Positions 1 to 64,000 of a DNA stretch of 64,000 nucleotides are shown piece by piece. Each line of letters begins with the position of its first letter. Position 1 is the first letter of the stretch. A program made the position numbers and the translations under genes. This DNA is from an uncultured bacterium. GTDB lineage: Bacteria > Bacteroidota > Bacteroidia > Chitinophagales > Chitinophagaceae. Under the pieces are notes generated by a model. The model saw nothing but the letters and a program-made list of their open reading frames with translations. It was not told the origin of the DNA and ran no database searches. The stretch lies in the NCBI GenBank assembly GCA_903826405.1, contig CAIKEH010000042.1, positions 124,001 to 188,000 on the forward strand, given 5' to 3'.

Positions 1-1
1 G

Positions 2-424
2 GATGCCGTTGACAATGCCGCTTTTGTAGGCAAACTGGTGAAGCGCCCCTGTGTGACGGATACATTGCGGTTGGTCGGATGGACCGAGGGAAAAAGCGAT
101 CAAGGCGGACTTGCCTTGTATGGTTCGGATGCTGGATTCATTCGTCAGATGATCGTTGAAGAGCCGCTTTTGGGCGAAAAAATTCACCCCGATCTTCCCG
201 ACCTGATGGCGGAAGTGGCATGGGCTGTAAGGGAAGAGATGGCCTGTACCATTGAAGATGTACTTGCCCGGCGGACCCGCCTGCTTTTCCTTGATGCACG
301 CATCGCATCGGCCTCTGCTTATAGGGTGGGAGATCTCCTGTCGAAATTATTGGGGTGGGATGCTGTCAGAAAGGAAAAAGAGATCGAGGTTTTTCGAGAA
401 CTGTGCAAAGGATATTTGCCTTGA
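2..424 (+). CDS. glpD: Glycerol-3-phosphate dehydrogenase, C-terminal part (5' end outside window)
   Basis: The frame is open from the first bases and ends at TGA 422-424, so this is the 3' end of a longer gene. GlpD oxidises sn-glycerol 3-phosphate to dihydroxyacetone phosphate with FAD and passes electrons to quinone at the inner membrane. The visible 140 residues match the helical C-terminal cap domain of the family: GWTEG, a YGSD segment, DLMAEVAWAVREEMACTIED and the LARRTRLLFLDARIA helix that usually closes GlpD. FAD-binding and catalytic parts lie upstream. glpF follows after 43 bases, so the two probably form a glycerol-use operon. The family call is firm; the true start cannot be seen. 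Confidence 0.9.
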   Translation, partial: DAVDNAAFVGKLVKRPCVTDTLRLVGWTEGKSDQGGLALYGSDAGFIRQMIVEEPLLGEKIHPDLPDLMAEVAWAVREEMACTIEDVLARRTRLLFLDARIASASAYRVGDLLSKLLGWDAVRKEKEIEVFRELCKGYLP

Positions 425-467
425 TGCCGTAGGTTTTTTAAATTGAATTCAAAATAAAAATTGCCAT

Positions 468-1178
468 ATGAGTCCATTCCTCGGCGAGGTCATCGGTACC
501 GCCATACTTATCACATTAGGTGAAGGAGTCGTTGCCAACGTGGTTCTCAAGCAGACAAAAGGTAATTCGAGCGGCTTGATTGTGATTACTTTCGGCTGGG
601 CCATGGCTGTCTTCACCGCTGGTTCGATAGTGGCTGCCTCTGTAGGTGGCGCACATCTGAATCCTGCAGTCACCCTTGGACTGGCCTTGACCGGAACAGT
701 TGAAGGAGCGGATATGCCGATGCACATTGCCGGACAGTTCCTGGGTGCTTTCATCGGAGCGACTTTAGTCTGGCTTTCCTATAGGGATCATTTCAATGCG
801 ACCCAGTCCGCTGAAGATAAACTAGCTGTTTTTTGTACCATGCCCGCAATATCGAACCCGTTGAACAATCTGATTACGGAGATCGTGGGCACATTCATTC
901 TCATGTTCAGCATTTTGATGTTCAGCAAATCTGAGGTCAAACTAGGTGCCTTGGGCACGTTGCCTGTTTCTCTGGTCATTCTGGCCATAGGTGTTAGCTT
1001 GGGTGGCCCCACCGGATATGCCATCAACCCGGCTCGTGATCTGGGGCCGCGCATCATGCATGCCATACTTCCCATCAAGGGCAAGGGCGAAAGCGGATGG
1101 GGATATGCATGGATCCCTGTCGTAGGCCCCCTGATCGGTGCTGCTTTGGCAGCACTCTTATACGGCGCCATACAGTAG
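468..1178 (+). CDS. glpF: Glycerol uptake facilitator (aquaglyceroporin, MIP family)
   Basis: This 236-residue polytopic membrane protein carries both half-helix signatures of the aquaporin family: HLNPAVT near residue 65 and INPARDLGPR near residue 186. The Asp after the second NPAR is typical of glycerol-conducting members rather than strict water channels. Six membrane segments are expected and hydrophobic stretches fit. It would let glycerol diffuse through the inner membrane. The position directly behind glpD supports glycerol as substrate; a glycerol kinase is not in the window and may lie upstream. The ATG at 468 starts right at the first amphipathic segment, as in homologues. Confidence 0.93.
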   Translation: MSPFLGEVIGTAILITLGEGVVANVVLKQTKGNSSGLIVITFGWAMAVFTAGSIVAASVGGAHLNPAVTLGLALTGTVEGADMPMHIAGQFLGAFIGATLVWLSYRDHFNATQSAEDKLAVFCTMPAISNPLNNLITEIVGTFILMFSILMFSKSEVKLGALGTLPVSLVILAIGVSLGGPTGYAINPARDLGPRIMHAILPIKGKGESGWGYAWIPVVGPLIGAALAALLYGAIQ

Positions 1179-1238
1179 TCTGTCGTTTACTGAAGTTGCC
1201 GGAAAGATTCGAATGGCACCATGGTTGATCCGGCACGT

Positions 1239-1256
1239 TAATTTTGCTTAAAGCAA
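1239..1256 (+). promoter_or_regulatory. Candidate -7 box with overlapping inverted repeat, upstream of the APC permease
   Basis: TAATTTTG at 1239-1246 matches the Bacteroidota -7 consensus TAnnTTTG exactly. No good -33 TTTG is found at the usual distance. An inverted repeat, TTGCTT-A-AAGCAA (1244-1256), overlaps the end of the box and the expected start of transcription, a placement suited to a repressor. A transcript from here would have a leader of about 80 bases before the ATG at 1332. Inferred from sequence pattern only. Confidence 0.35.
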
Positions 1257-1331
1257 TCCTGATCAAGTTACGCGACAGGAGGAGTTCGGCGGAATGCAGT
1301 ATATTCCCATTTCAACATTTCAAAACCTTAG

Positions 1332-2744
1332 ATGAAATCCGGCCGGCAACTGAATCGTTCCCTTGGTCTTTCGATGGTCGTGGTCGTCGTGATCACCAAT
1401 ATACTCGGATCAGGGGTATATAAGAAGGTGGCGCCCATGGCCTCTTCTTTGCATAGTTCCGGATGGATCATGGTCTGCTGGATTCTTGGAGGTATCATCA
1501 GTCTTTTTGGGGCGTTGAGCTATGCCGAGGTGGCCGGGCTTCTCGCGGATACGGGTGGAGATTATGCTTATTACAAGAAGATCTATGGTCGTTTTTTCTC
1601 TTTTCTTTTTGGTTGGTCCATATTCACCGCCATACAGACTGCGGCGATTGCTTCTCTTGCCTATTTATTCGCCCATTCCCTGGCAAACATCCTAAGTCTC
1701 CCTGAAATTTTCCCGGGTTTGAAGGAGATCAATGTCTTCGGCATATTTTATCCTTTTCAGGAATTTTCCGTGAAACTGATTGCCATATCGCTCATCATAT
1801 TGCTCACCTTGTTCAACGGTTTAGGTTTGCGAACGGGGTCAAGGTTCAGTTCCATCATTCTCGTTCTCATCCTCGTGGGTATATTAATGGTAGCTTTTTT
1901 AGCGGCCATTTCAGGAAAGGCGGATTATTCCCGTGTTCTGGATTTCAGCAGCGATCCCAGCGACCCAGTAACCTTTAAGACCGTGTTCACGGCCATGTTG
2001 GCCACTTTCTGGGCTTATCAGGGATGGGCCTCCGTAGGATTTGTGGGAGGTGAGGTGAAGGATGCGAATCGTGTGATCCCACGGGGCATCACCATCGGCG
2101 TCTTTGTGGTCATCGCTCTCTATCTGCTTGCGAATGCCACTTATTTATCTCTGCTCACCGTACCTGAATTGGAAAAGATCAATCATTCGGAAAGCAGCAT
2201 CGCCGCGGTGGAGGCCGTTAGGATCTTTGGTGGAAACAATGGCGCCGTGTTGATCTCTATACTCATTTTGGTGACCACCCTGAGCGCAACTCATGCCACC
2301 ATACTTTCAAGTTGCCGCATCATTTTCGCCATGGCACGCGAAGGGTTGTTCTTCAAACCTGCTGCCCGGCTCAACAAGCATCTCGTGCCCGCCAATGCCA
2401 TGGTCTTCCAATGCTTATGGGGAGCCATTCTCGTTCTTTCTGGTTCCTTCGATCAGTTGACGGACATGTGTATTTTTGCAGTATACTTTTTTTATGGTTC
2501 CACGGCTCTCGGTGTATTCGTTCTGCGCCGCAAAATGCCTGACGCACACCGCCCATACCGTGTCTGGGGTTTTCCCTTGGTTCCAGCCATCGTTATCCTA
2601 TTCAGTGCTGTGCTATTCGTCAACACGTTTTTTGCACGTCCACGCGAAGCCGGTATCGGACTTTTCCTGATGTTGACGTCCATTCCCATGTATTTCTTTT
2701 TTAATCGAAGGCATGACGGTACCATCCCGCCAGCCGATATGTAA
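1332..2744 (+). CDS. APC-family amino acid permease
   Basis: A 470-residue protein with about twelve hydrophobic segments. The N-terminus has the APC hallmark NILGSGVYKK in the first, broken transmembrane helix (residues about 24-34), where the backbone binds the substrate amino group. The pattern GGDYAYYKKIYG following TM2 and FWAYQGWASVGFVGGEVKD in TM6 resemble the LAT/AAT-type amino acid exchangers of the APC superfamily. It probably moves an amino acid across the inner membrane, by proton symport or exchange; the substrate cannot be read from sequence. It is followed after 21 bases by a VOC protein on the same strand. No regulator is adjacent. Confidence 0.85.
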   Translation: MKSGRQLNRSLGLSMVVVVVITNILGSGVYKKVAPMASSLHSSGWIMVCWILGGIISLFGALSYAEVAGLLADTGGDYAYYKKIYGRFFSFLFGWSIFTAIQTAAIASLAYLFAHSLANILSLPEIFPGLKEINVFGIFYPFQEFSVKLIAISLIILLTLFNGLGLRTGSRFSSIILVLILVGILMVAFLAAISGKADYSRVLDFSSDPSDPVTFKTVFTAMLATFWAYQGWASVGFVGGEVKDANRVIPRGITIGVFVVIALYLLANATYLSLLTVPELEKINHSESSIAAVEAVRIFGGNNGAVLISILILVTTLSATHATILSSCRIIFAMAREGLFFKPAARLNKHLVPANAMVFQCLWGAILVLSGSFDQLTDMCIFAVYFFYGSTALGVFVLRRKMPDAHRPYRVWGFPLVPAIVILFSAVLFVNTFFARPREAGIGLFLMLTSIPMYFFFNRRHDGTIPPADM

Positions 2745-2765
2745 AGGTCGTTTTCAAAACTTTAA

Positions 2766-3236
2766 ATGATTACCATGACATCACAACGGATCAAACTCCT
2801 CCCGATCATTATGCTGTTCCTTACCATGAATTGGGCTTCACAAGCCCAGGAGAAGAAGGCCCATTTCAATCATGAGGCCATTTTTGTTACGGACCTGCAG
2901 CGGAGCACTGCGTTCTATAGGGATGTGATCCGATTGGACACCATCCCCGAACCTTTTCACGACAATGCTCATACCTGGTTCAGTATAGGTGCAGGTATCG
3001 AGTTGCATGTTATCCAGGGTGCCGATGCCAGAAAGGAATATTTCAAGAACAACCATATGTGCTTCAGCGTTCCCTCGATGGATGCCTTCACCAGTACGTT
3101 GAAAAAATCAGGAATGGCGTATGAGAATGTGAAAGGAGAGAAGGGCCAGGTCACCACCAGACCGGATGGCATACACCAGATCTGGTTCCAGGACCCCGAT
3201 GGTTATTGGATAGAGATCAATGATGTGAAATATTGA
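2766..3236 (+). CDS. Secreted VOC (glyoxalase-fold) protein
   Basis: The 156-residue product starts with a cleavable-looking signal peptide (residues 1-27, hydrophobic core LLPIIMLFLTM, ending ASQAQ). The rest is one vicinal-oxygen-chelate unit built from two beta-alpha-beta-beta-beta modules: ITDLQRSTAFY-type start, ELHVI, NNHMCFSV and the closing DPDGYWIEIND. His (HEA, residue about 37), Glu (ELH), His (NNH) and Glu (WIEIN) sit at the usual metal-ligand positions. Family members include glyoxalase I, dioxygenases and antibiotic-binding proteins, so the reaction is open. Export of a VOC protein is uncommon. It probably shares a transcript with the permease just upstream. Confidence 0.8.
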   Translation: MITMTSQRIKLLPIIMLFLTMNWASQAQEKKAHFNHEAIFVTDLQRSTAFYRDVIRLDTIPEPFHDNAHTWFSIGAGIELHVIQGADARKEYFKNNHMCFSVPSMDAFTSTLKKSGMAYENVKGEKGQVTTRPDGIHQIWFQDPDGYWIEINDVKY

Positions 3237-3410
3237 GTGGTTGTCGGCCCTTTTATGAATGACAGCTTCGTGTTTCGTCCTCATCATTCTTGCAAGTCTA
3301 CATCAAACGAGGTTGGCATCATGCCGACCATTTGCGAAGAATAGGATCGTTTGGCCGGATTCGTTCCTCCTACATTTGATCCCCTTGAATCCGACCTGAA
3401 TCTATCTATG

Positions 3411-3794
3411 TCAATTCGACAATACCGCACCGATTAGCATCAATGCATTCAGTGAGAGTATAACATATGAAATGATCAAGCTGCTCGAGAACCAGCTCTT
3501 GGATTTCCAGCGCCCCATTTTACTGAGTAAACTTCGGTAGTGGATCACCGACAGCAGTAATCCGATGAACCCGGTAATTATCATGGCAGCACCAAGCAAT
3601 TTCGGGGATAATACCTCAAGTATGGGATGTGAACCCGTTTCATGTGCCTTCTCTTGCATCAACTTGTAGATTGCGAATCCGAAGGTCAGGAGAGTCGTGG
3701 ATGTCCGGACCATGGCCAACAGGGTCCTTTCCAGCGCCAGAATGGTATTCTCAACCGCCAGGTCATCTTTGGATAATCCCTTGGTTTCTTCCAT
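3411..3794 (-). CDS. DUF202 (YidH-like) small membrane protein
   Basis: 127 residues with the DUF202 signature near the N-terminus: LAVENTILALERTLLAMVRTSTTLLTFGF, in which a charged LALERT-LAMVRT helix leads into the first membrane segment. Two more hydrophobic helices follow (MIITGFIGLLLSVIHY and LIISYVILSLNALMLIGAVL), giving three in all. The family is widespread in bacteria and its function is unknown. The gene is transcribed away from atpD; the 205 bases between them hold an inverted repeat and the atpD promoter. Recognition of the family is firm, no role can be assigned. Confidence 0.82.
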   Translation of the reverse strand: MEETKGLSKDDLAVENTILALERTLLAMVRTSTTLLTFGFAIYKLMQEKAHETGSHPILEVLSPKLLGAAMIITGFIGLLLSVIHYRSLLSKMGRWKSKSWFSSSLIISYVILSLNALMLIGAVLSN

Positions 3795-3838
3795 ATGGAA
3801 AAGTTTGATAAAACGGTATCGCCCTCATCCGAGCAATC

Positions 3839-3871
3839 ATGCACCCAATAATAAGCTAAATCGGGGTGCAT
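3839..3871. repeat. Inverted repeat ATGCACCC / GGGTGCAT
   Basis: Two perfect 8-base arms (3839-3846 and 3864-3871) are separated by 17 AT-rich bases in the divergent region between the DUF202 gene and atpD. There is no T-tract, so it is not a terminator. It lies about 45 bases before the DUF202 start and 60 bases upstream of the atpD -33 box, so it could be a protein-binding site. Speculative. Confidence 0.35.
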
Positions 3872-3931
3872 ATAGCCTTTGGGGGTATATATAAACTGTA
3901 TATGGACAGGTGTAAAAATTCATTCCTCCGA

Positions 3932-3964
3932 TTTTCACAAATCCCCCTGACACCCTTACCTTTG
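3932..3964 (+). promoter_or_regulatory. Candidate promoter of atpDC
   Basis: TACCTTTG at 3957-3964 is an exact match to the Bacteroidota -7 box, and TTTT at 3932-3935 can serve as the -33 box with a 21-base spacer. Transcription would begin near 3970, about 30 bases before the atpD start codon. It agrees with atpDC being an independent unit, separate from the other ATP synthase genes. Confidence 0.5.
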
Positions 3965-3984
3965 CGCCACGAAAAGTAACCTAA

Positions 3985-5499
<1,515 letters not shown>

Positions 5500-5519
5500 A
5501 GGATCAACAGTACAATACC

Positions 5520-5777
5520 ATGGAACTGGAAATATTGACACCGGAGAGAAAAATTTATAGCGGCAATGTGTATGGCATTCAACTGCCGGGCATTTCCGGT
5601 TCATTCGAGATACTGGACAAGCACGCACCCTTGGTGAGCGCCCTTGGAAAAGGTTCGATGAAGGTTCTGGTGGACAAATCGAACAACAACACACTGTTCG
5701 AAGTTTCTGGCGGATTCGTGGAAGTGCTCAATAATAAGGTTACCGTGTTGGTGGAAAATGCCACACAAAGGCAATGA
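5520..5777 (+). CDS. atpC: ATP synthase F1 subunit epsilon, short form
   Basis: Only 85 residues, compared with about 135 in Escherichia coli. The N-terminal beta-sandwich is present (MELEILTPERKIYSG, QLPGISGSFEILDKHAPLVSALGKG, FEVSGGFVEVLNNKVTVLVE), but the C-terminal helical hairpin that inhibits ATP hydrolysis is missing. This short form is known in several Bacteroidota, so it is probably natural and not a truncation. The subunit connects the gamma stalk to the c-ring. The gene lies 20 bases after atpD, and a hairpin terminator starts 21 bases after its stop. Confidence 0.92.
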   Translation: MELEILTPERKIYSGNVYGIQLPGISGSFEILDKHAPLVSALGKGSMKVLVDKSNNNTLFEVSGGFVEVLNNKVTVLVENATQRQ

Positions 5778-5798
5778 TCTTTTCACGCATGATCATAC

Positions 5799-5827
5799 AA
5801 GCTCTCGCGATGGGAGCTTTTTTTTTA
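5799..5827 (+). terminator. Rho-independent terminator of atpDC
   Basis: AAGCTCTC (5799-5806), a five-base loop, and GGGAGCTT (5812-5819) form an 8-bp stem with one T-G pair, followed by an unbroken run of T to 5826. It lies 21 bases behind atpC and ends only three bases before the ATG chosen for the MFS gene, so the MFS gene must be read from run-through or from a start further inside. Confidence 0.85.
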
Positions 5828-5829
5828 CC

Positions 5830-6981
5830 ATGGATGGAATGATCAAATCCCGTAGGAACTTGAATAGACTGGCAGTGGCTGTCAGTTTTTTTCTCAGTGG
5901 TCTGCTCTTCTCGAGTTGGGCAGTACGCATACCCGCTATCAAGGACCGATTTCATTTCAATGATGCACAGTTGGGTGGTGTTCTCTTCATGCTCCCGTTG
6001 GGTTCTTTTGTGGCGCTACCCTTTGCCGGCTGGGCTGTTCATCGCTTCGGCAGCCGTCTGATGACCCCTTTAGCTGCTATTACCTATTCCCTGCTTCTTT
6101 TTGCACTATCACAATGTCAATCCCCGATTACGCTTTCCGTCGGTCTGTTTTTTTTTGGGTTTTGGGGGGATTTTTTGAACATTTCCATGAATACACAGGG
6201 TATCGCTGTGCAAGGATTGTTCGACAAGCCACTTCTTTCCTCTTTCCATGCCATGTGGAGCGTGGGGGCATTAGCTGGTGCCGTATTGGGAGGAGCGTCA
6301 TTCAAAATGGACATGACTACGGTTCAACATATGAGCGGGATAACCATTTTCACTGCCCTTCTGGCTATTGGCTTTTCCAGGCATATGGTCAGTGACCGTC
6401 ACCTGAGTGAGGGTAGTGGGCCACTCTTTGCCTGGCCAGACAAGGCACTGCTCATACTCGGTTCGATCTGTTTTTGCTGCACTCTTTGTGAAGGTGCGAT
6501 GGCCGACTGGAGTTCTTTGTATTATCGTCAGGTCGCGGGGGAAGGATCCTCTGCGGGTACAACGGGATATACGGCTTTCACTTTCGCGATGTCCTTTGGA
6601 CGGTTCAGCGGCGATCGCCTCATACAGCATTTTCGGAACAGGAAAGTATTGATGGCGGACGGCCTACTGATAGCAGTTGGTTTGGGTCTGGCCCTATGGG
6701 TTCAGTTGCCTTTTGCCGTGATCATCGGATATGCGGCTGTGGGATTCGGAGTGGCCACGGTGATACCCATAGTATACACCGTAGCGGCAAGGAGTGGGAC
6801 CATGGCACCTGCGATCGCACTGGCCGCCGTGAGCACTATCGGATTCACGGGTTTCCTCATCGGACCTCCCATCATCGGATTCATCGCCCATGCGATCGGT
6901 CTTCGAATGGCACTTCTACTGGTGGTGATGTTAGGCATCTGCATCTGGATGCTTTCGCGCCAAACGGTTGGCAAACATTGA
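5830..6981 (+). CDS. MFS transporter
   Basis: A polytopic protein of 383 residues with about twelve hydrophobic segments. The segment between TM2 and TM3 reads GWAVHRFGSRLMTPL, matching the major facilitator loop motif GxxxDRxGRR loosely, and FAGWAV and FGRFSGDRLIQHF form the matching motif in the second half. It resembles the FucP/YbjJ-like branch. The substrate is unknown. The frame is open further upstream to 5758, but that stretch overlaps atpC and contains the atpDC terminator, so I place the start at ATG 5830 (5839 is an alternative). It converges on the yqgE-like gene, with nine bases between the stops. Confidence 0.82.
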   Translation: MDGMIKSRRNLNRLAVAVSFFLSGLLFSSWAVRIPAIKDRFHFNDAQLGGVLFMLPLGSFVALPFAGWAVHRFGSRLMTPLAAITYSLLLFALSQCQSPITLSVGLFFFGFWGDFLNISMNTQGIAVQGLFDKPLLSSFHAMWSVGALAGAVLGGASFKMDMTTVQHMSGITIFTALLAIGFSRHMVSDRHLSEGSGPLFAWPDKALLILGSICFCCTLCEGAMADWSSLYYRQVAGEGSSAGTTGYTAFTFAMSFGRFSGDRLIQHFRNRKVLMADGLLIAVGLGLALWVQLPFAVIIGYAAVGFGVATVIPIVYTVAARSGTMAPAIALAAVSTIGFTGFLIGPPIIGFIAHAIGLRMALLLVVMLGICIWMLSRQTVGKH

Positions 6982-6990
6982 ATGAGTGGG

Positions 6991-7545
6991 TCAATTCAGG
7001 GCTGGGTCGATCGGAAAATTGATCATGATCTCATATTTTCCTCCCAAATATAGAAGGGATTGCTTCCAGATCTCGTTGGGGTGATGGTCAAAGATCAAAT
7101 TTCGTTTAGCCTTTACTGTTATCCAGCTATTTTCCAGGAGTTCATTCTCCAATTGCCCTCCACTCCAGCCGGAGTAGCCAATGAAGAATCGGATCTCCTT
7201 CTCGCTGATGGAGCCAGATCTGAGTTGCTGCACCGCGACGCCGAAGTCCCCGCCCCAATAAACACCATCACCAATGGCCAGACCACCGGGTATCTTCTCT
7301 GGATGTTGATGAAGGAAGTGCAAGGTCTCCTGCTGCACCGGGCCACCGTAGAAAACCGGAAGTTCGAGTCCAAATGCCTGTTCAGGCATGAGTTCTGCCA
7401 GATTGTTTTCCGAGAACCTGTTGAGCACGAATCCAAAACTGCCTTCTTCTTTGTGTTCACAGAGAAGGATCACCGTCCGGCTGAAATTAGGGTCCTTCAG
7501 GAAAGGCTCAGCAATAAGCAATGTGCCTTTGGTGGGGATTTGCAT
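6991..7545 (-). CDS. YqgE/AlgH family protein
   Basis: 184 residues beginning with the family pattern GTLLIAEPFLKDPNFSRTVILLCEH, followed by GSFGFVLNR, a YGGPV segment, a DGVYWGGDF segment and FFIGYSGWSGGQLENEL, all hallmarks of the YqgE/AlgH (DUF179) family. The fold is known from structures, but the biochemical role is not; in pseudomonads AlgH affects alginate and other envelope traits. The protein is soluble, with no signal or membrane segment. It is convergent with the MFS gene and is not part of an obvious operon. Confidence 0.9.
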   Translation of the reverse strand: MQIPTKGTLLIAEPFLKDPNFSRTVILLCEHKEEGSFGFVLNRFSENNLAELMPEQAFGLELPVFYGGPVQQETLHFLHQHPEKIPGGLAIGDGVYWGGDFGVAVQQLRSGSISEKEIRFFIGYSGWSGGQLENELLENSWITVKAKRNLIFDHHPNEIWKQSLLYLGGKYEIMINFPIDPALN

Positions 7546-7721
7546 GATACCAAGATAATGGAATATCGCTCATTCTACTCCAGGATATGACCATCATCAT
7601 TGAGGGGCTGAGGTCAAGGTTTTTTGTTGAAATCTGCTTAACATTGCCCCGATCATTCACCTGTTTCCTAAACCTGCGTTAAAAGATAGGTGGAAATGCA
7701 TAATGCGATGGACACTCCGTT

Positions 7722-7729
7722 TATTTTTG
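7722..7729 (+). promoter_or_regulatory. -7 promoter box just before the sensor kinase start
   Basis: TATTTTTG matches TAnnTTTG exactly and ends seven bases before the ATG at 7737. No -33 TTTG is visible at the right distance. If active, the mRNA would start within a few bases of the start codon and be practically leaderless. Confidence 0.4.
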
Positions 7730-7736
7730 CTGGCGC

Positions 7737-9080
7737 ATGAAGAGAACCTTTACACTCATCACCATACTGATCACCCTCTCGCTCCTCGGCATCATTGTCA
7801 TACAGGTGTCTTGGATCCGGAACATGCTGGTTATCAAAAAGGAGCAATTGAGGGACAATGTCAACCTGGCCATGTTCGAGGTTTCGGATGAATTGGTCGC
7901 TGAAAAGAGCAAGTTCCCTTCAGTGCTCACCCCTAAGATCCTCACCGACTGGCCTCGTGAACAGATGTTGGGCATGATCAGATCACCCACGGTTGCCCAA
8001 CGCTATACCGTTTTTGCCATTCAGGAAAAACTGCACAAAAGTTTCGAGAAGCACGGGCTCAAGGATACCCGCTTCGATTTTGCAATCATTTCCAGCGCCA
8101 ACAGTTTCGGCTATGAGATGCAGTCCGCGAATTTCGACCAGCATTATGAAAAGGCCCGCGAGGATACTGCTCGCCATTCGATACTCGTATGGCCATTGGT
8201 AGCACTTTCGGGGAGTGATGCAGAAAGCCTTAGTCCGGACGAGAAGCTCATAGTCGTCATTTCAGACCTGCAGAATTTCGTTCTCCGTTCGCTCGGGTGG
8301 ATGATCGTTGGTGCGTTCCTCTTCACCCTGATCATCATCACTGCTTTTTATCTGACTGTTCGGGCTCTTTTGCGTCAGAAGAAACTCAGCGAGATCAAGT
8401 CTGATTTCATCAACAACATGACTCATGAGTTGAAGACACCTTTGGCCACCATCTCACTTGCTGTGGATGCCATACGCAACCCTAAAGTGAAAGGTGATCC
8501 AGTGAGACTGGAATATTTCAGCAGCATCATCAAGGATGAGAACAAACGCATGAACAAGCAGGTGGAGACCATACTTCAGGCTGCGTTACTCGACAAGCAG
8601 GAGGTGCAGCTGCACCTGACTCCTATTCATGTCCATGATCTGATGACCAGTATGCTGGATAACTTCAAGCTTCAGTTTGATGAGAAAGGAGGCTCAGCTG
8701 AACTTTTTCTGGATGCATCTAACGACCGGATCAATGGTGACGAGGTACATGTCACGAACTTGCTGAGCAATCTGGTAGATAATGCCATCAAGTATTGCAG
8801 GGAAGATGTGCCCCCGCGGATCATCATTCATACTTTCACGAAGAATCATGACCTGCTTATTTCCATAGAGGATAATGGCATCGGGATGAACAAGGAAACG
8901 CTGAACCGGATATTCGAGAAATTCTACCGTGCGCATACGGGCAACGTGCATAATGTAAAGGGATTCGGCCTCGGTCTCAGTTATGTCAAAAGCATGACGG
9001 ATGCCCATGGGGGGCGAATCATTGCCGAGAGTACACCGGGGAAGGGGAGCAAGTTCACGTTGGAGTTCCCACTCCTTTGA
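7737..9080 (+). CDS. Membrane-bound sensor histidine kinase
   Basis: 447 residues. An N-terminal membrane anchor (about 5-30) and a second one (about 185-210, LGWMIVGAFLFTLIIITAFYL) enclose a periplasmic sensor region of about 150 residues with no recognisable fold. The cytoplasmic part has the HisKA H-box FINNMTHELKTPLATIS (phosphorylated His near residue 230), the N-box NLVDNAIKY, the G1 box IEDNGIGM, the F-box IFEKFYR and the G2 box GFGLGLSYV. It therefore should autophosphorylate and pass phosphate to a response regulator. None is adjacent, so it is an orphan. A lone receiver-domain gene at 31.5-31.9 kb is too far away to be assigned as partner. Confidence 0.9.
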   Translation: MKRTFTLITILITLSLLGIIVIQVSWIRNMLVIKKEQLRDNVNLAMFEVSDELVAEKSKFPSVLTPKILTDWPREQMLGMIRSPTVAQRYTVFAIQEKLHKSFEKHGLKDTRFDFAIISSANSFGYEMQSANFDQHYEKAREDTARHSILVWPLVALSGSDAESLSPDEKLIVVISDLQNFVLRSLGWMIVGAFLFTLIIITAFYLTVRALLRQKKLSEIKSDFINNMTHELKTPLATISLAVDAIRNPKVKGDPVRLEYFSSIIKDENKRMNKQVETILQAALLDKQEVQLHLTPIHVHDLMTSMLDNFKLQFDEKGGSAELFLDASNDRINGDEVHVTNLLSNLVDNAIKYCREDVPPRIIIHTFTKNHDLLISIEDNGIGMNKETLNRIFEKFYRAHTGNVHNVKGFGLGLSYVKSMTDAHGGRIIAESTPGKGSKFTLEFPLL

Positions 9081-9088
9081 TCCCAGGT

Positions 9089-10330
9089 TTATCTAGGGAT
9101 CCTGCTTCTGTAATGGATCAGGCATCCATCTCCGTAGCTCAGCATCCTGAATCCTTTGGTTATGGCTTCGGCATACATTCTTTTCCACTCATCGCCCATG
9201 AGCGCAGCAACCAACAACAAGAGAGTGGATTGTGGTTGATGAAAATTGGTGATCAATCCATCTGTAAACCTTGGACTATATCCGGGAGCTACGATCAGGC
9301 TTGTTCGGGCATGGAGGACCTCACTCCCATTCCGGTCCATCCAATCAACGACCGCATGCAAGACTTCATTGGCAGGCGGGGTGTTGACCTTCACGTCATA
9401 AGGATCCCATTGTTCCAATGACAACGCGGAAGCGGGGATAAGTGGATCCTTCATGATTTTGCAACCGAGCCAGTATAGACTTTCGATCGTGCGCAACGAG
9501 GTTGTGCCTACCAGGTAGATCCCTTTTTTATGGTCCCTCATTTTTTGAATGAATGATTTCTGTACTTCGATCCTTTCCGCATGCATGGTGTGACCATTCA
9601 TGATATCCGATTTCACGGGTTTGAAGGTCCCGGCCCCCACATGAAGCGTGACAAAGGAAGGCTGTATCTCTTTTTCCATCAGGCTGTTGAACACCTTTTC
9701 GGTGAAGTGCAAACCTGCAGTGGGTGCCGCCACGGAACCTGCACCCTCCGCATAAATGGTCTGATAACGTTCATGGTCAAGCGAATTTGGCGGACGCTTG
9801 ATGTATGGGGGTAAGGGCACCTGTCCCGCTGCTTGGAGTATTTCGCCGAAGTTGAGGCCCTCCGGGGTCCAGTCGAGTTCGACGAGGAAAGAATCATTTA
9901 TTCGTTCACGTAAGCTTGCTCGCAGTCTGCCCGGACCATCGGCAGTGTGGAATTCCTTCTCCGGGATCCATCCCTTCTTCCATTTGGAAGCACCACCTAC
10001 TAGACATTTCCAGCGCACAGTAGCCTTCTGGCGCATGGCGGTGGTGATGTCTGGATATTCATCGGAAGGTTCAAGTGCGAATAATTCGATCTTTCCACCG
10101 CTGGGTTTCTCGAAGATCAACCTTGCCTCTACCACTCGGGTGCGATTGAGTACAATCATGGAGCCTCCGGGAAGATGATCGGCGATATTCCTGTATATAT
10201 CTTCAGTCATGCGGCCTTCGTCCCATATGAGCAGGCGGGACAGATCGCGTTCCGAACTGGGTACATTGGCAATGGACCCTTGCGGAAGTTCGTAATGGAA
10301 GTCGGAAATGGAAAGTTGGGATGGATGCAT
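9089..10330 (-). CDS. queA: S-adenosylmethionine:tRNA ribosyltransferase-isomerase
   Basis: QueA transfers the ribosyl part of SAM to 7-aminomethyl-7-deazaguanine at the wobble position of certain tRNAs, giving epoxyqueuosine. The 413-residue protein has the family segments FHYELPQGSIA, RDLSRLL, MIVLNRTRVVEARL, LPPYIKR, YQTIYAEGAGSVAAPTAGLHFT, FVTLHVGAGTFKPV and TNFHQPQSTLL. The frame is open back to 10489, but homologues begin at about MHPSQLSISDF, and a -7 box at 10361-10368 lies inside the longer reading frame; hence the start at 10330. It is divergent from mraZ and convergent with the kinase gene (eight bases between stops). Confidence 0.93.
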   Translation of the reverse strand: MHPSQLSISDFHYELPQGSIANVPSSERDLSRLLIWDEGRMTEDIYRNIADHLPGGSMIVLNRTRVVEARLIFEKPSGGKIELFALEPSDEYPDITTAMRQKATVRWKCLVGGASKWKKGWIPEKEFHTADGPGRLRASLRERINDSFLVELDWTPEGLNFGEILQAAGQVPLPPYIKRPPNSLDHERYQTIYAEGAGSVAAPTAGLHFTEKVFNSLMEKEIQPSFVTLHVGAGTFKPVKSDIMNGHTMHAERIEVQKSFIQKMRDHKKGIYLVGTTSLRTIESLYWLGCKIMKDPLIPASALSLEQWDPYDVKVNTPPANEVLHAVVDWMDRNGSEVLHARTSLIVAPGYSPRFTDGLITNFHQPQSTLLLLVAALMGDEWKRMYAEAITKGFRMLSYGDGCLIHYRSRIPR

Positions 10331-10360
10331 GATCACTGCAGCCAACTGCTGCGGTTTTGC

Positions 10361-10391
10361 CAAAGGTAAACCGGGTCGATCGAACGCCAAG
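10361..10391 (-). promoter_or_regulatory. Candidate queA promoter
   Basis: On the minus strand CTTG (10388-10391), a 19-base spacer and TACCTTTG (10361-10368) fit the Bacteroidota promoter pattern, with a perfect -7 box. Transcription would start near 10355, giving a leader of about 25 bases to the queA ATG at 10330, which excludes longer start choices. Confidence 0.55.
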
Positions 10392-10561
10392 ACCATTCGA
10401 GATCTGAAAAACCAACATTTTCTGCCAGAGTTTACATGGCTTTTTAGGCTCCTGTATTGGCTTTCAAAGGAAATCAACAGTTTATCCACTTCAATTCACA
10501 ACAAATTCACGCCAGATCGAACATTTTGGCCTGTAATCCAGGCTGGACAAGGCATTACGCT

Positions 10562-10607
10562 GTGGAAAAATTTAAAAAGTGAAAATTTGTTCCGTAAGTG
10601 GGAAAAT
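10562..10607 (+). repeat. Three GTGG/GTGA-A-rich repeats upstream of mraZ (candidate MraZ operator)
   Basis: GTGGAAAAAT (10562), GTGAAAATTT (10579) and GTGGGAAAAT (10598) are direct repeats spaced 17 and 19 bases apart. MraZ proteins are known to bind arrays of TGGG or GTGG-type repeats in front of their own operon and repress it, though usually with about 10-base spacing. Two of the three copies overlap or lie between the likely -33 and -7 boxes. Assignment is inference. Confidence 0.45.
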
Positions 10608-10618
10608 GTGTTATTTTG
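10586..10618 (+). promoter_or_regulatory. Candidate promoter of the dcw operon (mraZ)
   Basis: TTTG at 10586-10589, a 21-base spacer and TTATTTTG at 10611-10618 (one mismatch to TAnnTTTG) fit the phylum's promoter model. The leader to the mraZ ATG at 10655 would be about 30 bases. A second, weaker box TCATTTTG lies at 10631-10638. The 324-base gap between queA and mraZ holds only these control elements and the queA promoter. Confidence 0.45.
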
Positions 10619-10654
10619 TGTGATTATTAGTCATTTTGATGTAACCCGCTGTAA

Positions 10655-11116
10655 ATGATTGGTTTCCTAGGTGAATATGAGGCTACTTTAGACCCCAAAG
10701 GTAGATTTCTCCTTCCGGTTGGCATAAAAAAACAACTTCCGGAAGGTGACCATACTCAGTTTGTTATCAACAGGGGTTTTGAGAAATGCCTGACCCTATA
10801 CCCCATGAGCAGTTGGAAGCCCATTTTCGATAGCATAAGTCAGCTCAACGATTTCGACCCACGTGTTCGGGAGTTTCGCCGCTACTTCTTGAACGGGGCC
10901 ACCTCCCTTGAGCTGGACTCTGCCGGCCGTCTCCTGATGCCTAAGAACCTGACCGAGCATGCCGGACTTGAAAAAGACATCGTGCTGGTTTCTGCTGTGA
11001 ACAAAATTGAGATCTGGGATAAAAGTAAGTACCATCAGTTCTTTGAATCCTTTTCACCCGAGTCCTTCAGCAGCCTTGCTGCGGAAGTGATGGCGCGTAC
11101 GCGATCGGGAGAGTGA
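10655..11116 (+). CDS. mraZ: Transcriptional regulator MraZ
   Basis: 153 residues with two AbrB-like SpoVT domains, the MraZ hallmark: GEYEATLDPKGRFLLPVGIKK near the N-terminus and FLNGATSLELDSAGRLLMPKNL in the second half, each with the D-x-K/A-GR core. MraZ forms ring-shaped oligomers and binds repeats in front of the dcw operon, acting as a repressor in Escherichia coli. The gene is the first of the operon, as expected, and the repeats at 10562-10607 are its probable target. rsmH follows 16 bases later. Confidence 0.95.
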   Translation: MIGFLGEYEATLDPKGRFLLPVGIKKQLPEGDHTQFVINRGFEKCLTLYPMSSWKPIFDSISQLNDFDPRVREFRRYFLNGATSLELDSAGRLLMPKNLTEHAGLEKDIVLVSAVNKIEIWDKSKYHQFFESFSPESFSSLAAEVMARTRSGE

Positions 11117-11132
11117 ACCTTAAACAGGGGGT

Positions 11133-12080
11133 ATGACGGACAGCCAGCTTCCGCAGGAACAGGACCCTAAAGGCCAGCCTGCTTATCACATCCCGGTTCT
11201 CAGGGATGAGGCAGTGGAAGGTTGGTTGACCGATCCATCAGGGATCTATGTCGATTGCACTTTCGGAGGAGGTGGACATAGCAAGGCCTTGATGGAGAAG
11301 TTGAGCAAGGATGCCAGACTCTTCGTCTTCGACCAGGATGAAGATGCCAGACGCAATCTGCCCGATGACCCCCGAGTGATGTTCATCCCTCAGAACTTCA
11401 GGCACATCGGCCGATTCCTAAAACTGCATAAGATCCAGGCGGTGGACGGCATACTCGCCGATCTGGGCGTGAGCAGTCATCAATTCGATGAGCCTGTCAG
11501 AGGGTTCTCGACCCGATACGATGCTCCTCTCGATATGCGCATGGATATCCGCCAGCAACGGACAGCTGCTGATCTCGTCCAGTCACTTTCGGAACCTGAA
11601 CTACACAAACTTTTCGAGCAATATGGAGAGGTCACCAATTCCAAAACGCTCGCAAAGCGCATCGTGGAGTATAGACGCACGGCGCCGATGCAGACGATCA
11701 GCCAATTCAAATCTGCGCTGCAGCCCGTGGTGAAAGGGAATCCCCATAAATATTTTGCCCAGGTATTTCAGGCTCTGCGCATCGCCGTCAACGACGAGTT
11801 AGGTGCCTTGAAGGAGTTGCTCGAGCAGACACCTGCACTCTTGAAACCCGGTGGACATGTGGCCATCATAACCTTCCACAGTCTGGAAGACAGGATGGTC
11901 AAGATATTCTTCCGCGAGGGAAATCTTGACTCGAATGTCTCAGAGGATGTGTATGGAATGCGAGCCAATAGCCCCTTCACCCTGATTACCCGCAAACCGA
12001 TTCTGCCCAAAGAGGAAGAGACTAAGAGGAATCCCCGTTCACGTAGTGCCAAACTGCGCGTAGCGGAACTAAGGCCATGA
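11133..12080 (+). CDS. rsmH: 16S rRNA (cytosine1402-N4)-methyltransferase
   Basis: RsmH (formerly MraW) methylates N4 of C1402 in the decoding site of 16S rRNA, using SAM. The 315-residue protein has HIPVLRDEAVEGW at the start, the SAM-binding loop DCTFGGGGHSKALM (about 41-54), DGILADLGVSSHQFDEPVRGFS with the LGVSS signature, and the late segment ITFHSLEDRMVK. Standard length and position behind mraZ. Its last four bases overlap the ftsL-like gene (ATGA), implying coupled translation. Confidence 0.96.
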   Translation: MTDSQLPQEQDPKGQPAYHIPVLRDEAVEGWLTDPSGIYVDCTFGGGGHSKALMEKLSKDARLFVFDQDEDARRNLPDDPRVMFIPQNFRHIGRFLKLHKIQAVDGILADLGVSSHQFDEPVRGFSTRYDAPLDMRMDIRQQRTAADLVQSLSEPELHKLFEQYGEVTNSKTLAKRIVEYRRTAPMQTISQFKSALQPVVKGNPHKYFAQVFQALRIAVNDELGALKELLEQTPALLKPGGHVAIITFHSLEDRMVKIFFREGNLDSNVSEDVYGMRANSPFTLITRKPILPKEEETKRNPRSRSAKLRVAELRP

Positions 12081-12475
12081 ATCCAGATCATAACAGCACA
12101 CCACACGACCCATTGATGGATAGCACGAACAAAGAAAAAGAAAAGCTGCAAACGACACCCACTTGGATGGAGTGGCGGAAGTTCATGCTGAGCTACCAGT
12201 GGATTGTCAAGAATATTCCATTTTTTCTTTTCCTCTGTATGCTGGCCATCATATACATCTATAATGGTCACTATGCGGAAAAGACGATCAAGGAAATAAA
12301 CCGGAACACCAGGGATCTCAACGAACGGAAGTACGAATACAAGACCGTGAAAAGTGAGTTGATGTTCCAAAGTAAACAGAGCGAAGTAGTCAAGGCCGTC
12401 GAACCCATGGGACTGAAGGTACTCCTCCAGCCTCCATACCGGCTGAATGATACCACGCTTAGCGAGAAACCATAG
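12077..12475 (+). CDS. ftsL: FtsL-like cell division protein
   Basis: 132 residues: a charged cytoplasmic tail of about 50, one membrane segment (NIPFFLFLCMLAIIYIYN, about 52-69) and a periplasmic part of about 60 residues with coiled-coil character (TIKEINRNTRDLNERKYEYKTVKSELM). This topology and the place between rsmH and the PBP gene define FtsL, although sequence conservation is low, as is usual. FtsL helps to assemble and activate the septal synthase FtsW-PBP. It overlaps rsmH by four bases. Confidence 0.85.
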   Translation: MNPDHNSTPHDPLMDSTNKEKEKLQTTPTWMEWRKFMLSYQWIVKNIPFFLFLCMLAIIYIYNGHYAEKTIKEINRNTRDLNERKYEYKTVKSELMFQSKQSEVVKAVEPMGLKVLLQPPYRLNDTTLSEKP

Positions 12476-12498
12476 AACCCAGTCAAACCACCTGCTGC

Positions 12499-14667
12499 TT
12501 GGAAGTGAAAAAAGACATACTGTGGCGCGTATACCTGGTCTTCCTGGGTATAGTTGTCTTCAGCCTTGTCGTCCTTGGACGAGTTTTCTATATACAGCAG
12601 GTTCAGGGCCACTATTGGAAAGGGCTGAGTGATAGCCTCCATCTGGAATATCGTGAACTGGACGCCGAAAGAGGAACTATTTATAGTGAGGATGGATCCA
12701 TGCTTAGTACATCCATTCCTTATTTCGATATCCATATCGATTTTGGTGCGGACGGGCTTCGGGAAAAGAATGGCAAGCGTTTCCATGAGAAAGTAGACTC
12801 TCTGTCCGTTGCGCTATCCTCACTCTTTGGTGATCAGAATGCTTCGGCTTATCGTAAGGAACTCGTCTCCGCCTACAGGAACAAGGACAGGTATTTCCAG
12901 CTCAGAAAAAATGTGAGTTTCCGCCAATATCAGTTACTCCGCGATTTCCCCCTCATCCGCCAAGGTCGGAACAAGAGCGGATTCATCTTTGAGGGACACG
13001 ACAAGCGCCTTACACCATTCGGATTGCTCGCTAATAGAACCATCGGTCTATCCCGCGAATATATGGACAGTGAGGGCAGGCTTGTCAGCAAGAATGTGGG
13101 GCTGGAGAAGACCTATGATACCTTATTGAAGGGCACGGATGGTAAAAGATTAGTTCGTCGTATCTCCGGCGGTGCTTTTGTACCTATCGAAGGATCTGAG
13201 ATCGACCCGGAGAATGGCAAGGATCTGCTCACCACCATCGACGTCAACATTCAGGATATCGCAGAAGATGCATTGATGAAGATGATGGTTGCAAATGAGG
13301 CCGAACATGGAACCTGCATGGTCATGGAGGTCAAGACCGGTAAGATCAAAGCGATCGCCAATCTGGGCCGGCAATCCGATGGCGGCTATTATGAAGACCT
13401 GAACTACGCCATTACCAAATCTGAGCCGGGTTCAACATTCAAATTGGTCACCATGCTGTCCGTTTTGGAGGACCATTTTGTCAACCTCAGCAACAATGTA
13501 AATCTCGAAGGGGGCACTTGGAAAGTGGCAGGGCGAACCGTATATGATTCAGAGAAGCACGGACGTACCAATGTGACTGTCAAACAGGCCTTCGAATTGA
13601 GTTCCAATGTGGGCATGGCCAAGTTGGTGACCGCTTATTATTCAGGAAAGCCTCAGGCGTTCATAGATCACATGCACCGGTTACGGTTAGACACCCTTAC
13701 CGGTATTGATCTGCTCGGGGAGTCTCATCCGGTTATCCCCAATCCCAAAAGTAAATACTGGAGTGCGCCGACTCTGCCCTGGATGGGCTTTGGATATAAT
13801 GTCGCCGTGACACCACTCCAAACGCTGATGATATACAATGCAGTTGCCAATCACGGAAAATTGATGCGGCCCTATCTGGTCAACGCCGTTTTGAAAGATG
13901 GCAACATCGTTCGTAAGGTTGAGCCTGTCACCTTGGTGGACAGCATCTGCTCGCCTCAAACGCTGGCCGCTCTGCAGGAATGCCTTCGTGGCGTGGTCAT
14001 CGAAGGCACTGCGGCTAAGTTGAATACGCCTTACTACAGTATTGCAGGAAAGACGGGTACTGCACTGGTAGCAAATGGAACAAGAGGTTACGCTGATCAT
14101 ATCTATCAGAGTTCCTTCGCCGGATACTTCCCTGCAGAGGATCCGAAATATTCCTGCATCGTGGTGATCAAGAACAAACCTTTTGCTCAAAAATTTTATG
14201 GTGCGGAAGTCGCAGGCCCGGTCTTCCGTGAGATTGCCGACCGGCTATATTCCATCAGCATTGACGGTCTTCCTATTTATCAGACTGTCATCAAGAATGA
14301 CAGCAGTTCCTTCGTATGGTCCGGTTGGAAAGCAGATTTCAAGAAGGTTTATGGATCCACTTCTGGCGGCCTTCGTGATTCCACTGGCGATAAACCATGG
14401 ACTTTCCTCATCAACCGTTCCTTCAAGCCTGTTGCCCAGCCCTTGCCGGTGGAGAACCACCATATGCCCGGGGTCAAAGGTATGGGGATGAAGGATGCTC
14501 TATTTCTCTTGGAAAATATGGATCTCAAAGTGGTTGCCCGGGGAAGGGGAAAGGTTCGAAGCCAGTCCATCTCACCGGGTACGGAGATCAGCAAAGGGCA
14601 AACAGTCTATTTGGATATGGGCGCATTTTCGGCAGAATCAGAAAAAAGAACATTGGCAAAAAAATAA
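12499..14667 (+). CDS. ftsI: Septal penicillin-binding protein (transpeptidase) with PASTA domain
   Basis: This class B PBP cross-links septal peptidoglycan. Visible parts: short cytoplasmic tail, one membrane anchor (about 10-32), dimerisation domain with ELDAERGTIYSEDGSMLST, transpeptidase domain with the active-site SxxK in EPGSTFK (Ser near 311), SxN in LSSNVGM (about 367) and KTGT in AGKTGTA (about 518), then a C-terminal PASTA unit (about 650-705). 722 residues is longer than FtsI of Escherichia coli because of the PASTA extension, common in Bacteroidota. The start is non-ATG: TTG at 12499 or GTG at 12505, both leading into KKDILWRVYLVFLG as in relatives. It is 23 bases behind ftsL. Confidence 0.92.
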   Translation: MEVKKDILWRVYLVFLGIVVFSLVVLGRVFYIQQVQGHYWKGLSDSLHLEYRELDAERGTIYSEDGSMLSTSIPYFDIHIDFGADGLREKNGKRFHEKVDSLSVALSSLFGDQNASAYRKELVSAYRNKDRYFQLRKNVSFRQYQLLRDFPLIRQGRNKSGFIFEGHDKRLTPFGLLANRTIGLSREYMDSEGRLVSKNVGLEKTYDTLLKGTDGKRLVRRISGGAFVPIEGSEIDPENGKDLLTTIDVNIQDIAEDALMKMMVANEAEHGTCMVMEVKTGKIKAIANLGRQSDGGYYEDLNYAITKSEPGSTFKLVTMLSVLEDHFVNLSNNVNLEGGTWKVAGRTVYDSEKHGRTNVTVKQAFELSSNVGMAKLVTAYYSGKPQAFIDHMHRLRLDTLTGIDLLGESHPVIPNPKSKYWSAPTLPWMGFGYNVAVTPLQTLMIYNAVANHGKLMRPYLVNAVLKDGNIVRKVEPVTLVDSICSPQTLAALQECLRGVVIEGTAAKLNTPYYSIAGKTGTALVANGTRGYADHIYQSSFAGYFPAEDPKYSCIVVIKNKPFAQKFYGAEVAGPVFREIADRLYSISIDGLPIYQTVIKNDSSSFVWSGWKADFKKVYGSTSGGLRDSTGDKPWTFLINRSFKPVAQPLPVENHHMPGVKGMGMKDALFLLENMDLKVVARGRGKVRSQSISPGTEISKGQTVYLDMGAFSAESEKRTLAKK

Positions 14668-14675
14668 AACAACCA

Positions 14676-16142
14676 TTGGCACTGCTCAGCGATATATTAT
14701 ATAAAGTGGGTATCCGCACCGTATCCGGGAATACTTCTGTTGAAGTGAAGGATGTACAGTCGGACTCCAGGCTTGTGCAGCCGGGTTGTTGTTTCATAGC
14801 CATTCGGGGAAGCGCAACGGATGGTCATCGCTTCATCGTCAGGGCCATCGAGATGGGTGCTGTTGCCATCGTGTGTGAAGAATTGCCGACCGGTGTATTC
14901 GAAGGAGTAACTCTGGTTCAGGTTCAGGACAGCGCATTGGCCGCTGGCCTCATTGCTCACCAATTTCACGGAGCGCCATCAAAGCGGATAAAGTTGGTTG
15001 GCATAACTGGAACGAACGGAAAAACTACTATCGCCACCTTGTTGTTCAAACTTTTCACCGCACTCGACCATCGCTGCGGATTGCTGTCGACGGTGCAGAA
15101 TCAGATCGGAGAAGAAGTTCTTCCTGCTACCCATACCACACCTGATCCGATCAGCCTGAATGTATTGCTGAAACGCATGGCCGATGAAGGATGCAGTCAT
15201 GTTTTCATGGAGTGTAGCAGCCATGCGATTCACCAGCACCGAATCGGAGGCCTTGTTTTCGCTGGCGGGATATTCTCCAACATCACTCATGACCACCTGG
15301 ATTACCACCGGACCTTCGATGAATACATTCGGGTCAAGAAAGCTTTTTTCGACGAACTGCCCTCTGAAGCTTTTGCTCTTTCCAACCTCGACGACAAACG
15401 AGGTACAGTCATGCTTCAGAACACCAACGCAGATAAATTCTATTACAGCCTGCGTAATCTTTCCGATTTCAAAGGAAGAATCATCAGCAATAGCCTGACC
15501 GGACTCCACATGATCATTCAGGAACAAGAGGTGCATTTCAGATTGATCGGCGAGTTCAATGCCTACAATTTACTGGCAGTATATGCAACGGCCACATGCT
15601 TAGGTGAGGATCGGCAGGATGTCCTGCGCGAACTCAGCAATCTGACGGGTGCCGAGGGAAGATTCGATTACATCGTTTCGGAGAAAGACAAGATCATCGG
15701 GATCATTGACTATGCCCATACTCCTGATGCATTGCTTAATGTGCTGGTGACGATCAAAAAACTCAGACAAAGTCAGGAGCAGATCATAACCGTTGTCGGC
15801 TGTGGAGGCGATCGTGACCGAACTAAAAGACCTCTTATGGCCACTGTCGCCTGTGAACATAGTGATCGTACCATTTTCACTTCCGACAATCCGAGAAGTG
15901 AAGAGCCCTCTGAAATATTAAGGGACATGGACAAGGGCATCCCTTTGAAGGCTAGATCCAAGAATCTGGCCATTGAGGACCGTCGGGAGGCGATCAAGGC
16001 AGCCATATTGATGGCAAGACCGGAGGATATCGTACTGGTTGCTGGCAAGGGTCATGAGAAGTACCAGGAGATAAAGGGTGTGAAACATCCATTCGATGAC
16101 AAATCTGTCCTCATGGAGATGTACGGGCTTTTGGACAAGTAG
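14676..16142 (+). CDS. murE: UDP-MurNAc-tripeptide synthetase (Mur ligase)
   Basis: MurE adds the third amino acid (meso-diaminopimelate in most Bacteroidota) to UDP-MurNAc-L-Ala-D-Glu using ATP. The protein has the N-terminal UMP-binding region (VKDVQSDSRLVQPGCCFIAIRGS), the P-loop GITGTNGKTTIATLL, TTPDP, HAIHQHRIGG, NITHDHLDYH, IIDYAHTPDAL, GCGGDRDRTKRPLMA and, near the C-terminus, DNPRSEEP followed by VAGKGHEKYQ. DNPR is the motif for diaminopimelate selection. The frame is open up to 14397, but that part only overlaps the PBP gene. The TTG at 14676, eight bases after the PBP stop, yields 488 residues, the normal length. Confidence 0.94.
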   Translation: MALLSDILYKVGIRTVSGNTSVEVKDVQSDSRLVQPGCCFIAIRGSATDGHRFIVRAIEMGAVAIVCEELPTGVFEGVTLVQVQDSALAAGLIAHQFHGAPSKRIKLVGITGTNGKTTIATLLFKLFTALDHRCGLLSTVQNQIGEEVLPATHTTPDPISLNVLLKRMADEGCSHVFMECSSHAIHQHRIGGLVFAGGIFSNITHDHLDYHRTFDEYIRVKKAFFDELPSEAFALSNLDDKRGTVMLQNTNADKFYYSLRNLSDFKGRIISNSLTGLHMIIQEQEVHFRLIGEFNAYNLLAVYATATCLGEDRQDVLRELSNLTGAEGRFDYIVSEKDKIIGIIDYAHTPDALLNVLVTIKKLRQSQEQIITVVGCGGDRDRTKRPLMATVACEHSDRTIFTSDNPRSEEPSEILRDMDKGIPLKARSKNLAIEDRREAIKAAILMARPEDIVLVAGKGHEKYQEIKGVKHPFDDKSVLMEMYGLLDK

Positions 16143-16190
16143 TCATTTTTTATTTGAAAAACAGCCTTCGCAGAAGGCGGCGAAAAAAAC

Positions 16191-17462
16191 ATGCTGTATC
16201 AACTGTTCGATTGGATGATGAAAGCCGGGATCAAATTCCCAGGGAGCGGACTGTACCAGTTCATCACGTTCAGGGCATTGCTCGCCATCCTTCTGTCACT
16301 GATCATAACCTTGATCTATGGTAAGAGCATCATTGAATTTCTGAGAAGAAAGCAGGTAGGCGAGAGTGTGAGGGAGCTGGGTCTGGCAGGTGAGGAGCAG
16401 AAGAAAGGTACGCCAACCATGGGTGGTATCATCATACTGTTAGGCATTCTGATACCCACTATACTATTCGCCAATCTGAACAAGGTCTATATCAGGCTCA
16501 TGTTGCTCAGTACCATCTGGCTGGGCGTGGTAGGGTTCATAGATGATTACCTGAAATTGAGGGCGAAGCGTCAGGCTCAACAGGCCGGGGTCAATTACAA
16601 GAAAGGGAATAAAGATGGGTTAGCCGGTTGGTCCAAAGTCCTGGGACAGATAGGTCTTGGACTCATCATCGCCACCACGCTGTTGTTCAATGATAATGTG
16701 AAGGTCTTTCGTGAATATACAGGCGACCTGAAACCCGCGAATGCTACAGAGGTGAAGTTTGACGGGAAGACGCGATACTTCGTTCCTGCCAATGAGCCGG
16801 TCACAACGATACCTTTTGTGAGGAACCATGAGTTCAATTATGCAAAACTGCTCCCTAAGGCAATGCGTGGCGCAAGTTGGATTCTGTATATCCTGGTTGT
16901 CATTCTGATCGTGACTGCAGTTTCCAATGGAGCAAACATAACGGACGGATTGGATGGTTTGGCGACCGGTGTCTCCGCCATAATCGGTATATGTCTGGGC
17001 ATATTTGCTTATTCAAGTGGCAATCTACGGTTGGCGGATTATCTGAACATCATGTACATACCTAACCTGGGTGAATTGTCCATATTCATCGCCGCCATGA
17101 TCGGCGCCTGCATCGGATTCTTATGGTACAATACCTATCCTGCTCAGGTGTTCATGGGTGATACCGGCAGCCTTGCCTTGGGTGGCATCATCGCCTCTCT
17201 GGCCATCATGGTCCGGAAGGAGTGGCTCATACCGATTTTCTGCGGAGTCTTTCTCGTGGAGAATCTGAGTGTGATGATACAGGTCAGCTATTTCAAGTAC
17301 ACAAGGAAAAAATATGGTGAGGGCCGAAGGGTTTTCCTCATGAGTCCACTGCACCACCATTACCAGAAATTGGGATATCACGAGAGCAAGATCGCTGTGA
17401 GATTCTGGATCGTAACGGTGCTTTGCGTAGTGTTCGCTATACTGTCTTTGAAGATCAGATGA
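16191..17462 (+). CDS. mraY: Phospho-N-acetylmuramoyl-pentapeptide transferase
   Basis: MraY transfers phospho-MurNAc-pentapeptide to undecaprenyl phosphate, making lipid I at the inner membrane. The 423-residue, ten-helix protein carries GTPTMGGIIILLG, FIDDYLKL with the catalytic Asp pair, the NGANITDGLDGLA loop, FMGDTGSLALGG and the late MSPLHHHYQKLGYHESKIAVRFWI segment with the family's HHH motif. It is longer than the usual 360 because of an insertion around residues 165-210 (GDLKPANATEVKFDGKTRY), a feature I have seen described for Bacteroidota MraY. It lies 48 bases after murE. Confidence 0.96.
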   Translation: MLYQLFDWMMKAGIKFPGSGLYQFITFRALLAILLSLIITLIYGKSIIEFLRRKQVGESVRELGLAGEEQKKGTPTMGGIIILLGILIPTILFANLNKVYIRLMLLSTIWLGVVGFIDDYLKLRAKRQAQQAGVNYKKGNKDGLAGWSKVLGQIGLGLIIATTLLFNDNVKVFREYTGDLKPANATEVKFDGKTRYFVPANEPVTTIPFVRNHEFNYAKLLPKAMRGASWILYILVVILIVTAVSNGANITDGLDGLATGVSAIIGICLGIFAYSSGNLRLADYLNIMYIPNLGELSIFIAAMIGACIGFLWYNTYPAQVFMGDTGSLALGGIIASLAIMVRKEWLIPIFCGVFLVENLSVMIQVSYFKYTRKKYGEGRRVFLMSPLHHHYQKLGYHESKIAVRFWIVTVLCVVFAILSLKIR

Positions 17463-17589
17463 AATACGTAAAAATAATTGATCCTGTGAAGCCTATAATC
17501 TATAAGCCCTGAAACCGAAACATCCAGCCCTTTACGGGGCAGGTGTTGAAATTCATCCGTTGAAGAACCAATTTTTTTAACTGCGCCGT

Positions 17590-18927
17590 ATGCGTCAAAG
17601 AGTGGTGATACTGGGAGCCGGTGAAAGCGGTGTCGGCGCTGCACTTTTAGCAGCCAAAGAAGGCTATGAGGTCTTTGTTTCAGATGGAGGTCCGGTGAAG
17701 CCGGAGTATCGCTGGGAACTGGAAAGCCATGGTATCCCTTACGAGGAAGGGCAGCATTCTGAGGAAAAGATCTTGGTTGCGGATGAGGTGATGAAGAGCC
17801 CGGGTATCCCGCACAAGAGCGGAATAGTGAAAAAAGTGATGCAGAAGGGCATCCCCCTTTTGAGTGAGATGGAGTTGGCTTACCGTCACAAGGGCAACAG
17901 CAAGATCATCGGGATCACGGGTACCAACGGAAAGACAACGACGACCGCGATGACTCATCACATTTGCAGGCATGGTGGCGCAGATTGTGCGATGGTGGGA
18001 AATATCGGTATCTCGATCGCTAAACAGGTGGCACTGGATCCTAAGCCACTTTATGTGGCCGAGATCAGTAGTTACCAGTTGGATGACATATCATCCTTCC
18101 GGCCAGATATCGCAGTATTGACCAATATAACAGAAGACCATCTTGATCGTTACGAGTACCTGTTTGAAAACTACATCCGTGCCAAGTTCAACATCGTGAG
18201 CAACCAGATCGCATCCGATCATTTCATTTACTGTGAGGATGATCCGGTCATCATGAAAAATATAGGCAAATACCCATTTACTTCTAACCCCTTACCGTTT
18301 ACCATGAACCGAGAATTATCACAAGGAGCTTTCATCCGCGATCAACAGATGACCGTGCGTGGCCAGGAGACCTTCGGCATGAGCATTTATGATTTCGCGC
18401 TGAAGGGCAAGCATAACCAATACAATACGATGGCAGCATGCATCGCAGCCTCCTCGATTGGTATCCGGAAGGAGAAGATACGCGAGGCCGTGGCCACCTT
18501 CACCAGCCTGGAACATCGAATGGAACCTGTACTGACCATACGGGGAGTGGAATTCATCAACGACAGTAAGGCGACCAATGTGAACAGTACCTGGTATGCA
18601 TTGGAAAGCATGACCAAGCCGGTCATACTGATCCTGGGTGGTGTGGACAAAGGCAACGATTACTCGATGTTGCATGACTTGGTCAAGGAGAAAGTCAAGG
18701 CCATCGTCTGCATGGGCTTGGACAATACACTAATCCATAAGGCTTTTGGCAATATTGTGGAAGTCATGGTCAATACATCCTCCGCACGGGAAGCGGTGCA
18801 TTCCGCCTATCGGCTTGCATCCAAGGGAGATGCCGTCTTGCTCAGTCCTGCTTGTGCCAGCTTCGACCTGTTCAAGAATTACGAAGACAGAGGGAAACAA
18901 TTCAAGGATGCCGTAATGGAGTTATGA
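17590..18927 (+). CDS. murD: UDP-N-acetylmuramoyl-L-alanine:D-glutamate ligase
   Basis: MurD adds D-glutamate to UDP-MurNAc-L-alanine with ATP. The 445-residue protein has the N-terminal Rossmann start VVILGAGESGVGAALLA, the P-loop GITGTNGKTTTTAM (about 115-128), VAEISSYQLDDI, NITEDHLDRY, the HNQYN segment, EHRMEPV, FINDSKATNVNSTWYALES and the closing LLSPACASFDLFKNYEDRG, all MurD-specific. The 127-base gap behind mraY is the second largest inside the operon and has no clear promoter; the operon probably continues through. Confidence 0.96.
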   Translation: MRQRVVILGAGESGVGAALLAAKEGYEVFVSDGGPVKPEYRWELESHGIPYEEGQHSEEKILVADEVMKSPGIPHKSGIVKKVMQKGIPLLSEMELAYRHKGNSKIIGITGTNGKTTTTAMTHHICRHGGADCAMVGNIGISIAKQVALDPKPLYVAEISSYQLDDISSFRPDIAVLTNITEDHLDRYEYLFENYIRAKFNIVSNQIASDHFIYCEDDPVIMKNIGKYPFTSNPLPFTMNRELSQGAFIRDQQMTVRGQETFGMSIYDFALKGKHNQYNTMAACIAASSIGIRKEKIREAVATFTSLEHRMEPVLTIRGVEFINDSKATNVNSTWYALESMTKPVILILGGVDKGNDYSMLHDLVKEKVKAIVCMGLDNTLIHKAFGNIVEVMVNTSSAREAVHSAYRLASKGDAVLLSPACASFDLFKNYEDRGKQFKDAVMEL

Positions 18928-18954
18928 ATGACAAAGAAGAAATGATTCATACGA

Positions 18955-20208
18955 ATGGATAAAGAGATTAGGATATCAGGAAGCCCGATAATGGGATTGG
19001 CAGGAAAGACCCGTGGTGACAAGGTTATCTGGGCCATCGTGGCGCTGCTCACGATGATGAGCCTGATGGTGGTTTACAGCAGCACTGGTACACTGGCATA
19101 CAAACTTTCCAAGAGCACGGAATCCTATCTGTTCAAACAAGTGGTGTTCATCGCAATCGGAGTAATGATCATCTATTTCGCCCACAGGGTCAATTACACC
19201 CTCTATTCTCGCGTGGCTGTTTTTTTATATCTCGTATCCATTCCTCTCCTGCTCTATACATTGATCTTCGGTGCCAGCCTGAATGAGGCCAGCCGCTGGA
19301 TCAAGCTGCCGATCATCAATCTGACCTTTCAGACTTCGGATATGGCCAAGTTGGCATTATTCATGTACCTCGGGCGACAACTGAGTCGCAAACAAGCAGT
19401 TATTAAAGATTTTAAAAAGGGATTCCTCCCCCTCATCATACCCGTGGGAATGACCTGCATACTCATCGCGCCCGCCAACTTGTCCACTGCATTGCTAGTC
19501 GGTTCCACCAGTCTGTTACTGATGTTCATCGGCAGGGTGAGCATGAAGCATATCGGTCTCGTCATTGGACTTGCGGCCATTCCTGTGCTTCTGTTGATCC
19601 TACTGGCAACGGCATATTATGACAAACAAGATGGGAAGATGAAGGAACTACCCTCCATACTCACCCATGGTCGTACCGAAACATGGATGAAGCGAATACA
19701 AGGATTCATGTATGCGGACAAAGAGGAGATCGCCTATCAGGTACAACAGGCCAATATCGCCATAGCCAAAGGTGGGTGGATGGGAAAGGGACCCGGCAAC
19801 AGTGAACAACGGAATTTCCTTCCACACCCTTATTCGGATTTCATTTATGCGATCATTATAGAGGAGTATGGACTTGTAGGTGGGGCATTCGTGCTTTTCA
19901 TTTATCTGGCTTTTCTATTGAGGTCGATCAGGATATTCAAACGATGTCCTTTTGCATTCGGCGCATTTCTTGCACTGGGACTCAGCTTCACGCTGGTGAT
20001 TCAGGCCATGGTGAATATGGCGGTGAATGTGAACCTGTTTCCGGTGACCGGGGTGACACTGCCTTTGGTGAGCATGGGAGGGAGCTCCTTCCTTTTCACT
20101 TGTTTGGCGATTGGGATCATCTTGAGTGTGGCAAGGAACGTGGAGCAACTCGAAGGGAAGTTGTCGCAGCAGGTTGCTGTCGAAACAGCATCAGATGAAG
20201 AAGGATAG
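18955..20208 (+). CDS. ftsW: Septal peptidoglycan polymerase FtsW (SEDS family)
   Basis: FtsW is the glycosyltransferase that polymerises lipid II at the septum together with its class B PBP. The 417-residue product has ten hydrophobic helices and SEDS signatures: VYSSTGTLAY, GASLNEASRWIKLP with the NxxxRW motif, FQTSDMAKLALFMYLGR, and the large periplasmic loop with GWMGKGPGNSEQRNFLPHPYSDFIYAIIIEEYG followed by PVTGVTLPLVSMGGSSFLF. The putative catalytic Asp in the big loop (SDF) is present. Its gene follows murD by 27 bases, and its partner PBP is encoded earlier in the same operon. Confidence 0.95.
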   Translation: MDKEIRISGSPIMGLAGKTRGDKVIWAIVALLTMMSLMVVYSSTGTLAYKLSKSTESYLFKQVVFIAIGVMIIYFAHRVNYTLYSRVAVFLYLVSIPLLLYTLIFGASLNEASRWIKLPIINLTFQTSDMAKLALFMYLGRQLSRKQAVIKDFKKGFLPLIIPVGMTCILIAPANLSTALLVGSTSLLLMFIGRVSMKHIGLVIGLAAIPVLLLILLATAYYDKQDGKMKELPSILTHGRTETWMKRIQGFMYADKEEIAYQVQQANIAIAKGGWMGKGPGNSEQRNFLPHPYSDFIYAIIIEEYGLVGGAFVLFIYLAFLLRSIRIFKRCPFAFGAFLALGLSFTLVIQAMVNMAVNVNLFPVTGVTLPLVSMGGSSFLFTCLAIGIILSVARNVEQLEGKLSQQVAVETASDEEG

Positions 20209-20229
20209 ACAACGAAATGAATGTAGTCC

Positions 20230-21348
20230 ATGTCTAGAAGGATCATCATAGCAGGTGGGGGAACGGGTGGACACATCTTCCCGGCGATAGCCATAGCCAA
20301 TGCATTGAAGGAGATGGAGGAGGATACGGAGATTCTTTTCGTGGGTGCTCAGGGGAAAATGGAGATGGAGAAGGTTCCGCAAGCCGGATTCAGGATAGTA
20401 GGGTTGGACATTGCGGGATTCAACAGGAGTTCTTTGATCAGAAACATAGGTCTTCCCATAAAACTGGTGAAGAGCTTCCTCCAGGTGAGGAGGATCTTCA
20501 AGGATTTTCGCCCTGATGCGGTGATTGGGGTGGGTGGTTATTCGAGTTATCCTGTGCTTCGATATGCACAGTTTTCAGGGCTGATGACTTTCATTCATGA
20601 AAGCAACAGTTTCGCGGGCAGATCGAATATCCTGCTGGGCCGAAAGGCGACCAGGATATTCGTGGCCACTGAAGGAATGGGAAAATTCTTTCCTGCCGAC
20701 AGGATCGAGTTGACCGGAAACCCCGTGCGGAAGTCCATCGAAGAAAGTGGGGTGGAACGGAGTGAAGCCATTCGTTCATTCAGGCTTGACCCTGATGCAA
20801 CGACGGTACTTGTAGTGGGGGGCAGTTTGGGTGCAAAAAGCATCAATGAGGCGATCCGTAAAGGTGTGGATGAGATCACTCGATCCGGGTTGCAACTCAT
20901 CTGGCAGACGGGAAAACCTTTCGCGGAAGAGGGAAGTAAAGCGGCTGAAGGGAATGATCGTGTTTGGACAGATGCCTTCATCACAAGGATGGACAATGCC
21001 TATGCCGCGGCAGATCTCGTGGTCTCCAGAGCCGGGGCCATGTCGATCGCTGAGCTATGCATCGTGGGAAAGCCCGCTATTCTGGTGCCTTTTCCGCATG
21101 CGGCGGAGGACCACCAGACGTTCAACGCAAGATCCTTGTCGGAAAGGGATGCAGGTATACTGATCCCGGATCAAGCCGCAGCTGCACAATTGGTGCCTAC
21201 GGTCATCGCGCTGGCCAAGGATGTAAAGAAGAGAAAGGAGCTCGGTGACCATATACGTCCATTGGCCATTCGTCATGCGGACAAAAAGATCGCTTCATCG
21301 ATTTTGGAATATTTGAATAAGAACATTAAAAGAAACATCCGTTCATGA
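20230..21348 (+). CDS. murG: UDP-GlcNAc:lipid I N-acetylglucosaminyltransferase
   Basis: MurG converts lipid I to lipid II at the cytoplasmic membrane face. The 372-residue GT28 enzyme starts with the glycine-rich acceptor loop IIIAGGGTGGHIFPAIAIANAL, continues with VGGYSSYPVLRYA and HESNSFAGRSN, and in the second domain has VVGGSLGAKSINEAI, VVSRAGAMSIAELC and VPFPHAAEDHQTFNARSL, the UDP-GlcNAc binding region. Standard length. Its stop overlaps the start of murC by four bases (ATGA). Confidence 0.96.
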   Translation: MSRRIIIAGGGTGGHIFPAIAIANALKEMEEDTEILFVGAQGKMEMEKVPQAGFRIVGLDIAGFNRSSLIRNIGLPIKLVKSFLQVRRIFKDFRPDAVIGVGGYSSYPVLRYAQFSGLMTFIHESNSFAGRSNILLGRKATRIFVATEGMGKFFPADRIELTGNPVRKSIEESGVERSEAIRSFRLDPDATTVLVVGGSLGAKSINEAIRKGVDEITRSGLQLIWQTGKPFAEEGSKAAEGNDRVWTDAFITRMDNAYAAADLVVSRAGAMSIAELCIVGKPAILVPFPHAAEDHQTFNARSLSERDAGILIPDQAAAAQLVPTVIALAKDVKKRKELGDHIRPLAIRHADKKIASSILEYLNKNIKRNIRS

Positions 21349-22715
21349 CGGAATTGAAAAACATAAATCACGTCTATTTCATTGGTATCGGCGGCATCGG
21401 CATGAGCGCTATCGCCAAGTATTTCCGATCCAAGGGTGTTAAGGTCAGCGGCTATGACCGAGCAGCAACACCACTGACGGCGGAACTGGCTGAGCGTGGG
21501 GCTTTCATCACGCATGTCGACACTGCCGATGGGCTTCCTGAGGATGTGGATGTCGTAATATATACCCCTGCGATCCCGATGGGAAGCCCCGTCCGTGATT
21601 TCTATCAGGAAAAGGGATACATGATGATGAAGCGGAGTGATGTGCTTCAGTTGATCAGTGCAGATACCTATAACATCTGCATCGCTGGTACGCATGGCAA
21701 AACGACCATCAGCACGATGACTGCTCATCTTCTCCGGCATTCCGGTTACGGATGCAACGCTTTTCTGGGGGGGATATCTGCCAACTATCAAACTAATTTT
21801 TGGAGTGACACACAAGCCACTTGTGTGATCGAAGCGGATGAATACGACAGGAGTTTCCTCAAGCTGAGTCCCGACCTTGCTGTCATATCAGCCATGGATC
21901 CAGATCATTTGGATATCTATGGAACTGCGGAATCCATGGAGGAGGCATTCATCGAATTCACTTCCAGGATCAGGCCGGGAGGTATGCTGTTCTGCAGGAA
22001 GGGATTGAAAAGGGAGCAGGATATGAAGGCGCCGGCACTCGTCAGCTATGCATTGGGTGATGATGAGGCGGACATTCATGCCAGAGACGTACGCGTGGAG
22101 GAAGGAGCATACCGATACAGCGTGGTACAGGGTGATTGGTCCATCGATGACCTTACGTTGCACATGGGAGGGCTGCATAATGTGGAGAACAGTCTGGCCG
22201 CTATTGGCATAGCCAGGAAACTTGGCATCAGTGATCAGAAGATCCGGGATGCGGTATCATCTTTCAGGGGCGTCAGGAGAAGATTTGAGTTGTTGGTTAA
22301 CCAGCCGGGTTGCAAGTACATCGATGATTATGCACATCATCCGGAAGAGTTGCGTGCATTGATAGTTGGTGTCCGTAGTCTGTTCGGGTCCGAAAGAATG
22401 ACAATCGTCTTCCAGCCTCATCTGTATTCCCGGACACGTGATCTTGCAGAGGGGTTTGCAAAAAGCCTTGACTTGGCAGATGAAGTCGTTCTGCTACCTA
22501 TCTATCCGGCACGGGAGAATCCGATTGAAGGTGTCAGTTCCGAAATGATCTCTGGAAAGATGAAGAATCCGAACGTGCGATCGATGAACCCGGAGGAACT
22601 GTTGAAGTGGATCGATCAGGAAAAACCTTCGTTGTTGATCACTGCCGGTGCAGGAGACATCGACCAGTTGACAGAACGGATTAGCGATATCATGATCAAA
22701 ACCGTTACCATATGA
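21345..22715 (+). CDS. murC: UDP-N-acetylmuramate:L-alanine ligase
   Basis: MurC performs the first amino-acid addition to UDP-MurNAc. The 456-residue Mur ligase shows the N-terminal loop FIGIGGIGMSAIAKYF, the P-loop IAGTHGKTTISTM (GTHGKT is typical of MurC), IEADEYDRSFLKL, AMDPDHLDIYG, VRRRFELL, YIDDYAHHPEEL and FQPHLYSRTRDL. It overlaps murG and ftsQ by four bases at each end, so translation of the three genes is probably coupled. The operon holds murC, murD and murE but not murF, ddl or murB, the usual Bacteroidota arrangement. Confidence 0.96.
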   Translation: MTELKNINHVYFIGIGGIGMSAIAKYFRSKGVKVSGYDRAATPLTAELAERGAFITHVDTADGLPEDVDVVIYTPAIPMGSPVRDFYQEKGYMMMKRSDVLQLISADTYNICIAGTHGKTTISTMTAHLLRHSGYGCNAFLGGISANYQTNFWSDTQATCVIEADEYDRSFLKLSPDLAVISAMDPDHLDIYGTAESMEEAFIEFTSRIRPGGMLFCRKGLKREQDMKAPALVSYALGDDEADIHARDVRVEEGAYRYSVVQGDWSIDDLTLHMGGLHNVENSLAAIGIARKLGISDQKIRDAVSSFRGVRRRFELLVNQPGCKYIDDYAHHPEELRALIVGVRSLFGSERMTIVFQPHLYSRTRDLAEGFAKSLDLADEVVLLPIYPARENPIEGVSSEMISGKMKNPNVRSMNPEELLKWIDQEKPSLLITAGAGDIDQLTERISDIMIKTVTI

Positions 22716-23857
22716 CCGATAGAAGGAAAATATGGAAGGTGCTTGCTTACGCTGGTTGGGGGGTATTGGGAACAGGTATCCTCGTGTTGCTGGTGGCAGC
22801 CGTACAGACGCGCAGTACCAAGCCTTGTTCAGGTATGGAAATTGTGATCAATGGGAATCAAGAGCATCTTTATTTGGAGAAAAGGGAAGTTGCAGCAATA
22901 CTCAGGTCGGCGAACCTGGGTGATCTGAAGGGAAAGTCCATGAAGGATTTGGATTTGAAAAAAATGGAAGATGCGTTGGAATTGGATCCTTGGATCAATA
23001 ATGCGGAATTGTTTTTTGACAATGACCGCGTGTTACAGATCCAAGTGGAGGAATCCAGACCTCTGGCCAGAATTTTCACTCAGAAAGGGAATTCATTTTA
23101 CATAGATAGCACTATGAAGAGACTTCCCCTAAATGAACATTACTCGCCCAGACTTCCCGTTTTCACAGGCTTTCCTTCAGAGAGGTCTGGATGGAAAGGC
23201 AAAGACAGCATCCTTATGAGTGACATAGCCCGTCTTGCCCAATTCATCGTACATGATTCTTTCTGGATGGCTCAGGTAGATCAGGTGGATATCAATTCCC
23301 GGAGCGAATTCGAGTTGATCCCTAAAGTAGGTGATCATGTGGTATTGTTCGGTGATGGTCAGGATGTGAAGTCCAAATTCAATAGACTCATGCTTTTCTA
23401 TGATCAGGTGCTCAGCCGTACAGGATGGAATAGCTATGGTCTGGTGAATGTGCAGTATAGTGGCCAAGTTGTGGCAACCCGAAAAGACAAGCGATCTGTG
23501 CTGGCCGATACAACTCAAGCCCGCGAATGGATGCGTCAACTGATGCAAAAAAGCCAGCGAATGAACATGCCGGAGAACGACAACAACAAGAGTACTGGCC
23601 GTGCATCCTCCTCGGAAAATAGCTCATCATCGATCACAACTCCGGGCTCCTTGGAACATGTCCCGGATCCGAGCAAAACGAAGGCGGATTCATCCCGGAA
23701 TAAGTTGCCGAAAGCGGTCATGCCACCGCCGAAAAAGGTGGGAGTTGCCCCACTGCAGAAACTGGCGTATTTGAATCCTGTGAGTGAAATTAAGCATGTC
23801 AATATAGCACATCAACAGATAAAAATTGATAACCAGAAAATAGAATATCATGCATAA
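22712..23857 (+). CDS. ftsQ: Cell division protein FtsQ/DivIB
   Basis: 381 residues: a short cytoplasmic part, one membrane segment (VLAYAGWGVLGTGILVLLVAAV, about 10-31), a POTRA-like domain (GNQEHLYLEKREVAAIL... ELDPWINNAELFFDNDRVLQIQVEE) and a beta domain (about 120-265). FtsQ recruits FtsL and regulates septal synthesis. The last 115 residues are low in complexity, rich in Ser, Asn, Lys and Pro, and likely disordered; this tail is longer than in model species. Conservation is weak, so the name rests on topology, the POTRA pattern and the place between murC and ftsA. It overlaps ftsA by eight bases. Confidence 0.88.
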   Translation: MTDRRKIWKVLAYAGWGVLGTGILVLLVAAVQTRSTKPCSGMEIVINGNQEHLYLEKREVAAILRSANLGDLKGKSMKDLDLKKMEDALELDPWINNAELFFDNDRVLQIQVEESRPLARIFTQKGNSFYIDSTMKRLPLNEHYSPRLPVFTGFPSERSGWKGKDSILMSDIARLAQFIVHDSFWMAQVDQVDINSRSEFELIPKVGDHVVLFGDGQDVKSKFNRLMLFYDQVLSRTGWNSYGLVNVQYSGQVVATRKDKRSVLADTTQAREWMRQLMQKSQRMNMPENDNNKSTGRASSSENSSSSITTPGSLEHVPDPSKTKADSSRNKLPKAVMPPPKKVGVAPLQKLAYLNPVSEIKHVNIAHQQIKIDNQKIEYHA

Positions 23858-25214
23858 CGAACAGCCCATCATCGTAGGACTTGACATTGGAACAACCAAG
23901 ATTGCCGCTATAGCGGGAAGGAAAAATGAATTTGGAAAACTGGAGATCCTTGGATTTGGCCGAGCAAACAGTAATGGTGTTCAGCGCGGTATGGTACTGA
24001 ACATAGACCAGACCATCAAGGCCATCCAAACCGCCTTGGAGAATTGTTATGCATCCAACCCTAATTTGGAGATCAACGAGGTTTATGTTGGTATTGCAGG
24101 TCACCACATAAAAAGTTTGCAGACGCGGGGAGACATCGTCCGCAAGACAACGGATGATGAGATCAAGCAATCAGAGATCGATCAACTCATCGCAGACCAA
24201 TACAAGACGTACATCCCTGCAGGAGATCAGATCATCGATGTCATACCACAGGAATTCACGGTGGATAATTTCCCGAATATTTCGGATCCCATAGGCTACA
24301 GCGGCGTAAAGGTGGGTGCGAACTTCCACATCATCACAGGTGATAAAAATGCCATCCGGAATATCAATAGGAGCGTCGAGAAGTCGGGTCTTAGAGTACG
24401 TGACCTCGTTCTGCAACCACTTGCTTCTGCTGCCGCTGTCATGTGTGAGCAGGATCTCGAAGCAGGTGTTGCGATTGTGGACATAGGTGGTGGTACGACC
24501 GATCTTGCCGTCTTCTACGATGGCATCCTCAAGCATACCGCCGTCATCCCCTTTGGAGGTGAGAACATAACGAACGATATCAAGACGGGTCTGGGTGTAT
24601 TGAAGACACAGGCAGATCAAATGAAAATCCAGTTTGGAAGTGCGCTCGCTGATGAAGCGAAGAGCAATGCGTACATCACGATACCGGGTCTTCGCGGGAT
24701 GCCTGCAAAAGAGATCAGCGTGAAGAATCTGGCAAATATCATCCAGGCGCGCATGAGTGAGATCCTCGATTTCGTCAGCTTTCACCTCAAGCAGGTTGGC
24801 TTGGACAGCCGCATGCTGAATGGCGGAATAGTACTGACAGGAGGGGGGTCACAGCTCAAGCACCTGATCCAGCTCACCGAATACATCACTGGCCTGAATG
24901 CACGCATAGGATATCCAAACGAAAATCTAGCGGCCGGACATATCGATGAACTAGCCAAGCCCATGTATTCTACTTGTATCGGCCTCATTTTGAAAGGCTA
25001 TAATGTATTTGAGAATACCGAAAACAGATTGCATGGAAGCAAGCAGATGGAGAAGCATGCTTCCGACAGATTGCCGCAGCCTGCAGAAACCGTCGAGTCC
25101 GATGACTTTTCCGGCATCCGCGTACCAAAGAGGAAGAGCCTGAAAGGTTTCATGGATTCCATAAAAGATGGGCTCATCGACCTTTTCAAAGAGGAAGGCG
25201 ATGCGCACCTCTGA
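23850..25214 (+). CDS. ftsA: Cell division protein FtsA
   Basis: FtsA is an actin-like ATPase that ties FtsZ filaments to the membrane. The 454-residue protein has the phosphate-1 loop VGLDIGTTKIAAIAG (about 9-23), the SHS2/1C domain (about 85-165), phosphate-2 AIVDIGGGTTDLAVF, and the adenosine loop GIVLTGGGSQLKHL. The C-terminal end KGFMDSIKDGLIDLFKE (about 430-447) looks like the amphipathic membrane-targeting helix. A variable linker of about 40 residues precedes it. The start overlaps ftsQ; ftsZ begins 121 bases later. Confidence 0.96.
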   Translation: MHNEQPIIVGLDIGTTKIAAIAGRKNEFGKLEILGFGRANSNGVQRGMVLNIDQTIKAIQTALENCYASNPNLEINEVYVGIAGHHIKSLQTRGDIVRKTTDDEIKQSEIDQLIADQYKTYIPAGDQIIDVIPQEFTVDNFPNISDPIGYSGVKVGANFHIITGDKNAIRNINRSVEKSGLRVRDLVLQPLASAAAVMCEQDLEAGVAIVDIGGGTTDLAVFYDGILKHTAVIPFGGENITNDIKTGLGVLKTQADQMKIQFGSALADEAKSNAYITIPGLRGMPAKEISVKNLANIIQARMSEILDFVSFHLKQVGLDSRMLNGGIVLTGGGSQLKHLIQLTEYITGLNARIGYPNENLAAGHIDELAKPMYSTCIGLILKGYNVFENTENRLHGSKQMEKHASDRLPQPAETVESDDFSGIRVPKRKSLKGFMDSIKDGLIDLFKEEGDAHL

Positions 25215-25300
25215 CCGGCCTGAACTTGTCCATGATAAAACCACATACAACCGAACCCTTAGTGAACTTACCTGAAAGACCAAACCATTCACTAACCCAA

Positions 25301-25319
25301 CCTGCCGCTAATTGGCAGG
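25301..25319 (+). promoter_or_regulatory. Leader hairpin 16 bases before the ftsZ start
   Basis: CCTGCC (25301-25306), a 7-base loop and GGCAGG (25314-25319) form a perfect 6-bp stem in the ftsA-ftsZ gap. It lies directly upstream of the ribosome-binding area of ftsZ and could tune translation of FtsZ relative to FtsA. There is no T-tract, so it is not a terminator. Confidence 0.4.
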
Positions 25320-25335
25320 AAGCAAAAAACCACAA

Positions 25336-27171
25336 ATGATCCATTTTGATCTACCAAAGGAACAGTCCTCCATCATCAAGGTCATTGGTGTAGGGGGCGG
25401 AGGCAGCAACGCCGTCAACCACATGTTTAACCAAGGCATCGAAGGTATCAACTTCGTGATCTGCAATACCGATGCCCAGGCACTCGCCCAGAGTCGTGTG
25501 CCCAACAAGGTTCAGTTGGGTCCAACACTCACCCAAGGTCTTGGCGCCGGCGCAAATCCTGAGATCGGTCGCCAAGCTACGGAAGAAAGCCTTGAGGAGA
25601 TCCGTCGCATACTAGAGGTCAACACCAAGATGGTATTCGTTACAGCTGGTATGGGTGGAGGCACTGGAACAGGTGGGGCACCCATTGTAGCCAAGATCAG
25701 CCGTGATCTGGGAATACTAACCGTGGGTATCGTCACCACTCCGTTCTCTTATGAAGGAAAGAAAAGGCTGCAGCAAGCAGAGGAAGGAATTGAGCGACTG
25801 AAGGGATATGTCGATACTTTGCTGGTGATCAGCAACGACAAATTGCGACATCAATTCGGTAACCTGACCATGCGTGCCGCTTTCGGAAAAGCGGATAATG
25901 TTCTGGCCACGGCCGCACGGTGCATTACAGATGTGATCAGCTCTTTTGGTCAGATCAATGTTGATTTCGCGGATGTGTGCACGGTAATGCGTAATGGTGG
26001 TGTGGCTATCCTTGGAAGCGCATCTGCGGAAGGGGAGAACAGGGCGATCCGTGCGATTGAGAATGCACTCAACTCGCCGCTGCTTAACGATAACGATATC
26101 CGTGGTGCCCGTTGGATCTTGATCAATATCAATTCAGCCGAAGGTGAAAATGAATTCACAATGGATGAAGTGGAAGTCATCCAACAGTATCTCTTGAGTC
26201 ATGCAGGTGAGGATACAGATGTGATCCTTGGACTCGGATACGATAACAATCTCGGAAAACAGTTGGGTGTCACGCTCATCGCAACCGGTTTCGAACATAA
26301 AGATCCATTCGGAAGAAAGACTCAACCAGAGCACAAAACCGAAGCAAAAGAAGAAAAAATCATTCTAACTCTCGGTGTTACGGAGTCTGAAAATAGGCCC
26401 CGCTTGGAACCTCAGATACCTGTGGAAGAAAAAGACAACTTGGCGCCCCAACTGATCGATGAATCTCAACCGGTTGGAAATCAAAAGATTGGGCAGATAG
26501 TAGTTATTCCTCCCCCAGCTATTGAGGATCAAGTGACTATGAAGTATGAATTTCATATTGTAGATTCACCTTCATTTTCTGAGATTCCTGTAGAAGATCA
26601 CGAAAACGCTTCACCTACATTATCCCTTTATAATACGCCTCCCGAAAAGGATGAGGTTAAAGAAGCTAGCGCCACCCAGACGTCGGGTGGATATTTGGCC
26701 AGGCCATCCAAAATCTATGCTGAGGAACCTACCCAGTTTGAATCCAAAAGCGAAGACCCTGTTGAAGAACTTCGCCAACTGACGGCTGATCAGAGGGAGG
26801 ATTCATCCTTTGACATGCAGTTGGTGATCAAGGAACCCCATGCGGCGGATGAGGCTGGTATCGCTTCAACTCATGTCACTATGTTCCCTGTCGAGGAGCC
26901 TGCTTTGCAGGACGAGATGGAGGATCAGAAAAGGAAGGCTGCCGATCGTTTACACAAGTTGCGCAACTTGTCGTTCAACGTGGGCACGGCTGATCCGAAC
27001 AATGAGTTCGAGAGCGTCCCGGCTTATGTCCGCCGCAATTTACATCTGCACAATGCCTCACTCACTTCAGTCGAAAAATTCTATAGCCATTACACGGTAA
27101 AAACGGACGAGAACAATCAGGTCCAGATCAGTACGATAAATACCTTTCTGGAAGGGAAGAAACCTGATTGA
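25336..27171 (+). CDS. ftsZ: Cell division protein FtsZ, long-linker form
   Basis: The tubulin-like GTPase that forms the division ring. From ATG 25336 it has 611 residues: IKVIGVGGGGSNAVNHM (GTP loop 1), the tubulin signature GMGGGTGTGGAP (about 105-116), and the catalytic T7 loop NVDFADV (about 205). The folded part ends near residue 325. A linker of about 235 acidic, Pro/Glu-rich residues follows, then the FtsA-binding peptide VPAYVRRNL (about 561-569) and a tail of 40 residues. Most bacteria have about 380 residues, so the linker is unusually long, though long forms occur in Bacteroidota. A TTG 24 bases upstream is in frame but lies in the leader hairpin; MIHFDLPKEQSSI is the usual N-terminus. 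Confidence 0.96.
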   Translation: MIHFDLPKEQSSIIKVIGVGGGGSNAVNHMFNQGIEGINFVICNTDAQALAQSRVPNKVQLGPTLTQGLGAGANPEIGRQATEESLEEIRRILEVNTKMVFVTAGMGGGTGTGGAPIVAKISRDLGILTVGIVTTPFSYEGKKRLQQAEEGIERLKGYVDTLLVISNDKLRHQFGNLTMRAAFGKADNVLATAARCITDVISSFGQINVDFADVCTVMRNGGVAILGSASAEGENRAIRAIENALNSPLLNDNDIRGARWILININSAEGENEFTMDEVEVIQQYLLSHAGEDTDVILGLGYDNNLGKQLGVTLIATGFEHKDPFGRKTQPEHKTEAKEEKIILTLGVTESENRPRLEPQIPVEEKDNLAPQLIDESQPVGNQKIGQIVVIPPPAIEDQVTMKYEFHIVDSPSFSEIPVEDHENASPTLSLYNTPPEKDEVKEASATQTSGGYLARPSKIYAEEPTQFESKSEDPVEELRQLTADQREDSSFDMQLVIKEPHAADEAGIASTHVTMFPVEEPALQDEMEDQKRKAADRLHKLRNLSFNVGTADPNNEFESVPAYVRRNLHLHNASLTSVEKFYSHYTVKTDENNQVQISTINTFLEGKKPD

Positions 27172-27248
27172 GTCACCTTTGTCTGGTCGTCGTAACCACC
27201 TTTATATATGTACCTCTGAAACTAAAGGCCGATAACAGAGCCGGCTAA

Positions 27249-27275
27249 CCCTCAGCAGTCTTGCTGGGGGTTTTT
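27249..27275 (+). terminator. Terminator of the dcw operon
   Basis: CCCTCAGCA (27249-27257), loop GTCT and TGCTGGGGG (27262-27270) form a 9-bp stem with one T-G pair, followed by TTTTT. It is 78 bases behind ftsZ and the only strong terminator found from mraZ to here. Confidence 0.88.
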
Positions 27276-27276
27276 C

Positions 27277-27307
27277 CATATGCATGGAAAAGGATTCCGT
27301 GCATATG
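27277..27307. repeat. 13-bp inverted repeat directly behind the dcw terminator
   Basis: CATATGCATGGAA (27277-27289) and TTCCGTGCATATG (27295-27307) pair over 13 positions with one T-G pair and a 5-base loop. It begins two bases after the T-tract of the ftsZ terminator. No T-tract follows, so it is either a second structure in read-through RNA or a palindromic protein site upstream of the epimerase gene. Confidence 0.7.
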
Positions 27308-27405
27308 TACGAGGGGATGAACTGAAAAATTGTGCAGATCGCCTGTGTGTTTGTTCCAAAATGACGAACGGCGCCTTATTCCGGGGATGGTAATATCCAA
27401 ATGAT

Positions 27406-27413
27406 TAGATTTG
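27406..27413 (+). promoter_or_regulatory. -7 promoter box at the epimerase start
   Basis: TAGATTTG matches TAnnTTTG and ends eight bases before ATG 27422. An in-frame ATG at 27401 precedes the box and would lie outside the transcript, so the box favours the later start. No good -33 box is seen. Confidence 0.4.
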
Positions 27414-27421
27414 ACTCAATT

Positions 27422-28378
27422 ATGTCATCTGTTCTCATCACCGGAGGTACCGGACTGGTCGGGTCTGCACTCAGTAGACTTTTATTGGCAAACGGCTACG
27501 ACGTCATCATTCTTTCTCGGAATCCGATTGAAACGGCAGGCCGATTCGATGTAGAATCGGAACGACGTGATTTCAGACACAATGGGAAGATCTTCTTTTC
27601 CAAGTGGGATATTGAAAAAAGCAAGATCGATGCTGAAGCCATACGCGTTGCCGACCATGTTATCCACCTTGCGGGTGCAGGTGTTGCTTCCCAAAGATGG
27701 ACCGAAGCAAGAAAGAAGGAGATACGGGACAGCCGTACGCAAAGCAGCCAATTGCTTGTCGATTGCCTCCAGAAGAATCCCAATAAGGTGAAGACCGTTA
27801 TCAGTGCTTCCGCAATAGGTTGGTATGGACCGGACAAAGGCAAGGTGTTCACAGAAGATGATCCTGCCTCGGAAGATTTCCTTGGTCATACTTGTAAACT
27901 CTGGGAAGAAAGCATCGAACCTACAGCTGCTTTGGGCAAACGACTTGTCAAGCTACGTTCTGGGATCGTACTCAGCAATAAAGGAGGGGCCTTGACGAAA
28001 TTCCAAATGCCCATTCGATTGGGTATGGCCACTGTAATGGGCGAAGGTAATCAAGTCATGAGTTGGGTACATATTGATGATGTTTGCCATGCTTTCCTGC
28101 ATGCATTGGAAACTCCACAGGTCAGTGGCGTGTATAACCTTGTCGCTCCTCAATATGTGGACAACCGGACACTCATACTCTCACTTGCCCGACACATGAA
28201 TGGAAAAAAATTCCTGAAAATGCGTGTGCCATCATCTGTACTGTCGACTATTTTGGGTGAGATGAGCATTGAAGTGTTGAAGAGTGCACGCGTAGATGGT
28301 TCCAAACTAACTACGACGGGTTTCCGATATGCTTTCCCAGAACTTGAAGGCGCTCTGACTGACCTTTTAGACAGATGA
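27422..28378 (+). CDS. TIGR01777-family NAD(P)-dependent epimerase-like protein
   Basis: 318 residues from ATG 27422. The N-terminus has the Rossmann loop VLITGGTGLVGSAL, followed by VIHLAGAGVASQRWT, where the family's HLAG appears, and the active-site-like YGPDKG segment with SAIGWYG. LRSGIVLSNKGGAL and MSWVHIDDVC are typical of the TIGR01777 (YfcH, also called SulA-like) branch of extended short-chain dehydrogenases. The substrate of this family is unknown. The gene stands alone behind the dcw terminator; the next gene is convergent, on the minus strand. Confidence 0.88.
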   Translation: MSSVLITGGTGLVGSALSRLLLANGYDVIILSRNPIETAGRFDVESERRDFRHNGKIFFSKWDIEKSKIDAEAIRVADHVIHLAGAGVASQRWTEARKKEIRDSRTQSSQLLVDCLQKNPNKVKTVISASAIGWYGPDKGKVFTEDDPASEDFLGHTCKLWEESIEPTAALGKRLVKLRSGIVLSNKGGALTKFQMPIRLGMATVMGEGNQVMSWVHIDDVCHAFLHALETPQVSGVYNLVAPQYVDNRTLILSLARHMNGKKFLKMRVPSSVLSTILGEMSIEVLKSARVDGSKLTTTGFRYAFPELEGALTDLLDR

Positions 28379-28425
28379 AAATATGTATCGACAAGCGGCG
28401 ATTTTGAATTTCAGTCTCCACCTTA

Positions 28426-29103
28426 TTAAATGATGTCAGACTCCGAGTCTTTAAGTTCGGAGTGATCCTGATGATAAACGTTGGTGAATTCGCCTACTAT
28501 GGCCATTCGACCAACAAAACGAAGCCGATCTAATTTCAATGCTGCAATGTCTGGCAGCTTCACCCTCCGATGCATGGGGTGCATGGTTCCTCCAGGTGCT
28601 CCGGGTAGAACTCCGGGATCATACTGGAAAGGAGGATCCACCCAGGTTCCTCTTGGGTACATGATACCGGGCCTACCTTCCCCTCTGATATCCAATCTTT
28701 CTGGATGAGGTAGCCCCAAGGTATGACCGAATTCATGTGCAGCGGTGGTGGAGCCCGGATATAGATTTTCCAATTTGAAATAACCGGTATTGCTCCCCAG
28801 TCCATCCACGAATGAGATGTTTCCCGAGGCATATTCCTCTATTCGGAAAAAGTTTTTTCTGGCGTTTGTATTGGATACGATTTCCAGGGGTTCGATCTGT
28901 GGGTAGGATCCCTGTTCGGTCCTGAATATGACCTGATGGATGATCCCATCAAGAGCAATGGTTGCCCGAGGTTCATTCCAAAGTTCCTCGATTTCCTGGG
29001 CAATGAGTTTGCTCAATTCAGGGGTAGAGGCGTTGCCATAGGTTATGATACTGGAATGGATGGTCAGTATTTTTTTAAATGGGTCTATCTCTGCTTCTCC
29101 CAC
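28426..29103 (-). CDS. Metzincin-like zinc metalloprotease without signal peptide
   Basis: 225 residues. The zinc motif AAHEFGHTLGLPHPE (about 122-136) fits HExxHxxGxxH of metzincins, and GIMYPRG about 15 residues later gives the Met-turn, so the active site looks intact. The N-terminus (MGEAEIDPFKKILTIHSSI) has no signal peptide, lipobox or membrane segment, so the protein is predicted to stay in the cytoplasm, unlike nearly all metzincins. The start lies one base after the stop of the gene upstream, implying translational coupling, and the set also includes an ABC transporter. Substrate and role are unknown; matrixin-like (M10) is the nearest label. Confidence 0.7.
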   Translation of the reverse strand: MGEAEIDPFKKILTIHSSIITYGNASTPELSKLIAQEIEELWNEPRATIALDGIIHQVIFRTEQGSYPQIEPLEIVSNTNARKNFFRIEEYASGNISFVDGLGSNTGYFKLENLYPGSTTAAHEFGHTLGLPHPERLDIRGEGRPGIMYPRGTWVDPPFQYDPGVLPGAPGGTMHPMHRRVKLPDIAALKLDRLRFVGRMAIVGEFTNVYHQDHSELKDSESDII

Positions 29104-29104
29104 C

Positions 29105-29620
29105 TTACTGGTTTTTGGGTGTTATCCTGGGTTGTTGTATGGTTGGTATGATCAACTTCGGGCTAAGTGGTTTCAGGTTAAATTTTTTCGAAGCGGCTTT
29201 GTAGGCATTAGGCTCAGTAAAGTACCATTGTTTACCTCCATCCAAGCTCACGGCCAGCAAAATTGATGTCACTTCCACTTCAGCGAAGGATGTGGATAGG
29301 AAAATACTTTGCGTAAGGGTCGTCTGCAATTGACCATGGAACGGAATGATTTCCGATGGGTCGCCATAATTTATCCTGTTCACTTTCCCTCCCATGGCTT
29401 CAAACAGTACGAATGCTGAGTCCATACCCTGGCGGATCAGATCGCTACTTCCCGCGATCTTCCTCATTTCAGGATTCAAGAATTTGACAAATGAAGCCTG
29501 ATCGTGGTTCAACAATGCCCGGCCCATGTCGATGGCTTGGGTTTTGATCACCGTTGATATCGGTTGGGCAAGAACCGATAAACTCAACAGAGTAAGTAAT
29601 GTGATCATTGTTCGTCTCAT
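29105..29620 (-). CDS. Secreted protein of unknown function
   Basis: 171 residues with a signal peptide (MRRTMITLLTLLSLSVLAQ, cleavage near residue 19). The mature part has an alpha+beta look: a helix around QAIDMGRALLNHDQASFVKFLNPEMRK followed by strands. The start recalls small NTF2-like or DUF4440-type domains, where a stretch such as LLNHDQASFVKF opens the fold, but I cannot confirm this. It ends one base before the metalloprotease gene and begins one base after the stop of the permease gene, so it belongs to the ABC operon. Possible exported partner of the transporter. Confidence 0.6.
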   Translation of the reverse strand: MRRTMITLLTLLSLSVLAQPISTVIKTQAIDMGRALLNHDQASFVKFLNPEMRKIAGSSDLIRQGMDSAFVLFEAMGGKVNRINYGDPSEIIPFHGQLQTTLTQSIFLSTSFAEVEVTSILLAVSLDGGKQWYFTEPNAYKAASKKFNLKPLSPKLIIPTIQQPRITPKNQ

Positions 29621-29621
29621 A

Positions 29622-30449
29622 TCAAAGGTCCCGTTTGTAAAAGATGTAATAGCTCAATGCCCAGGTTAAGATACAAAGTACAATGGTAAGCCATACATGA
29701 GGCTGGACATTGGCCAGTGCCGCTTTCCAATCCGCCTCATCGATCTTGCCCAGAAAAGCAGGCTTCGGCAATAACAATTTGGATATTTCCATCGGAAGAT
29801 ATTGTCCCCATTCACTGTTCAATTTGAAATGTATCAGTTTTACAGCGATGGTTTCCAGGATGATTCCATAAAAGGTGAAAACACCGAGAGCGATAAAGGA
29901 CTTTCGCACGACGAGTCCGATTAGAAATGCAATCGACAATTGTGAGAAAGTGGATAGTCCGAATAGTCCAATATAATTGGAAAGTGTCCAAAAGGAGACT
30001 TTCATATCATGGGTATTGGCAAATCCGATGAAGAGCACCACCAGGGTGTATATCCCGGTAACCAGCAGAGACATGATGATGACGTCAACCAGTTTGCCGG
30101 TCATGAACGCCCCCTTTGTCCACCCGTCTATGATGTTCTGGCGGTGGGTCTTGTATGTGTACTCATTAGTGATGACCATGATCACCACAATAGCGGGGAT
30201 GAATATAAATAGTGAGGAAAAGAAAGCTATTGTCCTCCAAGCTTCCGGAAAGGCGAACGGATTGCCGATGAGCATTTGGATAATCTTTCCCGTCTGACTT
30301 TGTTTTTCTACAATGGTCTTGTAAATATTCAGGAACATGTAATTTATACCGGGGTAGGTGAGTGCTGTGATGCCGATTGTCCACCAGAATGCAGGATAGT
30401 TGCGCATCTTGAGCCATTCTGTGCGTATGATCCCGAATAGATTTTTCAT
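29622..30449 (-). CDS. ABC-2 type transporter permease
   Basis: 275 residues with six hydrophobic helices, in the pattern of ABC-2 permeases such as the gliding/antibiotic/self-immunity transporters. After a short tail (MKNLFGIIRTEWLKMRNYPAFW) follow TM1 and the conserved long loop YKTHRQNIIDGWTKGAFMTGK that links TM2 and TM3. The start overlaps the ATPase gene by four bases (ATGA), which pairs the two as one exporter. Substrate unknown. Confidence 0.85.
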   Translation of the reverse strand: MKNLFGIIRTEWLKMRNYPAFWWTIGITALTYPGINYMFLNIYKTIVEKQSQTGKIIQMLIGNPFAFPEAWRTIAFFSSLFIFIPAIVVIMVITNEYTYKTHRQNIIDGWTKGAFMTGKLVDVIIMSLLVTGIYTLVVLFIGFANTHDMKVSFWTLSNYIGLFGLSTFSQLSIAFLIGLVVRKSFIALGVFTFYGIILETIAVKLIHFKLNSEWGQYLPMEISKLLLPKPAFLGKIDEADWKAALANVQPHVWLTIVLCILTWALSYYIFYKRDL

Positions 30450-31345
30450 GAGTTTCCATTTCCGGTGAGTTCGAAGAATCGGGTCTCAAGTCTCTTTTTC
30501 TTCAGAATCAGATGGTTAATAATGACGCCCTTCGACTGACAATGTCTGTTGATCTCTGAAGGGTTGGCCATTCCTTTTGCAAATGTGGCATGCCAGTATT
30601 GACCTTCAGGCTTCAGGATTTTGATTCCGGAATATTCCTTTAGTGTATTTCCCAACAAGTCATGGTCGGAGGCACCGATCTCCAAAAGGTCATCGTCACT
30701 AAGTACTTCAGCTGTGGTTCCTGCGCTCACTACCAGACCCTTATTCAGTATGACCACATGAGAGCATACTTTCTCTACCTCGTCGAGCAGATGGCTTGCC
30801 ATGATCACTGTATTGCCCATACGGTGCAGGTCCAGGATCAGTTCACGGATCTCGGCTATACCAACAGGGTCGAGTCCATTTGTAGGCTCATCCAATACCA
30901 ACACGCTAGGTTCTCCAAGCAATGACGCTGCAATCGCCAGTCTTTGTTTCATGCCCAGGCTATAGGTGCTGAACCGGCTGTTCTTTCGCTCCAGCAGACT
31001 CACTTTTCCCAATACCCTGTTGATGTCGGCCAAAGTTCCCCGGCCACTGATGCTTTGTGTGACCATCAGGTTCTTTTCACCGGAAAGGTAATGGTAGAAG
31101 TTGGGGGTCTCCAGCAGTGATCCGATCTTTTTACGTTGTTCAGCCGAACCCGGATGCCCGAACCAATGGTATCCGCCCCCATCTGCATGTAACACGTCAA
31201 GTATGATGCTGAGCAGTGTGGTCTTACCACTTCCGTTGGGTCCAAGCACACCAAAGATTGCGCCCTTTGGAACCTCAAAGGAGATTCCCTGTAGAGCCCG
31301 TACACGGCCAAAATTCTTAGTTAATTGATGCACGGATAGCACCAT
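30446..31345 (-). CDS. ABC transporter ATP-binding protein
   Basis: 299 residues with all nucleotide-binding motifs: Walker A GPNGSGKTTLL (about 37-47), Q-loop SLLETPNFY, signature TYSLGMKQRLAIAASLL, Walker B VLVLDEPTNGLDP and H-loop ASH. A C-terminal extension of about 80 residues resembles that of ABC-2 drug and bacteriocin exporters. The frame is open upstream to 31471, but MVLSVHQLTKNFG at 31345 is the normal beginning and a promoter-like box lies at 31360-31367. It heads a four-gene operon with the permease, a secreted protein and the metzincin-like gene. Confidence 0.9.
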   Translation of the reverse strand: MVLSVHQLTKNFGRVRALQGISFEVPKGAIFGVLGPNGSGKTTLLSIILDVLHADGGGYHWFGHPGSAEQRKKIGSLLETPNFYHYLSGEKNLMVTQSISGRGTLADINRVLGKVSLLERKNSRFSTYSLGMKQRLAIAASLLGEPSVLVLDEPTNGLDPVGIAEIRELILDLHRMGNTVIMASHLLDEVEKVCSHVVILNKGLVVSAGTTAEVLSDDDLLEIGASDHDLLGNTLKEYSGIKILKPEGQYWHATFAKGMANPSEINRHCQSKGVIINHLILKKKRLETRFFELTGNGNS

Positions 31346-31359
31346 ATTCGAAGTTTGAC

Positions 31360-31388
31360 TAAATGTACAGTAAAACTGATGTCGAAAA
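31360..31388 (-). promoter_or_regulatory. Candidate promoter of the ABC operon
   Basis: On the minus strand TTTT (31385-31388), a 17-base spacer and TACATTTA (31360-31367, one mismatch to TAnnTTTG) precede the ATPase start by 14 bases. This is a modest match. Confidence 0.3.
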
Positions 31389-31516
31389 GTGATGATAAAT
31401 ATGGATGGGTTGAAAACAGGGTGGCATCGATTCCGTAATGATGACCGGGACCACAAATATGCAATTCTCAAGGTTCGAATTATCCTTTTCAGTATACTTT
31501 CGATGATTTCAAGGCG

Positions 31517-31909
31517 TCATACCATCTTACCTTCTATTTGTTTCAGGATCTCGACCGTGAGGGGCTTACTGTAAAATCCAAGCACTTGAGGGAATTGACT
31601 GGCTTTGGACTGGTCTCTTTCATCAAGCGATGAAGTGAGCATGTATATGGGTATCCCCCTGAGTTTTTCAAAAGGTAATTGGTGGAACGCTTCCAAAAAT
31701 TCAAACCCATCCAGAAAGGGCATCCGAACATCCACAAAGATCAGGTCGGGAATATCTGAAGCATACTGAAGTTCATGTTCAAGGTATTGGAGGGCGTCCT
31801 GAGCTTCAGTGAAAATGTGCATGGAGGCATCAGGATAGGTATTCTCAATGACCTTGCTGTTGAGTAGATTGAAAATATCATCATCATCGATCAGAAGGAA
31901 TTTTTTCAT
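31517..31909 (-). CDS. Single-domain response regulator receiver
   Basis: 130 residues forming one CheY-like receiver and nothing else: acidic pocket LLIDDDDIFN (about 5-14), phosphorylation site FVDVRMPFLDG (Asp near 58), the conserved Thr in MLTSS and Lys in YSKPL. With no output domain it probably works in a phosphorelay or by binding a target protein. The longer open frame to 31993 includes an unlikely N-terminus; MKKFLLID at 31909 is the usual beginning. No kinase is adjacent. Confidence 0.85.
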   Translation of the reverse strand: MKKFLLIDDDDIFNLLNSKVIENTYPDASMHIFTEAQDALQYLEHELQYASDIPDLIFVDVRMPFLDGFEFLEAFHQLPFEKLRGIPIYMLTSSLDERDQSKASQFPQVLGFYSKPLTVEILKQIEGKMV

Positions 31910-32013
31910 TTGGGGGTTATTGATAGGGAAACGGTTTTCGTGGATGCTTGATTTTTCATTCCAGTGACTGAAATACAGGTTTTTAATGAGCATGGCTGGG
32001 AACTCCAGTATGT

Positions 32014-35000
32014 TCAGTTCTGGATCATTAATTTTCCTCGGTATGCCGTTGTCGATGTCCTGATCTCGAGGATATAGATGCCATTCGGAAGCGAAAGTAT
32101 GGGCACATCCGTTATGCCAGAATTCCCTTTGACTGAGGACACCATCCGGCCACTGATATCATACATATTGATGTAAACGATGGATTCGGTACCCTGCGCG
32201 ACATGCACGACCGACCTGGCCGGGTTGGGGAAAAGCAAAGGCGCTGTGCCGGTGCCCATTCTGACGAAAACCGGGGCTGAATACTTGATGGCTCCATTGC
32301 TGTTTAGAATGCGCAGGCGGTAGTAATTGAAATTCGGTAATGGTGTCTTGTCCACATCGTTATAGGTCTGAGTATATCTGCCATTGTTGACGGCCGGCTT
32401 TTCCGAGATCTGACTATAGTGAATATTGTCTGCACTTCTTTCCAGAACGAAGTTCACAATGCCTTTTTCAAGTGTTGTGACCCATTGCAGGTTGACAGTC
32501 TGATCAAGTCCCAATTGTGCTGTGAAGCTCAATAGTTCGACCTCCAGTATACCTGAGAAGGAAAAATTGTCGACCGTAGCAACGGAAATCTGATCGATGA
32601 CATGGCTGGTCAGTGCGAGTCCTGCATAGACGGGTATGTCGATGCCGAATCCGGCATCGACGGGGTTACCGACCGAGAACCAGGACTTCCCGTCAGTTGA
32701 GGCGTATGCGGTGTAGATGGATCCTTTCTTGACGAGTTTCAACCAATAAGGCGCAGTGATTCCCGGGCCAGAGTTTACATTATCGGAATATCCATCAGTA
32801 TTGTTACGGTTCTGAAAAGCGACACCGTTGCCGCTGGTCAGCGCGATGAAAGCGTGTCTGGAACCCGGAGACAAACTTTCCCGGATCATGATGCCGCACT
32901 TATTCCACGGGTTGATCTGGTCCATCGATGTGACACGTGCAATGAACTCGCCATCGCCAACCAGTGTTTTGTAAGCAAATCGGAATCCATCTTCTGTATC
33001 CCAGATATCTGCTCCTGCTCCTTTGAGTTCGAATACACCTGCATTAAAGCAGGCCGACCCCGATGCGTCGACGTCACCGATGTCCAAGGTCGTCCAACGT
33101 GTGGGCAGCGGTCCACAATTACTATTGCAGGGGATAGTGGAGAAGGAAGAAAACGACATGATGCTACTGTCGGTGGTACTGCAAAGTGTCTGCACCTCAA
33201 AAAGATAATCCGAAGCGCAGGATAATCCGGTAAGGGTATATGATGTGCCATCTGTGTTGACGGTATTCCAGGTTGAAGCTGAAACCGTCTTATAAAATAT
33301 CCTGAAATGCTTTCCCCCGTTCGCATTCCATTGGATGTTCGCGGTATTTTCATAGATGGTGTTGGCTTCCAAGCCATCGGGCTCGGCACAGCTATTGGCA
33401 TTGGGTCTGCCAAAAAGCTCAAATTCATTCAAGGAATAGCCTGCTGTGCCGTTCCGTGAATAGCCGGTCCAACGAACGAACCTGCCGGTTCCCTTGATAG
33501 GAAGCAGTATCTCACTATCACTATTCGCTGAGATCGCAATGACGGATCTCCAGTTTAGACTATCTTCAGAAACGTCGATACTGAAATCCTTTGCTGGTAC
33601 GTTTGACCATTTCAATCCCACCTTGCACAAGTCATAACGGGAGCCCAGACTAATAACGAAAGATTGGGGATCGGAGGTGGCACTTGTCCAAGCAGTAGAT
33701 GGATCCCCATCAACCGCAAAAGATTCAGCGGTCAATGAGGAAGTGGCTTTAATGGTTTTGTTGAGTGCGATGTTGATCCCAATACAGGTGTCTTTCTGTG
33801 AGCCATTCAGACCATATATGACCAAGTTGTTGGAGAAAGTTGCCAGATACACTTTTCCGTTTGCTATCGTGGGGCAATTGAATTTGGCATAATTTCCTGG
33901 TTGGTCAGTCGAGACCATGGAGGAGTTCCATATTTCCTTGGTTACGTCGTTGGCATAGAAGGCGCGGAGTATGCCGGGCCTGACGGATTGATTGGCATCT
34001 CCATTGGCAGCATGGCTTGCCCAGAGAATCGCCGTGGAATCCGCTGAGCCGTTCGAGGATACGGCCAGAAAAGCCCCATTGTTACCGATAGGCCCCTGGG
34101 ATCCGCTGCTGATGACGTTACCCAGGTCAAACAAAGATGTTGTTCTGTCATAGGGGAGGGCTTTTAAAAGCGCGTTTTCAGACCATGTGTATACGAACTC
34201 TTTTTGTTCACCCTGATAGTAGGCGAATGACGAACGCAGATGTGCATTCGTGCCCAGATCGATGGTTTGTAAAACATTGTTGAAGGTAGGGTTGAAGCCG
34301 CCCATATTATCCCTGTCCAAAAGATAGATCCTTCCATCTTTGCAGGCAGTCATGACACGGTTGGTGCCGGGGATCAACAACATTTCCGTGACGCCGAAAT
34401 CAAGATCTGCTGCCTCGAGGTCGGAAATGTTTTTTGGGGTGAAGAAGCTGTTCACGGTGAGGCCACCATTGTTGTTGGGGGTAAGTTTCAGTGCACTTTC
34501 AGACCTATTGATGGGGTCGGATGGGTTGTTGTTGAATCCGACTGAGCCATTACCCACGGCAGCATAAATACTTCCGTTCTCATCGGCGGAAGGACCGCCA
34601 CCACTCATCCAAATACCACCATTATATCCGTTAGGTGTAGTGTTATAGACATATTGTTGCTGAAGGCTGGTCTTGTCATATCCCATGATCCAGCCATGAT
34701 AAGGTCCCCAATCGCAATGTGATGCCCAGGTGATGAATACACTGTTGTTGAGCAGTAGCAGGCCAGGTCTTTGGTTCTGCTTTTGGGGATCGAAATTGAC
34801 CATTCCACCTACATTCCCATCGCCGTTCCCCGGAACGGCTGCGGTTATGAGTTTTGGACTGTTGGGTTGTTCCGCCCCGGTGCGGATGTCCAATGCATGC
34901 AAGTATTGTGAATAGGAATTATTCGAAGTATTCAAGGATCTGGCCACTAAGTAGATCGTGTTTGAATTGGGATCTATTACCGGTGTGCCTACGATTCCCA

Positions 35001-35448
35001 TATTTCCTGAGAAATCACGATATCCGCCGCCGCAAGAACTGGTCATATCCGTGTTCTTCACGGCTCTTGAGGCTGCAGCGGTCAAATTGGTTTTCCAATA
35101 AGGAAGCCCGTCGCTGGCAGAGTCCGCATCGAATGCGTAGACCGTATTGTTCACCGTTGCCACGATCACCAAATTTCTTTGGCCAATACCGGAGATATTT
35201 ATGGAAGATATCACGAGCGGTTGCGCATAGATCTGATCATCCACGTTGAAAGAGAATAATTTTCCGAAGGAACCAGGCTTTACGTTTCTGGTATTCAGTT
35301 GGGTCTCTTGGTTGTTCCACCCTGTTCTTTTGATGTCATTATGCTGGGTAAGTACGCTTGTTTGAGCATCAAGCTGCATCTGAAACAAGATGAAGCAGGA
35401 GGCGAGGAACTTGCTACATCCGAAAGAGGAGATGTTCAGTTTCTTCAT
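32014..35448 (-). CDS. Large secreted beta-propeller protein with T9SS sorting tail
   Basis: 1144 residues from ATG 35448 (MKKLNISSFGCSKF, signal peptide ending LDAQ). Regions in order: a beta-propeller of PQQ/quinoprotein type (about 40-550, repeated Y/FxLDR-like strands such as IYLLDRDN, VYAFDAD); an F5/8 type C discoidin-like domain (about 560-680, NIALNKTIKATSSLT, DGDPSTAWTS, FVRWTGYS); a fibronectin type III unit (about 690-775, SCASDYLFEVQTLC); a laminin/DUF1349-like lectin fold (about 780-965, WNKCGIMIRESL); another beta unit (about 975-1065); and a type A T9SS tail (about 1075-1144, LLFPNPARSVVHV, IYILEIRTS). It is exported across the outer membrane. The discoidin and lectin-like folds suggest carbohydrate binding. 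Its ligand is unknown. Confidence 0.85.
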   Translation of the reverse strand: MKKLNISSFGCSKFLASCFILFQMQLDAQTSVLTQHNDIKRTGWNNQETQLNTRNVKPGSFGKLFSFNVDDQIYAQPLVISSINISGIGQRNLVIVATVNNTVYAFDADSASDGLPYWKTNLTAAASRAVKNTDMTSSCGGGYRDFSGNMGIVGTPVIDPNSNTIYLVARSLNTSNNSYSQYLHALDIRTGAEQPNSPKLITAAVPGNGDGNVGGMVNFDPQKQNQRPGLLLLNNSVFITWASHCDWGPYHGWIMGYDKTSLQQQYVYNTTPNGYNGGIWMSGGGPSADENGSIYAAVGNGSVGFNNNPSDPINRSESALKLTPNNNGGLTVNSFFTPKNISDLEAADLDFGVTEMLLIPGTNRVMTACKDGRIYLLDRDNMGGFNPTFNNVLQTIDLGTNAHLRSSFAYYQGEQKEFVYTWSENALLKALPYDRTTSLFDLGNVISSGSQGPIGNNGAFLAVSSNGSADSTAILWASHAANGDANQSVRPGILRAFYANDVTKEIWNSSMVSTDQPGNYAKFNCPTIANGKVYLATFSNNLVIYGLNGSQKDTCIGINIALNKTIKATSSLTAESFAVDGDPSTAWTSATSDPQSFVISLGSRYDLCKVGLKWSNVPAKDFSIDVSEDSLNWRSVIAISANSDSEILLPIKGTGRFVRWTGYSRNGTAGYSLNEFELFGRPNANSCAEPDGLEANTIYENTANIQWNANGGKHFRIFYKTVSASTWNTVNTDGTSYTLTGLSCASDYLFEVQTLCSTTDSSIMSFSSFSTIPCNSNCGPLPTRWTTLDIGDVDASGSACFNAGVFELKGAGADIWDTEDGFRFAYKTLVGDGEFIARVTSMDQINPWNKCGIMIRESLSPGSRHAFIALTSGNGVAFQNRNNTDGYSDNVNSGPGITAPYWLKLVKKGSIYTAYASTDGKSWFSVGNPVDAGFGIDIPVYAGLALTSHVIDQISVATVDNFSFSGILEVELLSFTAQLGLDQTVNLQWVTTLEKGIVNFVLERSADNIHYSQISEKPAVNNGRYTQTYNDVDKTPLPNFNYYRLRILNSNGAIKYSAPVFVRMGTGTAPLLFPNPARSVVHVAQGTESIVYINMYDISGRMVSSVKGNSGITDVPILSLPNGIYILEIRTSTTAYRGKLMIQN

Positions 35449-35650
35449 CGAGAATGTTGAGGGTATTCCTTTGACAAAATAGGTACGGAAATTAATCAAT
35501 ATTCATGATTTCGCCATCATTTGTTTGATTATTTCAATGAAGTATATGTTGCCTTTTGGACATTTCACCAGATCCGTGCGTTGGTATAGAAGCATCTTCG
35601 TATTGAAAATAAAGCAAGATGATCTTTCAGAAAGGGAATAGGCAGGTGGA

Positions 35651-36196
35651 TCATTTGAACGTCAGGGCCATATCTATATTGGTGCCAGCGTATTCGAAAG
35701 TGCCCAATTCCATGAAGCCCAGTTTTTTGTAAAATATCAAGGCTCGTTGATTCGAAATCTGTACACCTCCCCAAAGGACCATTCGTTCGTAGCCTTCTTT
35801 TTTCAGGTTGGTCAGGACATGCTCGAATAATGATCTGCCAATTCCTTTCCCTTGCCATATATCTGATACTGATGGAGCAAACGTACAATCGGTAGCATCC
35901 CTCAATTCCCAGCCATAACCCTGCAGTCGATCACGTTCATGATCCAGGTAGCCCGTTTTCACGATAGCATAGGCGATCGGAAAATTTCTTGCAAAATTTT
36001 CTGCAATAAAGCCCTTGAAGGGGCCATTAGGGTTATGGATATGTCGCAAGGAGTTCAGATCGTATCCATGTGGCCCGAAACGGTTTTTAGACTCGGTGCT
36101 CAGAGCTTTAAGGTAGGCTTCCAAGTTTTCGAGGTCATCTATGATCAATGGCCGGTAATGTATTGATTCATTGGGGACATGATTCATACTATTCAC
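35651..36196 (-). CDS. GNAT-family N-acetyltransferase
   Basis: 181 residues with the GNAT fold. The acetyl-CoA loop is in DIWQGKGIGRSLFEHV (Q/RxxGxG/A, about 117-132), preceded by the strand DCTFAPSVSD and followed by QRALIFYKKLGFMELG, the motif B region. GNAT enzymes move an acetyl group from CoA to an amine of a small molecule, peptide or protein. The acceptor cannot be read from this sequence. The gene sits alone, 37 bases after the stop side of the fadN-like gene, so it may be co-transcribed with it. Confidence 0.85.
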   Translation of the reverse strand: MNSMNHVPNESIHYRPLIIDDLENLEAYLKALSTESKNRFGPHGYDLNSLRHIHNPNGPFKGFIAENFARNFPIAYAIVKTGYLDHERDRLQGYGWELRDATDCTFAPSVSDIWQGKGIGRSLFEHVLTNLKKEGYERMVLWGGVQISNQRALIFYKKLGFMELGTFEYAGTNIDMALTFK

Positions 36197-36233
36197 GATT
36201 TCCGTATGATAGATGAAAAGGCAAATGGAGATA

Positions 36234-38621
36234 TCAATTCCTTACCGGTTTGCCACCTTTTAATACACTCTGGATCCTTTCGAGTGTTTTTTTCTCTCCG
36301 CATAGACTGAGAAAGGCCTCGCGCTCTAAATCGAGGAGGTATTGTTCGGATACTAAAGCGGGCTCGCTGAGATCTCCGCCGCACATGACGTAAGCCAGCT
36401 TTCTGGCTACGAGCGAATCGTGGTCTGTAGCATACCCTGCGCGCCACATTCCATTGATGCCGGCAAGCAGTGCTCCCAAGGCTGACCGTCCTAGTACTTT
36501 CACATCTTTTCTCTGTATAGGTAGTACGTATCCACTGTCTGATAGCTCGGTGACGGAGCGCTTTGCCTCACCGATCCTTCGACCGATATTCATCACCACT
36601 TCATCCTGACCTTTTCTTAATATTCCCAAGTTGAATGCTTCCTGCGCGGAAGTAGCAACCTTTGCGGTTGCGATGGTGAGGAAACGATTCTTCAGTGTGA
36701 TCGTCTCGGGCTCATCTTCATGCATCTCATCAGCTGCGCGGAGCACGAATTCCTTGGTGCCTCCTCCTCCAGGGATCAACCCTACGCCCAGTTCCACTAA
36801 ACCAATATATGTCTCGGCCGCGGCACATACTTTGTCCGAATGCAAACTGAGTTCACAGGCCCCGCCAAGGGTCAGGGCATGGGGGGCCACCACAACAGGC
36901 ACTGAAGAATATCTTGCACGCATCATCGTATTCTGGAACATTCTGATCGCCATGTCCAATTCCTCGTATTCCTGCTCGATGGCGAGCATGAATATCATAC
37001 CCACATTGGCTCCTGCAGAGAAATTCTGTGTATCATTTGCGATGACAAGTCCTTTGTATTTCTCCTCAGCCAGTGCGATTGAACGCTGAAGACCTTCCAA
37101 TACCTCGCCTCCGATGCTACCCATCTTGGTATTCCATTCCAGTCCCAGCACATCATCACCTAAGTGGTAGGTCCTGCAAGCGCTGTTCTTCCATACGGTT
37201 GAACCTTCGAAATTCTTCATCACGATAAAGGCATTCTCCTGGCCGGAAGATGTAGTGGAAACATAATTACCCGACATGGGGGAGTAGCAAAGGCGGTTAC
37301 CATTCTCCACTTTGTAGAAGGACTGATGTCCCCGTGAGATCATGTCGTCTACCCAAGTTGCGACGCCAAGGCCCGCTTTCTTCATTGCCTCGACGGTTTT
37401 GGACAGACCCAGCACGTCCCAACTTTCGAATGCCCCAATCTCCCATCCGAAACCTGCCATCATGGCGTCATCCACAGCGAACAAGTCATCGCTGATCTCC
37501 GGGATGCGATGTGAAATGTAGGAGAATAAGCCATAATGGAACTGTCGATAAAATTCACCTGCCTTGTCTCCACCGGAACAGAGTGCTTTCAGACGGGTCT
37601 TAAGATCTTCGATCGGTTTCGCAGCTTCTACGGTTCCGAATTTAGGTTTACGACGTGGGCCATATTCCATGGAGGCCAGATCCAACGTGAGTATTTCACT
37701 CTCCCCTTTTTCGTTCTTTACTTTTTTGAAGAATCCTTGTCCGGTCTTGTCCCCGAGCCAATTGTTGTCTACCATGCGCTGGAGCCAGGAAGGAATGGTG
37801 AAAATGTCCCTGGCCTCATCGTTGTAGCAGTTTTCGTGGACACCTTTGGCCACTTTCACCAGGGTATCGATCCCTACTACATCAGCGGTTCGGAAAGTGG
37901 CCGACTTGGGCCTTCCGATGATGGGACCTGTAAGAGCATCCACTTCATCGATGGTGAGCCCCATCCTGTCTACCAGACCGAACAAGGCCATGATGCCGTA
38001 TACTCCGACCCGGTTGGCGATGAATGCAGGCGTGTCTTTACAGGCAACGGTGGTTTTTCCAAGTATGACATCTCCGTAATGCAGCAGGAAGCCTGCGACT
38101 TCAGGGTCAGTGTACTGCGTGGGTATGATCTCCAGCAGCCTCAGATATCGAGGAGGATTGAAAAAGTGGGTCCCACAAAAATGACGCTTGAAATCTTCTG
38201 AACGTCCTTCAGCCATCAGGTGAATGGGAATACCCGAAGTGTTGGAGGTAACGAGTGTTCCGGGCTTCCTGTGTTTTTCTACTTCTGCGTAGATCTGCTG
38301 TTTGATGTCCAACCTTTCCACCACCACTTCGAGCACCCAATCGTAACCTCCGATATCCTTCATGTTGTCCGTGAAGTTACCTGTGGTGATGCGTTTGATC
38401 ACATCTTTGGTGTATATCGGGGAAGGATTACTCTTTATCGCGAACTGCAAAGCATCGTTGACCAGTTTGTTCCGTTCAGTGATTTTTGTGCTTTCCGCTG
38501 CTTCTTTCGGTACCATATCGAGTAACAGGACCTGAAGGCCCACACCTGCGAAATGGCAAGCTATCCTGGAACCCATTACGCCACTACCCAGTATAACCAC
38601 TTTTTTGATCGTTCTTTTCAT
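36234..38621 (-). CDS. 3-hydroxyacyl-CoA dehydrogenase / enoyl-CoA hydratase (FadN-like)
   Basis: 795 residues combining two steps of fatty acid beta-oxidation. The N-terminal half is the NAD-dependent dehydrogenase: Rossmann loop VVILGSGVMGSRIACHF, NTSGIPI, FFNPPRYLRLLEIIPT, CKDTPAFIANRVG. The C-terminal half is a crotonase-fold hydratase: GLVIANDTQNFSAGANVGMIF, PVVVAPHALTLGGACELSLH and ELGVGLIPGGGGTKEF, with oxyanion-hole glycines. The domain order matches FadN rather than FadB, in which the hydratase comes first. FadA thiolase and acyl-CoA dehydrogenase genes, often adjacent, are not nearby. It is standalone on the minus strand, divergent from the glycerate kinase gene. Confidence 0.92.
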   Translation of the reverse strand: MKRTIKKVVILGSGVMGSRIACHFAGVGLQVLLLDMVPKEAAESTKITERNKLVNDALQFAIKSNPSPIYTKDVIKRITTGNFTDNMKDIGGYDWVLEVVVERLDIKQQIYAEVEKHRKPGTLVTSNTSGIPIHLMAEGRSEDFKRHFCGTHFFNPPRYLRLLEIIPTQYTDPEVAGFLLHYGDVILGKTTVACKDTPAFIANRVGVYGIMALFGLVDRMGLTIDEVDALTGPIIGRPKSATFRTADVVGIDTLVKVAKGVHENCYNDEARDIFTIPSWLQRMVDNNWLGDKTGQGFFKKVKNEKGESEILTLDLASMEYGPRRKPKFGTVEAAKPIEDLKTRLKALCSGGDKAGEFYRQFHYGLFSYISHRIPEISDDLFAVDDAMMAGFGWEIGAFESWDVLGLSKTVEAMKKAGLGVATWVDDMISRGHQSFYKVENGNRLCYSPMSGNYVSTTSSGQENAFIVMKNFEGSTVWKNSACRTYHLGDDVLGLEWNTKMGSIGGEVLEGLQRSIALAEEKYKGLVIANDTQNFSAGANVGMIFMLAIEQEYEELDMAIRMFQNTMMRARYSSVPVVVAPHALTLGGACELSLHSDKVCAAAETYIGLVELGVGLIPGGGGTKEFVLRAADEMHEDEPETITLKNRFLTIATAKVATSAQEAFNLGILRKGQDEVVMNIGRRIGEAKRSVTELSDSGYVLPIQRKDVKVLGRSALGALLAGINGMWRAGYATDHDSLVARKLAYVMCGGDLSEPALVSEQYLLDLEREAFLSLCGEKKTLERIQSVLKGGKPVRN

Positions 38622-38797
38622 ACAGATCCGTTGTGCAGTTGAAGCAAGGCATTAGTTAGTTAAACAACCATGTGAACCGAAGTTAACATAAATGGCTTGA
38701 AATTAAAAGGTGAGGTCATAAGATAGAAATGAGTTGAGGGGCAAATGTCAAGTGTGAAAAAAAATAGCCCTTGCAAAAGGCTTTGAAGTAATTTGGC

Positions 38798-40123
38798 ATG
38801 GTCATGCAGAAACGACTTGCCGCTACCGAAATTTTCATTGCTGGCCTGATGGCCGTACAGCCCGGTTTGCTCATTTCGCAACAGGTCAGACGTTCTCGCG
38901 GAGATCTGGTTGTCGGCGGATGGATCATGGATCGTCGTGAGATCGGCAAATTGATCATACTTGGCGTGGGTAAGGCCGCTGGAGCTATGGCTGATGCTGT
39001 CGAACAGGAACTCAGGGAGTGGATCAGCGGTGGACTTGTAGTGACCAAGAAAGGATATGCTCTTCCCTTAGAGTACCTTCGCAGCGTTGAGGCCGGACAC
39101 CCGATCCCAGATCAGGCAGGCATGAAGGCATCCCAAACTTTCATCAATATGGTCACTCCGCTGCAGGAGAAGGATTTGCTCATCCTCTTGCTCAGCGGAG
39201 GAGCATCTGCACTACTTCCGGATTCCACGGACATCCCCTTACCTGAAGTGCAAGAAATCTTCTCTATGTTGCTGCGTTCTGGTGCGGACATCAGGGAGAT
39301 GAATACGGTCCGCAAGCATCTTTCCTCCATCAAAGGAGGTAACCTCGCCAGACTGGCTTGGCCCGCCCGGGTTTTCACCTTCATTCTGAGCGATGTGGTG
39401 GGGGATCCGCTCGATGTGATCGGAAGTGGACCAACCGTGCCCGATCCAACAACTTACGCTGATGCATACTCTATTTTGGAAAAATATGACATATGGACGG
39501 GTGCCGGTGATGCTGTGAAAAATTGGTTACGTAGTGGTATGGAGGGCGTCATACCGGAAACGCCCAAGCCGGGGGATCCGGTCTTTGATCGGGTGGAGAA
39601 TATGCTGATCGGAAATAACTCCATGGCATTGAGAGCGGCGGCGGACAAAGCAAGGCAAATGGGTTATCATGTGGAACTTCGGCAGGAGCCCATGCAAGGG
39701 GAGGCACGCACACTGGCGGCTGAATTGGCCACTGATTTCCTCACTTATAAAGGGCCAAGACCTGCCTGTATCATCATGGGTGGTGAGACAACGGTCACCG
39801 TTACCGGAAATGGTAAAGGAGGCCGAAATCAGGAACTCGCTCTGGCAATTCTCGATGCCTGGATGGTGATGGGGATCGGTCCGGAAAAACTACCCACGGT
39901 ACTTTGTGCCGGTACGGATGGCACGGATGGCCCCACGGAAGCGGCAGGGGCTTTTGCCGACGATAATCTAATGGCTATCGCATTGGGTATGGACATGGAT
40001 CCGCATGAATACCTTGCAAATAACGATTCCTATGCATATCTGGAAGCCGCCGGGGCCCAACTGTTCACTGGTCCTACTTTTACCAATGTGGCTGACATGT
40101 TGGTTGTGTTGATGGAGCCATGA
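38798..40123 (+). CDS. Glycerate kinase, MOFRL family
   Basis: 441 residues of the glycerate 2-kinase/TtuD type. Signature stretches are VGKAAGAMADAVEQEL, LLILLLSGGASALLPDS, KHLSSIKGGNLARLAWPA, ILSDVVGDPLDVIGSGPTVPD and the C-terminal MOFRL part, GGETTVTVTGNGKGGRNQELALAIL and AGTDGTDGPTEAAGAF. Such enzymes phosphorylate D-glycerate to 2-phosphoglycerate with ATP, feeding glycolysis. Older annotations call some members hydroxypyruvate reductase, which is usually wrong. ATG 38798 is used; the in-frame ATG 38804 is also plausible. Single gene, convergent with the MscS-type channel gene. Confidence 0.9.
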   Translation: MVMQKRLAATEIFIAGLMAVQPGLLISQQVRRSRGDLVVGGWIMDRREIGKLIILGVGKAAGAMADAVEQELREWISGGLVVTKKGYALPLEYLRSVEAGHPIPDQAGMKASQTFINMVTPLQEKDLLILLLSGGASALLPDSTDIPLPEVQEIFSMLLRSGADIREMNTVRKHLSSIKGGNLARLAWPARVFTFILSDVVGDPLDVIGSGPTVPDPTTYADAYSILEKYDIWTGAGDAVKNWLRSGMEGVIPETPKPGDPVFDRVENMLIGNNSMALRAAADKARQMGYHVELRQEPMQGEARTLAAELATDFLTYKGPRPACIIMGGETTVTVTGNGKGGRNQELALAILDAWMVMGIGPEKLPTVLCAGTDGTDGPTEAAGAFADDNLMAIALGMDMDPHEYLANNDSYAYLEAAGAQLFTGPTFTNVADMLVVLMEP

Positions 40124-40236
40124 CGAAGCATTCGGAAACTAGCCTCGTATCCATTTACGCGTTGGAAGTTGAATATGGATGGCAGCAAATTTGGCTTTCT
40201 ATAAGCGTCCGCTGTATCTGGATATTTCTTCCCATA

Positions 40237-42651
40237 TTATTCTCCCATAGTGAAACTACCTGACTTTGGATATTTTATCCCTTCATTGGAGAACGCTTCA
40301 TTGATATTCATCAGAACTTCTGTACGTACAGCATCTGCGATTTTGATATCATGAACCCAGAAACTGACGTTGAATACGATGGAACTGAACCTGATTTCCT
40401 TGATCGAGACCTTGGATGGCTTGCTCTTGTCCACCATTTCAACTGAATTAATACAATCCTTGATGAGTTTGATGACTTTTTCGGGATCTTGATCGAGTGC
40501 CGTGCTGATGGATGTATCCACACGCATCTGCTTATTGGACAATGTCCAATTCTTGGTGAATTTGCTGGTCAGGTCTGCATTGGGGATGATATATTCAGCC
40601 CCTTCTGATGAAGAGACGATGGTGGCTCGAAGCCCGATCTCCGAAACTCTGCCTTTAATGCCATCCACTTCAATGAGATCACCCACATAAATGGGTTTTT
40701 CAAAGGCTAGAAGGACCCCGGAGACCAGGTTGGCGATGATGTTCTGCAAGCCGAAGCCTATACCCACACCAAGGCCTCCAATGATGAGATTGATATTGTT
40801 CAGAGGAATGCCAGAAGCTATCATGCCTATGATGAATCCTGTCCCGATAATGAAAAGGCGCAAAAGAACTACATAACTCCCCATGCTGGTTTTGTAGTTG
40901 GTGTCTTTCTCACGGACTTCATCATAGAACAGACCCTTGAGGAGTCCGGAGAAATATATGGCGGCAAAGAAAAAGGTCATGAATATGACAACGGTCCCTA
41001 GTCGCATATGGAAATTCCCGAGGGTGAATGTGTGCGCCATCATCGATTCCAACTGGCCCGAGATGAAGTCGAAGGCATTTGCATTAAGCAGGAAGGATGC
41101 GATCCAGAAAATGATGGCTGGGATGCTGAAAATCCTGACCAATTTAATATATACCTGTTCAATGCTCACTTTGGATATGCTGTCCCTGCGATTGTAGAGG
41201 TCTGAGAGTATCATGATGAAGTCGATCAGTGCGTAAAGGCCCACATGTAAAATGATGGCCAGGTAAAAATTGTTGAATCCACCAACGATCAATGTCCGTC
41301 CGAGGCGATAGTATCCTATGGTGGACAATATCCATCCAGCGGTCAATTGGATCATGGTCAGGTAGATAATGATATAAGGTAAAAGATGACTTCTGAACTG
41401 GAGTTTCCTGACACTTTTTAAGAGATTCCATAAAGGGATCAGCAGGAGTATGCTCAGTAAGGTTACGATTCTGCCCGTCAAGGTCACTGAAATGAACAGG
41501 TCGAAAAATTTCAGCAGAATGAAATACCCCATCACCATGAAATAGGCTCGTTTGTTTATTTCGGGATGCTCCGCAAGAAATATTAGTGAGGTAGAGATCA
41601 CCAAGGTGATCAGAATGACTTCCAAGAGGATCAGCGGGCTATCGATGAATACGAAAGGAGCGAGTATAAGTCCGAAGGCCGATGCGGCTTTTGCGGTATG
41701 TTTATGCATGAACCTTTGCTTCATGGAAGTTGTTGGGCCAGCACCTTCCTTCCTGATCCGCTTGAAGTACCAGATGGGGAACAAGGTTATGCACAGTATG
41801 AACAATCGGAAAAGTATGGCACGTATATATGCATGTTTGCCATAAAATGCGAGGGAATCAAGATTCAGGTAAAGAGTATTCATGAAGACCTTGCCGAATC
41901 CATCAGGGTATGTATGCCCATTCAACTGCCAAACCGGCGGATGCCGCCTGGTGAAATAACTTTCCTCTTCTTCCCGGATGGCCGCTTGTATGCGAGACTG
42001 GGTTTCGGCGGCCCGAAAGGAGAGATTGGTCAATTTGTTTTCAATATTGATGAATTTGTCGATGTGGACTTTCATGAGCGTATCCACCTTCACCGTCCAA
42101 CGCTTTATGGAATCGAATTCGGGTCTGTATGCCAGCCACACATTGGAATCGATGCGGGAGAGCCCAGTCATGGAATCCTCCTGTATGGCTTTCATTTCAT
42201 TATGAGATGATGTGATGCTGTAATTGATCGCTTTGATCTTGTTTGTCCATACTTCCAATTGCTTCCTGATGGACTGCAATTTGGAATTCAAGTCCACCAG
42301 GTACCTGAGTCTTATAGCTCCTTGATTCCGGTTGAATTCATTTTCCGTAAGTTCAAGGGTAGACAATTGCTTTGCGTATTCATTGATCATGAATGAAGAG
42401 TCGAAACCCAATAGGAGAGTGGATTCTGTGCTTGAGATGAGTTTCTTGTTCTTCATGATCCATTCTGAAGGACTCGTTGGGACATTGGGCTTGGGCGTGA
42501 CGTGTTGCGGATCAGGAGATATCGTCGAATCAGACATTTTTGTCTGGGATGCGACGGAGGAATTCATCAGCAGGGCTAAGATGATGAGTTTGATTAGGGG
42601 GGTGCTGTTGCTATTCAGTATGTTGCGCATCACGTGGTTTCTTTTAATCAT
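40237..42651 (-). CDS. Large mechanosensitive ion channel of the MscS superfamily
   Basis: 804 residues. A signal-like segment (STPLIKLIILALLMNSSVAS) opens a periplasmic region of about 250 residues with coiled-coil character (SKLQSIRKQLEVWTNKIKAI), followed by about ten membrane helices. The C-terminal third has the MscS core: the pore helix INLIIGGLGVGIGFGLQNIIANLVSG (Gly- and Ala-rich packing) and the beta domain PIYVGDLIEVDGIKGRVSEIGLRATIV. Large members like this (MscK/YbdG-like) release ions upon osmotic shock. It could start at M8 (42630). It lies 50 bases after the AsmA-like gene on the same strand, so the two may share a transcript. Confidence 0.87.
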   Translation of the reverse strand: MIKRNHVMRNILNSNSTPLIKLIILALLMNSSVASQTKMSDSTISPDPQHVTPKPNVPTSPSEWIMKNKKLISSTESTLLLGFDSSFMINEYAKQLSTLELTENEFNRNQGAIRLRYLVDLNSKLQSIRKQLEVWTNKIKAINYSITSSHNEMKAIQEDSMTGLSRIDSNVWLAYRPEFDSIKRWTVKVDTLMKVHIDKFINIENKLTNLSFRAAETQSRIQAAIREEEESYFTRRHPPVWQLNGHTYPDGFGKVFMNTLYLNLDSLAFYGKHAYIRAILFRLFILCITLFPIWYFKRIRKEGAGPTTSMKQRFMHKHTAKAASAFGLILAPFVFIDSPLILLEVILITLVISTSLIFLAEHPEINKRAYFMVMGYFILLKFFDLFISVTLTGRIVTLLSILLLIPLWNLLKSVRKLQFRSHLLPYIIIYLTMIQLTAGWILSTIGYYRLGRTLIVGGFNNFYLAIILHVGLYALIDFIMILSDLYNRRDSISKVSIEQVYIKLVRIFSIPAIIFWIASFLLNANAFDFISGQLESMMAHTFTLGNFHMRLGTVVIFMTFFFAAIYFSGLLKGLFYDEVREKDTNYKTSMGSYVVLLRLFIIGTGFIIGMIASGIPLNNINLIIGGLGVGIGFGLQNIIANLVSGVLLAFEKPIYVGDLIEVDGIKGRVSEIGLRATIVSSSEGAEYIIPNADLTSKFTKNWTLSNKQMRVDTSISTALDQDPEKVIKLIKDCINSVEMVDKSKPSKVSIKEIRFSSIVFNVSFWVHDIKIADAVRTEVLMNINEAFSNEGIKYPKSGSFTMGE

Positions 42652-42701
42652 GGGTTTGATTCATTTGGTCCAAATGATGATGTATCCTGATCGATGGGAG
42701 A

Positions 42702-45700
42702 TCAGAATACGACTTCTGGAAGTTCGGGGACGTTCATCTTTTTCAGACCACGCTTGTATTTCTTCTCTTGTTTCGTATTTTCCTTCACTCCCGCATTGGT
42801 CAACACTCCACTGATCAGGATTTTGATCCAGTAATTCACGAAAGATCTATCCCGGATCCTCTCAAAATAGATGACTCCTGTACGTTTCTTGTTGTTCCTT
42901 CTGAGGATGATGTTGTTCGCAAAGAAGGTCACTAATTTAGTGACGAATGTTTTATTCAAAACGTCACCTTTGTTAAGGTACTGAATTTTCAGGTCGTGGT
43001 ATAACATCTGCATGTATCCGTAGGCGAGGTGTTCACGCCCGACCGCTCGCATGCGCAAGGTATCCATATATCCACTGATGATCCTTGCCGATGCCAATGG
43101 TAGCAGGTATGAATTGTACGCCCTTAGGTCGGTGGGGCTTGCGCGTAGTGACATCAGGAAGCCATGCAAGCTATCTGCATAGGATTCGCGAAAATGAAAA
43201 CGGAAATCGGTGGTGTCCATGAACTTGCCATAAGCGATGAGTCGCAGGCTGTCCGTACCATTCATTTCCCTGTTTCTGATATTTGTAACCAATGCTTCAA
43301 TTTGGTCCAGCCGGATCTCTGCAATGGCTTGGGTTTTGTCGTTGAATTCCTCGTATTTCAGATCCATCTCATCCAGTTTAAGGGAATCGATCATGATGCC
43401 TTTAGGAACTTTGTTCAATAGAAGGTCAGTAGGGAGATTCTTGATGATGCCATGCTGAAAGGGCAAGCGCTTGTCCTTATAGATTTCGACTATGGGACGG
43501 CTGACCAATATCTTTTCCGCATGGAATATGGAATCGGATATCAGCTTTTCTATGTCGATGCCCCGAATGGCCACCTGTCCTGTTCGGGTCTGCATGTAAT
43601 CTTTTTGGAATGTTTGCATCCTGTTGAAGGAGTCTCTGTCCATGGCAGGCCGGTAATGGAATGAGTCCAATGCAAGCAGGTGATCATGATTTTCGTATCG
43701 TATGCCATATGCGGCTATATCATGTAGGTCATTCTGGTCCTTGAAGTCGATGTTCCTGACATACAGATTAGGATTGGATTTCAATCTGCGTGCGATATGT
43801 TTTTTTACGAGACTGTCCAGTTCGAGGTGTGCAACACCCAATTCCAGATTCCGGACTTCGAGTGGTCGGCTTCGTTTCGGTGATTGGAATGCGGCATGAA
43901 GACCGCTTATACTGGCTTTCTCCAATTGCAGGCTCGAGGCTTTATCGCCATCACCTCCATTCAGCATGATTTTATTTCCTGACAGTTCGATCCCGCCTTC
44001 CTCGGTTTCTAGGAACAGGCTGTCATTGCTGTTCAATCGAAAAGTTCGTAGTGATTCTGAGAACGTGCCAACTGTCAGGGACCTGCTCTGGCTTTCTGCG
44101 TGCAGATCCTTTAGGGAAATGTTGAAGCCTGTCGACCGTATATCAAGATGCTTCCCTTTTTTGTTGGTTTCAATACCTATGTCACCATCATGTATGCTGA
44201 ACTTACCTATTTCAGCTGCCCTGTTTTTCCTGACTGTGGATGTATCCATTGCAGGTCCTTGACCGGTCAAGTGTGCACGGATTTTGGGATGCTCCAGAGC
44301 CATGTTTTGCAAGTAAAGTTTTTTTCCCAAGATAGACTTCTCCAAAAATGGTGTCATGGAGACAGTTGGTATTATCAATGTGGCAGAATCGCCCTCTTTT
44401 TCATAGACGAGATCCACATTTTTGATCCAGGAAGCCTGTCCATCATGTATATTCATCTTTTCCGCATTGATCCTGGTGCCAGGCATGCTGATGTGCAATT
44501 GCTGCAATGCTATCCGGAGGTCTGAAAAAGATGGAATGGAACCCTCCAATTTATTTATGTCATGAATGGACATGGAATCAACTAGGGTAATGACCTGCAG
44601 GTTACCTAGGTCCAGGTTCAATCGGGTGTCATGTATGTTGAACGCCTGGAGATGCAGTTCGGGCATTTTACTCTTCTTGTTTTTTTCTTCCCTGCTTTTT
44701 TTGTTCTTGACGTTGATCTCAGCACTTTGCCATGAAATTGATCCCAGCGATATGGCCTGAAAGTTATTTTGAACATCATAGCCTTCTATCCTGGTATGGT
44801 AAAGGGTCGCGGAAAGGCTGCTGTCCTCAGAGTGAACGTAGATTTTTTCCGCATTCACGACTTGATCTCTTCCCAGGACCTGCCCCTTTTCAAATCTGAA
44901 TGCATTCTTTGAACTGCTCACAATGGCATTTTCAAAGGACAGATTTCCTATGGCATGTCCCATGAGGGCATAATCGGTTGTATGAAGAAGTTCCTTGGCA
45001 TCTATGCTGGTGAATATCCCGTCGGCCTCAACTTTCTGCTTGGCGTCGTCCAAGGATTGACTCAAAAAACGACCATTTTGCACACTGACTTTATCGATGG
45101 CTATTTTTTTGTTTAATTCCTCGATTATGGACACAAGTGGTTTGCTCTTATTCCGCTGGGGACGGTTTAGTATGCTGTGGTAATTGATGGTTTTGGGGTC
45201 TATGAGCAAGAGTTCGTCGGCCTTCAGCTTTTGATTGCCGATAAGGTCATTGAGTGAAAGATTCTTCAATTCGAAAACGGGTATGGATATGCGCTTGATC
45301 GCCTTTTCCTGATTAATTTCACTCGGTTCGAGCACGAAGTTCTTGAGGAACAGATTTTTGTTGTCATAAACAACGCTATCAAAAAGCACCTGATAAAGGC
45401 TGTCGGCGGAAAAGGCACGATAGTTCTTGATCGCGAATGCCACCTTTTGCACTGAGATCGGTTGCTCCCCATCCAGACCGGTCCTGAGCCCACCCACTTC
45501 AAAATTATTTCCGTTCGTGGTGAAAGGGGTCACTTTGCTTCCGTTTTTCGTGGTCAGTGCGATGCGGCTGTTTTTCAACGCGATGTACCCGACATCGAGA
45601 TTGCCGAGCATTTTGCTGAGTTCGTTTACAGGAGCGTACTCATCACGCGTTCCATGTTTTTTCTGGAAGGCAATTTTCCTGCTCTCCGAACTGTGGAATC

Positions 45701-46652
45701 CTAATCTGTCCGTTTCGTTGCTCGGGCTTTGCTTTCTGGTGAGGTCGAGTTTAAGGTCCACGTTGGGATTCAGGCAGAACACAGTGTCCACTTTTATCTT
45801 TTCGGCATGATACAGTGCATTGAAATCAAATTGCACCAGTCGGAGTTGATCGAATTTCAGGTCGATGGCATTGAAGGCGGAGTCTTTTGCTGTACTGAAA
45901 AAATTGCAACTGTCAATGGTGACCGTCCTGGATCGGGTTGAGATATCCAGGCTGGTATAGCTTAAGCCGTGGCGTCCATCAGGGAACATCAAGACCAATC
46001 TTCCCGAATTCAGGCTGATGTCGTCGCTGTACATGAACTGGGTGGAGTCCTGCGATCCTTCCTTGGGCGCATGGAAATTATCTAGATGGAAATAAATGTC
46101 ATTAATTCTTGCCGGGTGGTTGCCGGGTTGATATTGATCTATTCCGAAACTGCCTTTATTTATCCGGATGTCTTTCACTTCCAATTTTTGCGAAAGGGTG
46201 TCCAGGATCTTGTAGATATTTCCCAATTCGAAAACGATGGCGCCATTGCCTTCTTTTTTCTTTTTTTGGTATTGAGGAAAGACTTCAACGGATGGGCTTT
46301 CCGCAATGATCTGATCCACTAAAAGTTTCTTTTGGTAAAAGAGACTGCTCAGGGAACGAAGTTGCAATCTCAATCTCTTCACTTTGATCAGATAGGTTTC
46401 GTGGGCGCCTGTTGAATCCATCAATCCCAGACGTATATCCGATGCATCGATGGAAGGCGGATCGAAATAATGAATGCTGACACGCCCCAGGTTGACCTGA
46501 ACTTTACCATGGGTTTCGTTTTCGATCACTTGTTTGATGATATATCTGGCATTAGCGATGAAGAACCAATTGGCTAAAAGCAGGAGCAGGATCAGTCCGC
46601 CTATCGAATATGCAGTGATCTTAAATGTTTGCTTTATTGAAATGAGTGGCAC
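42702..46652 (-). CDS. AsmA-like giant membrane-anchored protein
   Basis: About 1316 residues with one N-terminal membrane anchor (ITAYSIGGLILLLLLANWFF) and a long periplasmic part rich in short beta-strands, ending in a basic tail. This architecture matches the AsmA/DUF748 group, repeating-beta-groove proteins thought to bridge inner and outer membranes and carry phospholipids. Typical pieces are KVQVNLGRVSIHYFDPPSIDASDIRLG and KVKRLRLQLRSLSSLFYQKKLLVDQIIAESPSVEVF. The frame is open to an ATG at 46697, but a promoter box lies between it and the GTG at 46652 used here. The assignment to the group is by architecture, not by a signature motif; the role is inferred. Confidence 0.65.
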   Translation of the reverse strand: MPLISIKQTFKITAYSIGGLILLLLLANWFFIANARYIIKQVIENETHGKVQVNLGRVSIHYFDPPSIDASDIRLGLMDSTGAHETYLIKVKRLRLQLRSLSSLFYQKKLLVDQIIAESPSVEVFPQYQKKKKEGNGAIVFELGNIYKILDTLSQKLEVKDIRINKGSFGIDQYQPGNHPARINDIYFHLDNFHAPKEGSQDSTQFMYSDDISLNSGRLVLMFPDGRHGLSYTSLDISTRSRTVTIDSCNFFSTAKDSAFNAIDLKFDQLRLVQFDFNALYHAEKIKVDTVFCLNPNVDLKLDLTRKQSPSNETDRLGFHSSESRKIAFQKKHGTRDEYAPVNELSKMLGNLDVGYIALKNSRIALTTKNGSKVTPFTTNGNNFEVGGLRTGLDGEQPISVQKVAFAIKNYRAFSADSLYQVLFDSVVYDNKNLFLKNFVLEPSEINQEKAIKRISIPVFELKNLSLNDLIGNQKLKADELLLIDPKTINYHSILNRPQRNKSKPLVSIIEELNKKIAIDKVSVQNGRFLSQSLDDAKQKVEADGIFTSIDAKELLHTTDYALMGHAIGNLSFENAIVSSSKNAFRFEKGQVLGRDQVVNAEKIYVHSEDSSLSATLYHTRIEGYDVQNNFQAISLGSISWQSAEINVKNKKSREEKNKKSKMPELHLQAFNIHDTRLNLDLGNLQVITLVDSMSIHDINKLEGSIPSFSDLRIALQQLHISMPGTRINAEKMNIHDGQASWIKNVDLVYEKEGDSATLIIPTVSMTPFLEKSILGKKLYLQNMALEHPKIRAHLTGQGPAMDTSTVRKNRAAEIGKFSIHDGDIGIETNKKGKHLDIRSTGFNISLKDLHAESQSRSLTVGTFSESLRTFRLNSNDSLFLETEEGGIELSGNKIMLNGGDGDKASSLQLEKASISGLHAAFQSPKRSRPLEVRNLELGVAHLELDSLVKKHIARRLKSNPNLYVRNIDFKDQNDLHDIAAYGIRYENHDHLLALDSFHYRPAMDRDSFNRMQTFQKDYMQTRTGQVAIRGIDIEKLISDSIFHAEKILVSRPIVEIYKDKRLPFQHGIIKNLPTDLLLNKVPKGIMIDSLKLDEMDLKYEEFNDKTQAIAEIRLDQIEALVTNIRNREMNGTDSLRLIAYGKFMDTTDFRFHFRESYADSLHGFLMSLRASPTDLRAYNSYLLPLASARIISGYMDTLRMRAVGREHLAYGYMQMLYHDLKIQYLNKGDVLNKTFVTKLVTFFANNIILRRNNKKRTGVIYFERIRDRSFVNYWIKILISGVLTNAGVKENTKQEKKYKRGLKKMNVPELPEVVF

Positions 46653-46676
46653 CAGGATGGGTAGGTTAGGAAAGGA

Positions 46677-46704
46677 CAAAGGTACGATTCGGCCCACGAA
46701 AAAA
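46677..46704 (-). promoter_or_regulatory. Candidate promoter of the AsmA-like gene
   Basis: On the minus strand TTTT (46701-46704), a 16-base spacer and TACCTTTG (46677-46684, exact TAnnTTTG) lie just upstream. A start near 46671 places the ATG at 46697 outside the mRNA and favours the GTG at 46652. Confidence 0.45.
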
Positions 46705-46782
46705 CCTATCTATCAGGGACTTGCGAATCCGGGGATTCGGATTGGGAATGTAAAAACATCTACTAAGGAAAGCGGTTGAATA

Positions 46783-48870
46783 TCAATTCACCCCTGAGCC
46801 TGGATCGATCAGCGATTCCGGACTAACGAAATGAAGTTTGCCAGCTGAGTCTTCGGCCAGGAGAATCATGCCATTACTTTCTATACCCCTCATTTTACGG
46901 GGGGCCAAATTGGCGACTACGACCACCTGTTTTCCTGTGATCTCATCGGGTTTGAAATGCATGGCGATTCCGGATACGATGGTTCGCTCTTCACTGCCCA
47001 TGTTCACCAGTAATTTCAGCAGTTTGTCAGCTTTTTCCACCTTCTCCGCACTTATGATAGTGCCTACACGAAGGTCGATCTTCGCGAAGTCATCAAACTG
47101 AATCTCAGGCTTATATTCCGGGACGTAGGCCTTGGCAGGCACCAAGACAGGAGAAGCTGTGGGTGTCGATGCGGTAGCGGAACGATTTTTCAATTTCTCC
47201 ACTTGCTGTTGTACTTCCGTGTCCTCGATCTTCCGGAAAAGCAGTTGTGGCTCGCGAAGTGTATAGCCAGGGGAGAGCAGTTTTTCCTTGCCCGCGTTTT
47301 CCCAATCGAGCATCTTTTCCACCACTTTCATCATGCTGATCATTTTCCGGGAAGTATTGGGGAGGAAGGGATTGGACATGATGGCCAGATTGGCGCAGAG
47401 TTGCAGGCAAACGTGCAGACAATTGTCGATCAGTTTCTGGTTCTCTGGTTTTTCAGCCAACGTTCGGGTCACTATCCAGGGTTCCTTTTCCTGCATGTAT
47501 CTGTTGCCTTTGCGAGCCAGGTCCATGACCTCGAAGAGGGCATCCCGGAATCGGTATTGCTCGATGCTGTCTTCGATCTTTTTACGGGTTGAGTCGAATT
47601 CCTGCAACATTGTACGGTCAGATTCATCCAGCACATCCGAATGGAGTTGAGGTACTTTGCCGCCGCATAGTTTGTGCATGAGCACGAAAGTGCGGTTTAC
47701 GAAATTCCCGAAAATGGATACCAACTCACTGTTGTTTCTATCCTGAAAGTCTTTCCACGTGAAGTCATTATCCTTGGTCTCCGGGGCGTTGGCGCAGAGT
47801 ACATATCTGAGCACATCTTCACATCCGGCGAAATCCTGGACATATTCGTGTACCCATACTGCCCAGTTCCTGGAGGTGGATACTTTTTCACCTTCAATAT
47901 TCAAGAATTCATTGGCAGGCACATTGTCAGGGAGTACGAAACCGCCATGCGCTTTCAGTATGGCAGGGAAGATGATGCAATGAAAAACGATATTATCCTT
48001 GCCTATGAAATGGACGAGTTTTGTGTCTTCACTGCACCAGTATTTTGCCCAGTCGGGAGTCAATTCTTTGGTTGCGCTGATGTATCCGATCGGTGCTTCG
48101 AACCAAACATATAAAACCTTGCCTTCGGTTCCTTCCAGGGGAACTTTGACTCCCCAGTTGGAATCACGCGTCATGGCACGGGGCATGAGGCCGTTGTCCA
48201 GCCAACTTTTGCATTGTCCGTAAACGTTGTTCTTCCATTCCTTGTGATCCTCAAGTATCCACTTCTTCAGGAATTCTTCATAATTCTGTAGGGGGAAGTA
48301 CCAATGTCTGGTCTTTCGTTTTACGGGTACTGCATCACTCAATGTGGAACGAGGGTCGATCAGTTGTTCTGGCGAAAGGGCACTACCGCATTTTTCGCAT
48401 TGATCACCATAGGCTGCTGGGTTGGAACAAACGGGACAGGTGCCGGTAATGTAGCGGTCGGCCAGGAAAACCCCTGCTTTCTCATCAAAATATTGTTCGG
48501 TTTCCTTTTCTTCGAAAATCCCCTGATCATACAGTTTTCGGAACATCTCCGAAGAGGTGAGGTGATGCACGGGGCTCGATGTTCGGGCGAAAATGTCAAA
48601 GGAAATGCCCATCTGTGCAAAGCTGTCCCTGATCTGAGCATGATATTTGTCTACCACTTGCTGCGGCGTGACACCTTCCTTCATGGCCCGGATGGTTATG
48701 GGTACGCCATGCTCATCACTTCCACAGATGAAAAGTATGTCCCTTTTACGTGCACGTTGGTAGCGGACATATATGTCAGCGGGCAGATAACATCCGGCCA
48801 AGTGTCCGATATGAACGGGCCCGTTGGCATAAGGCAGGGCGGCGGTGACCAGTAACCTCTTGAAATCCAT
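46783..48870 (-). CDS. metG: Methionyl-tRNA synthetase
   Basis: 695 residues from ATG 48870, where the usual N-terminus MDFKRLLVTAALPYANGPVHIGHL begins (HIGH motif included). The class I core holds a zinc-binding knuckle CPVCSNPAAYGDQCEKCG, the WFEAPIGYISATK segment and the KMSKS-type loop, here KVSTS in GEKVSTSRNWAVW, which is a common Bacteroidota variant. A helical anticodon domain follows, and residues about 585-695 form an EMAP-type tRNA-binding domain (FAKIDLRVGTIISAEKV, IVSGIAMHF, NLAPRKMRGIESNGMIL). The enzyme charges tRNA with methionine. The open frame upstream to 48975 would include the promoter at 48926-48957. Confidence 0.96.
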   Translation of the reverse strand: MDFKRLLVTAALPYANGPVHIGHLAGCYLPADIYVRYQRARKRDILFICGSDEHGVPITIRAMKEGVTPQQVVDKYHAQIRDSFAQMGISFDIFARTSSPVHHLTSSEMFRKLYDQGIFEEKETEQYFDEKAGVFLADRYITGTCPVCSNPAAYGDQCEKCGSALSPEQLIDPRSTLSDAVPVKRKTRHWYFPLQNYEEFLKKWILEDHKEWKNNVYGQCKSWLDNGLMPRAMTRDSNWGVKVPLEGTEGKVLYVWFEAPIGYISATKELTPDWAKYWCSEDTKLVHFIGKDNIVFHCIIFPAILKAHGGFVLPDNVPANEFLNIEGEKVSTSRNWAVWVHEYVQDFAGCEDVLRYVLCANAPETKDNDFTWKDFQDRNNSELVSIFGNFVNRTFVLMHKLCGGKVPQLHSDVLDESDRTMLQEFDSTRKKIEDSIEQYRFRDALFEVMDLARKGNRYMQEKEPWIVTRTLAEKPENQKLIDNCLHVCLQLCANLAIMSNPFLPNTSRKMISMMKVVEKMLDWENAGKEKLLSPGYTLREPQLLFRKIEDTEVQQQVEKLKNRSATASTPTASPVLVPAKAYVPEYKPEIQFDDFAKIDLRVGTIISAEKVEKADKLLKLLVNMGSEERTIVSGIAMHFKPDEITGKQVVVVANLAPRKMRGIESNGMILLAEDSAGKLHFVSPESLIDPGSGVN

Positions 48871-48925
48871 GTGAGCATCCCGTTTTTGATAGTTGTGCCT
48901 GTGTAGGACAGAAACTGTGGGTGTG

Positions 48926-48957
48926 CAAAAATACCGCAATCCATGGCCATTCCCAAA
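48926..48957 (-). promoter_or_regulatory. metG promoter
   Basis: On the minus strand TTTG (48954-48957), a 20-base spacer and TATTTTTG (48926-48933) match both consensus boxes perfectly. Transcription from about 48920 gives a 50-base leader before the metG ATG. This is the best promoter match in the window. Most of the 285-base gap to the LD-carboxypeptidase gene holds nothing else that I recognise. Confidence 0.7.
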
Positions 48958-49155
48958 ACCGAGGGATGTCCGCATGCATCTCTTGCAGAAATAGATGGTT
49001 TCGACTTCGGGCGCAGTTGGAGTGAGTGATTTTAATTGCTATGGGGTATGGCGCCATTCTTACTTCAACATGATCATTTTATCTTTCCGTCCACGATACA
49101 ATAAACCATTCGGACGCAAACTGATCATTGCCCGATAACATTTACCTTTCCCATC

Positions 49156-50184
49156 ATGAAACGAAAGCAATTCCTGGGTTCGGTCTTCAGCGGAAGTATT
49201 TCCCAGGGTTTTTTGCCCGGGACCTGGATCGATGAGGAAAATGAGGTGACTCACACGATCCCCGCCTATCTGAGACCGGGTGATATCGTAGCCATTACAA
49301 GCCCCGCAGGATTCATCACGGCCGAAGGGATACGGCCCGCAGTCAGGCTGCTGGAAAGCTGGGGATTCCGGATCAGGGTGGGTGAAACGATCGGTCGCCG
49401 TGACCTCAGTTTCGGTGGTACGGATGAAGAGCGCAGGAAGGATATGCAGGCCATGCTGGATGATCCATCGGTGAGGGCCATACTCTGTGCACGTGGTGGA
49501 TATGGCATCACCCGAATCATCGATCAACTTGATCTCAGCCGGTTGAAAGAAAAGCCGAAATGGATCATAGGATTCAGTGACATCACCGCCCTTCATCTTC
49601 AACTTAGCCGAAGTCATCGGATCGCTTCCCTGCATTCCAAAATGTGCAACAGTTTCCCCGATGATTGGGCTGCTGCTGATCCGGTGGTTCAGGGATCCAT
49701 ACTTTCCATTCAAAAAGCGCTTACAGGAGAACAAATGCGCTATTCGGCTCCACCGGATGATCATGATCGTTATGGTACGGCCACTGGAATACTGGTCGGG
49801 GGCAATCTATCCATGATCTTGAATGTGATGAGCACCCGATCCGAGATCCGGACAGATGGTTGCATCCTATTTCTGGAAGAGGTGGGTGAATACCTGTATA
49901 GCTTGGACAGAATGTTTGTGCAACTGAAACGAGCCGGCAAACTCGATCGTTTGGCTGGGCTGATCATCGGAGGTTTCAACAAGATCAGACCTGATGACCC
50001 GGGCGAGGAATTCGGCCGGACATTTTACGACATCGTGCATGAGAAGATAAGTGGCTATTCATATCCGGTCTGTTTCAATTTTCCTGTGGGTCATCAAAAA
50101 AATAATTTTGCGCTGAAATGCGGCGTTAGGCACCGACTGACCGTCAATGCTGAGGGTGTGCAACTTGTCGAGGTCCGCAAGTGA
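49156..50184 (+). CDS. Murein LD-carboxypeptidase (peptidase S66), copy 1
   Basis: 342 residues. The S66 fold is shown by RPGDIVAITSPAGFI near the start, VRAILCARGGYGITRIIDQLD, and IIGFSDITALHLQLS with the nucleophilic Ser (about residue 142). The other triad members fit: Glu in LFLEEVGEYLYSLDRM and His in FPVGHQKNNFALKCG. Such enzymes remove the terminal D-Ala from L,D-linked tetrapeptides during peptidoglycan recycling. The N-terminus (MKRKQFLGSVFSGSIS) resembles a twin-arginine-like or poorly formed signal, so export is uncertain; homologues that recycle act in the cytoplasm. A paralogue follows 72 bases later. Confidence 0.9.
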   Translation: MKRKQFLGSVFSGSISQGFLPGTWIDEENEVTHTIPAYLRPGDIVAITSPAGFITAEGIRPAVRLLESWGFRIRVGETIGRRDLSFGGTDEERRKDMQAMLDDPSVRAILCARGGYGITRIIDQLDLSRLKEKPKWIIGFSDITALHLQLSRSHRIASLHSKMCNSFPDDWAAADPVVQGSILSIQKALTGEQMRYSAPPDDHDRYGTATGILVGGNLSMILNVMSTRSEIRTDGCILFLEEVGEYLYSLDRMFVQLKRAGKLDRLAGLIIGGFNKIRPDDPGEEFGRTFYDIVHEKISGYSYPVCFNFPVGHQKNNFALKCGVRHRLTVNAEGVQLVEVRK

Positions 50185-50256
50185 TCTCAAATTAGAATAA
50201 CTGGACCTGCTCATACCGATTACCAGCGTACCTTGTATCGTCCTAATATCTGAAGT

Positions 50257-51180
50257 ATGAATCACAAGACCGTTCATTTTCCGAGCCCGCTTAAGAAAGG
50301 GGATAGTGTCGGGATCGTCTGTCCAGCGGGGCATATGCCCTTGGAGAAGATCAGTGAATGCATCCGTGTGATCACGATGGACTGGGGTTATGACGTGAGA
50401 GTGGGTTCTACTGTGGGAACTCAGTTCAATTATTTCTCTGGCACGGATGAGGAAAGACTTAACGACCTTCAGTCCATGCTGGACGACCCTAAGATCAGGG
50501 CTGTGCTTTTCGGCCGGGGGGGGTATGGAGTAGGCAGGATCATCGACAGGCTCGACTTCACTGCCTTCCGAAAAAATCCTAAATGGCTGATCGGTTTCAG
50601 TGACATAACGGTCATCCATTCCTTCGTGCTTTCCCAGTTTGGCATTGCCACTTTGCATGCGCCTATGGCCAACGCATTCAACAATGAGGGGTATAAATCC
50701 GAGTATGTTACTTCGCTCCGCGATGCGCTGAAAGGGAAGAAGGCGAAATATGCCAGTGCCCCACATGCCTACGACCGCAGAGGAGATGCAAAGGGCAAAC
50801 TGGTAGGTGGAAATCTATCCCTTCTGGCACATGGTTGCGGAACCACTTCAGATATCTTTACAAGAGGATGTATCCTTTTTTTGGAAGATGTGGGTGAATA
50901 CTTGTACAATATCGATCGTATGATGTACCAATTGAAGAGGAGTGGTAAGTTGGATGAACTGGCAGGACTCGTGGTGGGGGGATTCACGGATATGAAGGAT
51001 ACGGAAACTCCTTTTGGCCAGGATGTATGGTCGATCATTCGGGATATAACATCCCATCAGGGTTATCCCATCTGCTTTGATTTTCCGGTAAGCCATGGGA
51101 GAAAAAATTTTGCCCTTAAAGTAGGGGGCACTTATTCACTCCATGTTCGCAGTACAGGATCCATGCTACGGGAGTTATGA
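50257..51180 (+). CDS. Murein LD-carboxypeptidase (peptidase S66), copy 2
   Basis: 307 residues, strongly similar to the preceding gene: LKKGDSVGIVCPAGHM, VRVGSTVGTQFNYFSGTDEERLNDLQSMLDDP, FGRGGYGVGRIIDRLD and LIGFSDITVIHSFVL with the nucleophile. Glu in LFLEDVGEYLYNIDRM and His in FPVSHGRKNFALKVG complete the triad. It lacks the 30-residue N-terminal extension of copy 1, so it is probably cytoplasmic. The tandem pair looks like a local duplication, with the two copies possibly serving different compartments or peptides. Confidence 0.9.
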   Translation: MNHKTVHFPSPLKKGDSVGIVCPAGHMPLEKISECIRVITMDWGYDVRVGSTVGTQFNYFSGTDEERLNDLQSMLDDPKIRAVLFGRGGYGVGRIIDRLDFTAFRKNPKWLIGFSDITVIHSFVLSQFGIATLHAPMANAFNNEGYKSEYVTSLRDALKGKKAKYASAPHAYDRRGDAKGKLVGGNLSLLAHGCGTTSDIFTRGCILFLEDVGEYLYNIDRMMYQLKRSGKLDELAGLVVGGFTDMKDTETPFGQDVWSIIRDITSHQGYPICFDFPVSHGRKNFALKVGGTYSLHVRSTGSMLREL

Positions 51181-51205
51181 AATCAGGCAGCGCGCTTTCA
51201 TTGGG

Positions 51206-51517
51206 TTAACTTAACCGACTTTTGCCTGCGATCGAGCCGTTCATTACAGTTTCACAAGCCTGGTCGTTGTCAATCTGTTGAGGTGTAATCGTTGGACTGA
51301 TCGGTGTAACGTTCGTTAAATCCTCTGATTCCAGCTCAAAGATGTCCTCCACGATTTTCCCGAAGAGTTTTGCGAGTTTGAGGGCGAGCGTAGTTGAGGG
51401 CATGTATTTCTGGGTTTATATGGCATTAAGGGTTTGACGTGAAACACCGATTTTCTCCGCCAATTGCTGCTGGGTGAGATCATTAATGGCTCGCTGTACC
51501 TTAATGGAATTCTTCAT
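51206..51517 (-). pseudogene. XRE-type helix-turn-helix regulator, interrupted by an in-frame TAA
   Basis: From ATG 51517 the frame reads MKNSIKVQRAINDLTQQQLA and then a complete helix-turn-helix, EKIGVSRQTLNAI, but codon 34 is TAA (51416-51418). Where relatives have Glu (NAIETGKY), this gene has the stop. The frame continues without shift as TQKYMPSTTLALKLAKLFGK and runs to 51206. The coding signal on both sides is intact, so a single base change (for example GAA to TAA) explains it. The C-terminal part, about 35 residues after the usual end (FELE), may also be read past a lost stop. It begins ten bases after the membrane gene. Confidence 0.85.
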
Positions 51518-51527
51518 GGTATAAGGA

Positions 51528-51986
51528 TTATGAGGCAGTAGCTTGACGTTCCCGAGCCAGGACGATATGGAACCGAATCAGAAAGATCAAAAGTATGGTG
51601 CGCATATTGTAGATCATCACGTGCAGATAGCTGAATCCATGTATCATCCAGGTAGCGATGAGCAGCAGGGAATAGTTTACGATAACCGCCCATTGCAGGG
51701 ATTCCAGCCTGATCCGACTGATGTACTCATCCTCATTGGTTTTCCGGGCAAATACCATGAATATCCTACCCGGGATCAGGCCTGTCAGGGCAAATTCATC
51801 GGAAAGATTGATCTGGGAGTCGAATACCAAAAAATCATTTGAATTTTTGTTGGCGTAAACAGGAATGGTCAGGAAATCCGCTTGGAATCCGAAGAACTGG
51901 ATCATGATGCCAAGAGCAAGCGGGGGTAGAAAAATGGCCAGACCGATCCATTTGTATTATACAGGCAATAACCATGTAGATCTCAT
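51528..51986 (-). pseudogene. Membrane protein of an XRE-linked module, interrupted by an in-frame TAA
   Basis: The frame starts at ATG 51986 (MRSTWLLPV) and meets TAA at codon 10 (51957-51959); it then continues without shift as YKWIGLAIFLPPLALGIM, which is a first membrane helix, and ends at 51528. Later helices are WAVIVNYSLLLIATWMIHGF and VMIYNMRTILLIFLIRF. Proteins of this shape, with KTNEDEYISRIRLESLQWAV before the second helix pair, are commonly found next to small XRE regulators in Bacteroidota; function unknown. A start at ATG 51905 would lose the first helix. The stop again replaces a probable Gln or Lys codon by one base change. Confidence 0.8.
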
Positions 51987-52067
51987 TTTGTAAAATTTAT
52001 TTGTTCAAATTCAAACTAAACTCTACAAAAAGGGAACTTGCTTATACAAAAAAATTATAAAGTAGGA

Positions 52068-52889
52068 CTAATTTTTGAGCAGGGAGTCGATCATCTTTTG
52101 GACCTGCGGGAATTGAAACAAATCATTATGGCCTCCACCGGTTATGGTGATGAATTCGTCTGTTTTTTTAAGATAGGGGATGAGTCTTTTGGAGTTACGG
52201 TAAGGGATGGTCCAATCGGAACTGCCATGGAAAATGGTTACCGGTGCAGAGATACGCTGCAGGTAATCAAAGGTCGGGATCTTGATACGGGACATCATTT
52301 CCGTGGGATAGATGGGCAGGTAGGAGCCCATGATGGAGCCGATGCTATAATAGGGTGTCTCGAGGATCACCCTTCGGCAGGATCGGTTCGAGGCGAGTTG
52401 AGCGGCAATACCGGTACCCAATGATTTCCCATATATTATTATGCTGTCTTCGGAATATTTTGACCTGGCCAACTTGTACAATTGACTTGCGAAAGCGTAT
52501 AGATTTTCTTCGCTTCTTTCTCCGGTGCTTTTCCCATATCCGGGATAGTCCACCATCCACAATTCATAACCAGCGGAGGTGAAAGGGTCCGAGTAACGTG
52601 CATACCAGGAGATGTTCTTCCTGTTGCCATGAAAGTAGAGGACCACTCCTCTTTTCGCAGAATCCGGGTTGGTACGAAGGAATTGTACGATGTTCAGGTT
52701 GGTGCTGTTGTTGAAAGGAATATTCAACTCTCTATATGGCTGTGAGAACGCGTAGTCATGTTTTCTGGAAAGAGAGATGTTTCGAAAAAGAAAGGACTCC
52801 TGCAAACTGTACAATAAGATGCCGATGATCCCGTAAGTCAATGCTATTCCCTTGATCCATCTTTTGAGCCTTTTCCGTTCCATGCTCAA
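52068..52889 (-). CDS. Membrane-anchored alpha/beta hydrolase, copy A
   Basis: 273 residues: one N-terminal membrane segment (WIKGIALTYGIIGILLYSL) followed by an alpha/beta hydrolase domain. The oxyanion segment is VVLYFHGNRKNISW, the nucleophile elbow IIIYGKSLGTGIAAQLA (GxSxG), the acid is in FHGSSDWTIPYRNS and the His in ITGGGHNDLFQFP. It resembles the BEM46/ABHD13-type serine hydrolases, whose substrates are mostly unknown. The next gene upstream is a close relative, 16 bases away. M3 (52883) is an alternative start. Confidence 0.85.
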   Translation of the reverse strand: MSMERKRLKRWIKGIALTYGIIGILLYSLQESFLFRNISLSRKHDYAFSQPYRELNIPFNNSTNLNIVQFLRTNPDSAKRGVVLYFHGNRKNISWYARYSDPFTSAGYELWMVDYPGYGKSTGERSEENLYAFASQLYKLARSKYSEDSIIIYGKSLGTGIAAQLASNRSCRRVILETPYYSIGSIMGSYLPIYPTEMMSRIKIPTFDYLQRISAPVTIFHGSSDWTIPYRNSKRLIPYLKKTDEFITITGGGHNDLFQFPQVQKMIDSLLKN

Positions 52890-52905
52890 AGGTAATTCCA
52901 GGATC

Positions 52906-53718
52906 TCATTGCTTGAGGATGTCCCTGATGAAATTATGATATTCTGGGAAGGCTGGGAGGTTGTTGTGTCCTCCGTTCCATATCCTTATGAGTGTGATGC
53001 GAGCTGGATTGAGCTCCTGAAGTTTCTCGCTATGGCGGATGGGGATCAGCCAATCGCGGGTTCCGTGTAATATGTATATGGGGCATTGTACGAGTGGTAT
53101 CCATTTGTCGGATCGGAGATGGTATCGCAGTACCCATTTTATGGGTAGGAAGGGGAGGAAACGTTCCACCACAGTGGAGAAGCTGAAAAAGGGGGAGTCC
53201 AGAATAAGGAAGCGGGGATGGTTTTCTGATGCTAATTTTGTGGCGAACCCGCTGCCAAGGCTCCTGCCGTAAATGATGAGCGCGTTTTCTCCGTATTGAA
53301 CTTTCAGCTCGTCATACACGACTTGCATATCTCCCAGCATGGCTTTTTCACTTCGTTTGCCTGTGCTTTTGCCGAAGCCGCGATAATCCACCAGTACGAC
53401 ATCATAATCATATCGGTAGAAATCGGCGGCATATTTAGCCCATCCTTTGATGCTCCGCGAGTTGCCATGAAAATAAAGGATTAGGCCGAGTGGGTTCTCC
53501 CTGTGGAAGTGCAGGCCATTGATACGTACACCGGGAGCTACATCAAAGAAGAGTTCCCGGAAGGGAGCTTTATATTTGAATCTGAAATCATCCGGTAGCT
53601 TTTCGGGTTTGAAGATGAATCTTTCCTGTATGAGGTAAAGGAGTGCCATCAGCGCCAGGTAACCTGATGCGAGCCACCACCATTCAAGGCCGATCCAAAG
53701 AAGGGTCAACTCCGACAA
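52906..53718 (-). CDS. Membrane-anchored alpha/beta hydrolase, copy B
   Basis: 270 residues with the same plan as the neighbour: a membrane anchor (WWWLASGYLALMALLYLI), LILYFHGNSRSIKGW, the elbow LIIYGRSLGSGFATKLA, the acid in LHGTRDWLIPIRHS and the His in WNGGHNNLPAFP. The shared pieces (YFHGN, DYxGFGKSTGxRSE, GSGxAxxLAS, SDWxIP-like) show duplication. It lies 53 bases after kup and 16 bases before copy A; all may form one transcript. Confidence 0.85.
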   Translation of the reverse strand: MSELTLLWIGLEWWWLASGYLALMALLYLIQERFIFKPEKLPDDFRFKYKAPFRELFFDVAPGVRINGLHFHRENPLGLILYFHGNSRSIKGWAKYAADFYRYDYDVVLVDYRGFGKSTGKRSEKAMLGDMQVVYDELKVQYGENALIIYGRSLGSGFATKLASENHPRFLILDSPFFSFSTVVERFLPFLPIKWVLRYHLRSDKWIPLVQCPIYILHGTRDWLIPIRHSEKLQELNPARITLIRIWNGGHNNLPAFPEYHNFIRDILKQ

Positions 53719-53770
53719 TACAATTGGGTCTTATCCGAATATAGTTGATTCCGAACTATAAGGCTGATGT

Positions 53771-55783
53771 CTATTCTTCAGTGTTGATGCGCCTGAGTTT
53801 GATGTCGGCAAGGGGGGAGACGATCAGTGGGAATTTTTCCACTTTTACGTTGCTGGGATCGAGACCGAATCCTTTTTCTTCGGAAACGCTGATTTCCTTC
53901 AACATGAAATAGATCTTCATGACCAGTCTTTCCAGGAAGGGAAGTTCATTGTCCTGACTCAGGAATTTTTCCATCACGATGAATTCATTGTCTCCAACGA
54001 TGTTATTACGCTGCAGGGAATCGTAACGGCTGAAATAGTTCACTTCCTTATTCGCCACCATGTTCTCCACTACTTTTCTGAACATGATATTGATTCGGGG
54101 TTCAATCCGGAATCCGAGTCTGAATTCCACTCTGATGACCTCATTCGGAACGATGGTCTGAACCTCGTACTCGCTTGTATAAGGATCATCCAGTGTATCC
54201 ACATGAATGAACCAGTAGATATCTGCCCGCTTGGGTTTCTTGTTGAGTATGCTGTAGATGATCTTATGCTCGATTTCCTTGGGGTTGTTCGCACTGGTGA
54301 GGTAGATCAGGTGCGTGGCGTATTTGTTGATGGAGACGTCGTTGCTGAGATCCTGTAACATGGGAAGATATTGGTCGAGTCGGACGAACTCAACATATCT
54401 GTTCTTGATCTTTCTGGACTTGAACCACACGTACATGATCAGGAGGAGGAGGCCTCCAACGATCAGTGTGACGAAACCACCATGGGGGAATTTATCCAGA
54501 TTTGCGGCAAGGAATGATATTTCGATCGTCAGGTATACGGCCAAATACAAATAGATCAGTGCTGCGTTTACCCGATGCAGGACAAGGTAGTTTGCGAAAA
54601 GGATGGAGGTTGCCAGCATACAAAGGGTGATTGCCAGTCCATAAGCGGCTTCCATGTTTCCGGAATTGCGGAAATATATGACAATGCCGCAGCATCCTAC
54701 GAACAGCAGTGCATTGATCGAGGGTATGAAAAGTTGCCCTCTTTCTTCAGTAGGGTATACGATTTTGAACTTGGGCCATAGATTTAGCCGCATGGCTTCG
54801 CTGATCAGGGTGAATGAGCCGCTGATCAATGCCTGACTGGCTATGATGGCAGCAGCCGTGGCAATGATGATGCCAGGAAGTTTGAACCACTCGGGCATCA
54901 CAGCAATGAATGGATTCCTGATCTCCATTGCAGCTGGGAACTGTGCAAGGAATTTTGCATTCTTCAGGAGTTCGCTGTTGGCGAATACTTTTCCCTGCTG
55001 GTTGAGCAGATAGGCACCTTGACCGAGATAATTCAGTATGAGGCAGATCTTGACGAAGATCCAGGATGCTCTGATATTATGTTTGCCACAATGACCCAGA
55101 TCGGAATAGAGAGCCTCAGCGCCGGTCGTGCAGAGGAAGACGGCCCCCAGGATCCAGAAACCCTTAGGATAGTTCGTCAACAGATTGATGGCATAGTGTG
55201 GGCTGAATGCCTTCAATATCGACCAGTCGTCTTGGATGTGGAGGATTCCAAGGAATGCCAACATGGCGAACCAGATGGCCATGATCGGGCCGAACAGTTT
55301 ACCTATGGATGCACTTCCGAACTGTTGCAGGAAGAAGAGGATCACCAAGATGCCGAGGACGATGTATACGATCTGGATCTCTTCGATCCCGGCAAAGCGG
55401 GGGATCTGTTTCAGACCTTCGATCGCAGAAGTTACCGAAATGGGTGGGGTGATCATTCCATCAGCCAAAAGTGCCGCACCACCGATCATGGCAGGAGCTA
55501 CCAGCCACTTTCTTCTTCGACGCACAAGCGTATACAGGGAAAATATACCGCCTTCACCTCTATTGTCTGCTTGCAGCGTCAGGATCACGTATTTGACCGT
55601 GGTCTGCAGGGTGAGTGTCCAGATGATACAGGATAGCCCCCCCAGGATCAATTCCTGGCTGATTGGTTTGCCATTGATGATCGCACTGAATACATAGAGA
55701 GGAGAGGTTCCGATATCTCCGTAAATGATGCCCAAGGCTGCAATCAGCCCTGCTGCCGTCATCCGGTTTAAATGCTTGCTCAC
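53771..55783 (-). CDS. kup: KUP/HAK potassium transporter
   Basis: 670 residues, the typical size. The N-terminal part has about twelve membrane helices with the KUP signature ALGIIYGDIGTSPLYVFSA and the TGAEALYSDLGHCGKHNIRASW stretch. A cytoplasmic C-terminal domain of about 200 residues follows, with HVDTLDDPYTSEYEV and RIEPRINIMFRKVVENMVANKEVNYFSRYDS. The protein takes up potassium by proton symport, mainly at low external potassium or low pH. A -7 box lies 43 bases upstream of the ATG. The two hydrolase genes come after it on the same strand. Confidence 0.95.
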   Translation of the reverse strand: MSKHLNRMTAAGLIAALGIIYGDIGTSPLYVFSAIINGKPISQELILGGLSCIIWTLTLQTTVKYVILTLQADNRGEGGIFSLYTLVRRRRKWLVAPAMIGGAALLADGMITPPISVTSAIEGLKQIPRFAGIEEIQIVYIVLGILVILFFLQQFGSASIGKLFGPIMAIWFAMLAFLGILHIQDDWSILKAFSPHYAINLLTNYPKGFWILGAVFLCTTGAEALYSDLGHCGKHNIRASWIFVKICLILNYLGQGAYLLNQQGKVFANSELLKNAKFLAQFPAAMEIRNPFIAVMPEWFKLPGIIIATAAAIIASQALISGSFTLISEAMRLNLWPKFKIVYPTEERGQLFIPSINALLFVGCCGIVIYFRNSGNMEAAYGLAITLCMLATSILFANYLVLHRVNAALIYLYLAVYLTIEISFLAANLDKFPHGGFVTLIVGGLLLLIMYVWFKSRKIKNRYVEFVRLDQYLPMLQDLSNDVSINKYATHLIYLTSANNPKEIEHKIIYSILNKKPKRADIYWFIHVDTLDDPYTSEYEVQTIVPNEVIRVEFRLGFRIEPRINIMFRKVVENMVANKEVNYFSRYDSLQRNNIVGDNEFIVMEKFLSQDNELPFLERLVMKIYFMLKEISVSEEKGFGLDPSNVKVEKFPLIVSPLADIKLRRINTEE

Positions 55784-55825
55784 GTAGTGAAGAGGTTAAA
55801 TGGTACGCATTGAAAATGCCGTGAG

Positions 55826-55833
55826 CAAAGGTA
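55826..55833 (-). promoter_or_regulatory. -7 box upstream of kup
   Basis: On the minus strand TACCTTTG matches TAnnTTTG exactly, about 43 bases before the kup ATG. A TTTG lies 15 bases further upstream, a shorter spacing than usual, so the -33 box is doubtful. Confidence 0.4.
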
Positions 55834-55959
55834 TAGGTAAAAAAATTGCAAATTCTCTGAAAATAAGTGCAAAATCGACAGCTTGACTGAAATTTGCAGG
55901 AGTGATTCACCGGAATTTCCCGGGACTTCTATCTGGAACACAACTCGTACATTTAGATC

Positions 55960-57510
55960 ATGGAAAACGAAAGGATGAGAAAACTCCTGTTCACCCTATT
56001 CATGGTGGTGCCTGTGATGTTCTTACAGGCTCAACGCATACATTATTCTGAAGTGGAGCCGGAAGATGGACGGCAGCTCAATTATGAGATCATCGGTCGT
56101 GTTGGAGGGACGATCAATGTCTACAAGAATTACAGGAACAAGAATGATATCTCCATTTACGATAACGAGATGAAGATCAAGAGCCGGATCAACCTGCAAT
56201 TCATGCCGGAAAAGGTTGGGGCTGTTGATTTCATAGCCTATCCTGACTTTTATTATATTATTTATCAATATCAGAAGAAAGGGGTTGCTTATTGCAGTGC
56301 AGTCAAGATGGATGGCAATGGGAAGATGCTTGGTGACCCCCTTGATCTGGATACCACACATATTCCTTCTTTCTCGGATAATCAGGTTTATTCGGTCATC
56401 AATAGTGATGACAAACAGCAGATCATGGTCCTGAAGATCAACCGGCGGGATGAGAAGAAATTCCTGATCACTACCATACTCTTCAACAAAGAGTTACAGG
56501 TACAGGGACGCAACCGGATGGCTTATCCTTCCAGTGACCGCGATGGGGGAGTGTTCAGCGATTTCATAATGGACAACGACGGCGATGTCGCCTTTGCCCG
56601 CTGTGCGCATTCTGCAGGGCGCGAATACATAAGCCGAGTCGATTTCATCCAGAAGCTGAGGGGTGAAGATTCCCTTCGGGTGGTCAACATCCCACTGGAC
56701 AATCTTATGTTGGATGAGGTCAGGATCAAAGCTGACAATGCGAATAAACATTTCGTTTTGAGCTCTTTTTACTACAAGCAGCGAAAAGGCAATATTGATG
56801 GTTTATACAATTGGATCTGGGACAAGAAGTCGAAGGCTCCTGCCGCATCTTCATCATTCGTCTTGGGGGATACGATGCGTTTGGATGCCCGATCCGACAA
56901 TGCACCTTTGAAATCCGCTTTCAATGACTATTTCATAAAAAATATCGTTCCTGCAAAAGACGGTGGTTTTGCTGTTCTCGCTGAAATGTACTATACGACG
57001 TCCCGGTCCAACAATTGGAATCGCTGGGATTATCTATATGGGTATAATGCCTACTCTCCTATGGATTATTGGTACTATTCACCATATAATTCCATGAATT
57101 ACATGCGTGGATGGGATCCTTATGGCAGGTATAACAACAATTATTCAGGTACCCGACACTATGCAGAGAATGTCATGATATTCTTCTTCGATCCGAACGG
57201 AAAACTCACCTGGAGCAATGTGCTTCGAAAAACGCAGTTCGATGATTACTCCGATATCTTCCTATCCTATCAGCTTTTCATAGGGAATGGAGCTGCCCAT
57301 CTTCTTTACAATCAGATGGAGCGCAGGGAGTTGATGTTGAACAGTTCTAGCATCAATCCGCAAGGAGAACTGAAGAAGGACCCAACACTTCGCAATCTGG
57401 ACAAAGGATATACCTTCATGCCCAAATTCGGAAAGCAGGTGGGCCCCAACATGGTGGTAATACCTTGCATGTACAAGAACTATATAAGTTTCGCCCTCCT
57501 AGAATTTTAA
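55960..57510 (+). CDS. Secreted protein of unknown function, likely beta-propeller
   Basis: 516 residues with a signal peptide (MRKLLFTLFMVVPVMFLQAQ, starting at M6) and about 490 residues of alternating beta-strands. No family signature is recognised. Short repeats such as FSDNQVYSVINSDDKQQIMVLKI and GGVFSDFIMDNDGDVAFARC suggest blades of a six- or seven-bladed propeller. An odd stretch of about 45 residues (about 345-390) is very rich in Tyr, Asn, Trp and Gly (RSNNWNRWDYLYGYNAY). No T9SS tail is seen, so it likely remains periplasmic or outer-membrane associated. It is followed by a membrane-protein gene ten bases later. Confidence 0.65.
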   Translation: MENERMRKLLFTLFMVVPVMFLQAQRIHYSEVEPEDGRQLNYEIIGRVGGTINVYKNYRNKNDISIYDNEMKIKSRINLQFMPEKVGAVDFIAYPDFYYIIYQYQKKGVAYCSAVKMDGNGKMLGDPLDLDTTHIPSFSDNQVYSVINSDDKQQIMVLKINRRDEKKFLITTILFNKELQVQGRNRMAYPSSDRDGGVFSDFIMDNDGDVAFARCAHSAGREYISRVDFIQKLRGEDSLRVVNIPLDNLMLDEVRIKADNANKHFVLSSFYYKQRKGNIDGLYNWIWDKKSKAPAASSSFVLGDTMRLDARSDNAPLKSAFNDYFIKNIVPAKDGGFAVLAEMYYTTSRSNNWNRWDYLYGYNAYSPMDYWYYSPYNSMNYMRGWDPYGRYNNNYSGTRHYAENVMIFFFDPNGKLTWSNVLRKTQFDDYSDIFLSYQLFIGNGAAHLLYNQMERRELMLNSSSINPQGELKKDPTLRNLDKGYTFMPKFGKQVGPNMVVIPCMYKNYISFALLEF

Positions 57511-57520
57511 AACCCGGCCG

Positions 57521-58510
57521 TTGACAGGCATATTCAAAACCAACAACCCTTTCGGAGTTATCCTGTTGTTCTTCTTCGGGATGATCCTAAGATATGCATC
57601 ATTTCTGGCGCCCCATATTCCTTTAGGTCGGGATACTGATGGAATCTTATTTCAGATCCTGTTGAGGTGGATGTCCGGTGCAGGCCACAAGGCACCTATA
57701 CTTTATCCATTCCTGACGTACATGTTGGTGTTCATTCAGGCGATTGGTTTCAATAATATTTTGGTCAATCAGAGGATGTTACCCCGGGCCAATTTTTTGG
57801 CGGCCATGAGTTATCTGATCATCACGGCCCTATTCCCGGAATGGTGGCAATTCTCCTCCGCTCTTGTGGTCAATACTTTGATGATCTGGGTCTGGGAGAG
57901 GATGTGCAGTCTGTATAATAATGAAAGGGGTAAGGCTGTCATGTTCAACATCGGTTTCGTTCTGGGGTTGGCTTCTTTCATCTACTTTCCTTCTTCAGCG
58001 TTCTCGATACTGCTTCTTTTCGCACTGATGATAATGCGGAGCTTCAGCATCGGTGATTGGCTTATTGCCCTCTTCGGCATGTCCATTCCCTATTATTTCC
58101 TATTTGCCTGGACATACCTGAACAATCATTTTGACTTGCATGTGCTCATTCCTCGGGTATCGCTGAGCCTGCCCAGTTTCCAGTATACCATTTGGGCCTG
58201 GGGGGGCATCTTATTGCTGGTTGTGCCTTTCCTCATCTCGGGGTTCCTCATCCAGGGGAATATACTCAGGATGTTCATTCAGGTCAGAAAAAGTTGGAGT
58301 TTGCTATTAATGTACATACTGGTAGCCTTGCTGATCCCTTTTATTAATTCTTCATCTACTTTCGAGTATTGGATCCTTTGTTCATTGCCCTTTGCAGCTT
58401 TTCATGCCTATCTGTTTTTCACTTCTGATCGGAACTTCCTCACAAACATTTTGTTCTGGTTAATGGTTGCATTTATAATGGCCCTGAACTACGCCGTTCT
58501 CCGCTCTTGA
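57521..58510 (+). CDS. Polytopic membrane protein of unknown function
   Basis: 329 residues with about nine hydrophobic segments and very few charged residues inside them. The start is TTG (57521), ten bases after the preceding stop, with MTGIFKTNNPFGVILLFFFG following. It resembles Bacteroidota membrane proteins of the DUF6427 kind in size and N-terminus (FKxNNPF then a helix), but I cannot confirm this. It probably shares a transcript with the secreted protein upstream; function unknown. Confidence 0.6.
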   Translation: MTGIFKTNNPFGVILLFFFGMILRYASFLAPHIPLGRDTDGILFQILLRWMSGAGHKAPILYPFLTYMLVFIQAIGFNNILVNQRMLPRANFLAAMSYLIITALFPEWWQFSSALVVNTLMIWVWERMCSLYNNERGKAVMFNIGFVLGLASFIYFPSSAFSILLLFALMIMRSFSIGDWLIALFGMSIPYYFLFAWTYLNNHFDLHVLIPRVSLSLPSFQYTIWAWGGILLLVVPFLISGFLIQGNILRMFIQVRKSWSLLLMYILVALLIPFINSSSTFEYWILCSLPFAAFHAYLFFTSDRNFLTNILFWLMVAFIMALNYAVLRS

Positions 58511-58519
58511 TCCGTCCTC

Positions 58520-58548
58520 TTCGGATTCCTGTAAAGGCATTATCTTTG
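58520..58548 (+). promoter_or_regulatory. Candidate purQ promoter
   Basis: TATCTTTG (58541-58548) matches the -7 consensus exactly. A weak TTCG (58520-58523) stands 17 bases upstream as -33. The mRNA would start near 58554, about 22 bases before the purQ ATG. Confidence 0.4.
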
Positions 58549-58576
58549 TGCTGGTTACTCCATAAATTTCCCTGAT

Positions 58577-59257
58577 ATGAAATTCGGTGTTGTTGTTTTT
58601 CCCGGCTCCAATTGTGACAGGGACATGATGCATTCGTTGCGGCATGATCTGGGTCAGGAGGTGATTGAACTATGGCATAAAGACAGGGATATATCGGCAT
58701 TCTCCACGGATGACTGCATTGTACTTCCTGGAGGATTCTCATTCGGGGACTATATGCGTTGCGGAGCTATCGCCCGTTTCAGCCCCATGATGCAAAGTGT
58801 GGTGGAATTTGCGAATCGGGGAGGAAAAGTGCTTGGTGTCTGCAACGGGTTCCAGATCCTATGCGAAGCGGGCCTCCTGCCGGGAGCATTACTCCGCAAT
58901 GCGAATATGCAGTTCGTCTGTAAGAATGTATACATCAAAGGTTCGGATGGTGTGGCGCTGAAGATCCCGATTGCACATGGGGAGGGCAGGTTCTATTCTG
59001 ATGATGCCACGCTGGATAAACTGGAAAGTAATGGGCAGGTGATCTATTATTATTGTGATGAAAAAGGAGAACGAAACTCCCTTTCGAATCCCAATGGTTC
59101 GATACGGGATATCGCCGGCATCTGTAATGCCGGTCGAAATGTTTTCGGGATGATGCCACACCCCGAAAGGGCTACCAGTGAAATATTGGCCAATATGGAT
59201 GGCAGGAAGGTATTCAAGGATCTGTTGTTCAACAGGGTATCCGAATTGATCGGCTGA
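58577..59257 (+). CDS. purQ: Phosphoribosylformylglycinamidine synthase subunit PurQ
   Basis: 226 residues, the class I glutamine amidotransferase of the three-part FGAM synthase in purine synthesis. It frees ammonia from glutamine for PurL. The catalytic Cys is in [13 protein letters not shown] (about residue 85), and His and Glu in [10 protein letters not shown] (about 198-201). [13 protein letters not shown] at the N-terminus and [21 protein letters not shown] fit the family exactly. Its partners purL and purS are not in the window. Its own promoter suggests it is independent of the membrane-protein pair before it. Confidence 0.94.
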
Positions 59258-59270
59258 ACCACGTTTTAGG

Positions 59271-59300
59271 TTTTCATTTGGTTTTTCTAGTGCAATTTTG
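59271..59300 (+). promoter_or_regulatory. Weak candidate promoter upstream of the DsbD-related genes
   Basis: TTTT (59271-59274), an 18-base spacer and CAATTTTG (59293-59300, one mismatch to TAnnTTTG) precede the ATG at 59321 by about 20 bases. Confidence 0.3.
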
Positions 59301-59320
59301 TAGGGTTCCAAACAAGATCG

Positions 59321-59785
59321 ATGATGAAGCATATATATCTGACATTCACGCTGTTGCTCACCGGGCTCATCCTGTATGCGCAAAGTGGCTCTGCAAAGCA
59401 GGTCAAGTGGGAGTATTCTTCCCGAAAGGTCGGTTCAAATACCTATGAAGTACACATGACCGCAACCGTTGCGGGAAAGTTCCACATATATGGGCAGAAT
59501 GTTGGGGTCGAAGGACCCGTGCCGACGAACTTCCAATTCACGGCCAATCCTTTGCTTACGATAGATGGCAAGCCCCGGGAGTCGGGCAGCCTGATCAAAA
59601 AATTCGAGTCTGCCTGGTCGGGTACCGTAAATTATTATGAACAGAAAGTGGATTTCGTGCAATTGGTTAAACTCAAGGCCAATGCTAAAACCAATGTGAG
59701 CGGGAGGGTAGCGTTCATGGTTTGCAACGACTCCATGTGTCTGCCCCCCTCAGAAGTTGAATTCAAAATACCCGTGGGCGGATAA
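59321..59785 (+). CDS. Stand-alone DsbD N-terminal-domain-like secreted protein
   Basis: 154 residues: a signal peptide (MMKHIYLTFTLLLTGLILYAQ) and a single immunoglobulin-like DsbD-alpha domain. VKWEYSSRKVGSNTYEVHMTATVAGKFHIYGQN and VAFMVCNDSMCLPPSEVEF recall the fold; CNDSMC places a Cys pair at the position used for thiol transfer (Cys near residues 138 and 143). In DsbD this domain accepts electrons from the membrane domain and hands them to periplasmic partners. It lies nine bases before the full-length dsbD gene, whose own copy of this domain lacks the cysteines. It could be the true redox partner of that protein. Confidence 0.75.
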   Translation: MMKHIYLTFTLLLTGLILYAQSGSAKQVKWEYSSRKVGSNTYEVHMTATVAGKFHIYGQNVGVEGPVPTNFQFTANPLLTIDGKPRESGSLIKKFESAWSGTVNYYEQKVDFVQLVKLKANAKTNVSGRVAFMVCNDSMCLPPSEVEFKIPVGG

Positions 59786-59794
59786 AAATGTTGT

Positions 59795-61795
59795 ATGAAC
59801 AGGTCTGACATGAAAAGCGGGTTCCCTGTTAGGGGTGCCCGTTCGTATTTAAAGCGTATCCCCATACTTTTCATGGTGATGTTCGTGTGTCTGCTTGTCG
59901 CGAATGCTTCCGTTTCAGCTCAGGACAGTTCTAGATTCAGATGGGAGGTTAGAAGCGAGAAGAAAAGTTCGGATACTTATGTGCTGCACTTTCATACTGA
60001 GGGCTCGGCTGGCTGGCAGATCTATGCACCTGCATCCGACTTCGGTGATGGGGTCAAGGCGGTGGTGGTCCATTTCACGGATTCCAATCTGATGCTTGAA
60101 CGTTCTATCGAGGCGAATGGAGAGGCTAAAAAGATACACAGTTCGATTTTCGATCATCGGGAGTTCACGGTATTTGAAAAAAGCATCGACCTCACTGCGG
60201 AGATCCGTTTTACTGGAAAGGTGCCCGGGCACTTGCTGGGAACGCTTCAATACACCTATGGAAAAGGGAATGAATTCTATCCATTGGAATCATTTTCTTT
60301 CAGCGTGGATCTGGATGGTGGTGCCTCGATGAATCAGCGCATCCTAATTCCTACCATAGATCTGAACAAGCCGATCCAGGAATGCGGTAGTTCGGGCACG
60401 GTGAAGAGCAAGGGTTTGCTTGCCATTTTCCTATTGGGATTTCTAGGAGGACTGCTAGCCTTATTGACGCCTTGCGTTTTCCCCATGATCCCGCTTACCG
60501 TTTCATTCTTCACCAAGCGTCCCGGGGGTGAACAGAAAGGCGGCGGGCAGGCCGTACTCTATGGCCTTTTCATCTTCCTTATTTATATTGCTTTCAGCAT
60601 TCCCTTCCATGTTTTGGGCAGAGTTAGTCCCACGATATACAATGATATATCCACCAATGTCTGGTTGAACATATTCTTCTTCATGATCTTTGTGGTTTTT
60701 GCCATATCCTTTTTCGGTTATTTTGAGATCACCTTGCCGAGCGGATTGGCGAACAGGGCAAGTGCACAGAATGGAACAAGTCTGTTGGGTGTTTTTTTCA
60801 TGGCGCTTACCTTGGCGATCGTTTCTTTTTCCTGCACGGGCCCCATTTTAGGAACACTCTTGGTAGGAACTGCTTCCGGGGGTGCATGGCCGCTGTCAGC
60901 GGGATTAGCTGGCTTCGGAATTGCCCTTGGCTTGCCTTTCGCGTTATTCGCGATGTTCCCGAATTGGCTTCAGTCCTTGCCCAAAAGTGGGGGATGGTTG
61001 CATACGGTAAAGGTCGTCCTTGGCTTTGTAGAGTTGGCGTTGGCTTTGAAATTCTTCTCGAATGCTGACCTCGTCGCACATTGGGGTATCCTGAAAAGAG
61101 AACTTTTCTTTGCCCTATGGGTCATCATATCTTTGGCATTGTTCGCTTTCCTCATGGGTTGGTTCCATTTCGGACAGGCTGAAAAGGAACTAAAGGCAAG
61201 TCCGTTCAGAAAATGGTTTGCCATGTTTGTTTTATTGTTCGCGATCTTTTTGATACCGGGAGTCACCAATACGCGATATGCGAATATCGGATGGGTGAGT
61301 GGCTTTCCCCCTCCCGCCTGTTATAGTTTGTATCGGGCACCGGTGAATTGTAAGGCGCCTTTAAATGATTATGAATTGGCTTTGGAAGTGGCGCGTCGGG
61401 AACATCGACCCATCATGATCGATTTTACCGGTTGGGCTTGTGTGAATTGCAGGAAGATGGAGGAGAACATATGGACCCGCAAGGAGATCAGTGAACTCAT
61501 GAATAAATATGTCCTCGTTTCACTATACGTGGATGATAAGATGCAATTGCCGGCTTCGGCTCAATTCATCTACACAGCCAAAGATGGGAGTCGGCGACGA
61601 GTCAGTACGGTAGGAGAAAAGTGGAGTAATTTTCAAACGGAAAATTTCAATGCCAGCTCCCAGCCGTGGTATGTTTTACTTTCACCTGATGAGCATCTGC
61701 TCAACTCTCCTATAGGCTACACTCCCGATGCAGGCCAATATGCTGCCTGGCTTCGTTGTGGTCTGGAAGCCTTTGAACGTACTGCAGTGAAATGA
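59795..61795 (+). CDS. dsbD: Thiol:disulfide interchange protein DsbD with degenerate N-terminal domain
   Basis: 666 residues in three parts. After a signal peptide comes a DsbD-alpha-like domain (about 45-180), in which the cysteine region reads LQYTYGKGNEFYPLES and both catalytic cysteines are missing. The eight-helix membrane domain has the key cysteines in LTPCVFPMIPLT (about 226) and FSCTGPILGT (about 346). The C-terminal thioredoxin-like domain has CxxC in WACVNCRKM (about 547-552). DsbD carries reducing power from cytoplasmic thioredoxin to the periplasm. The missing first cysteines suggest the separate upstream protein takes that role. The stop is joined to a terminator used by the convergent sigma-factor gene. 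Confidence 0.88.
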   Translation: MNRSDMKSGFPVRGARSYLKRIPILFMVMFVCLLVANASVSAQDSSRFRWEVRSEKKSSDTYVLHFHTEGSAGWQIYAPASDFGDGVKAVVVHFTDSNLMLERSIEANGEAKKIHSSIFDHREFTVFEKSIDLTAEIRFTGKVPGHLLGTLQYTYGKGNEFYPLESFSFSVDLDGGASMNQRILIPTIDLNKPIQECGSSGTVKSKGLLAIFLLGFLGGLLALLTPCVFPMIPLTVSFFTKRPGGEQKGGGQAVLYGLFIFLIYIAFSIPFHVLGRVSPTIYNDISTNVWLNIFFFMIFVVFAISFFGYFEITLPSGLANRASAQNGTSLLGVFFMALTLAIVSFSCTGPILGTLLVGTASGGAWPLSAGLAGFGIALGLPFALFAMFPNWLQSLPKSGGWLHTVKVVLGFVELALALKFFSNADLVAHWGILKRELFFALWVIISLALFAFLMGWFHFGQAEKELKASPFRKWFAMFVLLFAIFLIPGVTNTRYANIGWVSGFPPPACYSLYRAPVNCKAPLNDYELALEVARREHRPIMIDFTGWACVNCRKMEENIWTRKEISELMNKYVLVSLYVDDKMQLPASAQFIYTAKDGSRRRVSTVGEKWSNFQTENFNASSQPWYVLLSPDEHLLNSPIGYTPDAGQYAAWLRCGLEAFERTAVK

Positions 61796-61820
61796 AAAAG
61801 GTCCCGCGTGGGCGGGACCT
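61795..61820 (-). terminator. Terminator of the ECF sigma gene
   Basis: On the minus strand AGGTCCCGC and GCGGGACCT (61799-61807 and 61812-61820) form a perfect 9-bp stem with a 4-base loop, followed by TTTTT (61795-61799). It touches the dsbD stop codon and stands 25 bases behind the sigma-factor stop. The stem could also slow plus-strand transcription, but no T-tract is there. Confidence 0.8.
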
Positions 61821-61845
61821 GTTCAGAGGTAAGCAGGGGGTATTT

Positions 61846-62427
61846 TCAGAGTGCAATTTGTTTTTCTGTCATCATCTTCCTGAGGTTGATCAATCCGTAA
61901 CGCATGCGGCCCAGTGCGGTGTTGATGCTGCAATTGGTCATGGAGGCGATCTCTTTGAAGCTCATCTCCGCATAGTGGCGGAGAACGATCACTTCACGCT
62001 GGTCTGCAGGGAGAAGGTCCAGCATCTGACGTACACGATCGTGGCTTTGCTTCTGCATCATCTTGCGGTCAACACCATCTTCAGTGATGTTGAGCACTTC
62101 GAAAATGTCATGGTCTTCGCTATTGCGTACAGTGGGGGTCCTTTTCACTTTGCGGAAATGATCCACGCAGAGGTTATGTGCAATCCGCATGGCCCAAGGA
62201 AGGAATTTTCCTTCTTCAGTATAGCGACCTCCACGTACGGTGTCGATCACCCGGATGAATACATCCTGGAAGATGTCTTCCGCCAGGTACTTGTCTTTGA
62301 CGAGTAGATAGATGGAAGTGTAGATCTTGTCTTTGTGGCGATGAATGAGGGTTTCCAGTGCTTCTGCATCACCGTCAGTGAATAAGTGGACGAGTTGCTG
62401 GTCGGAGAGATGGGTTAGGGATTTCAT
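61846..62427 (-). CDS. RNA polymerase ECF sigma factor
   Basis: 193 residues of sigma-70 type. Region 2 is seen in FTDGDAEALETLIHRHKDKIYTS and YLAEDIFQDVFIRVI (core binding and -10 recognition), LPWAMRIAHNLCVDHFR continues it, and region 4 with its helix-turn-helix is LDLLPADQREVIVLRHYAEMSFKEIASMTNCSINTALGRMRYG. There is no anti-sigma gene beside it. It may respond to envelope conditions, but nothing in the neighbourhood shows which. It is divergent from uvrA; the intergenic region contains a perfect palindrome, so both genes might be governed from there. Confidence 0.93.
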   Translation of the reverse strand: MKSLTHLSDQQLVHLFTDGDAEALETLIHRHKDKIYTSIYLLVKDKYLAEDIFQDVFIRVIDTVRGGRYTEEGKFLPWAMRIAHNLCVDHFRKVKRTPTVRNSEDHDIFEVLNITEDGVDRKMMQKQSHDRVRQMLDLLPADQREVIVLRHYAEMSFKEIASMTNCSINTALGRMRYGLINLRKMMTEKQIAL

Positions 62428-62644
62428 AACTTCTACGGTTTTAAAATGGTTTGGATTTTGGGATTTTTCGCTACCCGGTAAAGCAGAAGTCCATTCAGGA
62501 AAAACGAAGAAAGGCTTTCTATCTTTACTTGGATATTGAAAATCGAAGGTATCCCTTTTCCCATCACAGCAATTTTTTTAACGAACAATTTTCAACAATT
62601 CAGTATTTGTTCTCGAAGTGGATTTCCATTCCATAGTAAAAATC

Positions 62645-62662
62645 TCACGTGTTAACACGTGA
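62645..62662. promoter_or_regulatory. Perfect 18-base palindrome between the sigma gene and uvrA
   Basis: TCACGTGTTAACACGTGA is its own reverse complement over all 18 positions and contains CACGTG twice. It lies 32 bases upstream of the uvrA -7 box and about 220 bases before the sigma-factor start. It has no T-tract and suits a dimeric regulator, possibly a damage-response repressor for uvrA. No regulator can be named. Confidence 0.75.
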
Positions 62663-62693
62663 TGTATTTCAGTCGTGATTGCCGATTAAAAAC

Positions 62694-62701
62694 TATTTTT
62701 G
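62694..62701 (+). promoter_or_regulatory. -7 box of uvrA
   Basis: TATTTTTG matches TAnnTTTG exactly and ends eight bases before the uvrA ATG. A weak TTTC (62667-62670) is 23 bases upstream. Transcription would begin within a few bases of the start codon. Confidence 0.45.
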
Positions 62702-62709
62702 TCACATAC

Positions 62710-64000
62710 ATGGCAAAGGCAAAAAAAACGAAAGTAGAATTACCCGTAACGTCTGCGGAAAAATACGATGATCGCATTCTGATCAAAGGTGCACGCGTGC
62801 ACAATCTGAAAAATGTCACGGTGGGCATACCCAGGAACCAATTTGTAGTAGTGACCGGTGTATCCGGTTCTGGAAAATCGTCCCTCACCATAGACACCTT
62901 GTTTGCAGAAGGTCAGCGCAGGTATGCGGAGAGCCTGAGTGCTTATGCTCGTCAGTTCCTTATGCGTATGAACAAGCCTGATGTGGATCATATCCAGGGG
63001 TTGAGTCCCGCCATTGCCATAGAGCAGAAGGTGATCACCCGAACTCCTCGTTCCACCGTGGGCAGCATGACCGAGATTTATGATTATCTGCGTTTGTTTT
63101 TTGCCCGTATCGGCAGGACCCTATCACCGGTTTCTGGAAGGGAAGTGCGTAAAGATGACGTACAGGATGTGGTAAATACGGTATGTGGTTTTCCACATCA
63201 AACCCGCGTATATATACTAACCTCGTTCCCGCAACAGGGAAAACGGGATCCGCGTGAAGAGTTGGCCATTTTACTCCAAAAAGGCTTTTCCCGGGTCTAT
63301 GACCACCATGCCAAGGGTCTTTTTCGGATCGAGGAACTCCAGGACCTGAAGAATTGGAAGCCTGGAAAAGGCACTTTTGTGCTTGTGGACAGGCTGGTGG
63401 TCAAGGATTTTGACGAGGACGACAGACATCGTATATCCGACTCCGTTAGTACAGCCTTTTATGAAGGTGAGGGGGAGATCGACATCGTGATAGATGAGGA
63501 AAAGATGCTTCATTTCTCGAATCGTTTCGAGTTGGACGGAATCAAGTTCGAGGAGCCTGTTCCCAATCTTTTCTCTTTCAATAATCCTTTTGGTGCTTGT
63601 CCCACATGTGAGGGATTCTCGCAGGTGCTGGGGATAGATCCAGATCTGGTCATTCCGGATCGCAGGCTTTCTGTTTATGAGGGTGCTGTGGCGCCATGGA
63701 AGGGAGAAAAGTTGGGAAAATGGAAAGACCGCTTCGTTCGGGATGCCCAGAAAAGTGGGTTCCCTGTTCATAGGCCCATCGCTGATTTGTCAAAAGATCA
63801 TCTCAACCTGCTTTGGGAAGGGGACAAATTAATTTATGGGATAAATGATTTTTTCAAGGAAGTGGAATCCAATTTGTACAAGGTGCAGTACCGTGTATTG
63901 CTATCCCGTTATCGCGGACGCACGATTTGTCCGGACTGTAAAGGTTACAGGTTGCGACCAGAGGCGTTATACATAAAAGTAGGTGGTTTGCACATCGGTG
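62710..64000 (+). CDS. uvrA: Excinuclease ABC subunit UvrA, 5' part (3' end outside window)
   Basis: The frame is open from ATG 62710 to the end of the window, 430 codons. UvrA recognises distorted DNA and loads UvrB in nucleotide excision repair. The first ATP site is clear: Walker A TGVSGSGKSS (about 49-58), then LFAEGQRRYAESLSAYARQFL and QGLSPAIAIEQKVITRTPRSTVGSMTEIYDYLR. The insertion-zinc region FNNPFGACPTCEGF and, near the window end, CPDCKGYRL also fit. The start is confirmed by the usual N-terminus (ILIKGARVHNLKNV). Confidence 0.96.
   Translation, partial: MAKAKKTKVELPVTSAEKYDDRILIKGARVHNLKNVTVGIPRNQFVVVTGVSGSGKSSLTIDTLFAEGQRRYAESLSAYARQFLMRMNKPDVDHIQGLSPAIAIEQKVITRTPRSTVGSMTEIYDYLRLFFARIGRTLSPVSGREVRKDDVQDVVNTVCGFPHQTRVYILTSFPQQGKRDPREELAILLQKGFSRVYDHHAKGLFRIEELQDLKNWKPGKGTFVLVDRLVVKDFDEDDRHRISDSVSTAFYEGEGEIDIVIDEEKMLHFSNRFELDGIKFEEPVPNLFSFNNPFGACPTCEGFSQVLGIDPDLVIPDRRLSVYEGAVAPWKGEKLGKWKDRFVRDAQKSGFPVHRPIADLSKDHLNLLWEGDKLIYGINDFFKEVESNLYKVQYRVLLSRYRGRTICPDCKGYRLRPEALYIKVGGLHIG

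Follow-up and report, generated by a model that had tools for sequence, protein, structure and literature searches.

Why should two neighboring genes, each well preserved in the rest of its frame, both be interrupted by a TAA codon? The question is raised by a small locus on the minus strand of a 64,000-nucleotide stretch of DNA (the window) from an uncultured bacterium of the Chitinophagaceae. A membrane-protein gene (51528..51986) is followed, after a gap of 10 bases (51518-51527), by a gene for an XRE/Cro-C1 (HTH_3) regulator (51206..51517), the family-like part of which ends at about 51320. Codon 10 of the membrane gene, counted from ATG 51986, is TAA (51957..51959), as is codon 34 of the regulator gene, counted from ATG 51517 (51416..51418). 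An initial annotation had described the two stops, the unshifted frames, and the ten-base spacing, all of which are confirmed here, and had offered joint inactivation, stop-codon read-through, or a population-level switch as explanations. The best explanation, and a highly probable one, is that a whole two-gene regulatory module has recently been lost by point mutation.

Comparison with relatives makes it clear that both frames read on unshifted to the ends of their families. With the stop replaced by an X, the membrane frame is 56% identical over 147 residues to its counterpart in the locus L002 (E 5e-57), and the XRE frame is 71% identical over 66 residues to its own (E 4e-30) and matches Pfam HTH_3 (E 8.8e-12), which bears out the earlier statement that family-like protein continues beyond each stop. 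Two sets of relatives were used. The first, for detailed comparison, comprises 20 intact pairs (L002-L010 and L012-L022) with gene spacings of -11 to +8 bases, while the second is made up of 29 of the best 30 of 55 order-wide membrane matches, with the window excluded, and shares at least two genomes with the first. One further locus, L011 (G029), a weak second membrane match with two TGA and two TAA codons inside it, was considered as another dead copy. It was treated as a chance match because its open frames gave no match to the family profile and tblastn returned only an unrelated 21-residue match (E 0.049).

The column occupied by the XRE stop is Glu in 20 of 20 relatives of the first set and 29 of 29 of the second, just as the initial annotation had supposed. 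Its guess of Gln or Lys for the membrane column was weakly right, as a single Lys is present there and Gln is absent from the 20 relatives; the column is variable, with Arg in seven, Gly in four, Ser in three, and six other residues once each. None of the 20 has a stop at either column, and at the XRE column the same holds for the additional 29. Among 19 XRE matches from the genus group, inner-stop marks are limited to the window and G021, and the G021 stop is the normal end of the protein after 64 residues.

Programmed or basal read-through, yielding small amounts of the full-length proteins, would explain why frame and family residues persist beyond both stops. In genes of that kind, relatives share the stop and keep the frame beyond it, a pattern that is absent from the 20 relatives and, for the XRE column, from the 29 as well. 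Of the 48 mapped ORFs in the window with a stop, 11 end in TAA, counting the broken membrane frame, so TAA is a working stop here. RNA structure past the two stops is unremarkable (z scores of 0.48 and -0.12), and the XRE frame also overruns its normal end. Read-through is therefore highly improbable. It would also have counted against inactivation had relatives shared the same stops and used starts farther downstream, and among the 20 relatives this arrangement occurs at neither column.

Downstream starts within the window itself were also considered. ATG 51905 opens the longest ATG frame left after the membrane stop (51528-51905), and it is unlikely to be the native start since the first hydrophobic segment would be missing. 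ATG 51403 is likewise an unlikely native start for the XRE gene, as translation from it would miss the opening half of the HTH domain. The nine codons ahead of the membrane stop have a low codon-usage score (-0.32), although they are too few to judge. Hydropathy profiles of the 20 relatives show four hydrophobic segments in the membrane protein of 14, three in five, and two in one. Pfam gave no match to the window frame at E 1, the 20 family members gave scattered single-member Pfam matches with a best E of 0.002 and none convincing, and a profile of the family matched nothing among PDB sequences at E 1.

The far end of the regulator gene holds a third lesion. XRE proteins are 64 to 69 residues long in the relatives (20 in the first set and 29 in the second), whereas the window frame reaches 103. 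The excess, a run-on of 37 codons together with its stop codon (51206..51319, minus strand), does not look like coding sequence: measured against codon usage in the window, the extra codons score -0.10 per codon, compared with +0.28 for the family part past the stop and a long-gene mean of +0.18. The earlier suspicion that a native stop had been lost is thus upheld, with the excess corrected from about 35 residues to 37. The coding lesions of the module thus number three: two gained stops and the loss of one.

It is possible that these lesions arose from errors in sequencing or assembly and that the genes are intact in the real genome. All of the lesions are base substitutions, and the remainder of both proteins is well preserved, as would be expected from such errors. 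On the other hand, mistakes would be needed at both new stops, at the lost stop, and perhaps at three operator positions (discussed below), all within about 850 bases. Completeness of the genome is rated at 100% and contamination at 0.08, and the contig is 253 kb long. In addition, a 353-base gap at the XRE gene is the only one longer than 200 bases in the ORF map of the 64 kb, as read from the gap map rather than gene by gene. We regard an error as quite unlikely.

Upstream of the module lies an open frame for an alpha/beta hydrolase (52068..52889, minus strand; Hydrolase_4, E 3.3e-18), and downstream lies a convergent open frame for an LD-carboxypeptidase (50257..51180, plus strand; Peptidase_S66, E 3.1e-35). 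Each of these neighbors belongs to a tandem pair of paralogs, the LD-carboxypeptidases being 48% identical (49156-51180) and the alpha/beta hydrolases 36% (52068-53718). In G015, the genome of the nearest relative (L002, L042, and L057), an intact pair is flanked by the same two neighbors, with the hydrolase cut by the end of the contig. Short GC-rich CGCCTTTCGCCTC-like repeats, as judged by eye, fill the stretch behind the repressor gene of this genome (L002, about 1200-1290). In another relative, G046, matches to both neighbors lie about 165 bases apart and the module sits on another contig, so this place is not always occupied. The genome of the window yielded no second copy of the module, with one membrane match at E<=1e-3 and one XRE match of the module type at E<=1e-8.

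Upstream of the module, most of 44 relatives carry the palindrome TGTAAA-N6-TTTACA followed by TTTG, which together yield the sequence TAnnTTTG, a Bacteroidota -7 box. The motif was derived from the first 20 loci and the palindrome was tested on 24 others. The mean score at the test loci is 10.5 out of 12, compared with 8.3 in dinucleotide shuffles (standard deviation of the mean 0.16, with 8.75 as the top value in 300 shuffles), and 21 of the 24 reach at least 10 where 1.6 would be expected. A control stretch 200 to 300 bases upstream has a mean of 6.9 (22 loci). Sites were chosen by how well they matched the consensus, for the window and the relatives alike. Three second-set loci for which the start rule gave no start (L100, L102, and L113) and two from the same genomes as L007 and L004 (L085 and L090, respectively) were dropped from the operator counts. 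Some of the relatives' loci seem, by eye, to hold more than one copy of the palindrome.

The presumed operator/promoter remnant of the window (52006..52027, minus strand) keeps 9 of the 12 palindrome bases. It departs from the consensus at three positions that are kept by 39, 39, and 40 of the 44 relatives, and the bases that it has there occur in none of the 44. No TAnnTTTG was found in the 120 bases before the membrane start of the window; 27 of the 44 relatives have it no more than about 60 bases from the start, and the other 17 lack it there. When the box is included, the window scores 13 out of 16, and its site still beats its own shuffles (p 0.008). These departures suggest that the operator has partly decayed, and the evidence is no stronger than suggestive because 13 of the 44 relatives score 13 or lower (four of them only 8 to 11) and 17 likewise lack the box. 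A genome-wide regulon under the exact palindrome was also considered and is not claimed. The genome of the window has no exact copy, and the relatives have five sites in four genomes, two of which are at the module (G046 and G017), too few to support a regulon and similar to the four found with a backwards control.

The membrane gene is present in 16 of the 41 genomes of the genus group, counting the window's own, and an order-wide draw of 298 genomes has it in 53 (55 matches). Carriers of the pair include three Chitinophagaceae records and one Sediminibacterium record. An inner stop is present in two of the 55 membrane matches, the window and G235, and in both it falls within the first 17 codons. 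G235, from another species of the family (L086 1501-1551), has TAG at membrane codon 17 together with a whole repressor frame and a well-kept palindrome, and its operator score with the box included is 15 out of 16. The two early membrane-gene stops may be due to chance, or the membrane gene may be lost first.

A population-level on/off polymorphism would have intact alleles in some cells or strains, with loss selected repeatedly. The separate TAG of G235, in a locus where the repressor frame and the palindrome are kept, is what such a process might leave behind, as is the fact that both stops fall no later than codon 17 in a gene of about 150 codons. The window, however, carries three separate coding lesions that would be hard to reverse. 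Nor does the locus offer a visible substrate for switching, as 51100-52200 contains no inverted repeat and only two weak, chance-like direct repeats of 16 bases. The switch proposed in the initial annotation is accordingly very unlikely. Alternatively, the membrane partner may be knocked out repeatedly in separate species, here the window and G235, because loss of the sensor is beneficial while the repressor persists. The module would then be a selectable switch, in which the repressor dies later, once nothing needs silencing. This idea is speculative, and we consider it improbable.

If the module has recently been inactivated as a whole, its sequence might be expected to change faster than that of its intact counterpart. 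Relative-rate counts that take the two genes together assign more changes to the window than to L002 for 18 of 19 outgroups, and the difference reaches p<0.05 for 14 of them. For the downstream neighbor, 2 of 28 outgroups reach p<0.05 in the same test, each pointing to more change in the window and one with p 0.001, and for the partial upstream neighbor 2 of 9 do so, in opposite directions. Branch lengths in the protein tree are 0.58 for the window, 0.16 for L002, 0.57 for L009, and 1.47 for L010. Taken at face value these counts point to faster change on the window module, and the evidence is moderate only, since the outgroups have a common history and the tree of the downstream gene does not place the window and G015 as sisters. 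In a codon model, dN/dS on the window branch is not raised (0.025 versus 0.053), with synonymous sites saturated and the branch length at its bound, a bound also hit by control runs on the two nearest relatives.

The residues that remain indicate how far decay has gone. Stops aside, the window departs from invariant columns at 1 of 17 positions in the XRE protein and 0 of 11 in the membrane protein, and such a small number of departures suggests an early stage of decay. At nearly invariant membrane columns it departs at 5 of 30, and 4 of the 20 relatives depart at as many or more. Nonsense changes make up about 4.2% of the single substitutions possible in the intact ortholog (80 of 1908), from which we infer that two stops may reflect some tens of neutral changes, with a wide error.

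Recent joint inactivation thus remains the favored reading, as the initial annotation had suggested, on the strength of the non-conserved stops, the lost native stop, the apparent partial erosion of the operator, the intact ortholog in G015, and the single copy found. Intact loci in the relatives have the gene for a small membrane protein head to tail with that for a 66-residue XRE repressor, behind a palindrome that often overlaps TAnnTTTG. The pair probably forms one transcription unit. The repressor would bind the palindrome and so silence the operon that encodes it, while a signal that alters repression would be passed on by the membrane protein, as proposed for CylR1/CylR2. The intact unit would thus be a membrane-sensed, self-repressed switch. 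In the genome of the window, use of the module was presumably lost. Both genes acquired stops, the native stop of the repressor gene vanished, and the operator seems to have been partly eroded. Through polarity, the early membrane-gene stop probably also lowers translation of the second gene. At most, the locus would still yield a membrane fragment started at ATG 51905 and one half of an HTH domain.

The locus offers a clear case of point mutations apparently killing a two-gene regulatory unit, in what amounts to ordinary gene decay. Its comparison with relatives also exposes the intact unit, consisting of a membrane protein with no convincing Pfam match, a CylR2-type repressor, and a conserved palindrome. 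The last of these provides a testable target sequence for the intact system.

Of the systems already described, the intact unit most invites comparison with CylR1/CylR2 of Enterococcus faecalis, in which a 66-residue XRE repressor is likewise paired with a small membrane protein. A profile of the XRE family matches the CylR2 chains (66 residues) at profile positions 3-62 with E values of 3.5e-20 and 6.2e-20, and it matches 9k3w, a regulator of 65 residues, with an E of 9e-26. In the intact relatives the match covers nearly the whole of the 66-residue protein, as expected of a CylR2-type repressor, and with this likeness the unit may work in the manner of CylR1/CylR2. According to a review (PMC3709268), CylR2 is a repressor that occupies a promoter overlapping the one for its own genes, and CylR1, with three helices predicted, is suspected to be a membrane protein and aids induction by an unknown route. 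The systems differ in that the neighbors here are a hydrolase and an LD-carboxypeptidase rather than toxin genes, and both window genes are broken. Four hydrophobic segments also predominate here (14 of 20), in contrast to the three predicted in CylR1 according to PMC3709268.

Other small membrane proteins are paired with XRE repressors as well. YoaS, for example, is a DUF2975 protein, and DUF2975 was absent among the nine families matched at E 0.1 by the 20 scanned members of the membrane family, which keeps the present pair apart from YozG/YoaS. What is shared with a YoaS-like and XRE pair in PMC2701414 is the conserved pairing of a membrane protein with an XRE repressor, and pairs of this type, one of them YoaS-like, are excluded there from a list of toxin-antitoxin systems. 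In its current state the locus is also comparable with ordinary bacterial pseudogenes. Both frames are interrupted relative to intact orthologs, one of which lies at the same chromosomal place, and nonsense changes, loss of a native stop, and probable erosion of the promoter are all familiar features of such genes. The window differs in having as yet no frameshift or large deletion, and in that two adjacent genes have been hit alike.
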